From contig JAGWAJ010000015.1 of the NCBI GenBank assembly GCA_021296475.1, forward strand, positions 1 through 41,264: a stretch of 41,264 bases of DNA. The letters run 5' to 3'. How positions within the stretch are numbered: the first letter of the stretch is position 1; each line of letters starts with the position of its first letter. Source of the stretch: Acidobacteriota bacterium (GTDB lineage Bacteria; Acidobacteriota; Vicinamibacteria; Vicinamibacterales; UBA8438). The translations under genes and the position numbers were made by a program. Positions 1 through 41,264 of the stretch are shown piece after piece. Under the pieces are notes generated by a model. The model did not search any database and was not told where the DNA came from. It was given only the letters and a program-made list of their open reading frames with translations.

Positions 1-366
1 CCGGAGTCCTACGGCAACGCCATCGGGGTGGGGATGGCCGACGTGGTGACCCGCCGCCTGGTGGACAAGATCGACACCCGACCCACCTACGTGAACGCCC
101 TCACCAGCACCAACCTGGAGAGCGTCCGCATTCCGGTAACGGTGGATTCCGACCGCGAGGCGCTGGAGACGGGCATCTCCACCAGCGGTGCCTCCAGCGG
201 AGTAGACTGCCGCATGGTCTGGATCCGCAACACCTTGAAGCTGGACCGATTTGTGGCTTCCGAGGCCCTGCTGGACGAAGTGGAGCGCCACCGGGACCTC
301 CAGGTTCTGGAGCACCTGGGAGAACTGGATTTCGACGGGCGGGGCAATCTGAAGAACCTGCTCTGA
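1..366 (+). CDS. C-terminal end of a LarA-like (DUF2088) protein, partial
   Basis: The reading frame is already open at base 1 and ends at a TGA at 364-366, so only the last 121 residues are present. The visible part has a glycine-rich start (GNAIGVGMAD), then VTRRLVDKID, a stretch about a younger-to-older set of threonine/asparagine residues (YVNALTSTNLE), and a late IRNTLKLDRFVASEALL block. This pattern resembles the C-terminal half of the nickel-dependent lactate racemase-like family (DUF2088), where related proteins read DKID..TY.N..TST and RIKNTL....VSEAL. LarA itself racemises lactate with a nickel-pincer cofactor; for this branch the substrate is unknown. The nickel- and cofactor-binding N-terminal part lies outside the window, so activity cannot be judged. 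It is followed 115 bp later by a D-2-hydroxyacid dehydrogenase, which fits hydroxy-acid metabolism. The family call is from memory of the pattern, not from a search. Confidence 0.6.
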   Translation, partial: PESYGNAIGVGMADVVTRRLVDKIDTRPTYVNALTSTNLESVRIPVTVDSDREALETGISTSGASSGVDCRMVWIRNTLKLDRFVASEALLDEVERHRDLQVLEHLGELDFDGRGNLKNLL

Positions 367-481
367 ACCGCCGGGCCGGCGGGGGGCGGACAGCCTCCCG
401 CTGCGGGGTTTCCCCTTGTCGGACGTTGCTCCGGCGTCGCGTCGAAACCGACCCCCGGCGAGGGGAGAAGAGGGAGAGATC

Positions 482-1438
482 ATGTTCAAGGTGGTAGCGG
501 TGGATTCAGTGCGTATGGTCCCCACCGTGGAGAAGGAGATTCTGGCCGAAGCCGGCGCCGAGCTCGTTACGGCCGACTGCCACGGCGAAGAGGACGTCAT
601 CCGGGCGACAGGGGACGCCCACGCCTTGCTGGTCTCCCTCAGCCCGATCACGCGGCGGGTCATTGCCTCCTGGAGTCAGGCCAGAGTGATCGCCCGCTAC
701 GGCATCGGAGTGGACACGGTGGATCTGAAGGCAGCCACCGACCACGGGATCTTTGTCACCAACGTGCCCGACTTCTGCTATGACGAGGTGTCGGATACGG
801 CCATGAGCCTGATCCTGGCGGTGACCCGCAAGGTGGTCAGGATGCACTCCCTGGTTTCCCGGGGCGTCTATAACCGCAAGCTTGCCATGCCCGTTTACAA
901 GGCCCGCGGCCGGACCCTGGGGCTTCTGGCCTTCGGACGGATCGCCCGGTCGGTGGCCCGGAAGGCCGCGCCCTTCGGCTACCGGGTCCTGGCTCACGAT
1001 CCCTATGTTCAGCCCGAAAGCCTGGCCGGCCAGGCGGTGGAGCTGGTGGGACTGGAGGAGTTGCTGGCCCGGTCGGACGTGCTGTCCATCCACGTGCCGC
1101 TGACCGCTGAGACCCGCCATCTGATCGGGGAGCCTCAGTTGCGCCTGATGAAGCCCACCGCTCGCGGGCCGGTGGTGGATCAGAAGGCCCTGACACGGGC
1201 CCTGCAGGAGGGGTGGATCGCCGGAGCGGGTCTGGACGTCCTGGAAAAAGAGCCGCCCGACCCGGGGGACCCGATCCTGGGCCTGGACAACGTGGTGCTC
1301 ACCCCGCACTATGCTTCCTACACCGAGGAGGCCTACGTGGAGGTGCGCGAAAAGGCCGCTCGCCAGGTGGTTCAGGTGCTCCGGGGTGAGGTTCCGACCT
1401 ACCTGGTGAACCGGGAAGTCCTGAAGCGAAAGGGCTAG
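482..1438 (+). CDS. D-isomer-specific 2-hydroxyacid dehydrogenase with a short internal deletion
   Basis: This is a cytosolic NAD(P)-dependent dehydrogenase of the phosphoglycerate dehydrogenase/CtBP-like family, about 318 residues. An open frame runs further upstream to 416, but the ATG at 482 has an AGGGAGAG ribosome site just before it. The N-terminal substrate lobe contains ARYGIGVDTVDL; the Rossmann lobe begins LGLLAFGRIARSVA, where the usual GxGxxG reads AFGRIA. The catalytic Arg (TARGPVVD), Glu (LDVLEKEPP) and His (LTPHYASY) are all present. The oddity is at 1151-1170: the text goes MKPTARGPVVD, whereas the family normally has about six more residues (a strand ending in I-N-T-A) between KPTA and RGP. 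The loss is in frame and sits at an ACCGCT motif, as expected from recombination between short direct repeats. The enzyme may be inactive or this may be an assembly error. Substrate unknown. Confidence 0.85.
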   Translation: MFKVVAVDSVRMVPTVEKEILAEAGAELVTADCHGEEDVIRATGDAHALLVSLSPITRRVIASWSQARVIARYGIGVDTVDLKAATDHGIFVTNVPDFCYDEVSDTAMSLILAVTRKVVRMHSLVSRGVYNRKLAMPVYKARGRTLGLLAFGRIARSVARKAAPFGYRVLAHDPYVQPESLAGQAVELVGLEELLARSDVLSIHVPLTAETRHLIGEPQLRLMKPTARGPVVDQKALTRALQEGWIAGAGLDVLEKEPPDPGDPILGLDNVVLTPHYASYTEEAYVEVREKAARQVVQVLRGEVPTYLVNREVLKRKG

Positions 1439-1522
1439 GGCCGAAGGCGCCGGCAGTTCCAGTCAGATCCGCCGGAGTTGGCCCCCACCGGCTCGACTGC
1501 GGGCTTCGCCCTTGTCTCGCCG

Positions 1523-1543
1523 ACTCCCCCTCAAGGGGGGAGT
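1523..1543 (+). terminator. Terminator-like hairpin before the DoxX gene
   Basis: ACTCCCCC at 1523-1530 pairs perfectly with GGGGGAGT at 1536-1543 across a 5-base loop. A run of six T lies about a dozen bases further on, at 1555-1560, so it is not a textbook intrinsic terminator. It sits between the dehydrogenase and the DoxX gene and most likely ends the dehydrogenase transcript. It could also be one unit of a dispersed palindromic repeat, as the same CCCCCTCAAGGGGG theme is common in bacterial intergenic DNA. Confidence 0.4.
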
Positions 1544-1929
1544 GATACTGGAGCGTTTTTTGCAAGTTTCGGCTTGTCAATCCTGAGGAGGGAAACCATG
1601 GTTCGAACATTTGCCGGCAAGGATTGTAACGAGATCACTCTCAATGCCCTGCGCATCATGACCGGATTTCTGATGATGCCTCACGGGGCGCAGAAGCTCT
1701 TTGGAGCCCTGGGACGGGAGGCCGTGCCTCTGGCCTCGCTTCCGGGGGTTGCCGGGGTGCTGGAGTTCTTTGGAGGGCTGGCGATTCTGCTGGGCTTCTA
1801 CACCCGTCCGGTAGCTTTCGTGCTGTCCGGCCTGATGGCGGCCGCCTATTGGCTGGCCCACGGCACCAAGGCCTTCTGGCCGATTCTCAACCAGGGAGAG
1901 CTGGCCGCCCTCTACTGCTTCGTCTTTCT

Positions 1930-2985
<1,056 letters not shown>

Positions 2986-3037
2986 GGGCGTGGGGAACGG
3001 CCGCCGCTACCGGAGACTCTGGCGGCGGGGCCGAGGA

Positions 3038-4327
3038 TCATAGCACATCCTCCGCGGGAGATCGCCCGGTCAGGAAGAGAGCGATGTTGCAGAGCGTGTC
3101 CGGGTTCCCGAAGCCTCCGGCCTTGGTGACCAGAGGCAGCCCATCCATTCGGCCTCCGATCCATCGGCCCCAGGGGATGCCGGGTTGCACATCCCCCAGA
3201 ATGCGGATGCCCCGGGCGCCGCACTGCTCGAAAACCTTCAGGGCCGTATCCCCTCCCACCAGGATGGCTGCTCCCGGCGCCCCGGTGTCGAGCAGCCGGC
3301 CGGCGGCCCATTGCAGCGTCTGCTGCAGCCGCTGCAGGTGGCCGCGGGAGCGAATTCGCTGTTCCAGGCGCAGGCACAAGGCCACCGATTGTCTTTGGGC
3401 CATCGCCTCCAGGGCCGGCTTAAGCTTGCTTTCCGCACGGGCCGGGGATTCGGTGTCCTCGTCCCAAAGGGTGATGACGGTGGCCAGGCCCCGCTGGCCG
3501 AGCTGTTCCAGTTGGGCCTTGTTGACCGGGTTGAGGCTGCCGCAAATCAAGAGCACCGGTCCCTCTGCGTGCGGACCGGAAGCGCCGGCGCGGGTTGGAG
3601 AACGCCCCCAGCTCAGGGGAAGAAACCGGGCCAATCCGGCCGATCCCACCCACAAGACGGCTTCGTCCAGACGGCGACCCGTCAGGGCCAGCCGCTCCAG
3701 GTCGCCCTCGGATTCGATATCGAACAAGAGCACCCGATGGCCCTTGCCCAAGGTGGTCCGGATGTGCTTCTCGATGACGGCGGGCGCCCGGTGCAGCAGG
3801 TCACGGCGCAGCAGCTCGGCCTGAGAGCCGAACTCGGCCCGCAGCCGGCCCAGAAGGTCCCCTCGGTCGATTCCTGAAGCACCGGCGCCCCGGTCGGGCC
3901 TCGGCGGCAGAGGCCGGCCGTCCATCAGCAGCTTTCCGTTCCGGGTGGTCCTTCCCCAGGCCGGGAAGGCGGGCGCCACAATGGCGAGATCGGGACGCAC
4001 CACCGCCATGACCGCGGCCAACTCCCGGCACCAGGTGCCCTTGAGGGTCGAGTCGATCTTCTTGTAGACCGGACGGCTGCCGGAAGTCAGCAGCGACCTG
4101 GCCGAGCGGGTGGCCACTTGTCGAGCCCCTTCGACGGACAGCCCTCGCGAAGCCGTATTGACCACCAGCAGATCGAGGTCCAGGTCAAGTTCCGGGGCGG
4201 AGGCGCCGGTCATGGCCACCCGCATGCCGTACCGGCAAAACTGGGCGGCGGTGTCGCAGGAGCCGGTCAGATCGTCGGCGATCACTGCCAGTGGCGGCAG
4301 GCGCCCGGATGCGGGGGATTGGGACAC
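3038..4327 (-). CDS. Four-carbon acid-sugar kinase (DUF1537 family)
   Basis: A 429-residue kinase of the four-carbon acid-sugar kinase family (formerly DUF1537), which phosphorylates D-threonate or D-erythronate at O4 using ATP. The N-terminal sugar-binding domain opens with LAVIADDLTGSCDTAAQF, the family hallmark (ADDLTG, with the Asp pair), followed by YKKIDSTLKG, where the lysines and aspartate contact substrate. The C-terminal nucleotide-binding domain contains LLICGSLNPVNKAQLEQL and the glycine-rich GAAILVGGDTALKVFEQ and PLVTKAGGFGNPDTL. The start is a GTG at 4325-4327 with GAGGA shortly upstream. It lies between the GT9 gene (16 bp) and the pdxA2-like gene (52 bp), so the three are very likely cotranscribed leftward. 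Kinase plus PdxA2 together give dihydroxyacetone phosphate and CO2. The exact stereo-substrate (threonate or erythronate) cannot be read from the sequence. Confidence 0.9.
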   Translation of the reverse strand: MSQSPASGRLPPLAVIADDLTGSCDTAAQFCRYGMRVAMTGASAPELDLDLDLLVVNTASRGLSVEGARQVATRSARSLLTSGSRPVYKKIDSTLKGTWCRELAAVMAVVRPDLAIVAPAFPAWGRTTRNGKLLMDGRPLPPRPDRGAGASGIDRGDLLGRLRAEFGSQAELLRRDLLHRAPAVIEKHIRTTLGKGHRVLLFDIESEGDLERLALTGRRLDEAVLWVGSAGLARFLPLSWGRSPTRAGASGPHAEGPVLLICGSLNPVNKAQLEQLGQRGLATVITLWDEDTESPARAESKLKPALEAMAQRQSVALCLRLEQRIRSRGHLQRLQQTLQWAAGRLLDTGAPGAAILVGGDTALKVFEQCGARGIRILGDVQPGIPWGRWIGGRMDGLPLVTKAGGFGNPDTLCNIALFLTGRSPAEDVL

Positions 4328-4343
4328 GACGGTCCTCGCGGGT

Positions 4344-5240
4344 TCAAGGGCGGATGATGGAAAGCACCTGCTCGACGCCGGGCCGGCGCAGAAGCTGGAC
4401 CCGGGGGCCCCGGGGAGCCCAGACCCGGGGGTCGGTTTCCAGAAACAGGGCGATGGTGCGGACTCCCAGGGCTGCCGCCAGGTGGGTGATCCCGCTGTCG
4501 TTGCCGATGTAGAGCCGGCAGCGGCTCAGGACGGCTGCCAGCCGGCTCAGGTTCTCGATGCGCACCGTTTCCCAGCGAACCGAGTCCTCGGCCAGGCCGC
4601 CCCGAACCTCCTTCACCGCTTCGCCGTCCAGCGGCCCCTCCAGCAGCAGGAGTCTGCAGTTGGGATCGCGGGACAGGCTGCGCGCCACTCCGGCGAACTG
4701 TTGAGCCGGCCATCGCTTGGGCTTGCCGCTGGCGCCCGGATGGATCGCGACTCTGGGGTTTCCCGGGCGCGTTGCCCAAAAACTCTCGGCAGATCGATCC
4801 TCATCCTCGGTCCAGTGGACTCGGGGGGTGGGCAAAAACCCCGGGGTGGAACCGAAAATGCGGTTCAATTGAGCCCGCCTGAACTCGATCATGTGGAGGT
4901 CGGACTCCCGGGGCAGCGCCCGAAGAAAGTCGGCCCGGGGGTGGATTGCCCGGACTTGGTCCACGAATTCCGGATTGCCGCTCCCCCACCAGGAGACGAT
5001 CCTGTCAAAGGCCCGCATGCGCCTCAGGCACCCCTGCCCGGGCGGATAGCTCTCGATTCCGGTATCCTGCAGCGCCTCGGCGGCGTCGACGTAGCCGAGC
5101 GATCGGGCCAGTGGAAGATTGCCCCGGGCCACCCAAAGTTCCAGGCGATCCGGGTGGATGTGGGACTGCAGCCAGGCCACCGCGGGCAGCGTCAGAACGA
5201 AGTCGCCGATGGCGCCGGGAATGATCGATAGGAGACGCAA
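4344..5240 (-). CDS. GT9-family glycosyltransferase (heptosyltransferase-like)
   Basis: A 298-residue glycosyltransferase of family 9, the ADP-heptose:LPS heptosyltransferase group. It begins MRLLSIIPGAIGDFVLTLPAV, matching the family's start (R.L....GAIGD...T.P), and carries VAIHPGASGKPKRWP and the donor-site motif YIGNDSGITHLAAALG. The start is a TTG at 5238-5240 with AGGAAGG eight to nine bases upstream; no better start exists since the conserved N terminus begins here. Members act at the inner face of the cytoplasmic membrane, adding heptose or related sugars to lipid A core or to other envelope glycans. It is the first gene of the operon that also holds the acid-sugar kinase and pdxA2, a link without an obvious metabolic reason; simple co-transcription is possible. 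The acceptor sugar cannot be told. Confidence 0.85.
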   Translation of the reverse strand: MRLLSIIPGAIGDFVLTLPAVAWLQSHIHPDRLELWVARGNLPLARSLGYVDAAEALQDTGIESYPPGQGCLRRMRAFDRIVSWWGSGNPEFVDQVRAIHPRADFLRALPRESDLHMIEFRRAQLNRIFGSTPGFLPTPRVHWTEDEDRSAESFWATRPGNPRVAIHPGASGKPKRWPAQQFAGVARSLSRDPNCRLLLLEGPLDGEAVKEVRGGLAEDSVRWETVRIENLSRLAAVLSRCRLYIGNDSGITHLAAALGVRTIALFLETDPRVWAPRGPRVQLLRRPGVEQVLSIIRP

Positions 5241-5303
5241 AGCCCGATCCTTCCTGCCGGATCAGCCACCAATTATGGCCGAGGAGAGCAGCAAAGAACA
5301 GTG

Positions 5304-5332
5304 TTGTCACTGGTTGGAGGGGGTGCTAGGCT
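5304..5332 (+). promoter_or_regulatory. Candidate sigma-70-type promoter for the foldase gene
   Basis: TTGTCA at 5304-5309 and TAGGCT at 5327-5332 are separated by 17 bases. They lie in the 226-bp divergent gap between the GT9 gene and the foldase gene, pointing to the foldase. It would give a leader of about 125 bases. Pattern match only. Confidence 0.4.
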
Positions 5333-5466
5333 AGTTGAGGCGCCTCCATTTGCGCGGCGGGTCGCCCGACATGGAGGGAAGAAGGCTCGCCTTCAGCCTT
5401 TGGTGTGGCAGCCTGCCGGTGAGCCGCAGGGGTGAAGCCATTTCAATCCGGCCGGATCGAAATCCC

Positions 5467-6498
5467 ATGAAGTTTGCCTGCAAGCGAAACAGTGCGTCGG
5501 CTCTGGCGTTGCTTCTCCTGATTGGAGGGGGCTGCAGCTCGGGACCCGAGGTGAGTTCCGATACCGCGGCCATCGTCAATCAAGCGGAAATCAAGATCTC
5601 CGAGGTCGACAAGCGCTTCGACGCTCAACTCAGGCAGAGCCCCCGGGCGCCGTCGCCCGAGGAGGCTTCCACCTTCAAGCTCAACATCCTCAGCCAACTC
5701 ATCAACGATGAGATCCTCATGCAGTGGGCTGCCGCCGACAATCTGACCGCCGGCGACGCCGAGGTCAGCACCCGGTTCACCGACTTCAAGAAGAACTACA
5801 CCGAGGAGAAGTTTCAGGAATTCCTCAAGGAGCAGGGGGTCAGCGAGGAGGAATTCAAGCAGACTCTGCGCAAGGGCGCCACCATCGAGAAGCTCTACAA
5901 CAAGGAAATCACCTCCAAGATCTCGGTGACCGAAGCCGAGATCGAGCAGCACTTCGAAGACAACAAGTCCAACTACAACCTGCCCAAGGGTTGGCGTCTC
6001 GCCCATATTCTGATTACGGACACCAAGGAGTCCGGGATCAACAACACCCGCGGCGACGACGCCACCACTCCCGCCGAGGCCCGAAAAAAGGCCCAGCTTC
6101 TGATGCGGCGCCTGCTGAACGGAGAGGATTTCGCCCGCCTGGCGGTGGAGTACTCCGAGGACGCCGAGTCCGCCCCGCGGGGCGGGGACCTGGGATTCGT
6201 CACCGAGCAGCAAATGGAGACCGTCAGCCCCGAGCTCAAGAAAACGGTCCAGTCCCTGAAGGTGGAGCAGGTCTTTCCCCGGCCAATCCGCATCGGCTAC
6301 GGCTATCACCTGGTCAAGCTCCTGGCCAAGGAACGCGGCGGACAGCATGAACTGAGCGAACCGCAGGTCCAGGCGGATGTTCGCCAGACCATCTTCAACC
6401 GCAAGGAAACCCTGCTGAAAACGGCCTTCCTGGAAGTCATCCGCAACGAAGCCCACATCAGAAACGTGCTGGCCGAGAAGCTCCTGGACAGCCAGTAG
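5467..6498 (+). CDS. Lipoprotein parvulin-type peptidyl-prolyl isomerase (PrsA/SurA-like)
   Basis: A 343-residue envelope foldase. The chosen ATG at 5467 begins a lipoprotein signal peptide: basic start MKFACKR, hydrophobic ALALLLLIGG, then a lipobox GGGCSS, so Cys22 or so would be lipidated. The open frame continues upstream to 5335, but that part has no signal features. After the signal comes a SurA_N-like chaperone region (residues about 35-165; VNQAEIKISEVDKRF, LINDEILMQWAA, LRKGATIEKLYNKEI). Then a parvulin domain from GWRLAHILI to GYGYHLVKLL, including FARLAVEYSED and GGDLGFV. It would catalyse cis-trans isomerisation of prolines in exported proteins while anchored to the inner or outer membrane. 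A Lys/Glu-rich C terminus follows. Apparently monocistronic; tRNA-Ser lies 142 bp downstream. Confidence 0.92.
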   Translation: MKFACKRNSASALALLLLIGGGCSSGPEVSSDTAAIVNQAEIKISEVDKRFDAQLRQSPRAPSPEEASTFKLNILSQLINDEILMQWAAADNLTAGDAEVSTRFTDFKKNYTEEKFQEFLKEQGVSEEEFKQTLRKGATIEKLYNKEITSKISVTEAEIEQHFEDNKSNYNLPKGWRLAHILITDTKESGINNTRGDDATTPAEARKKAQLLMRRLLNGEDFARLAVEYSEDAESAPRGGDLGFVTEQQMETVSPELKKTVQSLKVEQVFPRPIRIGYGYHLVKLLAKERGGQHELSEPQVQADVRQTIFNRKETLLKTAFLEVIRNEAHIRNVLAEKLLDSQ

Positions 6499-6640
6499 CC
6501 TCGCCCGCACAGTCCTCCATTCTTCCGCCGCTCCTCTCAAGCCTTCCAATCCAGTCCGGTAAGCTCTTGACGGTCAACGATCCTTCCCGACATTTCCGGC
6601 GCCCCGCCGGGAAATGCGGGCTAAAATGGTGTGTGATCGT

Positions 6641-6730
6641 GGAGGCGTGGCAGAGTGGTCGATTGCGGCGGTCTTGAAAACCGTTGTACCTTGACGGGTA
6701 CCGTAGGTTCGAATCCTACCGCCTCCGCCA
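6641..6730 (+). tRNA. tRNA-Ser (anticodon TGA)
   Basis: The acceptor arm GGAGGCG at 6641-6647 pairs fully with CGCCTCC at 6720-6726, followed by G and an encoded CCA (6728-6730). The anticodon loop reads CTTGAAA, giving anticodon TGA, which reads TCA and other TCN serine codons. A long variable arm (about TTGTACC/GGGTACC) marks a class II tRNA, as expected for serine. The T arm is GTAGGTTCGAATCCTAC. A TAAAAT box lies at 6622-6627. The gene stands at the left border of the accessory region, a usual place for integration of mobile DNA. Confidence 0.97.
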
Positions 6731-6742
6731 ATTCCAGTGTGA

Positions 6743-6771
6743 TTGCACTCCTTTCTGATATATCTTACTAT
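6743..6771 (+). promoter_or_regulatory. Candidate promoter of the toxin-antitoxin pair
   Basis: TTGCAC at 6743-6748, 17-base spacer, TACTAT at 6766-6771, 32 bases before the antitoxin ATG. The AT-rich stretch around the -10 box (GATATATC at 6757-6764 is palindromic) is where an AbrB-type antitoxin would be expected to bind for autorepression, but no clear operator repeat can be proved. Confidence 0.5.
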
Positions 6772-6803
6772 CTGTAGAATCAGAATATTAGTGAAGTAAG
6801 CCA

Positions 6804-7028
6804 ATGGAACTCGCCAAAATCACCGCACGTGGGCAGACGACGATCCCCAAAAACATCCGTGAGGCGGCCAATCTGGTCGAGGGAGACGTGATTTCTTTCG
6901 AAATGGACGGCGATCACCTGGTGGTGCGCAAGGTGACGCCGGGGCAGGACGAGTACCTGCAAGGCCTCTCCGAAGTTCTGAGCGAATGGATTTCGCCCGA
7001 AGACGAGGAAGCGTGGCGTGACCTTTGA
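6804..7028 (+). CDS. AbrB/MazE-type antitoxin
   Basis: A 74-residue SpoVT/AbrB-fold DNA-binding antitoxin. The swapped-hairpin domain covers residues 1-46: MELAKITARGQTTIPKNIREAANLVEGDVISFEMDG in essence, with the family marks T.RGQ.TIPK.IR and GD.I.F. The C-terminal tail (residues 50-74) is acidic and holds conserved-looking Trp residues, as expected for a segment that wraps and neutralises the toxin. The stop codon overlaps the downstream toxin gene by 11 bp, the usual translational coupling in type II modules. It probably represses its own promoter alone or with the toxin. The ribosome site is weak (GTGAAG about 11 bases before the ATG). Confidence 0.88.
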   Translation: MELAKITARGQTTIPKNIREAANLVEGDVISFEMDGDHLVVRKVTPGQDEYLQGLSEVLSEWISPEDEEAWRDL

Positions 7029-7353
7029 ATCGCTCGATGTGGTTGTCGTCCCTTTCCCTTTCACGGATCGCCGGACCAGCAAGCGCCGGCCGGCATTGAT
7101 CGTCTCATCGTCAATCTTCAATCGGGCTCATGATCAGTGTGTCCTGGCCATGATCACGTCGGCCGGGAACGAATGGCCCAGTGACGTGGCGATCCAGGGA
7201 TGGCGGGAAGCCGGCCTCAAGGTTCCCTGCAAGGTTCGCTTCAAGCTCTTCACTCTCGACGACTCGCTGATTGTCCGCAAGTTGGGGAGGTTGGCGAAAG
7301 AGGATGGCGAAGAAGTGATTAAAGCACTGGGACAAGTTCTGGCAGGCAACTGA
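7018..7353 (+). CDS. MazF/PemK-type toxin (endoribonuclease)
   Basis: A 111-residue protein of the PemK/MazF fold, whose members cut mRNA or tRNA at specific short sequences and arrest growth when the antitoxin is lost. Characteristic parts are VVVVPFPFTDRRTSKRRPALIVSS at the start (the beta-strand and basic loop of the active site), then VLAMITSAGN, and the second half CKVRFKLFTLDDSLIVRKLGRL. The family's conserved Arg in the RRPALI motif and the Ser/Thr in MITS are present, so the toxin looks intact. It overlaps the antitoxin by 11 bp. It is divided from the next coding remains by a short gap. The cleavage sequence cannot be predicted. Confidence 0.88.
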   Translation: MTFESLDVVVVPFPFTDRRTSKRRPALIVSSSIFNRAHDQCVLAMITSAGNEWPSDVAIQGWREAGLKVPCKVRFKLFTLDDSLIVRKLGRLAKEDGEEVIKALGQVLAGN

Positions 7354-7389
7354 CAATTACCATCCATCGCCGGCGAGCCTGATTCAATA

Positions 7390-7860
7390 GAACCCGGCTC
7401 GGGCGGGACAAGGAAGACTTTCAGCACGCACTCTCGCATGGCTTCCCACATGAGCCGGATGCGGTTGACGTAGGGTGAGGCGCCTTGGGTGGGCAGCACG
7501 ATGTCCGGCCTGTCCGCAAACGGATCGCGCTCACGCACTGCGTAGCCCGCGGTTTGCATTGTCTTGACGATCTCGTCGGCAAGGCGGGGGCGTCCGACGT
7601 TCTTGAATGCACCGGCCAGCCGTCCGGCAATCGTGCTGTGACCTCCCATGAGCAGGAGCGCCAGCACATCCGATGTATCCTTGATTGTGGCCATGACCGC
7701 GCGCACATCCGTTGGCGACCGCCGGAAGAACTGTTCCGATACGGTTACCAGGGCCGCGGCCACGGAGTACAGGCGCAGGCCGTCCCACTTGGCAACCAGG
7801 TGTTCGGCCGGCATGCCGCTGGCGATTTTTCGGCTGCCGCAAACCAGTTTGTCCAGCGCG
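7390..7860 (-). pseudogene. Fragment of a possible Fic-family protein
   Basis: On the minus strand an open frame reads coherently from about 7860 to 7390. It contains KDTSDVLALLLMGGHSTIAG, then RLAGAFKNVGRPRLADEIV and TAGYAVRERDPF. I recall a similar C-terminal stretch in large Fic/DOC proteins, but without the HPFxxGNG catalytic motif here the name is only a suggestion. No convincing start, ribosome site or N-terminal domain exists: upstream of 7860 the same strand becomes low-quality sequence while a different coding frame begins on the opposite strand. Downstream the frame runs on antisense into the toxin gene without homologous look. I treat it as a truncated remnant cut at both ends. The frame itself is 286 codons long, but only about 155 look like protein. 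Confidence 0.35.
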
Positions 7861-7875
7861 GGATATACCCCGGAG

Positions 7876-8840
7876 CACGATTTCAGTGTGTGCCTGTTTG
7901 CCGCGGTGGTCGATACGGAAACGTTTCCCGAGGAATTCACCTTTCGATCCAGCAACGAGGCGGTCGGTGTGCCGAGCGAAGCCTGTACGGCCATTTCCCT
8001 GAATCCCCAACGTCGTTACACGATCTACCATTGCTGCAACCCGCAGTTGGATCATTACGACCTGGAACCCGCCGATTTCGGGCCTTATTGGCCCGAGGTT
8101 CCCTACGAGGCGTTCAAGCGCGGCTGCCAGGCGCGCGGCAAAGTTTCCCGCTCCATGGCCACTGAGCCGTGTTCGATCATTTGGGGAAGTACTGGTTCAG
8201 CAAGAACAAGCCGAAGGACAGGCTACCCATTTGCGACCGCGCCATCCGCGAGGACAACTCGCGCCCGATCGAGTGGCTGGGCATGTTGACCAAGCTGAGG
8301 CGCTCCGGTCAGTGGGTCAAGGACCATCGGGAAGAATGGCCGTATCAGGTGCCGCATACCCGCCTGGACTTCGCCTGCCTGACGGCCCGGGCCGAGCGCT
8401 ACGCCAAGGACGAGGGCGTTCCCCTCGACTCGGTCTGTCTGGAGTGGATGCGTCAGGGTCTGCAGCAACTGGTCGGAGCGTTAAACTCACCGGATGCGCG
8501 ACTGTTGGAGGATAAGATTGGCGACGTCGTCTTTGAAATGAACCGTTTCTTGCGCAACAACGCACGGTTGGCCCGCGAACGGCGGCAGCACCCTGAGATC
8601 GAACCGGAGCAGACCCACCGCGAGCCCTCGCAGTTCATGGGGTCCTGGAACAGCCTGGTGGAGCGGGCACGCTCCCTTTCCAGCGAGCCCCTGCCGCCGA
8701 ATGAGTTCGGCCGCGAGCAACTGGCCTTCATGAGCGGCATGGTGGGCAGGGCCGTTCAGTTCCGGGAAAGCCATCCCGAACTGGAGCACCGCTGGATGGA
8801 CGTGAACTATGTCGATCTGGTTGAGGAAGGAAGCCTCTGA
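7876..8840 (+). pseudogene. Unrecognised gene with a frameshift
   Basis: Two plus-strand frames together read like one protein. The first (from about 7876, frame containing DFSVCLFAAVVDTETFPEEF and HCCNPQLDHYDLEPADFG) has no start near it and stays coherent to about 8165. The second begins at GTG 8169 and runs 223 residues to the TGA at 8838, with plausible composition (FDHLGKYWFSKNKPKDRLP, then a long helical, Arg/Glu-rich part and an acidic end). A stop lies just before 8169 in the second frame, so a single-base slip near 8160-8172 would join them. I do not recognise the family. The left edge abuts the oppositely oriented fragment at 7860, so both look like debris brought together by recombination. 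The second half might still be translated alone. Confidence 0.4.
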
Positions 8841-9012
8841 CTTGTGTCGAAAAAGCAGTCGTGCGGGCTGCAGGCTGCGCCGGGCAAGTCCACGCCGGTC
8901 ATTCAGTCCGAACCGCAAACAGGATCCCCGGACAGCCTCGCGCAAGCGCGGCCGCGGAATTTCAACCGGATCTTCATCCTGGCAGACGATTCCACCGAGG
9001 CCGCTATGGCCG

Positions 9013-9660
9013 TCATTTTTCCGATTTTGCAACGACCTGTTCGAGAACTGATTCGGCGGATTTGAACATTTCCGTCAGTAGCTGCTTGCGCCGAATCTTC
9101 AGACGCTCAATATACATCCACAGGGCATTGGTGATGCCGGCAACGACGGCCTCCCGCTCCTTGAGCGAGAGGCTGCGGTCATGCTTGTACTCGTATTTCT
9201 CGATCGTGAAGTTGGAGATGTGCTGGATGTTTTCTCCGATGATATCGAAATCGACAGAGTCACGTATCGGTATGGTCGAGGATGCTTCTGCTGCTCCCTC
9301 ATCTCCGAGGTCGGTACTGCCGGTGATGGCTTCGATGGCCGCGCTCTGCGAATCGTAAATCGACATGATCCCATGAAAGCCGCTCACGGTGACAATCTCG
9401 CGGATCGAATCGGAGAGGTTGCAGATACCGAAGGCCTTGCCTTCCGGGTTGAATTTCTTGGCAATGATCAGGCAAACGCGAAGACCTGCGCTGCTGATGT
9501 AGCCCAATTGCCCGAAGTCCAGGATCATGGCCCGCTCATCGGAATCGATTCCGGATTCCAAGGTATTCTGGACTTCGATGTAGTTGTTGCCGTCGATACG
9601 ACCGATCGGTGCGGCAATCAGAATGCCTTCCAAACGGCTCCATTTGACTTGAGCTGCCAT
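9013..9660 (-). CDS. STAS-domain protein with a helical C-terminal extension
   Basis: A 215-residue protein. The ATG at 9658-9660 follows GAAAGG; an upstream TTG at 9684 is in frame but has a poorer site. Residues about 5-110 form a STAS domain (anti-sigma factor antagonist type): WSRLEGILIAAPIGRID, then MILDFGQLGYISSAGLRVCLI, in which S-S-A-G is the phospho-acceptor region of SpoIIAA-like proteins. This serine motif suggests regulation by an anti-sigma kinase or phosphatase. The second half (about 125-215) is a separate, mostly helical segment, SVDFDIIGENIQHISNFTIE and SLKEREAVVAGITNALWMYI, which I do not recognise. No partner kinase or sigma factor gene is adjacent. It may bind a signalling partner encoded elsewhere. 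It stands alone with long non-coding DNA on its upstream side. Confidence 0.8.
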   Translation of the reverse strand: MAAQVKWSRLEGILIAAPIGRIDGNNYIEVQNTLESGIDSDERAMILDFGQLGYISSAGLRVCLIIAKKFNPEGKAFGICNLSDSIREIVTVSGFHGIMSIYDSQSAAIEAITGSTDLGDEGAAEASSTIPIRDSVDFDIIGENIQHISNFTIEKYEYKHDRSLSLKEREAVVAGITNALWMYIERLKIRRKQLLTEMFKSAESVLEQVVAKSEK

Positions 9661-10301
9661 GACGTTATACCTTTCGAATCCCAACCGCTTGAAGGTTGAG
9701 GGTCAATTACTCCTCCACTCGCCGAACGGGCTTCGACTGCCGGTCGGGCGCTGATCCCGTCATGACGAGGGGGCGGGAAGCGATGTCTCAGTGCGAGATC
9801 CAGCCTCTTGGTCTGTGCTGCGGCCTGCAGGAAGCTCGGTCGGTCCTATGGGGTGGTGTGTGGAGCCGACATCCCGAAAGCTCCGATTGCCTCGGGTCGG
9901 CGCCCTCGTCAATCCTCTGAACCTCCAACTGAGTGAGCCATCCGTGAGTGAGCCATCCGGGGAAAACCGGCTCATCATATCATGATACGTGGCGGCTGCG
10001 GTGGATTTGAGTTACCGTAACTTGTTTAGCCCGTACTTCTTCCCCTGGAATTGCACCCCTGAGACGAGTGCCGGGAGGGAGAAAGATGCCACTAGCCCGC
10101 ATTTCCCACCAGGTCGCTGGTGCCATGAAGAAAAGTAGTTTATTTTCAGTACTTTGATTGGCTCCATGGTAGGGGCTCGCGGGTAACAGACTTCGCTGGG
10201 CATACCCTGCGCCATGATCCTGCCCCCTGGTGAGAAATGCGGGTCAAGCGCCGACTCCATTCAGTGCCGCCGTGTATTCCTGCAGGAGTGCGTCCAGCCT
10301 G
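9661..10301. other. Non-coding stretch with short repeats
   Basis: I see no gene here. At 9931-9961 GAGTGAGCCATCCG occurs twice in tandem. An AT-rich palindrome (ATCATATCATGAT) lies at 9973-9985. An inverted-repeat element at 10093-10246 is listed separately. The short open frames show no protein-like composition. Confidence 0.5.
10093..10246. mobile_element. Small element with about 21-bp terminal inverted repeats (MITE-like)
   Basis: The left end (10093-10113, core GCCCGCATTTC..ACCAGG) matches the reverse complement of the right end (10226-10246, core CCTGGTGAGAAATGCGGG) at 18 of 21 positions. The element would be about 154 bp with no coding capacity. A solitary copy of the end motif, GGGAAATGCGGGCTA, lies at 6609-6623 just before tRNA-Ser. 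This suggests a dispersed family of non-autonomous elements moved by a transposase encoded elsewhere. No target duplication was recognised. Confidence 0.5.
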
Positions 10302-11012
10302 TTACCGACCCCGATCGCCTCTCTCCGACGACTCGAACTGTGCCTCGTGAAGGCGAATGTAGGTCCTGGTGCCCTTGAGTGCCTCGTTGGACTGGGCCAG
10401 ATTCCAGGGCGTTTTGCCCTCTGCATTCCGAGCATTCGCGTCTGCTCCGGCCTCCAGCAGAAGGTCGATCACCGCCGGATTCTTGCCGCTCGCAGCTGAC
10501 TGATGCAAGGGCGTGCGGCCGGCTTTATCCCGCGCCTCCAGGTCCGCCCCAGCTTCGATCAGCACCCTTGCCACGGCCGGGTTCGGGTTTGCCCGTGCGG
10601 CATCGTGCAGCGGCGTGTTGCCGGATTTGTTCCCTACGTTCGGGTCCGCCCCGCCGGCAAGCAGCGCCGCTGTCACTGCCGGATTCCTGTTCCCCCAGGC
10701 CGCCAGAATCAGGGGAGTATTGCGGTTCTTGCTCCGAGCATCAGGACTTGCTCCCGCCTCCAGCAAAGTTTTGACCACGGCCGGATTCTTGCTGTTCCAG
10801 GCCGCGAAGTGCAGAGGGGTGCGACCACTCTCAGTCTGTGCCTCAACGTCGCCGCCGGCAGCCAGACAGGAGGTCACCTCCTCGACCGTGGCCTTCAGGA
10901 AATACTCCCGGGTGTTCCACTCTTCGCAGTCCGGGTCCGGCCGCGCCGCAAGTGTGAAAGCAAACAGCAGTAGCCAAAAGCAGGCTCCAGTACAAGTCCA
11001 CGTGATTGCCAT
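10302..11012 (-). CDS. Exported ankyrin-repeat protein
   Basis: A 236-residue protein with an N-terminal signal peptide (MAITWTCTGACFWLLLFAFTLAA, cleavage probably after an Ala near residue 23) followed by five or so ankyrin repeats. Successive repeats show the consensus G.TPLH.AA....PAVV..LL.AGAD.NA: ESGRTPLHFAAWNSKNPAVVK, KNRNTPLILAAW, KSGNTPLHDAARANPNPAVAR, KAGRTPLHQSAASGKNPAVID and AEGKTPWNLAQ. The repeats are unusual in sharing an extra N-P-A-V insertion. Ankyrin proteins mediate protein-protein contacts; an exported copy would act in the periplasm or outside the cell, partner unknown. A different frame immediately upstream begins another signal-peptide-like start (minus strand, 11098), so the 5' end may have suffered a frameshift. 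No ribosome site is convincing for the ATG at 11012. Confidence 0.8.
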   Translation of the reverse strand: MAITWTCTGACFWLLLFAFTLAARPDPDCEEWNTREYFLKATVEEVTSCLAAGGDVEAQTESGRTPLHFAAWNSKNPAVVKTLLEAGASPDARSKNRNTPLILAAWGNRNPAVTAALLAGGADPNVGNKSGNTPLHDAARANPNPAVARVLIEAGADLEARDKAGRTPLHQSAASGKNPAVIDLLLEAGADANARNAEGKTPWNLAQSNEALKGTRTYIRLHEAQFESSERGDRGR

Positions 11013-11400
11013 GACATCATCCTTTCATTCTGTTGCCCGTCAGCCGTTTGGGTGCCAAGCAACCCCGCAAACAGGAGCGCAAGTATGCGACGCGACATCC
11101 TCGGAAGATCGGCGTACATGTTCAATTGCGTCAGGTCCTGTTTTCGTCTGCAGGGATGGACATTGGCTCGCCCGGATGTCTTGCCCCAGGCAGGCGGCAT
11201 CGGCCTTGGAAGTCCTGTAAAATACTGTTGGAAAAGAGTTTGACCCGATTCCGCCAGGACAGCCTGATGCCAACGCAGTCTACCACCAAACCGCTGAAGT
11301 TTGAAGGCATCCGGGAAGCCGATGAGAAACGAGGGATGCGACTATATTTAGCGGGTGTACGGCACGATCCTGATGCGGTAAAATACACGCATGAAAAAAC

Positions 11401-11835
11401 CGCAACGACTACTACAAGGAACAGCACCGCATCGCCAGCGGGTTCGGCGAGGGTTTCATCGACTACTCCTTCCTCAACCCGGCGACGGGCATGGACGAGC
11501 CCAAGTCCACCTACATCAAGAGCATCGACTGGGAGGGGAACTCAGCCGCGATCGGGGTGGGGGTCTACCGGCGTGACCTGCCCGGCACCTGCAGGATCGA
11601 GGAGGTCAACGCCGCCATGCTCGATGCCGACCCTTCCGAGACGCGGCTGCAGGAGTTTGTCCGCTGCGCCGCCATGGACCTGGATTCGAGGGGCTATTTC
11701 GCCTCGGTCGGCCTGGCCAACGATCCCCGCTGGCGTAGCGGCTCCATTTACCTGTTCGGCCTGGACACCTACGGCTACACCTTCTTCAGCGGTTCCCCGG
11801 CCGATCCTCTGATCGGGTCCGAGTTGTCCTCCATT
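11401..11835 (+). pseudogene. Tandem Cache-domain gene, 5'-truncated first part
   Basis: The frame from 11401 reads RNDYYKEQHRIASGFGEGF, then NPATGMDEPKSTYIKSIDWEG and IGVGVYRRD, the C-terminal half of a single-Cache sensor module. A second module begins at about residue 60: RIEEVNAAMLDADPSE, DSRGYFASVGLANDPRW and SGSIYLFGLDTYGYTFFSG. The frame ends SELSSI followed by TAA at 11836. There is no start codon or ribosome site: a stop lies upstream at 11392, and the N-terminal part of module one is missing. The missing end of module two is found 2.15 kb further on at 13987-14163. Cache modules bind small molecules outside the membrane; this gene is broken at both places and is probably dead. An ATG at 11491 could start a 115-residue fragment. 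Confidence 0.6.
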
Positions 11836-11979
11836 TAAGGGTTACACCGTGTGTAGTTGGTGAGTAAAAGGATAAAGTTGTAAACTAGTGAACAATCCAA
11901 ACTGTAAAGTAAGGTGTCCGATGTGGGGCCGTGTCAATAGGGGAAGGGAGTGTGCTAGTCTCTAGCAACGGAGAACATC

Positions 11980-12207
11980 GTGACCACCTACACCCTCGAC
12001 ACCCACGCCACGATCAAGCAGCTTGAAAACGCCGGAATGGATACCCGGCAAGCCGAAGCCGTCGTTGCCGCTATCAGCCGCTCGGATGCCGAGTTGGCAA
12101 CCAAGCAGGACCTCGCCGTTCTCAAAGCCGATATCTGGCGCATTGGCGCTTCCATTGCTGGAGGTGCTGTTTTGCTCAACAGGTTCCTCGACTGGGTGAT
12201 TCAGTAG
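11980..12207 (+). CDS. Small coiled-coil membrane protein, DUF1640-like
   Basis: A 75-residue protein with a GTG start at 11980 and an ACGGAGAA ribosome site 8 bases before it. It opens YTLDTHATIKQLENAGMDTR and continues QAEAVVAAISRSDAELATKQDL, the pattern of the short bacterial DUF1640/CCDC90-like proteins: Asp-Thr-His start, Gly-Met-hydrophobic block, then a coiled coil with ATK.DL. The C terminus (SIAGGAVLLNRFLDWVI) is a single membrane helix. The function of the family is unknown; relatives often accompany phage, toxin or integrated elements. It is shorter than most relatives, whose coiled coil is longer, so it may be an internal-deletion version. It lies inside the insertion that splits the Cache gene, which agrees with a mobile-element passenger. 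Confidence 0.65.
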   Translation: MTTYTLDTHATIKQLENAGMDTRQAEAVVAAISRSDAELATKQDLAVLKADIWRIGASIAGGAVLLNRFLDWVIQ

Positions 12208-12715
12208 GACCGTCGAATCCAATACAACCCCGTTACGTAACGCGGCCGGCCACGTCGAGGCCTCCAGGCGCAAAATTCCGGGGTACTACAGGTCGTCGGA
12301 CCCCGAGAAACGTCAGTACAGGGCATCCTATGGCCTCGTTATTGTCCCGATCGCACTGAAATTCTCGATCTCCCACAGGAGGGGAGCCCTCCTGTCGCTG
12401 AGAGAGCTAGAATCGCCCAGGAAGGCCTTTGGGGGGTATTGGGGTACGCCAGGGACCGAGAAAACGCAGCCTGACCGGCAAAGCTCAAGGATTTACCGGG
12501 AATCTGGTGACGGGCTGGAGTTTAAAAGCGGTCCCTGGAACACCACAAGACGCACCCCGGCCAGGCCGGCGCCGGCCTACATCTTGTGCTTTTCGGGAGG
12601 TCTGGACGGCTGCTGCTGCTAAGTCCTTTGGAATGAGTGGGGGTTACGTCCGATAATATCCGGTTATGTCAACTGTTACATGCCAGTGACCAGGAAGGGC
12701 AACGAAGACGTGCAG
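12208..12715. other. Non-coding stretch inside the insertion
   Basis: No gene is supported. A perfect palindrome CGTTACGTAACG lies at 12231-12242, and a hairpin ACAGGAGG/CCTCCTGT at about 12375-12395 without a T-run. The plus-strand frame at 12429-12656 has no ribosome site or protein-like composition. Confidence 0.4.
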
Positions 12716-13186
12716 TCAGGCAGTAGCATCAAGTACCGGCGCGACCAAGCTTGTTTCCCAGTCGTCTTTAATTCTCTCTCTATCATTCCTCCAGGTGGGA
12801 TATTCTCTTTTCGAAGTATCGATAAAGTCTTTGGTACCCCCAATAATCCCATGATCCTCATGAGATAAAATGGCACCAAAAACACCGCTCTTGGAATACA
12901 AGGCATTCTCCAGCACCAACGGAAGTTCCGAGTATTCGTCATAGGAAGGTCGCTGACACCACCAGTGCTGGCCCCTTTTAAAAAAATCTCCGGCCCACTC
13001 AACGACAGATACATAGAAATACTCTTCACCAAACGCGCGTGTGGTGTTGATAAAGGCATTGTATTGAACGTCTGTGAGGTGGAATCCGTCAGTTGGACAA
13101 AATAGTAACCTTGAACAGACAGCTTCTACAAAAGGCGGCTCTCTCCGCACTGATTCGGGGGTTGAAGCGAATCCGTTTTCGCTCAT
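12716..13186 (-). CDS. Unrecognised 156-residue protein, probably transferred
   Basis: I do not recognise this protein. The ATG at 13184-13186 is preceded by GGGGGAGGT eight bases upstream, one of the best ribosome sites in the accessory region, so it is likely a real gene. The product is soluble, without signal peptide or membrane helix, rich in aromatic residues: EEYFYVSVVEWAGDFFKRG, QHWWCQRPSYDEYSELP, and near the end SHEDHGIIGGTKDFID and WRNDRERIKDDWETS. Its base composition is clearly more AT-rich than the flanking genes, with AT-ending codons, which suggests acquisition from elsewhere. Size, acidity and position in a decayed mobile segment would fit an immunity or accessory protein, but this is a guess. 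No toxin partner is seen next to it. Confidence 0.6.
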   Translation of the reverse strand: MSENGFASTPESVRREPPFVEAVCSRLLFCPTDGFHLTDVQYNAFINTTRAFGEEYFYVSVVEWAGDFFKRGQHWWCQRPSYDEYSELPLVLENALYSKSGVFGAILSHEDHGIIGGTKDFIDTSKREYPTWRNDRERIKDDWETSLVAPVLDATA

Positions 13187-13355
13187 GACTGTGACCTCCC
13201 CCTGAGGGTCTCCCCAAGAACTGATCCACTGAGAAAGTGGTTTCTGACAAACTCCCGGGAAAGGAAGAAGGGTGTCAGTTGAACCTTGTCCATCCGTCCA
13301 GAGCCTGCAGATCGGGCTGCTACAACCGGTTGGGGTTTTCCAGAAACACTAGATC

Positions 13356-13755
13356 CTAGAGCGTGCCTTTCTGAACAACGCTTATTGAATCGCTTCTTCG
13401 GGTGCGAACCAGGGTGCGGTTGGGGGAGCGCTCGACGACCTCGGAAATGGTGGCGTCCCAGGCTTTGCCACTTCTGGCTCGGACGGTGATGGTGAGGCCG
13501 ACGAGCTCCAGTGGCAGGGCCTTGGGATTGCGACCCACGTAGAGGCCGCCCCAGGAGCCGTCGGGGAGCCGAACGGGCCTCCAGCCCTTGAGGGTCGCAG
13601 AGGCCGGCGGCGGGGTGCGATCGTCGCCGGCGGGGGATCTGGGAGGTATGCCAAACAGTGCCCGGTCCTGGTCCCGATCGAGGACTTGGTCGAGCTTGTC
13701 GATGAGGTCAGGGTAGCGCCCACATTCGTGTTGAAATACAACATAAGGACACGTT
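13356..13755 (-). pseudogene. Decayed C-terminal end of an unrecognised gene
   Basis: On the minus strand one frame reads well from about 13755 to 13380: CPYVVFQHECGRYPDLIDKL, then SATLKGWRPVRLPDGSWGG, ALPLELVGLTITVRARSGK and WDATISEVVERSPNRTLVR. The W.PV.LPDGSWG ... G..ITV..R.GK.W.ATI.EV..R pattern recalls a small C-terminal domain found on phage- or plasmid-borne DNA-handling proteins; I cannot name it firmly. No start codon precedes it in frame, and another frame takes over at about 13740-13822, so a frameshift or junction is likely. The short terminal part (13356-13538) could be translated from a GTG but lacks a ribosome site. Confidence 0.35.
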
Positions 13756-13986
13756 CTTGGCGGACAAGGGCGCGATCAAGCACGTACTGGCTGCACAGGG
13801 TTGTCCCATGCGATCGGACCAACGTGCCGCGGCGGTCTCGCGGGCCGATCTGATACGCCCTCAGTGGTTGAGGATCCCCGCGACACTGAAGATCTCCGTC
13901 AGGTCTGTTTTGGTCGGGGTCGAGTCGAACTGACTTTGAGACGGAAAGATCATGGCCAGGTGTCTAGAATAACGTCGGTCTTTATC

Positions 13987-14163
13987 GACAGCTTCGGAGG
14001 GCGGAATGTCCTGGGGGTTGCCGATGCCTTCGGTCAGTCCTTCCTCTACTACTCCAACCGGAATCCGGCCACCGGCCAGTGGCAACGCAAGGTGACCTTT
14101 GTCAAACGGGTCACCTCCTTCGGGGTTCCGGTGCTGATCGGCGACGGCTATTACCTGGATTGA
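13987..14163 (+). pseudogene. Tandem Cache-domain gene, last part
   Basis: This 58-codon piece reads DSFGGRNVLGVADAFGQSF, then NPATGQWQRKVTFVKRV and VLIGDGYYLD before TGA. It aligns well with the end of the first module at 11401-11550: NPATG, a Lys six to seven residues later, T(Y/F)(I/V)K, and IG.G.Y..D at the end. It is therefore the C-terminal half of the second Cache module whose first half ends at 11835. The frame is open upstream to 13801, but that part has no Cache character and belongs to the inserted DNA. The restored protein would end at the Cache module without a kinase or methyl-acceptor domain, thus a stand-alone exported sensor or binding protein. Confidence 0.6.
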
Positions 14164-14240
14164 AGCGGACCGGGCCTTAAGCCAGCCGCAGAAGCGGCCC
14201 GGCTCACGCCAGCCTTTGACCCGGGTGGAGTCCCTGCGGT

Positions 14241-15215
14241 TCAGAAGCGGTACTTCAGTCCGACCGTCACCCCCCAATACTGGAAACTGCTCAGCGTCAC
14301 CGTTCCTGAGAATGGCGTCGTCCCGTCCGCCCGCACGGGTTCGTGGCTGCGGATGATGGACCAGGTCACGTTCTGGCTCAGCTCCCCAAAGCGAGCCCAG
14401 TGCGCAGTGATCCCGATCGAGGTGCGGTCGCCCACCGCGTAGTCCACCCCGCCCAGGATCTGAAAGCCCGGAAGCGTGCCGCTGAGGTCCGGTTGCAGCA
14501 GGCTGACCGTGCCGGCAGCGGCTGCCGGCCGGTCGGCGAGGGTGAGCGGCGGCTCCACGTCCTGGTACCCCTGGTCAAGCGTCTTGCGGATCAGGCGGCG
14601 GGTGTAGCGCAGGTCGGTGCGGGCCAGGCCGGCGCCGGCGCCCAGATAGGGTGTCCAGCGCGAGTCGTTGGGGAAATCGTAGTAGAGGTTGGCGAAGACC
14701 TGGTGGACGCGGTAGTTGGAGATCGACTCCGTCGGGGGAGATACGGGGCTCCATTCCAGGGCCTTGCTGACCACGGCCTGGTTGGAGGCGGCATCGATGA
14801 GCGGGGACACGTCGCCGCCCTGGGTCCGGGCCCGGTACTCGAACTCGATGCGAGGACCGCCGAAGGCGTAGCCGGCGCTGAAACCGCCTGTGAATCCCAA
14901 CCCTGGCGAGAAGCCGTTGGAGGAGAGTTGCCGCGGCGTCGCGTCCGTGCATGCAGGGTCGCTCGGCGCCAGCGCCGGATCGTCGTAAAGCAGCCTGTCG
15001 CACCTGGTCGGGTTGCTGACCGCGGAGACGGCCGAATCCAACGGCGACGATCCCGCCAAACCCAGGTTGAGGCCGACATAGCCGCCACGGTGGTTGTCCT
15101 GGGCGCCGGCGGTAGTGGCGGCGAAAAGGCAGGCGATCAGTGCCGTGGCTGCGGCCGCTACAGCGCGCAGGCCGCGACGATTCTCAGTTGGTATAGAGTT
15201 CCTCGTATAGCGCAT
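14241..15215 (-). CDS. Outer-membrane beta-barrel protein
   Basis: A 324-residue exported protein. The ATG at 15213-15215 follows GAGGTG; the longer frame to 15281 has no signal character. A signal peptide covers about residues 1-39 (basic start, AAAATALIACLFAATTAGAQ, cleavage after AGA). The mature part has alternating aromatic/glycine strands typical of an eight-stranded OmpA-like or porin-like barrel: HRGGYVGLNLGLAG, FTGGFSAGYAFGGPRIEFEYR, VFANLYYDFPNDSRWTPYLGAGAGLA, DRTSIGITAHWARFG and the terminal WGVTVGLKYRF, which ends in the Phe recognised by the BAM machinery. A central loop (about 85-110) carries two Cys that may form a disulfide. No ligand can be predicted. It is the rightmost gene of the accessory region and has no operon partner. 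Confidence 0.82.
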   Translation of the reverse strand: MRYTRNSIPTENRRGLRAVAAAATALIACLFAATTAGAQDNHRGGYVGLNLGLAGSSPLDSAVSAVSNPTRCDRLLYDDPALAPSDPACTDATPRQLSSNGFSPGLGFTGGFSAGYAFGGPRIEFEYRARTQGGDVSPLIDAASNQAVVSKALEWSPVSPPTESISNYRVHQVFANLYYDFPNDSRWTPYLGAGAGLARTDLRYTRRLIRKTLDQGYQDVEPPLTLADRPAAAAGTVSLLQPDLSGTLPGFQILGGVDYAVGDRTSIGITAHWARFGELSQNVTWSIIRSHEPVRADGTTPFSGTVTLSSFQYWGVTVGLKYRF

Positions 15216-15422
15216 TGTGCACCTCAGGGGTGGAAGGCGGAGATCAAGGGGTATCCGATGGTGGACGTCGTGGCCTGACAACCCATGGCGCCATCATATC
15301 TCAATGTCAATCTCGAACCTCACGACACGCGGGCTCCCAACTACCGGGCGCTGGAGACGGGCTCGGAAGGGGTGCGACGGACGCTTCCTGCCCAGCCAGT
15401 AGTGCAGCGGTTCAACCGTCAC

Positions 15423-15611
15423 TCAAGCCGGAACTCTCACATCGGCCAGAAACTCGTCGCTGATGACCTTGCCCAGCAGAAAGTGCTTTCGATCCGGATA
15501 CCAGAAGACTCTCTTCCCCTGGTGCTCGGTCGTCGGCAAATAGACGACGTGATCCGGCTCGGTCCGCTTCCAGTCGTCGGTATAACAATCCCTGTTGTTT
15601 TCCTGAATCAC
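15423..15611 (-). CDS. Small unknown protein coupled to the U32-like gene
   Basis: A 62-codon frame starts with GTG at 15609-15611, only three bases after the stop of the U32-like gene, so it would be read by translational coupling. It has a believable soluble-protein composition: YTDDWKRTEPDHVVYLPTTE, HQGKRVFWYPDRKHFLLGKV and DEFLADVRVPA. It has no signal peptide and no ribosome site of its own. I do not recognise it. It may instead be the end of a larger broken gene that lost its start when the upstream gene was placed beside it. No gene is seen between its stop and the beta-barrel gene start at 15215. Confidence 0.4.
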   Translation of the reverse strand: MIQENNRDCYTDDWKRTEPDHVVYLPTTEHQGKRVFWYPDRKHFLLGKVISDEFLADVRVPA

Positions 15612-15614
15612 CGG

Positions 15615-16544
15615 TCAGATCTCCGGAATGGCCAGGTCGGCCGCGCCCGGCTGGGACATGACCGCCTCCGGGTAGTAGCGGTCGATCAGGTCGGCCGCGA
15701 TGCGGGCCCGGCGGACGCGTTCCCTGGAGAGGGCGATGGCGGTGGGATCGATGTGGGTTCCACTGGGGTAGATGTCGGGGGCGTTGCGCAGGCCCAGCTT
15801 GACATAGACGGGGGAGAGCAGGCGGATGAATTCGGGGATCTCGAAATGGCGGACGAACCCCCCGAAATTGTCGGGAGTCTCCACGTAGAGGTCCAGCGGC
15901 AGGGAGACCGCTTCCCGGATGGAGGCCAACAGTGAAAGCGGCATGTCTGAGGAGACGTTGAAGGTATTGCCTCCGAAGTCTTCCAGGATCCTGACGGCAA
16001 TCGGATTGGTGGCGCTGAGCTGGACCGAGATCTTGACCACCAGGTTGGTGGGTAGCTGCCCCGACTGTCTCAGCTGATTGACCAGCCACAACAGCCCCAG
16101 GTCGGCCACCAGGATGCCCCGCAGCCCCAGATCGCACCCCCGCTTGATGTCCTCCACCGCATAGACCACCTGATCCATTCCCCTCAAGCCCAGGCCGATG
16201 TTCTTGCCCGCCGCCGTCAGCGGCTGAGCCCCGATATCGAAGGTGGCCCGCGGGCCCACGAACAGGCTCACCTCCATCTGCCGGTCTCGGGCGATCTTCA
16301 GCATGTCCTTGATCTCGTCGTCGGTCATCAGCATGATCCCGCTGCCCTGGCTGACCCGATGAATGGTGAGCCGGTAGCGCTCGGCTTCCTCGATGACGGC
16401 CTTCAGGCAGCGAGGGCCCTCGACGCTGGGTATTTCAAAGCGGTACTGTGCCCCGTCCGGAAAACGCTTGGGCGTACTCCGGAGGGCGTATCCGTCGCCC
16501 GCGGGGAAACCGAGCTGTTTCAGGAAATCACGAGTCGCCTTCAT
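15615..16544 (-). CDS. TIM-barrel protein resembling peptidase family U32
   Basis: A 309-residue soluble protein. The ATG at 16542-16544 follows GGAAAGGAA. It opens MKATRDFLKQLGFPAGDGY, then RFEIPSVEGPRCLKAVIEEA, and shows repeated strand-helix units: IHRVSQGSGIMLMTDDEIKDM, VSLFVGPRATFDIGA, CDLGLRGILVADLGLLWLV and LVVKISVQLSATNPIAVRIL. The R-G-I-L-V-A-D-L-G-L segment and the late PLDLYVETPDNFGGFVRHFE recall the barrel of U32 peptidase-like proteins, but the Cys-rich U32 signature is absent, so peptidase activity is doubtful. Related unnamed proteins may be enzymes acting on small molecules. Probable leftward operon with the small ORF downstream. The 541 bp upstream of it are repeat-rich and contain no gene. 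Confidence 0.5.
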   Translation of the reverse strand: MKATRDFLKQLGFPAGDGYALRSTPKRFPDGAQYRFEIPSVEGPRCLKAVIEEAERYRLTIHRVSQGSGIMLMTDDEIKDMLKIARDRQMEVSLFVGPRATFDIGAQPLTAAGKNIGLGLRGMDQVVYAVEDIKRGCDLGLRGILVADLGLLWLVNQLRQSGQLPTNLVVKISVQLSATNPIAVRILEDFGGNTFNVSSDMPLSLLASIREAVSLPLDLYVETPDNFGGFVRHFEIPEFIRLLSPVYVKLGLRNAPDIYPSGTHIDPTAIALSRERVRRARIAADLIDRYYPEAVMSQPGAADLAIPEI

Positions 16545-16558
16545 GGTTGGTTCCTTTC

Positions 16559-17099
16559 CGATCGGTTTGGGCGGTTTGAAGTGTCATCTCGGAAGGGGGC
16601 GACGCCGGGAAGTCCGGCCCCCTCCCTGGAGGGCAAATCGTTCGGAGGACAAACAGGGGGTCGTTTAAAAAGACGAACCACGAATGAACACGAACAGACA
16701 CGAAGACAGGCGGACCTCCTTCAACGACAAGCGGCGCCGGAATGCTTTTGTAATTATGTTACTTTGTTGTCACTTCGTGTCCTTCGTAGAAAACCTCCTC
16801 GAAATCGGTTGTCGCTCCCCCGATTAGCGACTCATCAACCCATTAATTGGTGTTTATTCGTGTCCATTCGTGGTTCGTCGGTTTCCTTTGTGGATGACTC
16901 TTATCGGTCCTTCGTAGAGAACTCTTTTTTCTTTTGTCTCAGGAGAGGTGGTCTCCGGGGCCTCGCGCTTTCGGCCCTCTGCTGTCGCCGCCTTCGCGGC
17001 TCGACGTGGAGCTACTCCTTTCCATGGGCTCACGCCCACGGCTACCTGCTGCCGCCGCTCCGCGTCGCCCGGGGATTATCAATTGCTAACAAGTCCCTT
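16559..17099. other. Repeat-filled intergenic region without a gene
   Basis: No coding region is supported. The stretch holds CACGAA-type repeats in both orientations (listed separately) and a GC-rich block at 16950-17070 with CCATGGGCTCACGCCCACGG, an imperfect palindrome of a kind often dispersed in genomes. The long plus-strand frame across it is a shadow of the M23 gene. Confidence 0.5.
16671..16917. repeat. Inverted CACGAA-type dispersed repeat
   Basis: GACGAACCACGAATG with a following ACACGAA at 16672-16693 recurs as reverse complement at about 16856-16880 (CGTGTCCATTCGTGGTTCGTC). A third, shorter piece CACTTCGTGTCCTTCGTAG is at 16771-16789 and TCCTTCGTAGA at 16908-16918. The same word family (ATCCACGAA...CACGAAGG) recurs at 23350, 24404 and 35568. 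Confidence 0.7.
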
Positions 17100-18539
17100 T
17101 CAAGACTCGGCAGTCGCGCTTCCGCCCTTGTGCTCCCCGATCCTGTCCAGGACGCGCTCCCGAATCCATTTGGGGTCCCACCACTCGGTGGGGTTGACGG
17201 GGATTCCGTGCAGGAAAAGGCCGAAGTGAAGATGATCGCCGGCAGCCAGGCCGGTGGCGCCGCTACGGCCCAGCACCTGGCCCTTGCCGACCCGGTCGCC
17301 GGCCTCTACGGCGATGGAGCTGAGGTGTCCATAGAGGGAGAGCAGCCCGCAGCCGTGGTCCACCAGTATGGTGTTCCCATAAATGCCCAGCAGGTCGGCG
17401 TAGCGCACCACGCCGTCGTTGGAGGCTTCGATGGGGTAGTGTTTCACGACCGACAGGTCGAAACCGACGTGGTCCTGGCGGTCGATCTCCCGGCCCTCAT
17501 AGAGGTAGGTGCGATGATCGGCGAAGAGGGATTCCACCTTGGATCGGCTGAGCTGAGCGAAGGCTTCGGTCCAGAGAAACTGCGGCTCGGACTGGCTCGA
17601 CAGCTGCTTGATCTTATCGTGGTTGGCCTGCCGGAGCCCGTCGTTGATCTGGAGGAAGTCTTTCACCAGGTCGCCCTGGCTGGAGAGCTGCGGGTTCTGA
17701 TTGAGGATCGCCGGAACCACCTGCTGCAGGAAGGCCGAACTGAGCCGGATGGTTCGCTGCCGGAACTTTCTGGGAAAGAGCTTGTATCGGAAGCGGGCTT
17801 CCGACCGATTCCCGGCCGCGTCTACGGCCACCAGCTTCATTTCCGGATTGGGACCGAGGTCGTAGCGATAGCCGAAAATGCAGAATCGGACCTGCTTGTC
17901 TCCGTCGGGGTCGGCCGCGTATCCGGGAAAGAAGTCGGAACCCACCCGGACCCCTGAGACCTCGGTGTCTTCTCCCACCCGGTAGAGAACACAGGCCGAG
18001 CCCCCTTGGGTGACGTAGTGCTGCGCCGACAGCGCTTCCAGGGTGGGGGGACGGATGTCGAAGGTGAAGTCCCGCTGTAGTCGAGCCTGGTTGCCCGCGA
18101 AGAACCGGCGGTAGGAGTGGTCGCTGGCGGTAATCGACAGCCGCGCCGGGCCTTCCCGGATCGGGTGGCTGGAGGCTATCATCTCGCCCAGGTCGAAGCG
18201 GGCCGAGGATTGAGCGCCACTCCTTTGGAAGTAGAGCAGCCAGGGCCCGGGGTAGTCCCGGTCGATCAGTGGAAAGGACTGGCCTTCTACCTCCAGCACT
18301 GCCGATAGCTGCTTCAACCCGGTCTGGCCGTCTTCGACCTCGAGCACCAGAGAGGGATCCTTGCCGAGGGCGCTAAAGTCGCGGTCCAGGCTCACCTTGG
18401 GCGGCTGTCCCTCCCAGCGGCCCAGCCAGAGTGCGAGCAGGCACCAGAGGAGAAAGGCCCCCAGCGGCAGAGCCCATAGGATCGGTAGCGGAAGGCGTCT
18501 GGGGGAAGCCGGCCTTCGGAAGGGTTGAAACGGTTTCAT
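17100..18539 (-). CDS. M23-family metallopeptidase (LytM-like), membrane anchored
   Basis: A 479-residue cell-wall endopeptidase or amidase activator. Residues 1-16 are basic, followed by a membrane anchor (LPILWALPLGAFLLWCLLALWL, about 18-40). A long periplasmic region (45-340) contains Ig-like strand patterns such as PSLVLEVEDGQTGLKQLSAV and MKLVAVDAAGNRSEARFRY. The M23/LytM domain is C-terminal: DHVGFDLSV (zinc His and Asp, near residue 356), NTILVDHGCGLLSLYGHLSSI, and GDHLHFGLFLHG (catalytic and zinc His, near 434). All zinc ligands expected in active enzymes (H...D, HxH) are visible, so it is probably catalytically competent on peptidoglycan cross-bridges. It follows radC by about 80 bp with its own TATAAT box between. 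Length is greater than simple LytM proteins because of the Ig-like part. Confidence 0.92.
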   Translation of the reverse strand: MKPFQPFRRPASPRRLPLPILWALPLGAFLLWCLLALWLGRWEGQPPKVSLDRDFSALGKDPSLVLEVEDGQTGLKQLSAVLEVEGQSFPLIDRDYPGPWLLYFQRSGAQSSARFDLGEMIASSHPIREGPARLSITASDHSYRRFFAGNQARLQRDFTFDIRPPTLEALSAQHYVTQGGSACVLYRVGEDTEVSGVRVGSDFFPGYAADPDGDKQVRFCIFGYRYDLGPNPEMKLVAVDAAGNRSEARFRYKLFPRKFRQRTIRLSSAFLQQVVPAILNQNPQLSSQGDLVKDFLQINDGLRQANHDKIKQLSSQSEPQFLWTEAFAQLSRSKVESLFADHRTYLYEGREIDRQDHVGFDLSVVKHYPIEASNDGVVRYADLLGIYGNTILVDHGCGLLSLYGHLSSIAVEAGDRVGKGQVLGRSGATGLAAGDHLHFGLFLHGIPVNPTEWWDPKWIRERVLDRIGEHKGGSATAES

Positions 18540-18571
18540 GGTTTTTGCCGTGCGGTCTCGAAGTCCCCTGG

Positions 18572-18600
18572 ATTATAGCTCGCTCCGGAGGCGGGAGAAA
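18572..18600 (-). promoter_or_regulatory. Candidate promoter of the M23 gene
   Basis: A perfect TATAAT (minus strand, 18572-18577) lies 33 bases upstream of the ATG; the -35 position reads TTTCTC at 18595-18600 with 17-base spacing and is weak. It suggests that the M23 gene is transcribed separately from radC. Confidence 0.4.
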
Positions 18601-18619
18601 GAGTCGGCTCCCCGCCCTC

Positions 18620-19321
18620 TCACAGCAGGCGGTGCTCGGCAAAGCTGAAGCAGTCGTTGCCGCCGATGACAATGTGATCCAGCAGGGAGATGTCCATCAG
18701 GCCGCAGGCCCGCTGCAGCTCTCGGGTCACCTGGCGGTCGTCCGGGCTGGGCGAGGGGTTGCCCGATGGATGGTTGTGGACGGCCACCATGGCCGCGGCA
18801 TTCAGCTGCAGGGCTCTTCGGACGATTTCCCGCGGAAACACGGTGGCGCTGTTGAGGGTGCCCTGGAACATTTCCTCCACGGCCAGGACGTGGTGCCTGG
18901 TGTCCAGAAATACCACGGCGAAGGTCTCCCGGTCCCGATCCCGGAACCTCCCGCAAAGCAGCCGCTGGACATCCCGGGAGTGCCCGATGAAGGGCCCACG
19001 CTGCATCTCCTCGGCCATGTAGCGCACGGTCACGGCCGCCAGTGCTTTCAGGGTAGCCACCTTGGCCTCCCCCAGGCCCTTGATGCCGCCCAGTTCCTGC
19101 TGGCTGGCCTTCAGCAGGCCGCGAAACCCGCCGAAGCTTTGCAGCAGGCGGCGGGAAAGGTCGAGCACACTGGTCCCTTTGACCCCGACCCGCAGGAAGA
19201 TGGCCAGCAGTTCCGCGTCGCTGAGGGCATCGGCGCCCCGGGTGAGGAGACGTTGCCGGGGCTGCTCCGACTTCGGCCAACCGCTGACCCATTTTTCGGA
19301 AACGCGTCTCTTGGAAGCCAT
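18620..19321 (-). CDS. radC: RadC-family JAB/MPN-domain protein
   Basis: A 233-residue RadC protein. The ATG at 19319-19321 gives MASKRRVSEKW; a longer frame to 19393 lacks a ribosome site. The N-terminal half has a UPF0758 helix-hairpin-helix part: LLTRGADALSDAELLAIFLRVG and LGGIKGLGEAKVATLKALAAV. The C-terminal half is the JAB1/MPN metalloenzyme fold with an intact JAMM motif, VAVHNHPSGNPSPSPDD (two His and one Asp as zinc ligands, near residue 180), plus the Glu-bearing strand VFLDTRHHVLAVEEMFQGTL. Despite the name, no repair function is established; mobile-element forms of RadC exist, but this one with its N-terminal HhH part looks chromosomal. A promoter is visible upstream at 19448-19476. 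Confidence 0.95.
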   Translation of the reverse strand: MASKRRVSEKWVSGWPKSEQPRQRLLTRGADALSDAELLAIFLRVGVKGTSVLDLSRRLLQSFGGFRGLLKASQQELGGIKGLGEAKVATLKALAAVTVRYMAEEMQRGPFIGHSRDVQRLLCGRFRDRDRETFAVVFLDTRHHVLAVEEMFQGTLNSATVFPREIVRRALQLNAAAMVAVHNHPSGNPSPSPDDRQVTRELQRACGLMDISLLDHIVIGGNDCFSFAEHRLL

Positions 19322-19447
19322 GGTTGAGGCGGATTCCACCGGATTCGGAGCGGGACCGGGCAAAGCGCACCGGCGCGACCGCTCCGAATGCATTGGGGAC
19401 CTTGTGTCGGGGAGAACTATGGAGGGAGGAAAATCGAACAGCGAGCT

Positions 19448-19476
19448 ATTCTAACCCGGTTGGGTCCGTTCCTCAA
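19448..19476 (-). promoter_or_regulatory. Candidate promoter of radC
   Basis: On the minus strand TTGAGG (19471-19476) and TAGAAT (19448-19453) are separated by exactly 17 bases, giving a leader of about 120 bases before the radC ATG. Confidence 0.45.
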
Positions 19477-19501
19477 CAGGAGCGGCGTGGAAATGCCCCC
19501 G

Positions 19502-20056
19502 CTATAGCCCCAGCCGGGCTGCAATGCCGGTCATGGCTTGAATGCAAAAGGCGATGTGATCGTTCAGCTCCACCTCCAGGTCGGAGGCGCCGGTGACGAT
19601 GTCCTCCCGGCTCACCGATCGGGCAAAGGCCTTGTCCTTCAGCTTCTTTCTGACCGATTTCGGCTGGAGCCCCTCGATCTTTCGGTCGGGGCGTACCAGG
19701 GTCACGGCCGTAATGAAGCCGGACAGCTCGTCACAAGCAAACAGCACCTTGTCCACCAGGTGGTTCCGGGGGCAGCCGGTCCAGGCGGCGTGGGACTTGA
19801 TGGCGTAGATCACATCCTCCGGATATCCCCGCTGCTCCAGAATCCGGGCGCCTTTTTCAGGGTGGTCGGGAGGGTTGGGGAATCTCTGGTAGTCGAAGTC
19901 GTGCAGCAGGCCCACGACTCCCCATTTCTCCACGTCCTCGCCATATTTGGCGGCGTAGGCCCGCATGCAGGCCTCCACGGCCAGGGCGTGCTTGATGAGG
20001 CTGGGGTTGCTGGTGTACTCCGTCAGCAGCTCGAATGCGGATTGCCGGTCCAGCAT
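19502..20056 (-). CDS. HD-domain hydrolase
   Basis: A 184-residue soluble protein of the HD superfamily, metal-dependent phosphohydrolases. The ATG at 20054-20056 follows AGAGAGGT. Metal ligands are visible as His in SLIKHALAVEACMRAYA (near residue 22), His-Asp in VVGLLHDFDYQRFP (near 50) and a later Asp in KVLFACDELSGFITAV. The PPDHPEKGARILEQRGYPED segment supplies an extra His usual for this subgroup of small HD proteins. Such proteins are often annotated as HDIG-type hydrolases of nucleotide substrates, but this branch has no known substrate. It lies 72 bp downstream of polA in the same direction and may be expressed with it. All expected metal ligands are intact. Confidence 0.88.
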   Translation of the reverse strand: MLDRQSAFELLTEYTSNPSLIKHALAVEACMRAYAAKYGEDVEKWGVVGLLHDFDYQRFPNPPDHPEKGARILEQRGYPEDVIYAIKSHAAWTGCPRNHLVDKVLFACDELSGFITAVTLVRPDRKIEGLQPKSVRKKLKDKAFARSVSREDIVTGASDLEVELNDHIAFCIQAMTGIAARLGL

Positions 20057-20128
20057 TTAGACCTCTCTTTCAAATGAAACGGTCGTGGCCGATCCGGAGC
20101 TCCCCGCGGCCGGCGCCCGAGGAAGCGT

Positions 20129-22741
20129 TCAGGTTTTCATCCAGTTCCGGCCGACCGCCACGTCCACCAGCAGGGGCACCGAGAGCGAAACCACCGACTC
20201 CATTTCCTCCTTGACCAGAGTCTGCAGGGTCTCCAACTCCTCATCGGGGACCTCGAATACCAGTTCGTCGTGGACTTGCAGCAACATCCTGGAGTCGAGC
20301 TTGCGCTCCCGCAGTTCTCGGTGAATCCGGATCATGGCCAGCTTGATCAGGTCGGCGGCGGTGCCCTGAATGGGCGAATTCACGGCCGTCCTCTCGGCGA
20401 ACTGGCGTAGGCCGGGATTGCGGCTGCCGATGTCCGGAATCTGCCGGCGCCGTCCAAAGAGAGTGCGGGTCATCCGGCTCTGGCGGGTGTCCTCGATCAC
20501 CTCATCGATGAACTGCTTGACGCCTCGATACCTTTCGAAGTAGCGCTGGATGAATTCCTGGGCGTCGCGGTGCGAGATCTGCAGTTCCCTGGCCAGGCCA
20601 AAGGCCGTCTGGCCGTAAATGATGCCGAAGTTGATCGCCTTGGCGCGCCGGCGCATCTCGCCTGTCTGCAGCAGGGGGTCGATGCCGAACACCTCGCTGG
20701 CGGTCCGGGTGTGGATGTCTTCGTTCTTTCGGAAGGCATCCACCAGCACCGGGTCGTGCGAAAGATGCGCCAGGACCCGCAGCTCGATCTGGGAATAGTC
20801 CGCGGACAGCAGCCGGCAGCCCGGGCCGGCCACGAATGCCGACCGGATCCGGGCGCCCAGATCCGATCGCACGGGAATGTTCTGCAGGTTGGGATTGCTG
20901 CAGGACAGTCGGCCGGTGGCGGCCACCGTCTGGTGGAAGGAGGGATGAACCCGCTGAGTTCGGGGATCCACCAGGCGGGGAAGGGCATCCACGTATCCGG
21001 ACTTGAGCTTGGCGACCCGGCGGTACTCCAGCATCAGCCGAGGCACCTCGTAGTCCTTGGCCAGGTGTTCCAGCACCTCCACCGAGGTGGAAAACTGCCC
21101 GGATTTCTTGAGTCTTCGGGGCCTGGGCAGGTTGAGTCTCTCAAAGAGAATCTCCCCGAGCTGCTTGGGAGAATTCAGGTTGAACTCGGTCCCGGCCACC
21201 TCGTAGATCCTGCCCGTAAGAGACCGGGCAGTCCGCTCGAAGTCCTCCGACATGTTGCGGAGCGCGGCGGCATCGACCTGAATCCCGTTCCACTCGAGCT
21301 CCGCCAGGACCTCGACCAGCGGCAGGTCGATCTGCCGGTAAGCCTGCTCCAACTCCTCGGTTTCCAGTTGGGGCCGCAGTTGCCCGAAGAGCCGTTGAAC
21401 GGTGGCGCAGCGGCCTCCGGCCTCGGCCGGAGCCTCTTCCCCCAGCAGGGCGAAGGCGATTTCGCTCAAGCCATGGTTGCTCCGATTGGGCTGCAGCAGG
21501 TAGGAGATGAGCATGGCGTCTGCCTGAAGACCCTGCAACTCAAGGCCGAGATGCCTCAAAGCCAGGTGGGCCGGCTTGGCGTCGTAAAAGACCTTGCCGA
21601 TTTCCGGATCTTCCCAGAAACCCCTGAGGTTCGCCAGGCCCGGGGCGCCCGCATCTTCCAGGTCGAGGGTCCAACCCGATTTCCCCGCCATCACTGCCAA
21701 CCGGCGTGGGTTGCGGCACAGCGAATCCTCCGGGTCGGTTTCCAGCCAGCAGGTGCAGGAGGAAGCCGAGCGGGCCTGCTCCAGCAGGGTCCGAAGCTGG
21801 AGAGGGGAGGACAAGGGCTGGAATTCGACCGGCTCGGGCCGGCCCGGTGACGCGCCCCCATCCATTTCCTTCAGCATCGACTGAAAGCCGAGTTGCGCCA
21901 GCAGGGGCCGGAGTCGGTCCAGGTCGGGATTCTGAACCTGCAGGTTGTCCCAACTGAAGTCGATGGGCACCGCGGTATCGATGGTGACCAGCTCCTTGCT
22001 TTGCAGGATTTGCTCCCGGTGGTTCCGCAGGGACTCGCGATAGGTCTTGCGCGGGACCTGTTCACTTTGGTCCAGCAGGGCTTCCAGGCTGCCGAAGCGG
22101 CGCACCAGGTCGCGGGCGCCCTTCCCCCCGATGCCCGGGGCGCCGGGGACATTGTCCACGCTGTCTCCCATGAGCCCCAGCACGTCCACCACCTGTTCCG
22201 GGGAGGCCCCGAAGAACTCCTCCACCTTGGCGGCGTCGAAAAGTGTGTCGGTCTTGGACTGGTGAAGCACCCGCGTCTTGTCGTTCACCAGTTGGAACAT
22301 GTCCTTGTCGTTGGAGACAATGGTTGTCTCCCAGCGGTTTTCGCCGGCCTTCCTGGCCAGAGTTCCGATGATGTCGTCGGCTTCGAAGCGGTCCTTCTGC
22401 AGGATGGGTATCCGCATGGCCTGGCAGAACTCTCGGATCACCGGGAGCTGGGAGGCCAGATCTTCAGGCATCCTGGGCCGATTGGCCTTGTACTGCTCGA
22501 AGGCCTCATGCCGGAAGGTGGGTTGGTCGGTGTCGAAGATGACGGCCAGGTAGTCTGGCCGGTGCTGACGGATCAGCTTCCGCAACATGGCCGCGAATCC
22601 ATAGACGGCGTTGGTGGGATGCCCCTGGCTGTCGGTCAGGCCGCGGATGGCATAGAAGGCCCGAAAGATGTGGGACATGCCGTCCACCAGAAACAAGCGG
22701 CGGGCGGGGGGTGGGGCAGGGGACGGAAAGGTGGTTGCCAC
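20129..22741 (-). CDS. polA: DNA polymerase I, proofreading domain degenerate
   Basis: An 870-residue family A DNA polymerase for repair and Okazaki fragment processing. I place the start at GTG 22739-22741 because GGAGGAAG lies about 9 bases before it; a TTG at 22759 would add six residues. The 5'-3' exonuclease domain (about 1-290) has LFLVDGMSHIFRAFYAIRG, FEADDIIGTLA, VSNDKDMFQLV and GLMGDSVDNVPGAPGIGGKGA. The polymerase part carries motif A (LLSADYSQIELR, near 645), motif B (RRRAKAINFGIIYGQ, near 700) and motif C (LLQVHDELVFEVP, near 820). The middle 3'-5' exonuclease region lacks its metal ligands: the usual D-x-E reads CWLETD, and the usual N-x-K-(Y/F)-D reads YDAKPAH. Thus it probably lacks proofreading, as in Thermus and many other bacteria. 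It lies downstream of the cytochrome c gene with 25 bp between. Confidence 0.97.
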   Translation of the reverse strand: MATTFPSPAPPPARRLFLVDGMSHIFRAFYAIRGLTDSQGHPTNAVYGFAAMLRKLIRQHRPDYLAVIFDTDQPTFRHEAFEQYKANRPRMPEDLASQLPVIREFCQAMRIPILQKDRFEADDIIGTLARKAGENRWETTIVSNDKDMFQLVNDKTRVLHQSKTDTLFDAAKVEEFFGASPEQVVDVLGLMGDSVDNVPGAPGIGGKGARDLVRRFGSLEALLDQSEQVPRKTYRESLRNHREQILQSKELVTIDTAVPIDFSWDNLQVQNPDLDRLRPLLAQLGFQSMLKEMDGGASPGRPEPVEFQPLSSPLQLRTLLEQARSASSCTCWLETDPEDSLCRNPRRLAVMAGKSGWTLDLEDAGAPGLANLRGFWEDPEIGKVFYDAKPAHLALRHLGLELQGLQADAMLISYLLQPNRSNHGLSEIAFALLGEEAPAEAGGRCATVQRLFGQLRPQLETEELEQAYRQIDLPLVEVLAELEWNGIQVDAAALRNMSEDFERTARSLTGRIYEVAGTEFNLNSPKQLGEILFERLNLPRPRRLKKSGQFSTSVEVLEHLAKDYEVPRLMLEYRRVAKLKSGYVDALPRLVDPRTQRVHPSFHQTVAATGRLSCSNPNLQNIPVRSDLGARIRSAFVAGPGCRLLSADYSQIELRVLAHLSHDPVLVDAFRKNEDIHTRTASEVFGIDPLLQTGEMRRRAKAINFGIIYGQTAFGLARELQISHRDAQEFIQRYFERYRGVKQFIDEVIEDTRQSRMTRTLFGRRRQIPDIGSRNPGLRQFAERTAVNSPIQGTAADLIKLAMIRIHRELRERKLDSRMLLQVHDELVFEVPDEELETLQTLVKEEMESVVSLSVPLLVDVAVGRNWMKT

Positions 22742-22766
22742 CGGTGGGTCTTCCTCCAACCGGCCG

Positions 22767-23114
22767 CTATTCGGCGAATTTCCGGATGACCTCGGTCACC
22801 AGGACCTTGATGGTTTCAGGGCTCAAATTGGCCTTGGTGCCTTCGCCGAAGGCGGGCATCTTGATCTTGCCCTCACCTGATCCCTTGGTAATGGCCTCGA
22901 TCAACTGCTCGTCGGTGTGTCTGGCTTGCCAGTCCTGGTTGGTGAAGTCCGGGGTCTTCATAACGGAAAGACCCTTGCCGTCCGCCTTGTGGCACATGGC
23001 GCAGTTCTTCTTGTAAATCCCCGAGACGTCCGGAGGATCTTCCGCAAATCCCCGGGGGGCGTTCAGCAGCATCATTCCAAGAAAACCGGCTAGTATTCCG
23101 AATCGACAGATCAT
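22767..23114 (-). CDS. Small class I c-type cytochrome
   Basis: A 115-residue periplasmic mono-haem cytochrome c. The ATG at 23112-23114 has AGGAGGT nine bases upstream. Residues 1-24 are a signal peptide (MICRFGILAGFLGMMLLNAP, cleavage near GFA). The haem site is CAMCH at residues 38-42, followed by KADGKG, and the likely axial Met is in KIKMPAFGE (Met86), as in small soluble class I cytochromes. It would carry single electrons between respiratory complexes or to a periplasmic enzyme. It is the first gene of the leftward run with polA, 25 bp apart, so polA may be partly cotranscribed with it although they are unrelated in function. A TATAAT box lies about 105 bases upstream. Confidence 0.93.
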   Translation of the reverse strand: MICRFGILAGFLGMMLLNAPRGFAEDPPDVSGIYKKNCAMCHKADGKGLSVMKTPDFTNQDWQARHTDEQLIEAITKGSGEGKIKMPAFGEGTKANLSPETIKVLVTEVIRKFAE

Positions 23115-23218
23115 CGGGTCCTGACCTCCTGGGTTGTTTCAAGAAACGGGCTCGCCTCCCTGACGCAAGGCAGCTTTCCGGCGGGGAAGCGGCGGGCGGG
23201 GTTCTGACTCCTGCCGAA

Positions 23219-23224
23219 ATTATA
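23219..23224 (-). promoter_or_regulatory. TATAAT box upstream of the cytochrome c gene
   Basis: A perfect TATAAT on the minus strand in otherwise GC-rich DNA, about 105 bases before the cytochrome c ATG. The -35 region (CCACCA with 17-base spacing) is poor, so only the -10 element is supported. Confidence 0.35.
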
Positions 23225-23312
23225 GCCTAACTTCCCGAGTGGTGGTTCCTCTTCATCCAAGGATCGGCCGTCTTTCCCCAAATAATCTCCACGCCGGTCC
23301 GCGGCGCCGGCT

Positions 23313-23515
23313 TGTTTGAAACAAAAGAAAAAAGGAAAAAAGAGTTATCCACGAAGGGCCACTAAGTACACTGGTTCATAAGTATTGCCACGTATTCGCG
23401 GCTGCCACGTCGAGTCGCGCCAGGAGGTTGCATAGGCGATCCATGGTGAACTTCAACAGACTAGACGCAATACGTATTAATACTTATGTGTAGGGGTACT
23501 AAGGCGTTGAGGTTA
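23313..23515 (+). repeat. CACGAA-type dispersed repeat, interrupted copy
   Basis: TTTGAAACAAAAG, an A-rich tract, AGAGTTATCCACGAAGGGCC and ACTAAG at 23313-23366 match the copy at 35530-35615 (TGAAACAA, A-rich tract, AGTGATCCACGAAG ... GGGCCACTAAGGCGTTGG). Here the match stops after ACTAAG and resumes at 23498 with ACTAAGGCGTTG. Confidence 0.7.
23367..23497. mobile_element. 131-bp inverted-repeat element with ACTAAG target duplication
   Basis: The element lies between direct repeats ACTAAG (23361-23366 and 23498-23503). Its ends are inverted: CATAAGTATT, three bases, ACGTATT at 23377-23396, against AATACGTATTAATACTTATG at 23469-23488, and TACAC near the outer edges on both sides. The uninterrupted target (CCACTAAGGCGTTGG) is preserved at about 35600-35614, which proves the boundaries. 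It has no coding capacity: a non-autonomous, MITE-like element or an internally deleted insertion sequence. Confidence 0.65.
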
Positions 23516-23602
23516 ACCGCGACGGGGTGCCAAGGTCGCGAAGGGATGATCGATTTCTGATTGTCTCACTCTCGTATGATCCGCCAGGGCGGCGACCCGG
23601 CT

Positions 23603-23625
23603 AACCACTCTCCACTCTCCACCAA
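23603..23625. repeat. GTGGAGA-type heptamer repeat, short copy
   Basis: AACCACTCTCCACTCTCCACC, the complement of GTGGAGA units, lies just beyond the stop of the GT2 gene. Longer versions are at 33165-33241, 33341-33364 and 35436-35455. Confidence 0.6.
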
Positions 23626-23637
23626 CCACTGCCTCCC

Positions 23638-24369
23638 TCACCGATACTTGCCGGTGAGCTGATTCCACCGAATCAGAAGCAGGCCCAAAACCATCTTGAA
23701 GCCGTCCTGCAGCAGGCGAACCTTGGTTCCTTCGGTGTGGTTCCAGCGTACCGGAATTTCTTGAAGTCTGAGGCCGCGAGTACTGGCCAGGAAAAGGATC
23801 TCCGGATCGAATCCGAAACCGGCGATACGCTGGCGCGCCAGCACGGGGAGCATGGGTTCTCGCCGGAAAGCCTTGAAACCACACTGAGTGTCCCGAAAGG
23901 GCAGGCCGGTCAGGAGTTGTACCAGGCCGTTGAAGAGGCGCCCGGCGTACTCCCGGAAGGTGGACTGGTGAACTCCGACGAGGGAACGGTCCAGAGCCCT
24001 GGAACCGAGAGTGAAATCCCGCTCCCCCCGGACAATGGGGTCCAGCAGCTTGGACATTTCCTCGATGGGTGCGGACAGGTCGGCGTCGCTGATCAGAACC
24101 ACCTGCCCCCCGGCTTCCATGACGCCGTTTCTGACGCTGAATCCCTTGCCCAGGTTTCGGGGGTTGTCCACCAGGCGGAGGTCGGGCCAATCCCGGGCGC
24201 AGGCAGCCACCAGGGCCCCCGTCCGGTCCCGGGAGCCGTCGTTGACCACCAGCACTTCCGCCCGCAGGGGCCGGCTGCGGAGATGGTTGCGTACCGTCTT
24301 CAAGGTTTGCTCAATACGTTCCGCTTCGTTGTAGGCGGGGATGACAATGGAAAGGAAGGGCGTCTCCAT
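23638..24369 (-). CDS. GT2-family glycosyltransferase (dolichyl-phosphate mannose synthase-like)
   Basis: A 243-residue family 2 glycosyltransferase with the GT-A fold. It starts at ATG 24367-24369 (an in-frame GTG three codons upstream is possible). Landmarks are LSIVIPAYNEAERIEQTL, EVLVVNDGSRDRTGALV, DNPRNLGKGFSVRNGVMEA, VVLISDADLSAP (the D-x-D donor-metal motif), DTQCGFKAFRREPMLPVLAR and GFGFDPEILFLA. This arrangement matches the polyprenyl-phosphate mannose or glucose synthases (DPM1-like) rather than polymerising synthases; the last segment (GFKMVLGLLLIRWN) could associate with the membrane. It would transfer a sugar from a nucleotide donor to a polyprenyl phosphate at the inner face of the cytoplasmic membrane. 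It is monocistronic, flanked by repeats on both sides. Confidence 0.92.
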   Translation of the reverse strand: METPFLSIVIPAYNEAERIEQTLKTVRNHLRSRPLRAEVLVVNDGSRDRTGALVAACARDWPDLRLVDNPRNLGKGFSVRNGVMEAGGQVVLISDADLSAPIEEMSKLLDPIVRGERDFTLGSRALDRSLVGVHQSTFREYAGRLFNGLVQLLTGLPFRDTQCGFKAFRREPMLPVLARQRIAGFGFDPEILFLASTRGLRLQEIPVRWNHTEGTKVRLLQDGFKMVLGLLLIRWNQLTGKYR

Positions 24370-24396
24370 GTGATCCACTATGATACACGCCTCCCA

Positions 24397-24443
24397 AAAG
24401 AGTTATCCACGAACGCACACGAAGGGCCACCAAGGGGTTGGCG
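24397..24443 (+). repeat. CACGAA-type dispersed repeat, third copy
   Basis: AAAAGAGTTATCCACGAACG, CACACGAAGGGCCACCAAGG and GGTTGG follow each other at 24397-24443. This is the same order as the copies at 23331 and 35560, with CCACCAAGGGGTTGG in place of CCACTAAGGCGTTGG. Confidence 0.7.
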
Positions 24444-24537
24444 AGGCCTCAGGAAGGATCCACCAAAGGTCGGGAAGGGAGATGCCCGGGAGTACAGGGC
24501 ACCGCACAGCGAGAAATAGTCCAGCAAGAATCCTGCA

Positions 24538-24590
24538 TATCCTGTTCATCCATGTAGACAAAAACTACAAAAACATGGATGCACAGGATA
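24538..24590. repeat. Hairpin of TGTTCATCCATG type at the start of a gene remnant
   Basis: TATCCTGTTCATCCATGT (24538-24555) pairs with ACATGGATGCACAGGATA (24573-24590) at 17 of 18 positions across a 17-base loop. The second arm contains the ATG of the GxxExxY remnant. Related words lie at 24694-24714 and 35739-35764. Confidence 0.65.
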
Positions 24591-24667
24591 GCCAGGACGG
24601 GACCTTGCTGCACGAGAAGCTGACTGCGGCGATGATCCGGTACGAATTTGCGGATGCGAAGGAATAA
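24575..24667 (+). pseudogene. Truncated start of a GxxExxY-type protein
   Basis: From ATG 24575 a 30-codon frame reads MDAQDSQDGTLLHEKLTAAM, then IRYEFADAKE and a stop. The LHEKLT-A-MI piece looks like the N terminus of GxxExxY proteins, which typically begin with a Met-Asp/His-rich sequence encoded by the TCCTGTTCATCCATG-type repeat and continue with KLT..II..A..VH..LG. Here the GxxExxY core itself is missing and the frame ends early, so this is a remnant. The repeat hairpin around the ATG supports an origin as part of a dispersed element. The family name is from pattern memory. Confidence 0.4.
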
Positions 24668-24675
24668 TAGCCGGC

Positions 24676-24716
24676 AGTTTCCTGAAAAAATCTTGTGCAT
24701 CCTGTGCATCCATGCA
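24676..24716 (+). repeat. TGTGCATCC dispersed repeat
   Basis: AGTTTCCTG, A-rich spacer, then TTGTGCATCCTGTGCATCC. A close inverted copy lies at 35739-35776 (GATGCACAGGATGCACAGG, ATTCTTGAGGAAAC). Confidence 0.65.
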
Positions 24717-24797
24717 AATTTTCGATGTGAATCACATGGCAGCGGGTTCGCCCTCCCGGTCTCCGAAACACGTCAAGGTCCGGCCTCTCGGCGCGCT

Positions 24798-24827
24798 TTG
24801 ACAACTTCGGACCCCCTCCTCTATACT
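24798..24827 (+). promoter_or_regulatory. Strong sigma-70-type promoter of uvrA
   Basis: TTGACA at 24798-24803 (perfect -35), 18-base spacer, TATACT at 24822-24827. It lies 75 bases before the uvrA ATG and probably drives the whole uvrA-to-protease run. I see no palindrome that could be named a LexA box. Confidence 0.65.
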
Positions 24828-24901
24828 GACGGGTTCGTCTCATCCCGCCACCGCTCACCGTGGCTCCCTGACCATCTTTTCCCACTCTACCTCACCATCC
24901 C

Positions 24902-27802
24902 ATGGACCGGGAAGTTCTTCAAGTTCGAGGCGCCAAGGTACACAATCTCAGAAACGTGGACTGCCGGATTCCGCACGAGAGTCTGACGGTAATCACCGGA
25001 GTCAGCGGATCGGGGAAGTCCAGCCTGGCCTTCGACACCATTTATGCCGAGGGGCAGCGGCGTTACGTGGAATCGCTCTCGGCCTACGCCCGCCAGTTCC
25101 TGGAGCGAATCCAGAAACCCGACGTGGAGGAGGTGTCGGGGATCGCGCCTGCCATTGCCATCAAGCAGAAGAACAGCCTGCGCAATCCCCGCTCCACGGT
25201 GGGAACGGTCACCGAAATCTATGATTACCTGCGCCTGCTCTTCGCCCGAATCGGCCGCACCTTCTGCTGGCAGTGCGGAATGGAGGTCAAGAAGGATGTC
25301 CTGGACCAGGCGGTCAGCCGGTTGATGGCCCTCCCTCCCGGAACGCGTCTCCATATCCTGTTTCCCTTTGCCCGTTATCGTCGTTTCCAGGAGCTGAAAA
25401 AGAGCCGTGCGAACTCGAAGCCGCGCTCAGAAGACCAGGACCCGGAACTCCTCAAGACGGTGCTGCGAGACCTGCGCCGGCATGGCTTCAACCGCCTCTA
25501 CCGGGAGGGACGCATCTACGAGTTGTCCGACCCCGAGTCCCTGCTGGACCTGGACTTTTCCGCCCCGCTGGAGGTCCTGGTCGATCGGGTCATAATTGGG
25601 CCCGGGTTGCGCCAGCGCCTGGCCGACTCGCTGGAAATCTGCTACCGGGAGGGCTCGGGTCACGCCTTGGCCGAAGTAGTGGGGCGGCCGGATGCAGATG
25701 CGGACTCGGCGGCTCTCGATTCCGGGGACAGGGAAGCGGCACAGCCTCCCCGTTTCTCCTTTATCGAGGGATTTGTCTGCCGCCGATGCCACGTCGACTA
25801 CGAGCAACCCGAGCCCCGGCTGTTTTCCTTCAACAACCCCTATGGCGCCTGTCCCCGCTGCCAGGGGTTCGGCAACACCATGGACATCGATTTGAAACGG
25901 GTGATCCCCCATCCCGAGAAGAGTCTGCGGGAGGGGGCCATCGAGCCCTGGACCAAGCCTCGCTACCGGCGGCTGCGGGCCGAGTTCAAGCGTTTTGCCC
26001 AGCGCCACGACATTCCCTGGGAAATTCCCTACCGCGACCTGCTTCCCGGGCAGAAGGACCTGATCAATGCCGGGGATGAGAGTTTCCGGGGCATCAGGCG
26101 TTTCTTCGATTATCTGGAAACCAAGAAATACAAGCTCTATATTCGCGTTTTCCTGAGCCGCTACCGCGGATACACCCGTTGCCTGAGCTGCGGCGGGTCC
26201 CGGCTGCGCGCTGAAGCCCGGGCCGTCAAGATTGCGGGCAGGGAAATCGGCGAGATCACTGCCATGACCGTCGGTGAGGCACGCCGGTTCTTTCGGGAGC
26301 TGAGGCTGACCGACTATGAATCCAGCGTGGCCCATCGGATCCTGGAAGAGCTGCGCATGCGCCTGGGATTCCTGTTCCGGGTGGGCCTGGAATACCTTAC
26401 GCTGGACCGGCTGGCCGCCACCCTGTCGGGGGGCGAAGCGCAGAGGATACAGCTGGCCACTTCCCTTGGGTCCTCCCTGGTGGGAGCGCTCTACGTCCTG
26501 GATGAGCCCTCCATCGGCCTGCATCCCCGTGACAACGCCCGGCTGATCGAGATCCTCAAGAGCCTGCGGGATATGGGCAATACCATTCTGGTGGTGGAGC
26601 ACGAGCCGGCCATGATCCGTTCGGCCGACCGGATCATCGACATGGGTCCCGGAGCGGGGGAACAGGGGGGACGGGTGGTATTCTCCGGCAACTTCCCCAA
26701 TCTGATCCATTGCCGCGGCTCGCTCACGGGCAAGTACCTGAGCAGGGAGCTCGAGATCCCCGTGCCTTCTTCCCGGTCTTCTCCCGACAGCCGCTGGCTG
26801 AGGCTTTACGGGGCCGAGGAGAACAACCTCAAACGGCTGGACGTGGAGATTCCCCTGGGAATCGTCACCTGTATCACCGGAGTTTCCGGGTCAGGGAAAT
26901 CGACATTGGTTCACCAGGTCCTCTTTGCGGCGCTGAAGGCCCGCAAGGGGGAGGCGCCGGATCGAGGCAACTACCAGCGCATGGAGGGCGAGCAGTGGAT
27001 TTCGGACGTGCGGCTGGTGGACCAGTCGCCCATCGGCCGAACTCCGCGTTCCAATCCGATCACCTACATCAAGGCCTTCGATGCCGTTCGAGAGCTGTTT
27101 GCCTCGACGCGGGAGGCTCGTCAGCAGCACCTGGGCGCCGGCGACTTTTCCTTCAACCTCCCTGGAGGGCGCTGCGATCATTGCCAGGGGGACGGCACCG
27201 TTACGGTGCAGATGCAGTTCCTGGCCGACGTGGAGGTGGTGTGCGAGGAATGCAAGGGAACTCGCTTCAAATCGAGCTTGCTGGAGGTGCGCTACAAGGG
27301 CAAGAATATCCACGAAGTTCTGCAGATGACCGTGCGGGAGGCCATGAGCTTCTTCTCCGGTGTCTCCCGGTTGACCAGGAAACTGAGGGTGCTGGAGGAC
27401 GTGGGGCTGGGCTACCTGAGGCTGGGGCAGTCGGCGACCACGCTCTCGGGCGGGGAGGCCCAACGGATCAAGCTGGCCTTTCACCTCTCCCGTCAAGTGG
27501 GCAGGCACGCGCTCTACCTGTTCGACGAACCCACCACCGGTCTGCATTTCGACGACGTCCACAAGTTGCTGCGGGCCTTTCGCCGCCTGGTACGGGCCGG
27601 CGCCACCATCCTGGTTATCGAGCACAACCTGGACGTCATCAAGACGGCTGACTGGGTCATCGACCTGGGACCCGAGGGAGGCGACCAGGGAGGCACCGTG
27701 GTGGCTGCCGGACCGCCCGAGCGGGTGGCCGCGGCCCAGGGGAGCCATACGGGCCGGTTCCTGAAGGAAGTGCTGTCCGGCAATGGCCAAGGGGTGAACT
27801 GA
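24902..27802 (+). CDS. uvrA: Excinuclease ABC subunit A
   Basis: A 966-residue UvrA, the damage-sensing ATPase of nucleotide excision repair that loads UvrB. The ATG at 24902 gives MDREVLQVRGAKVHNLRNVD. First ATPase: Walker A GVSGSGKSS at about 33-41, signature LSGGEAQRIQLATSLGSSL and Walker B LYVLDEPSIGLHPRD. Second ATPase: Walker A GVSGSGKSTL, signature LSGGEAQRIKLAFHLS and Walker B LYLFDEPTTGLHFDD. Zinc-binding cysteines appear as CWQC, CRRC...CPRC around PRLFSFNNPYGAC, CLSCGG, and CDHC...CEEC around GDGTVTVQMQFLADVEV, the last being the damage-contacting zinc finger. The UvrB-binding insertion is present between the first Walker A and signature. Length and motif order are normal. Its stop overlaps the next ATG (TGATG), so the TPR gene is translationally coupled. 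Confidence 0.98.
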   Translation: MDREVLQVRGAKVHNLRNVDCRIPHESLTVITGVSGSGKSSLAFDTIYAEGQRRYVESLSAYARQFLERIQKPDVEEVSGIAPAIAIKQKNSLRNPRSTVGTVTEIYDYLRLLFARIGRTFCWQCGMEVKKDVLDQAVSRLMALPPGTRLHILFPFARYRRFQELKKSRANSKPRSEDQDPELLKTVLRDLRRHGFNRLYREGRIYELSDPESLLDLDFSAPLEVLVDRVIIGPGLRQRLADSLEICYREGSGHALAEVVGRPDADADSAALDSGDREAAQPPRFSFIEGFVCRRCHVDYEQPEPRLFSFNNPYGACPRCQGFGNTMDIDLKRVIPHPEKSLREGAIEPWTKPRYRRLRAEFKRFAQRHDIPWEIPYRDLLPGQKDLINAGDESFRGIRRFFDYLETKKYKLYIRVFLSRYRGYTRCLSCGGSRLRAEARAVKIAGREIGEITAMTVGEARRFFRELRLTDYESSVAHRILEELRMRLGFLFRVGLEYLTLDRLAATLSGGEAQRIQLATSLGSSLVGALYVLDEPSIGLHPRDNARLIEILKSLRDMGNTILVVEHEPAMIRSADRIIDMGPGAGEQGGRVVFSGNFPNLIHCRGSLTGKYLSRELEIPVPSSRSSPDSRWLRLYGAEENNLKRLDVEIPLGIVTCITGVSGSGKSTLVHQVLFAALKARKGEAPDRGNYQRMEGEQWISDVRLVDQSPIGRTPRSNPITYIKAFDAVRELFASTREARQQHLGAGDFSFNLPGGRCDHCQGDGTVTVQMQFLADVEVVCEECKGTRFKSSLLEVRYKGKNIHEVLQMTVREAMSFFSGVSRLTRKLRVLEDVGLGYLRLGQSATTLSGGEAQRIKLAFHLSRQVGRHALYLFDEPTTGLHFDDVHKLLRAFRRLVRAGATILVIEHNLDVIKTADWVIDLGPEGGDQGGTVVAAGPPERVAAAQGSHTGRFLKEVLSGNGQGVN

Positions 27803-29190
27803 TGGCGAGAGTCCGCACTAAAGGATCGTTGTCACTCCACCCGGCACGCCTGGCCGAGCTGCTGTACCTTTGGGTAATCCTGGCCGGGTGGGTCCTCCCG
27901 GCCGACTCCAGGGCCGGCGGAACGGCTTCGGGTCTCCCGGCGACGGAGGTGGCTGCCGCGGAGAGGACGGAGTCGGACGAAACCGGGCTGGACTACCTCA
28001 GCCTGGCCGAGGGCCACCGCCAGGCCGGCGAGTACCTGCAAGCCATCTCGGCCTACGAGCTGGCCTTGATCGAGGACCCCGGCAATCCCGTGGCCTGGTT
28101 TGGCCTGGGGATGTCCCAGTACGAAGCCGGCCAGGTCCAGGAGGCCATCGGCTCTTACGGGGAAGCCCTCAAGAGCGATCCCGACCTGTGGGAGGCGGAG
28201 ATGAACCTGGGGGTGATCTGGTTCAACCTCAAGAACCCGGCACAGGCCCTCACCCATTTCGAGCGGGCCCAGGCACTGAGTCCGGAGAGCTGGCGGCCCT
28301 TCTACCTGGCGGGAGAAGTCCACCGCATGCGGGACAGCCCGGCGGAAGCGGAAGCCGGCTACCAGCAGGCGCTGGATCTGTCCGAGGGGGCGGACGGGCA
28401 GGCCGTCGTCCACGAAGCGCTGGTCTCCCTTTATCTCGCAAACAAGGACTATGCCGGCGCGGCCAGGCAGGTTCTGGCTGCCCGTCCCCATTCGAAGGAT
28501 CTCCAGGCCAGCGACCGCCGGCTGGCGGCCCTTTACCTGGAAATGGGCCAGGAGGAGAAGGCCCTGGTATATTTGGAGCGGCTGGCGGCCGATCCTTCGG
28601 CGGGACCGGATTTGCACGAGACCATCGGTTGGATGCGGGTGGATCGGAAGGAGCACGACCGGGGCATCCAGTCGCTTGAAATTGCATTGGAGCGGCACCG
28701 GGACCCCAAGCGGCGGGAGGAACTCTCCCTGCGGATTGCCAGGCTCCATATTCGCCTGGAGCAGTTCGACGAGGCCGTTGCCCTGCTGGAAAAGGGATTG
28801 CCCGGCTCCACCGACCCGGAACGCTATTTTCTGCTGGGATCGCTCCACCTGCAAGCCGGCCGATGGGAGCCGGCCGTGAAGAGACTGGCTCAGACCCTGC
28901 AACTGGACGCCGACTGCGCCCAGTGCTACAACAAGCTCGCCGCCATCTACCTGAAGCAGGAAGACTTCGGCCGGGCCATACCCCTGCTGGACCGCTATCG
29001 GGAAATGCAGCCGGAGGAGGCCATGACCTTCTTTTACCTGGGGGTTGCCTACGACAGGCTGAGGCACTATCGTAAGGCCATCCCGCTGTATGAGAAGTTT
29101 CTGGAGTTGGACCAGGGGCGACACGACCGGGAAAGCTTTCAGGTCCGCCAGAGGCTGAAGAGCCTGAAGAAAAGGGCAGGGGGACGGTAG
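27802..29190 (+). CDS. Tetratricopeptide-repeat protein, probably exported
   Basis: A 462-residue TPR protein whose ATG overlaps the uvrA stop by one base; AAGGGGTG supplies the ribosome site. Residues 1-40 contain a hydrophobic stretch after a basic start (RLAELLYLWVILAGWVLPADS), a signal peptide or anchor. From about residue 63 there are roughly ten TPR-like units: YLSLAEGHRQAGEYLQAISAYELAL, AWFGLGMSQYEAGQVQEAIGSY, AEMNLGVIWFNLKNPAQALTHF, and near the end CYNKLAAIYLKQEDFGRAIPLL and FFYLGVAYDRLRHYRKAIPLYEKFLEL. TPR arrays are protein-interaction scaffolds; this one would sit in the periplasm. The two following genes also encode small exported helical proteins, so a complex is conceivable. 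The region around residue 370 has a C-A-Q-C pair of unknown meaning. Confidence 0.85.
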   Translation: MARVRTKGSLSLHPARLAELLYLWVILAGWVLPADSRAGGTASGLPATEVAAAERTESDETGLDYLSLAEGHRQAGEYLQAISAYELALIEDPGNPVAWFGLGMSQYEAGQVQEAIGSYGEALKSDPDLWEAEMNLGVIWFNLKNPAQALTHFERAQALSPESWRPFYLAGEVHRMRDSPAEAEAGYQQALDLSEGADGQAVVHEALVSLYLANKDYAGAARQVLAARPHSKDLQASDRRLAALYLEMGQEEKALVYLERLAADPSAGPDLHETIGWMRVDRKEHDRGIQSLEIALERHRDPKRREELSLRIARLHIRLEQFDEAVALLEKGLPGSTDPERYFLLGSLHLQAGRWEPAVKRLAQTLQLDADCAQCYNKLAAIYLKQEDFGRAIPLLDRYREMQPEEAMTFFYLGVAYDRLRHYRKAIPLYEKFLELDQGRHDRESFQVRQRLKSLKKRAGGR

Positions 29191-29191
29191 T

Positions 29192-29827
29192 TTGAAAGCG
29201 ATGGCCACCATCGATGCGGCTGCCCTTTCCCCAAGGCGGCGCCGACTTTTCTCGGAGGGGAGCCGCGGCCTCCGGGGCCCTATCCGGTCTCTGGCTGTTT
29301 GTCTGGCCATCCTGTCCCTGGCGGTCCCTGTCCTTGCCCTGGACGGCAAGCTGGAACGAAAGTACCAGGGCCAGCAGGGCAAACTGAGGCGGCAGGGAAA
29401 CAGCGTCAAGAGGGTGAAGATTCTGATCAGGATGTCGGCCATAGACCTGGAAATGGTCAGCCGCAAGGTCAGGAGGGGACTCCTCTCCGAAGCCGATCGG
29501 ATCCTGGAGCGATACTCCGCCACCGTCGGCCGGGCTGAACAGGTTCTGGAGGAATCGAAACGGGACCCCCAGCGCAAACCGGCCGGGTTCAAGCACCTGG
29601 AGATTTCTCTGCGCAAGCAGCTACGGCAACTGGCCGACCTGCGGGCCTTCTACCCCTTTGACCGGCAACAGGCGATCGACCGCACCATCACCTGCGCCGA
29701 AGCTGTCAAGCAACGCATGATCGGGGCGCTTTTCGGACCCGACAACGCCGGCCGCTCCGGGAGCGGGTCCGGCGGACCCGGACCGGCGGGGACAGCCGAG
29801 AATCCCTCCCCATGCCGGCCTGAGTGA
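29192..29827 (+). CDS. Exported helical protein of unknown function (first of two)
   Basis: I do not recognise this 211-residue protein. Its start is probably TTG 29192, because GGGGGACGG ends about 5 bases before it; ATG 29201 is an alternative. A signal peptide lies at about 30-50 (RSLAVCLAILSLAVPVLALDG) after a long basic leader. The mature part is basic and helical with coiled-coil character: GKLERKYQGQQGKLRRQGNSV, SRKVRRGLLSEADRILERYS and KHLEISLRKQLRQLADLRAFY. The last 35 residues are Gly/Pro/Ser-rich and probably unstructured. It begins one base after the TPR stop and ends four bases before the next ATG, so it is part of the same transcript. The helical size and pattern parallel the next gene, but I see no clear sequence homology between them. 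Confidence 0.7.
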   Translation: MKAMATIDAAALSPRRRRLFSEGSRGLRGPIRSLAVCLAILSLAVPVLALDGKLERKYQGQQGKLRRQGNSVKRVKILIRMSAIDLEMVSRKVRRGLLSEADRILERYSATVGRAEQVLEESKRDPQRKPAGFKHLEISLRKQLRQLADLRAFYPFDRQQAIDRTITCAEAVKQRMIGALFGPDNAGRSGSGSGGPGPAGTAENPSPCRPE

Positions 29828-29831
29828 GACC

Positions 29832-30518
29832 ATGACAACAGGATCCCATCGCGCGCTTGGAGGTCTTTCCCGGCGGCGGACCCAACGCCCCGGCTGGGCG
29901 GCCGCGTTGGCGGCTTGGGTCTTCCTGCTGCCCGTGGCCGGCGGGCTGCATGCCCGAGCCGTCGACTATCTCAGCCCCGAGGAAATCGAAAAGGTCCGCG
30001 ATTCTCAGAAGCCCCACCAGCGGATGTCGGTTCTGAACGACATTTTCAAGCGCCGCGTGGAGGGCGCCATGGCCAGTTGGGAGGCCGCCGGGACCGGGGA
30101 CGGCAGTCCCCGGGCAAAATCCGGGAACCCAGGGAAGGGAGGGGACGAGTCCGCTCGTTCACTTTCCTTCCGCGGATGGATGAAAGAGGTGGCGATGTGC
30201 CTGGAGGACATCGAAACCAACCTGGAAAGCTATCCTCTGGATCGTCCCCTGAGCGTTTGGGATCTGGAAACGGGACGGCCCATACGCATGAACGCCAGGA
30301 AGTTCCGCAAGGCCCTGAAGAAGCTGCGGAACTCCCTGACCGAGTTCGACCGCTGGCTTACCCCCAAGCTGGACCGAGTGGGGAGAGCCGAGAGCCGATT
30401 GGCGGAGGAGGTTGCCGATTATCTGTCGGACCTGGACGAGGCGTTGGAGGAGACCATTGTATTGGCCGGTGGAGTCATTCGGGAGGAAGGTCCGGCAAAG
30501 CGGAGGGCCAGGCCATGA
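29832..30518 (+). CDS. Exported helical protein of unknown function (second of two)
   Basis: An unrecognised 228-residue protein. ATG at 29832, four bases after the previous stop. A signal peptide follows a basic leader (AALAAWVFLLPVAGGLHARA, about 24-43). The mature part starts VDYLSPEEIEKVRDSQKPHQ and RMSVLNDIFKRRVEGAMASW, then a Gly/Ser-rich linker (about 85-105), then helices WMKEVAMCLEDIETNLESYP, KFRKALKKLRNSLTEFDRWL and DYLSDLDEALEETIVLAGGV. The conserved-looking DIETNLESYPLDRPLSVWD and spacing suggest a compact helical bundle. It lies between another exported helical protein and a SprT-like protease in a tight run downstream of uvrA, so a shared envelope task is more likely than a DNA-repair one, though this is inference. 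Confidence 0.7.
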   Translation: MTTGSHRALGGLSRRRTQRPGWAAALAAWVFLLPVAGGLHARAVDYLSPEEIEKVRDSQKPHQRMSVLNDIFKRRVEGAMASWEAAGTGDGSPRAKSGNPGKGGDESARSLSFRGWMKEVAMCLEDIETNLESYPLDRPLSVWDLETGRPIRMNARKFRKALKKLRNSLTEFDRWLTPKLDRVGRAESRLAEEVADYLSDLDEALEETIVLAGGVIREEGPAKRRARP

Positions 30519-30524
30519 GGGGCG

Positions 30525-31256
30525 ATGAACACTCAGCCTGAGCAGAACATTGGTCGTGGCGGTCTGAATCTTGCGCGAATCGGCGGGATCTTTGCCGAGG
30601 CCTACCGCAAGCTCGAAAGGGAACGGCCCTGCCCTCCGATCCGGGTGGAGTATTACTGCTTCGTGGGAATCAACCACACCGTTCGACTCAGAGAGGGCCG
30701 GCTCCTGGTTCGGCTCAGCGATCTCTTCAGACGGGCGCCGGCCCCGGTCCTGGAAGCCTTGGCCACCATCCTGCTGGCCAAGTTGTACGGGCGCAACCTG
30801 CCCCGCGAAGCTCGGGTGGCCTACCGGGAATACTGTCACTCACCCCAGATGAGGCGCAGGGCGCAGGCCTCCCGGCGCAAGCGCGGGCGCAAGCTGCTGG
30901 CCGGACCGGAGGGCAGTCGCTACCATCTGGCGGCCCTGTTCGACGATCTCAACCGCGAGTATTTCATGGGGCGCATGCCTCTTGTCCGGTTGGGGTGGAG
31001 CCTGAAGAAGAGTCGCAGAATCCTGGGTCACTTCGATCCGTCCCACCGGAGCATCACTCTCAGCCGGTGGCTGGACCATCCCAGGGTTCCGGAAGTAGTG
31101 GTGCGTTTCGTTCTCTTTCACGAGATGCTGCACGCCAAGTTTCAGGCCCGTTCCTGTTTCGATGTCAGAAACCCCCACTCCCGGAGGTTTCGGGAGGAGG
31201 AGCAGGCCTTTCGCGAGCACGAAGAGGCCAGGAACTGGATCCGGAACTGTTCCTGA
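30525..31256 (+). CDS. SprT-like zinc metalloprotease
   Basis: A 243-residue protein with the zinc-protease motif FVLFHEMLHAKF (H-E-x-x-H), within a SprT-like domain: LFDDLNREYFMGRMPLVRLGW, ILGHFDPSHRSITLSRWLDHP. The third ligand is not clear; candidates are the E-H pairs in FREHEEARNW at the C-terminal end. There is no signal peptide, so it is likely cytosolic, unlike the two proteins before it. SprT/Spartan-like proteases of eukaryotes cut DNA-protein cross-links, so a link to the uvrA gene upstream is attractive but unproven: bacterial members are mostly uncharacterised. The ATG at 30525 is 6 bases after the previous stop; GAGGGG is immediately before, a short spacing. The basic segment RRRAQASRRKRGRKLL (about 105-122) could bind nucleic acid. 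Confidence 0.8.
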   Translation: MNTQPEQNIGRGGLNLARIGGIFAEAYRKLERERPCPPIRVEYYCFVGINHTVRLREGRLLVRLSDLFRRAPAPVLEALATILLAKLYGRNLPREARVAYREYCHSPQMRRRAQASRRKRGRKLLAGPEGSRYHLAALFDDLNREYFMGRMPLVRLGWSLKKSRRILGHFDPSHRSITLSRWLDHPRVPEVVVRFVLFHEMLHAKFQARSCFDVRNPHSRRFREEEQAFREHEEARNWIRNCS

Positions 31257-31415
31257 GCGGGAGCTTTGAACACGGAGCAGTGCAATCTGCTCCAAACGCG
31301 GATTTCTTTGCAGTTGTGTGAATTCAACGGGCGTTTTTCACAGCTTTTTCCACAGAATCTGTTGAAAACCGACCCGGCCGGCAGGCTGGGCCATCCGCTT
31401 TGCGGGAGTGAAGGC

Positions 31416-32210
31416 TTGAAGAAACTGACATCCGAACAGCGACGCTTTTTCCGGGAGAAGGGCTATCTGGGGTTCGGACCCTTTCTGGATGAGGGCCGGG
31501 TCCGGCAGATCGGTGAATCCATCGACGCCATTGCCGCCGGCGAGGTGCCCTATCCTCCCGAGTTGATTCGCTGGGAGCCGGTATCGCAAGGAGCGGACTT
31601 GGGCCGGGGTGCCGAGCGGCGGAAATTCGTCTATCAGATCCGATACCCGCACCGCCACATTCCCCTGTTCATGGAGCATGCGGCCGACCCGGCGGTGCTC
31701 GACGTTGTGGAGGACCTGTTGGGACCGGACCTGGTGATCTACAACACCCAGGCCCTGCTCAAGCCGGCGTTCCACGGAACCTCCCAGCCCTGGCACCAGG
31801 ACGCGGCCTACTGGCCGATTCGCCCCATGAACATGGTGAGCTGCTGGATTGCCATCGACGAGGCCACTTTGGAGAACGGCTGCATGCGCTTTGTTCCGGA
31901 GAGCCACAAGCAGGGGCTGGCCGAGCACAGGAGCGGCCGGCCCTTGTCGGCGGCCAGCGGAGGAACGGCGGCCGCGGTTCAGGAAATCCAGGTGGATGAG
32001 TCCGAGGCGGTGGCGGTGCCGGCCAGGCCGGGGCACGGTTCCCTGCACCATTGCCTGACCCATCACGGGACGCCGCCCAACCGCACACCCCATCCGAGGC
32101 GGGCCATCATCTGCCACTATATGCCCCTGGATTTTCGCTATATCGGTCCGGAGGAGGAGCGGCCGCAGTTCCACGTGGTTCGGGGTAGACGCTGCGGCGA
32201 GATTGTGTGA
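31416..32210 (+). CDS. Phytanoyl-CoA dioxygenase (PhyH) family protein
   Basis: A 264-residue Fe(II)/2-oxoglutarate-dependent oxygenase. I start it at TTG 31416 (LKKLTSEQRRFFREKGYLGF), the usual PhyH opening; the frame runs upstream to 31266, but without similarity. The iron ligands are His and Asp in SQPWHQDAAYWP and a distal His in SLHHCLTHHGTPPN, with the 2-oxoglutarate Arg in HPRRAIICHYMP. WIAIDEATLENGCMRFVPESH is the standard central PhyH segment. Such enzymes hydroxylate small molecules or lipids; bacterial copies are common in marine and soil lineages and mostly lack known substrates. It precedes a DapA-like gene (34 bp) and an HpcH-like gene in the same direction, so it may prepare a substrate for a retro-aldol step. 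Confidence 0.88.
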   Translation: MKKLTSEQRRFFREKGYLGFGPFLDEGRVRQIGESIDAIAAGEVPYPPELIRWEPVSQGADLGRGAERRKFVYQIRYPHRHIPLFMEHAADPAVLDVVEDLLGPDLVIYNTQALLKPAFHGTSQPWHQDAAYWPIRPMNMVSCWIAIDEATLENGCMRFVPESHKQGLAEHRSGRPLSAASGGTAAAVQEIQVDESEAVAVPARPGHGSLHHCLTHHGTPPNRTPHPRRAIICHYMPLDFRYIGPEEERPQFHVVRGRRCGEIV

Positions 32211-32244
32211 CTCTTCCGGCCCGTCAGAGTTGCTGGAGGCGCGC

Positions 32245-33180
32245 TTGAACGACAACCGAAAGGACATCGGGGGTGTCGTCCCCATTATTCCGGTTCCCTT
32301 CGATGCCGGGGAGTCGGTGGATGAAGGGGCGTTGCGACGGCTCGTCGACTTCGCGGTCGCCAGCAAGGTGGATGCCGTTTGCCTGCCCGCTTACGGAAGC
32401 GAGTTCTACAAGCTCTCCGAGGAAGAGCGGACCCGGGTGGTGGCCTTGGCGGTCGAACAGGCGGCGGGTCGGCTGAAGGTGGTCGCCCAGTGCAACCACG
32501 GGTCCGCCAAGGTGGCCTCCGCGCTGGCAAAGTCCAATCTGGAGGCCGGGGCGGACCTGGTTTCCATCGCCATCCCCCGGCAGTTTCCGGTTCCGGAGGA
32601 TGACCTGTTGAGGTTCCTGGCGGCATTCCTCAACAGCTTTACCGCCCCCTGCCTGCTTCAGGACTTCAATCCGGGAGGTCCCACGCTGAGCACCGCCTTC
32701 CTGACCCGGTTGCGGGGGGAGTGCCCCAATCTGGCCTACCTGAAACTGGAGGAGCCGCTCAGTGCCTCCAAGGTGGCCGCAATGGTCAAGGCGACCGGCG
32801 GCGAGGTGGGCATCCTTACCGGCTGGGGCGGGCTGTACATGATGGAGTTGATCCCCGCGGGCATCTGTGGTCTGATGCCGGGGTTGGGCCTGGCCGATCT
32901 TCTGAACCGGATTTTTTGGCTGGCAAAGGAAGGGGACACCGACCGGGCGTTTCACTTCTTCGAGAGAATCGTCCCCCTGCTGTTCCTGTCGCTGCAACAC
33001 CTTGAACTCTACCACTACTGCGAAAAGCGCCTGCTCCAGGCCAGGGGGTGGCTGGAGGACCCCCGCTGCCGGCAGGCCGCCTACCAGCCGGACGTCTATA
33101 CCCGAGGGCACTTGGAACGCCTCCTCCAGCGAGCGCTGCGGACATTGGAGGACGCGGGCCTTGGGAAGAGTGAAGAGTGA
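32245..33180 (+). CDS. DapA-like (dihydrodipicolinate synthase family) lyase/aldolase
   Basis: A 311-residue class I aldolase of the DHDPS/N-acetylneuraminate lyase superfamily. TTG 32245 is preferred, with GGAGG five bases upstream; the frame extends to 32203, overlapping the PhyH gene. The Schiff-base Lys is present in LAYLKLEEPLS. The loop normally reading G-T-T-G-E is PAYGSEFYKLSEEE. The position of the usual catalytic Tyr (Y-N-x-P) reads LLQDFNPGG, so the Tyr is replaced. This suggests a branch with a different chemistry or a decarboxylase/dehydratase role rather than DapA itself. The last residues (GLGKSEE) and the stop come from the GTGAAGA heptamer repeat that begins here. Substrate probably a sugar-acid-like keto acid, by neighbourhood. 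Confidence 0.88.
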   Translation: MNDNRKDIGGVVPIIPVPFDAGESVDEGALRRLVDFAVASKVDAVCLPAYGSEFYKLSEEERTRVVALAVEQAAGRLKVVAQCNHGSAKVASALAKSNLEAGADLVSIAIPRQFPVPEDDLLRFLAAFLNSFTAPCLLQDFNPGGPTLSTAFLTRLRGECPNLAYLKLEEPLSASKVAAMVKATGGEVGILTGWGGLYMMELIPAGICGLMPGLGLADLLNRIFWLAKEGDTDRAFHFFERIVPLLFLSLQHLELYHYCEKRLLQARGWLEDPRCRQAAYQPDVYTRGHLERLLQRALRTLEDAGLGKSEE

Positions 33181-33241
33181 AGAGTGGAGAGTGGAGAGTG
33201 GAGAGTGGAGAGTGAAGAGTGGCGAGTGAAGAGGGGCGAGT
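33165..33241 (+). repeat. Tandem heptamer array (GAAGAGT/GGAGAGT)
   Basis: Eleven consecutive 7-base units: three GAAGAGT, four GGAGAGT, then GAAGAGT, GGCGAGT, GAAGAGG and GGCGAGT. The first units lie inside the DapA-like gene and provide its stop codon TGA (33178-33180). A reverse-complement run lies at 33341-33364. Confidence 0.85.
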
Positions 33242-33340
33242 GGATGGTTTCGGAGACGGGCAAGCATCTGACGAACTGACTGCGCTTGTTTGAAGGACTG
33301 CGCCGAGACCGACAAGATGCTTCGCGAGTCGATTCAATAA

Positions 33341-33364
33341 CTCTCCACTCTTCACTCTCCACTA
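33341..33364 (-). repeat. Heptamer array, inverted copy
   Basis: AACTCTCCACTCTTCACTCTC and CAC read on the plus strand are the complement of the GTGGAGA/GTGAAGA units. It lies in the 204-bp gap between the DapA-like gene and the HpcH-like gene and can pair with the array at 33165-33241 to make a long hairpin. Confidence 0.75.
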
Positions 33365-33384
33365 AATAACTAAGGAGATCTTCG

Positions 33385-34173
33385 TTGAGGAAAAACAAGC
33401 TCAAGCAACAGCTCAAGTCCGGTCAGCCCACGCTGGCGACCCATCTGCACAGTATCTGGCCCTCGGTGGTCGAGGTGGTGGGACATACGGGCGTATTCGA
33501 CTACGTGGAGTTCGTGGCCGAATATGCTCCCTTCGATCTGAATTCACTGGATAATTTCTGTCGCGCCGTCGAGCTCCATGACATGTCGGCCATTATCAAG
33601 GTGGACCAGGAACCGCGCGGGTTTCTGGCTCAGCGCGGCATCGGGTCCGGTTTTCAGGGAGTTCTCTTTTCGGACTGTCGGACCGTGGAAGACGTGCAGG
33701 AGTGCATCCGTGCCGTCAAGCCGGAAACCCCGGAAGCCGGCGGCCATCACGGGGTGGCCACGCGCCGCATCACCTACATGAGCTACGGAGGGTCGCCGGA
33801 GTATGCTAGGGCGCTGGACGAGACGGTGGTGGCGCTGATGATCGAAAAGAAAACAGCGGTGGAGCAACTGGACGAGATCCTGGCGCTGGGCGGCATCGAC
33901 ATGATCCAGTGGGGTCCGGCCGACTATTCGCTCAGCATCGGGCGGCCCGGCGAGTGGCGCCAGCCGGATATCAAGGCGGTTGAGCGGCGGGTCATCGAAA
34001 CCGGCCTGAAGACCGGTATTCCCCCGCGGGCGGAAATCGAAAGCGTCGACCAGGCCAAGTACTACCTGGATCTGGGTGTACGCCACTTCGCCCTGGGAAC
34101 CGACGTTACGGTTCTTTTCCACTGGCTGAAGGGAAACGGAGAAAATCTGAGGAAGGCGCTGGAGGGATCCTGA
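33385..34173 (+). CDS. HpcH/HpaI aldolase-family protein with altered active site
   Basis: A 262-residue protein of the HpcH/HpaI family (class II aldolases acting on 2-keto-3-deoxy acids). TTG at 33385 with AAGGAG seven bases upstream. The fold signature is clear: SVVEVVGHTGVFDYVEFVAEY, the middle FQGVLFSDCRTVEDVQECI, LDEILALGGIDMIQWGPADYSLSIG and DLGVRHFALGTDVTVLF. The metal Glu in MIEKKTAVEQL and Asp in GPADYSLS are present. The usual catalytic His in the E-H-G motif reads EYA, and the usual Arg reads Lys (IIKVDQ). Therefore the standard aldol mechanism may be changed. A stretch SYGGSPEYARALD is an insertion compared with common members. It lies 204 bp after the DapA-like gene, the gap filled by repeats, and may be a separate transcript. 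Confidence 0.85.
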   Translation: MRKNKLKQQLKSGQPTLATHLHSIWPSVVEVVGHTGVFDYVEFVAEYAPFDLNSLDNFCRAVELHDMSAIIKVDQEPRGFLAQRGIGSGFQGVLFSDCRTVEDVQECIRAVKPETPEAGGHHGVATRRITYMSYGGSPEYARALDETVVALMIEKKTAVEQLDEILALGGIDMIQWGPADYSLSIGRPGEWRQPDIKAVERRVIETGLKTGIPPRAEIESVDQAKYYLDLGVRHFALGTDVTVLFHWLKGNGENLRKALEGS

Positions 34174-34206
34174 TCGTCGGGTCGATCGGAAATGCCGCCA
34201 GCGGCT

Positions 34207-35337
34207 TCAGTTCTGCAGGACGCCGGCCACGTAGCTCAACAGGTCTCCCTGGCTCCTGGACACTTCCTTGAGCCGTTGATAGTCCCCCCCGAGCTGACAG
34301 AGCTGGACGGCGCTGGGGCAGGTGAGCTGGGCCGGGTCGACGTCGGCGAGGTGTTGGAGAGACACCTCCACGGCTTCGGGATAGCGCTGGATTCTGGCCA
34401 ACAGGCCGACCAGAACCTGAGCCGGGTTGAAATCCCCGTCCTCGCCGGTTTCCCGGGGGAGCTTTCCGCGAAAATGGGCGACGGCCCGATCGACCTCCCG
34501 GCCTAACAGGGCCCTCAGATAGAACGCATAATCCAGGTAGCCGTCGAAGGGCGGGGTCCCGCGGTACTGGAACTCGGAAGACAGGTGGGTGCCGTACTCG
34601 GCCAGTTCCAGGGCCAGTTTCAGCGTCTTCGGGTCTTCCAGGTCCACGCTCATCTGGACCACCGAGAGCAGGTGGGAGCTGTCCACGTAGTAGCTGAATT
34701 TTCCGAACAGCCAGTCCCGCCCCTGAATCAGGGCGGTGACCGAGGAGGTCTCGGGAGCTTTCCCCTCTTTCTCGGCGATGGTGCGTTTCAGATTGTCCAG
34801 CACTTCGCCGTGGAGCGTGCGGACCAGCAGGGCCACGCACTCGGCTCGCCCCTCCTCTGCCGGGTACTGCTGGATGCCGGTGATGGCCCGGCAGGTTCCA
34901 TAGCTCTGCAGAAGCAGCTCGAAACCCTTGCGGGGGTTGACCCGTTCGTAGAGGGCGATCTCGATGACGGCGGCCATTTCGTCCCGGGGCTCCATCTCTT
35001 CGATGGCGGCGGCAACCGGCCCGGTTTCGCCAATGGCCCGGAAGTAGGGCCAGGCCTGTTCGATGGCGCCGTCTTCCAGGAATAGTTGCCCGACTTCGCG
35101 GGCCGCTTCGATCTGGGCCTGGTGGTAGACGGCCGCCTTTTCCTTGGGAAGCTCAGGTTTGGAGTCGAGCTCGATGAGTCCCAGGTCCAACTCGTGGCGC
35201 TTCTTCATCAGGCGGGCATTGAAGATCAGCGGATAGTTCTTCTCCCGGCGGAATCGTTGGATCAGCAGCTCGAAACCGGCTTCCGAGCCCGAAGAAGTCA
35301 GAGCTTTTTCGACGGCGGCAAACAGGTCGTCGCTCAT
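34207..35337 (-). CDS. Unrecognised helical protein, conserved-looking
   Basis: A 376-residue soluble protein I do not recognise. ATG at 35335-35337 (MSDDLFAAVEKALTSSGSEA), following GGGAAGG; a second ATG seven codons upstream is in frame. It is helical throughout with a pattern like degenerate alpha-alpha repeats: GFELLIQRFRREKNYPLIFN, GQLFLEDGAIEQAWPYFRAI, VIEIALYERVNPRKGFELLL, LVRTLHGEVLDNLKRTIAEK, AEYGTHLSSEFQYRGTPPFD and NPAQVLVGLLARIQRYPEAV. No signal peptide, membrane helix or catalytic motif is seen. Conserved positions such as FQYRGTPPFDGYLDYAFYLRA look under selection. It faces the HpcH-like gene convergently and is preceded upstream by a repeat-filled gap. A TATGAT box on the minus strand lies near 35397. 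It may be a scaffold or regulatory protein. Confidence 0.7.
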   Translation of the reverse strand: MSDDLFAAVEKALTSSGSEAGFELLIQRFRREKNYPLIFNARLMKKRHELDLGLIELDSKPELPKEKAAVYHQAQIEAAREVGQLFLEDGAIEQAWPYFRAIGETGPVAAAIEEMEPRDEMAAVIEIALYERVNPRKGFELLLQSYGTCRAITGIQQYPAEEGRAECVALLVRTLHGEVLDNLKRTIAEKEGKAPETSSVTALIQGRDWLFGKFSYYVDSSHLLSVVQMSVDLEDPKTLKLALELAEYGTHLSSEFQYRGTPPFDGYLDYAFYLRALLGREVDRAVAHFRGKLPRETGEDGDFNPAQVLVGLLARIQRYPEAVEVSLQHLADVDPAQLTCPSAVQLCQLGGDYQRLKEVSRSQGDLLSYVAGVLQN

Positions 35338-35435
35338 GGGGCCTTCCCTGAAGGGCATTGCAGTGCCGGCTTGACGGGGCCGGCCTCCTGGGAATCATAC
35401 CATCTTGCCATCGTTTGCGCTCAGGAACGCTTAGT

Positions 35436-35455
35436 AGTGGAGAGTGGAGAGTGAC
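35436..35455 (+). repeat. GTGGAGA heptamers, short copy
   Basis: GTGGAGAGTGGAGAGTGACT, about two and a half units, in the same form as the array at 33165-33241. Confidence 0.6.
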
Positions 35456-35529
35456 TGAATCGATGGGTTAGGCACCAAATCGATCTCGGCACGGAAGTTT
35501 GGGAAGTGCAAACGGACCAAGAGGGGCTT

Positions 35530-35615
35530 GTCTGAAACAACCGAAAAAAGACAAAAGAAAAAGAGTGATCCACGAAGACACACGAAGGACCACGAAGGGC
35601 CACTAAGGCGTTGGA
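35530..35615 (+). repeat. CACGAA-type dispersed repeat, uninterrupted copy
   Basis: TCTGAAACAA, A-rich tract to 35563, GTGATCCACGAAGACACACG, AAGGACCACGAAGGGCCACT, AAGGCGTTGG. This is the intact reference for the copy at 23313, which is interrupted after ACTAAG. Confidence 0.7.
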
Positions 35616-35735
35616 GAAGGTTCAAGTGGGATGGGGCAAAAGTGGGCAAGGGGGTCGACGAAGGACACAAGGGCCAACAAGGCTTTGTCGGCGAAGGAGC
35701 AACAAGGACCGCATCGTGATTTACAGGGATTATTA

Positions 35736-35776
35736 ACATCGATGCACAGGATGCACAGGATTCTTGAGGAAACGGC
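35736..35776 (-). repeat. TGTGCATCC dispersed repeat, inverted copy
   Basis: GATGCACAGGATGCACAGG and ATTCTTGAGGAAAC are the reverse complement of the copy at 24676-24716. Confidence 0.6.
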
Positions 35777-35979
35777 GAGCTTCTAATGCCGGGAATCCCC
35801 AAATCCGCACCGGATCATCGCCCGAGTTGGCTTCTGGTGCAGGAAGCTCTCGTCCCATTGATCCTGTCTCTTTCCAAAACGCAAGCGGCTGGCTGTTTCT
35901 CCTCCGAACGATCTACGCGGCAGGGAGGGGGCGTTGCTATCCACTATCCACTAACAACTGCCGTTACGGGTTCTCAACC

Positions 35980-37110
35980 ATGAAAAGATTCCAGTTTTTT
36001 CTTCTAGCAATAGTCTTGTCGACCGTCTGGGCGTGCCAGTCCTCCACCGGCCCCCAGGGGCATCGCCGGCCGTCAGGGAAGGAAATCGTCACCGTCGCCG
36101 GCAACGGCACGGCGGGCTATTCCGGGGACGGTGGACCGGCCGCGCAGGCTCAACTGAACCAGCCCTTCGGGGTGGTACGCGGGCCGAACGGCGACCTCTA
36201 TATCTGCGACACCGGGAACCACGTGATCCGCAGGGTTGCCGCCGACGGAACCATTGCCACCGTGGCCGGGAACGGGAAAGCCGGCTATTCAGGGGACGGC
36301 GGCCCCGCCCTCGAGGCCAGACTGAACGAGCCCTACGAGATTCGCTTCGACCCCCAAGGCAATATGTTGTTTGTGGAGCGGGTCAACCACGTGGTGAGGC
36401 GGGTGGACCGCCAAACCGGCCTGATTTCCACCCTGGCGGGCACGGGCCAGGAAGGGTTCAGCGGCGACGGGGGGCCGGCGGTCGCGGCCAGGCTCAGCCA
36501 GCCCCACAGCATCCAGCTCGGTCCCTCCGGGGACCTCTTTATCTGCGATATCGGCAACCATCGAGTTCGAAGGGTCGGGGAGGATGGACGCATCCTGACC
36601 TTCGCCGGAACCGGGGGGCAGGGCAAGACCCCCGACGGGGCCACTATTGAGGGGACACCGCTCAACGGGCCCCGGGCACTGGATTTCGATGCCGAGGGCA
36701 ATCTCTGGCTGGCCCTTCGGGAAGGCAATGCGGTCTATCGCATCGACATGAAGGCCCGGTCGATCCACCACGTGGCCGGGACCGGGGAGTCGGGATTCAC
36801 CGGTCACGGGCAGCCTGCCCTGCAGGCAACGCTTTCGGGTCCCAAGGGATTGAGCGTGGGGCCGGAAGGGAACATCTACCTGGCGGATACCGAGAGCCAC
36901 TCCATCCGCATGGTGGACCGTGGCCGGGGCACGCTGGAGCTGGTAGCGGGTACCGGCGAGCCGGGCGACGGACCGGAGGGAGATCCCCTCAACTGCAGAA
37001 TGGGCAGGCCTCACGGGGTCTTCGTGGATAGCGACGGCGCCGTGTTTGTCGGGGACACCAACGCCCACCGGGTCCGGGTGATCCGTTCCAGGAAGAAGCG
37101 GGAGGGCTAA
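35980..37110 (+). CDS. NHL-repeat lipoprotein (six-bladed propeller)
   Basis: A 376-residue lipoprotein. ATG 35980 opens a signal peptide with lipobox: MKRFQFFLLAIVLSTVWAC, Cys19 being lipidated. Longer upstream frames have no signal. The rest is a repeated unit of about 55 residues: IVTVAGNGTAGYSGDGGPAA, then LNQPFGVVRGPNGDLYICD and TGNHVIRRV. It recurs with variants (TVAGNGKAGYSGDGGP, TLAGTGQEGFSGDGGP, TFAGTGGQGKTPDG, HVAGTGESGFTGHGQP, LVAGTGEPGDGP), giving six blades. NHL propellers bind proteins, sugars or RNA; in this lineage lipoproteins of this kind are frequent and without known function. It would be attached to the outer or inner membrane facing outside the cytoplasm. No catalytic residues are evident. 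It is monocistronic. Confidence 0.9.
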   Translation: MKRFQFFLLAIVLSTVWACQSSTGPQGHRRPSGKEIVTVAGNGTAGYSGDGGPAAQAQLNQPFGVVRGPNGDLYICDTGNHVIRRVAADGTIATVAGNGKAGYSGDGGPALEARLNEPYEIRFDPQGNMLFVERVNHVVRRVDRQTGLISTLAGTGQEGFSGDGGPAVAARLSQPHSIQLGPSGDLFICDIGNHRVRRVGEDGRILTFAGTGGQGKTPDGATIEGTPLNGPRALDFDAEGNLWLALREGNAVYRIDMKARSIHHVAGTGESGFTGHGQPALQATLSGPKGLSVGPEGNIYLADTESHSIRMVDRGRGTLELVAGTGEPGDGPEGDPLNCRMGRPHGVFVDSDGAVFVGDTNAHRVRVIRSRKKREG

Positions 37111-37153
37111 CCTGGCCGGGACTCGCCCCTGCCGGCGATCGCCCGGAACCGCC

Positions 37154-37182
37154 TTTACAAGCCTCCTGCTCCATGCTACTCT
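37154..37182 (+). promoter_or_regulatory. Candidate promoter of tRNA-Ala
   Basis: TTTACA at 37154-37159, 17-base spacer, TACTCT at 37177-37182, about 95 bases before the tRNA. Good spacing; the boxes are one to two bases from consensus. Confidence 0.4.
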
Positions 37183-37277
37183 GCGCCTCGCATTGGAGCC
37201 CGAGGTCGCCGGTGCCGACGTTGCTCCCAGGCCGGTCCGTTTGAAAGCTCCAGTGCCACCCGCCCGATTCCACCGGA

Positions 37278-37354
37278 GGGGCTGTAGCTCAGCTTGGGAG
37301 AGCGCCTGACTGGCAGTCAGGAGGTCGTGGGTTCGATCCCCATCAGCTCCACCA
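37278..37354 (+). tRNA. tRNA-Ala (anticodon GGC)
   Basis: Acceptor strand GGGGCTG (37278-37284) pairs with CAGCTCC (37344-37350), including the G3-U70 wobble that is the alanine identity element. The anticodon arm is CCTGA-CTGGCAG-TCAGG with anticodon GGC. The T arm GTGGGTTCGATCCCCAT is normal, the discriminator is A, and CCA is encoded (37352-37354). Confidence 0.97.
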
Positions 37355-37561
37355 GATTCCCTGCCGAAGAAGTCCAGCGGCTTGCCCGGCGCCGTGCAGG
37401 CGTAAACGGCAAACTCGTCCCCTGCCGGGCGGAGATGCCACGTTAAATCGGGGATTGAAACGGTCCCCCTCCCGGTGACAAAATAGGTGGTTTCACCCTC
37501 TGGATTCGTTTCCGGCGGCAGGCTTTCCGACACAGAGTCTCATCCGGGACCAGCCAAGGCA

Positions 37562-39028
37562 ATGAGGCCACTTCCGCTTCTACTGCTCGCCACCCTTCTT
37601 CCATTGGCCGGGTGCTATCGCTCTGCGGCTCCGCCCCAGCGTCAGCCGAGAGTGCAGGTCCCGGCAGTCTGGAACTCGGGAAAGGCTCTGGAAGAAACGG
37701 TCGACGTCCGTTGGTGGAAACAGTTTCAGGACCCCCATTTGGATGCGCTGATCGAGGAGGCTCTGAGCAACAATCACCAGCTCCAGGCCGCCGCCGACCG
37801 GTTGGAGGCGGCAGTCAACGAAGCCCGGATGGCCGGCGCCGACCTGGTGCCGTCCATGGGGTTTGCCTTGAACAGCAGCCGCCAGCGTCAGAACTTCATC
37901 GGGTTGCCCCTGCCCGGTTTTGCCGGACGGGTGCCGCAAGCGACCTACACCCTCATGGGAGTTGGGTTGGACATCAGTTGGGAGGCAGACCTCTGGGGAA
38001 GAATCCGTAGCGGTCAGATTCGGGCCGGCGCTTTGGCGTCTGCCCAGTCCGCGGATCTTGCGGCAGTCAGGCATTCATTGGCGGCCCAAACCGCCAAGGC
38101 CTGGTTCGCCGCCACCGGCGCACATCTTCAACTGGCCCTGGCTCGTGAGATGGTGGCCAGCTACCAGGTGACCTCCCAGTGGGTCAAGAGCCGCTTCGAG
38201 GCGGGTTTCCAACCGGCTCTGGAATTGCATCTGGTCCTGGCTGACTTGTCCGCGGCTGAATCGCTGGTTCATCTTCGCCGCGAGCAACTCGACCGCGTCG
38301 TCCTCCAGATCGAACTCCTGGCTGGGCGGTATCCTGCCGGGGACTTGAAGGCTGGAGACAGTCTCCCTTCAGTTTCCGCCGAAATTCCAGCCGGCCTTCC
38401 CTCCCAGCTCCTGATCCGCCGACCCGATCTCATCGCGGCCCAGCGCCGCCTGCTGGCATCCGATGCAGGCATCGTCCAGTCTCAAGCGAATCTTCATCCT
38501 CGATTCAGTCTCACTACCGGGGGTGGAACGGCCACCGATTCGCTGCTGAGCCTGTTGAATGGGAACTATGCCGTCTGGAGTCTGCTCGGCAACCTGGTTC
38601 AGCCCATCTTTCAGGGAGGGCGTCTGAAGCGCCAGGTCGACGTCGCCCGGAGTCGCTCCGAGGAGGCCCTGGAGATCTATACCGACGCGGTTCTGCAGGC
38701 ATTCGGCGAGGTAGAGACGGCCCTCTCGGTCGAGAGTCTGCTGCGATACCGGTTGCGTGAGCTGGAAGAATCGGTTGCCGAGGCCCGAGCGGCTCGCAAA
38801 CAGGCCCAGCTTCGCTATCGTCATGGCCAGGGCAGTGTAATGACGGTGTTGCAGACGGAACGGCGAATTCTCGACCTGAAGAGCCAGATCCTGACTCTCC
38901 AACATCTCCTGCTGGACAATCGGATCGATCTCCACCTGGCGCTGGGAGGCGGATTTGACCCCAACGCCTCCCCGGGCTCGCCGGGAGCTCTCCTGCCCGT
39001 GATGCTTGAGGGAGAGCGTGGAAATTGA
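37562..39028 (+). CDS. Outer-membrane efflux factor, NodT family (TolC-like)
   Basis: A 488-residue outer-membrane lipoprotein of the RND outer-membrane factor family. ATG 37562 (AAGG just upstream) gives a lipobox: LLLATLLPLAGCYRSAAPP, Cys18 lipidated. Two OEP repeats follow. The first has WWKQFQDPHLDALIEEALSN, then NHQLQAAADRLEAAVNEARM and LDISWEADLWGRIRSGQIRA, the last being the standard family box. The second contains LLIRRPDLIAAQRRLLASDA, then AGIVQSQANLHPRFSLTTGG and LVQPIFQGGRLKRQVD. The protein forms a trimeric channel tunnelling through the periplasm for drug or metabolite export. It is followed after 99 bp by the RND permease, but no membrane fusion protein gene lies between or before them in the window, so the adaptor must lie beyond the right edge or elsewhere. 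Confidence 0.95.
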   Translation: MRPLPLLLLATLLPLAGCYRSAAPPQRQPRVQVPAVWNSGKALEETVDVRWWKQFQDPHLDALIEEALSNNHQLQAAADRLEAAVNEARMAGADLVPSMGFALNSSRQRQNFIGLPLPGFAGRVPQATYTLMGVGLDISWEADLWGRIRSGQIRAGALASAQSADLAAVRHSLAAQTAKAWFAATGAHLQLALAREMVASYQVTSQWVKSRFEAGFQPALELHLVLADLSAAESLVHLRREQLDRVVLQIELLAGRYPAGDLKAGDSLPSVSAEIPAGLPSQLLIRRPDLIAAQRRLLASDAGIVQSQANLHPRFSLTTGGGTATDSLLSLLNGNYAVWSLLGNLVQPIFQGGRLKRQVDVARSRSEEALEIYTDAVLQAFGEVETALSVESLLRYRLRELEESVAEARAARKQAQLRYRHGQGSVMTVLQTERRILDLKSQILTLQHLLLDNRIDLHLALGGGFDPNASPGSPGALLPVMLEGERGN

Positions 39029-39127
39029 TCCAGCCGCTCTTGAAATGAGAGTTCAAGCTCAGCCTGATTGCAGCGACTCTATCGCCTCCGTGCCCCTTTC
39101 CTTCCGGACGTGTACCAGGTGCGGCCC

Positions 39128-41264
39128 ATGAATCGAACCGACCCCTACCAAGGGGAACCCGGCGGTCCCATTGCCTTCATGGCGAGCAACCGCGTCGCCG
39201 CCAATCTATTGATGTTGGTCATACTGGCGGCCGGCCTGGTGGCGCTGGAGGCCTTGGAACGGCAAGCCTGGCCGACCGTTCCCTTCAATACCATCGAAGT
39301 GTCGGTGGCCTATCCCGGCGCCGTGCCCGAGGAAGTGGAAGAGTCGATCGTCGTCAAGATCGAGGAGCAGGTGGAGGCGCTGGAGGATGCCAAAGCGGTC
39401 AAGTCCATGGCGGCCCCTGGGCTGGCATCGGTGAGGGTCGAATTGAAATCCGGCGCCGACATCGACGAGGTCATGGACGAGGTCAAGGCCGCGGTCGGAC
39501 GCATTCATTCGTTTCCCGGCGCAGCCGAGCGACCGCAGTTCAGGGAAATGGACAACCGCACCAGCATGATCCGTCTGATCGTCTTTGGCGACATACCGGA
39601 GCGCTCGCTGAAGGAGTTGGCCTATCAGATCGAGGACGACTTGGCCTCATTGCCAGCCGTGTCCCAGGTCGAGACCACCGGCACCCGAGAATATGAGATC
39701 TCGATCGAAGTGCCGCTTCTCAGTCTGCGCGCCTTCGGGTTGACGCTCGACGATGTCGCGGATGCGGTCCGACGCAGTTCCCTCGACCTTTCGGCCGGCA
39801 GCATCGATACGCGGGAGGCCCAGGTGCGGGTGCGGACCATCGGCCAGAGGTACGACCAGCTCGACTTCGAGGAGATCGTCGTCATCGCTCGGAAGGACGG
39901 CACGGTCGTGCGTCTCGGAGAAATCGGCGACGTGCGCGATGCTTTCCGGAATACCGACCTGATTCTACGGCACCAGGGTCAGCCGGCGCTCTTTGTGGAG
40001 GTATACCGGGCCGAGGGCGAGCAGGTGATGGATGTGGCCCAAGCCGTACAAGAGCACATCGCAAACGTGATTGTCCCCTCCCTGCCCGAGAGCGTCGGGA
40101 TCACCATCTGGAACGATGACTCCCAGACCTACTCGGAGCGGGCCGACATCCTCCGCAAGAACGGTCTTATGGGACTCGTTCTGGTGTTCATTGCACTGGC
40201 CCTGTTTCTCGAGATACGGCTCGCATTGTGGGTCGTCTCCGGCTTGATCACTGCCGGCGTCGGCGCTTTGGCGGTGATGCTGGCGCTCGACCTCGCGATC
40301 AATACCATCTCGCTGTTCGCGTTCGTTCTGGCTATCGGCATCATTGTCGACGACGCCATAGTGGTGGCCGAACACATCCACTACGAACGTATGCGGGGAG
40401 TTCCGGGAGTGGCGGCGGCCATCCGGGGCACGCGACGGATCAAGAATGCATTGATCTTCGCGGTTCTCACTTCGGTAGCGGCCTTCACGCCTCTGCTCTT
40501 CATTCCCGGGGGCATCGGAGAAGTGTGGAGCGCTCTGCCGGTGATCGTCATCAGCATGCTGCTGATCTCGCTGGTCGAAGCCCTCCTGATACTGCCGAAG
40601 CACCTGTCCCACTTGCACGGACCGGAATGGGTGCCGACCAACCTGCTGGATCGGTTCTTCTCGCGTACCCGAGACCACGTGGCTCGAGGGTTGAACAGAT
40701 TCATCAATGGTCCCCTGGATCGATGGTTGCGGTTCGCGACGAACTGGCCCGCTGTCGTGGTGGCGGGGGTCGTTGGCCTATTCGTTGTCAGCCTGTCCCT
40801 GGTGCCGGCCGGTATCGTCCCGACGACCTTTGCCCCTGTGGTGGAGGGGGACTTCGTCACCGCCAATCTCGTAATGCCGGACGGGACACCAGCGGAGCGG
40901 ACCTACCAGGTGGCGCTGGAACTGGAGCGGGCGGGAAAGCGGGTTCTGGAACGTCTGGAACGGGACAGACCGGCCGGCACTCCCTCTCTGCTTTCCGGCG
41001 TGAGCGTCACCGTCGGCCAAAGACCTCGTGTGGAGGGGGGAGGGCTCAACCCGACCCCTACCATGAATCCGCAAGCAAACATCGCCACTATCGAATTCAA
41101 GCTCGCAAGTGCCCAGCAACGGGACCTGTCCGCTATCTCGATCGTACAGGCCTGGCGGGAGGAGGTCGGGATTCTCCCCCACGTTCGGGGGATTGCCTTC
41201 AGCGGCGAGGTCATCGATCTCGGCAGTCCCGTGGAGGCAGTGCTGTCGCATCCGGATCCGGAGC
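39128..41264 (+). CDS. RND efflux permease (AcrB-like), C-terminally cut by the window
   Basis: The ATG at 39128 opens a frame still unbroken at the last base (712 codons); full-length relatives have about 1,000-1,050 residues. Present parts: first membrane helix (ANLLMLVILAAGLVALEAL, about 24-42), the periplasmic PN1/PN2 part (NTIEVSVAYPGAVPEEVEES, MIRLIVFGDIPERSLKELAY), then helices 2-6 (GLMGLVLVFIALALFLEIR, SLFAFVLAIGIIVDDAIVVA). The Asp pair of the proton relay is in IGIIVDDAIVVAEHI, near residue 406, as in AcrB (407/408). Thus it is a proton-driven exporter, working with the outer-membrane factor just upstream. The substrate class (drug, lipid, metabolite) cannot be told; the sequence is closer to hydrophobe-type HAE1 than to metal CusA types, because it lacks CusA's Met-rich track. 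Confidence 0.93.
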   Translation, partial: MNRTDPYQGEPGGPIAFMASNRVAANLLMLVILAAGLVALEALERQAWPTVPFNTIEVSVAYPGAVPEEVEESIVVKIEEQVEALEDAKAVKSMAAPGLASVRVELKSGADIDEVMDEVKAAVGRIHSFPGAAERPQFREMDNRTSMIRLIVFGDIPERSLKELAYQIEDDLASLPAVSQVETTGTREYEISIEVPLLSLRAFGLTLDDVADAVRRSSLDLSAGSIDTREAQVRVRTIGQRYDQLDFEEIVVIARKDGTVVRLGEIGDVRDAFRNTDLILRHQGQPALFVEVYRAEGEQVMDVAQAVQEHIANVIVPSLPESVGITIWNDDSQTYSERADILRKNGLMGLVLVFIALALFLEIRLALWVVSGLITAGVGALAVMLALDLAINTISLFAFVLAIGIIVDDAIVVAEHIHYERMRGVPGVAAAIRGTRRIKNALIFAVLTSVAAFTPLLFIPGGIGEVWSALPVIVISMLLISLVEALLILPKHLSHLHGPEWVPTNLLDRFFSRTRDHVARGLNRFINGPLDRWLRFATNWPAVVVAGVVGLFVVSLSLVPAGIVPTTFAPVVEGDFVTANLVMPDGTPAERTYQVALELERAGKRVLERLERDRPAGTPSLLSGVSVTVGQRPRVEGGGLNPTPTMNPQANIATIEFKLASAQQRDLSAISIVQAWREEVGILPHVRGIAFSGEVIDLGSPVEAVLSHPDPE

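Follow-up and report, generated by a model that had tools for sequence, protein, structure and literature searches.

Transposases of the IS630/Tc1/mariner group are thought of as TA users. The members of the IS630 family that have been studied move by cut and paste (PMC2170065) and duplicate TA upon insertion, with IS630 preferring CTAG as its target (PMC2170065 and references therein). An exception to the TA rule within the IS630-Tc1-mariner group is Sailor (DD82E), for which mostly TATA is reported (PMC8533490). A short non-coding element, the 107-bp RUP of Streptococcus pneumoniae, has ends similar to those of IS630-Spn1 and is presumed to be mobilised in trans (PMC2229807, PMC3049150).

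Here, a short inverted-repeat element was analysed in a stretch of 41,264 nucleotides from an uncultured Acidobacteriota bacterium (the whole of this stretch is called the window below), where it is flanked by a cytochrome c gene (22767-23114), next to which polA is found on the far side, and by a gene for a family-2 glycosyltransferase (23638-24378), both on the minus strand. We conclude that the element is very probably a miniature that arose by internal deletion from an insertion sequence of the IS630 type (DDE_3 transposase), of a sub-lineage that inserts at CTWAG. Its boundaries were set against full-length and short relatives and against a paralogous empty site. An earlier note on this DNA had reported the insertion of an element with inverted ends, and all the sequence features it named are present in the window; the size it gave, 131 bp, has to be corrected, for the element runs from GTAC to GTAC over 134 bp. 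The junctions read ...CCACGAAGGGCCACTAAG/TACACTGGTTCATAAGTATTGCCACGTATT...AATACGTATTAATACTTATGTGTAGGGGT/ACTAAGGCGTTGAGGTTAACC... (slashes mark the boundaries), that is, TAA/GTAC...GTAC/TAA under a 3-bp rule, with a net gain of 137 bp at the insertion point. If the whole of CTAAG were duplicated, the element would be TAC...GTA, 132 bp.

Table. Positions of the element, its parts and its target in the window
Feature	Position	Strand	Remark
Whole element	23366..23499	.	GTACACTGG...GGGGTAC, 134 bp
Left terminal inverted repeat	23366..23396	+	counterpart of the transposase-downstream end in full-length relatives
Right terminal inverted repeat	23469..23499	-	corresponds to the transposase-upstream end, with divergence
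Transposase C-terminus remnant, KFTMDRLCNLLARLDVAAA	23397..23453	-	C-terminal profile match
Left TAA target-duplication copy	23363..23365	+	within CTAAG 23362-23366
Right TAA target-duplication copy	23500..23502	+	within CTAAG 23499-23503
Dispersed CACGAA-type repeat, the insertion target	23315..23600 (approximate, element excluded)	+	flank alignment and core matches

The inverted ends, CATAAGTATTnnnACGTATT, occupy positions 23377-23396 and, as the complement, 23469-23488; a repeat search returned arms of 35 nt (23362-23396 and 23469-23503) with 71% complementarity. Position-weight matrices were made from both ends of about 60 related insertion sequences and applied to the window. The left end scored 38.1 bits (23362, plus strand) as a downstream-type end, and the right end (23503, minus strand) scored 25.4 bits as an upstream-type end versus 20.3 bits as a downstream-type one, while the next best site on both strands of the 41-kb window scored -0.2 bits. 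These two sites, which face each other, are the only high-scoring ones in 41 kb. Thus, the inverted ends are far beyond chance. The left end has zero mismatches to a pattern, AGTACNCNGGTTCATAAGTNNNGCNACGTATT, that is common to insertion sequence copies in five genomes (G129, G057, G038, G085 and G061) of the same order as the source bacterium, and the right end has diverged beyond about 95% of the relatives' ends. When 198 related genomes were searched, the best matches outside the element's own genome were partial, began at CTAAG and covered the left end only, and they proved to be ends of insertion sequences; the interior produced many short, low-scoring matches in relatives.

Adjoining the left end on its inner side, and read from 23453 down to 23397, is the peptide KFTMDRLCNLLARLDVAAA, which outscored every other six-frame segment of the window against a C-terminal profile of related transposases (E=0.025). 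At the equivalent place, related transposases end with kFTRkDLaaLlaKl...AA. The match is short and is convincing mainly by its position and orientation, and a chance origin appears unlikely. A transposase C-terminus directly inside the left end points to an internal-deletion derivative. The description of the element as non-coding is thus correct in that there is no complete gene, but roughly 19 C-terminal codons of the transposase are retained on the minus strand. With no complete gene of its own, the element would need a transposase supplied from outside, in agreement with the earlier note. Traits of a MITE are present (small size, absence of a full gene, inverted ends fitting a full-length element, target duplication), and the transposase gene expected of an IS630 element is absent.

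An insertion sequence with the same ends, which the earlier note had suggested looking for, does exist and is of the IS630 type. In Acidobacteria bacterium Chersky.3_23 (G057; contig JADGOB010000038, locus L132), a frame of 401 aa with a DDE_3 domain (48.5 bits, above the cut-off) lies between the two ends. The NCBIfam model transpos_IS630 was matched by all five members, with 91.3 bits for the G057 frame and 108 bits for another (cut-off 100). Across a collection of 84,980 species of bacteria and archaea, a scan revealed 80 loci with related transposases, distributed over many phyla; their ends begin with CTWAGT, and the two ends have distinguishable consensus sequences. In a phylogenetic tree, a branch supported at 100/100 set the 47 CTWAG transposases apart; the tree sample was collected by similarity to the CTWAG group, and so the tree shows separation rather than full diversity. 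Viral contigs yielded seven transposase relatives, none with an exact end match, and no sequence match was found among solved structures. At loci L093, L096, L109, L126, L130, L136, L139 and L158, the DNA-binding part of the transposase (MPRKSPY...) and the DDE part are in different frames, and in the Dechloromonas copies L111/L113 they are in a single frame; the split frames of many relatives are possibly due to a programmed frameshift. The clade is also represented by a 950-bp remnant with paired ends, L013/L045 (G085:C29), in which the transposase gene is lost or degraded.

Short paired-end elements of the clade were reached through a pattern search of 45 genomes. A 92-bp element (CTWAG flanks counted) is present in four identical copies at different sites of G561 (L225-L228), which suggests recent movement; the other short elements are 124-233 bp long. 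Families of about 125-bp miniatures are found in G562/G057 and in G579 (L234-L243), and G579 contains many further end matches.

The relatives were used to determine what is duplicated at the target. Of 43 distinct full-length copies in which both ends carry CTWAG, 35 had an identical W on the two sides (one-sided binomial p=2e-5), as did 17 of 18 short copies of the clade. The four 92-bp copies of G561, whose interiors are identical, are flanked by CTTAG on both sides in three cases and by CTAAG on both sides in one. Agreement of W was also observed in four short copies in Candidatus Scalindua rubra (G573), in one in G543, and in most short copies of G057 (=G562) and G579. Since identical elements are flanked by a different W that is nevertheless the same on both sides, W must come from the target and be duplicated. 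A plain TA duplication with one end a base shorter was considered and excluded, because W is copied on both sides of identical elements. The duplicated unit is thus either TWA (3 bp) or, as an upper limit, CTWAG (5 bp), two lengths that are inseparable by sequence because the flanking C and G hardly ever vary; of these, 3 bp is the simpler by analogy with the TA of CTAG. Duplication of exactly TA, which marks the IS630 family, is not what is found here, as the copied bases include the W of CTWAG. Ten IS630 elements of more distant relationship served as a control; nine are located in genomes belonging to the same class and the tenth in a viral contig, and all had CTAG at both ends.

The element interrupts a dispersed repeat, the core of which, CACGAAGGNCCACTAAGG, has 12 matches in the genome (up to two mismatches). 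CACGAA/CACTAAGG repeats are seen in the window at 23341-23360, 24403-24442 and 35560-35615 and in G000:C90, C68, C151, C19 and C82; they have an A-rich leader (GAAACAAAAGAAAAAAG) and, in some copies, a longer conserved downstream part. The empty target had been located within the window itself, where an uninterrupted CCACTAAGGCGTTGG is indeed found at about 35600 (35601), but the match of this paralogous copy is short. The copy in G000:C90 near 19152 is a better empty site: it continues to the left and to the right of the insertion point, and the flanks of the element, once joined, align with it (G000:C90:19.1 kb) for about 140 bp across that point. This site is paralogous and not orthologous. 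An orthologous empty site was not found in a locus comparison with three genomes of the same genus, which do not share the neighbouring gene.

Several other explanations of the locus were considered. The sequence ACTAAG is literally present on both sides of the element, at 23361-23366 and again at 23498-23503, and was originally taken for a 6-bp target duplication, which could then be the work of a different transposon family. We consider a true 6-bp duplication highly improbable: dozens of relatives with the same ends repeat CTWAG alone and vary only at W, and the sixth repeated base, the A in front of the right CTAAG, is accounted for by the element end ...GTAC. It is just as hard to believe that the locus is not a transposon and represents a structured RNA, a terminator, or a recombination site such as attC. 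Each strand does fold better than shuffled sequences (z of -2.9 and -3.7), as would any long inverted repeat, but the ends fit a transposon clade and are accompanied by a coding remnant and a target duplication. A search of Rfam gave no match at E<=1, and inspection by eye revealed no attC core sites.

A more serious alternative, itself a variant of the preferred explanation, is that a full-length insertion sequence landed at this site and later lost its middle, in which case there was never any independent movement of the short form. The assembly of the element's own genome (3.17 Mb, with an estimated completeness of 85%) contains no second copy of it, the transposase tail is still recognisable, and other decayed copies of the clade exist, such as the 950-bp remnant in G085; all of this is compatible with decay in place. 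On the other hand, movement of short elements is evident in this clade from the four identical copies in G561 and the families of about 125 bp in G057 and G579, and the size and layout of the element agree with theirs. We regard decay in place as a real possibility, somewhat short of an even chance.

Apart from its copy number, the element resembles a MITE, yet it is single-copy in its own genome, and no short element was revealed by the paired-end pattern in the other genomes of a set of 396 from the phylum. Neither a DDE_3 match nor a match to the related transposase was found in the own assembly; the element is therefore either stranded or served by a transposase encoded in the missing part of the genome. 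The insertion, its ends, the remnant coding tail, the paralogous empty site and the target rule in relatives can be read directly from the sequences, and a plausible history of a mobile miniature may be built upon them. The starting point would have been a full-length ancestor of about 1.25 kb, from which everything was lost except the two ends and the last ~19 transposase codons. The transposase of a related full-length element would have acted in trans on both ends, and the 134-bp remainder would have been pasted into CTAAG of the dispersed repeat by cut and paste, with repair of a staggered cut, probably of 3 bp, duplicating TAA. Because no matching transposase was found, the element is presumably now immobile in its own genome.

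Taken alone, the element is routine genome debris, and its potential significance lies in the clade to which it leads. A literature search, which was incomplete and had ISfinder outside its scope, returned no report of a TWA duplication or of CTWAG in an IS630-type clade. We give an even chance to the proposal that there is an undescribed, phylum-spanning IS630-type clade, with miniatures of its own, that targets the odd-length palindrome CTWAG and duplicates 3 bp, TWA. If this is true, both the stagger and the target have changed within the IS630/Tc1/mariner group relative to the elements that insert at CTAG, and a widespread clade of this kind would be a natural comparison for studying changes in cut stagger and target reading. 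The delimitation of such elements is also corrected, apparent 5- or 6-bp duplications being CTWAG plus chance.

Compared with the known systems, the element is similar to RUP in being short and in having inverted ends that fit an IS630-family element. However, RUP is present in more than 100 copies beside its partner and its targets contain TA, whereas the element of the window is a single copy in CTAAG, with no partner found. Sailor, which is likened to the clade by its target only, also departs from TA within the same large group, but with another duplication. With IS630 and ISY100, the window clade shares a related transposase (DDE_3, transpos_IS630), imperfect inverted ends and a TA-centred target; it differs from them in inserting at CTWAG, in duplicating TWA and in having transposases that group separately (100/100), while the element in the window further differs in having lost the transposase gene.
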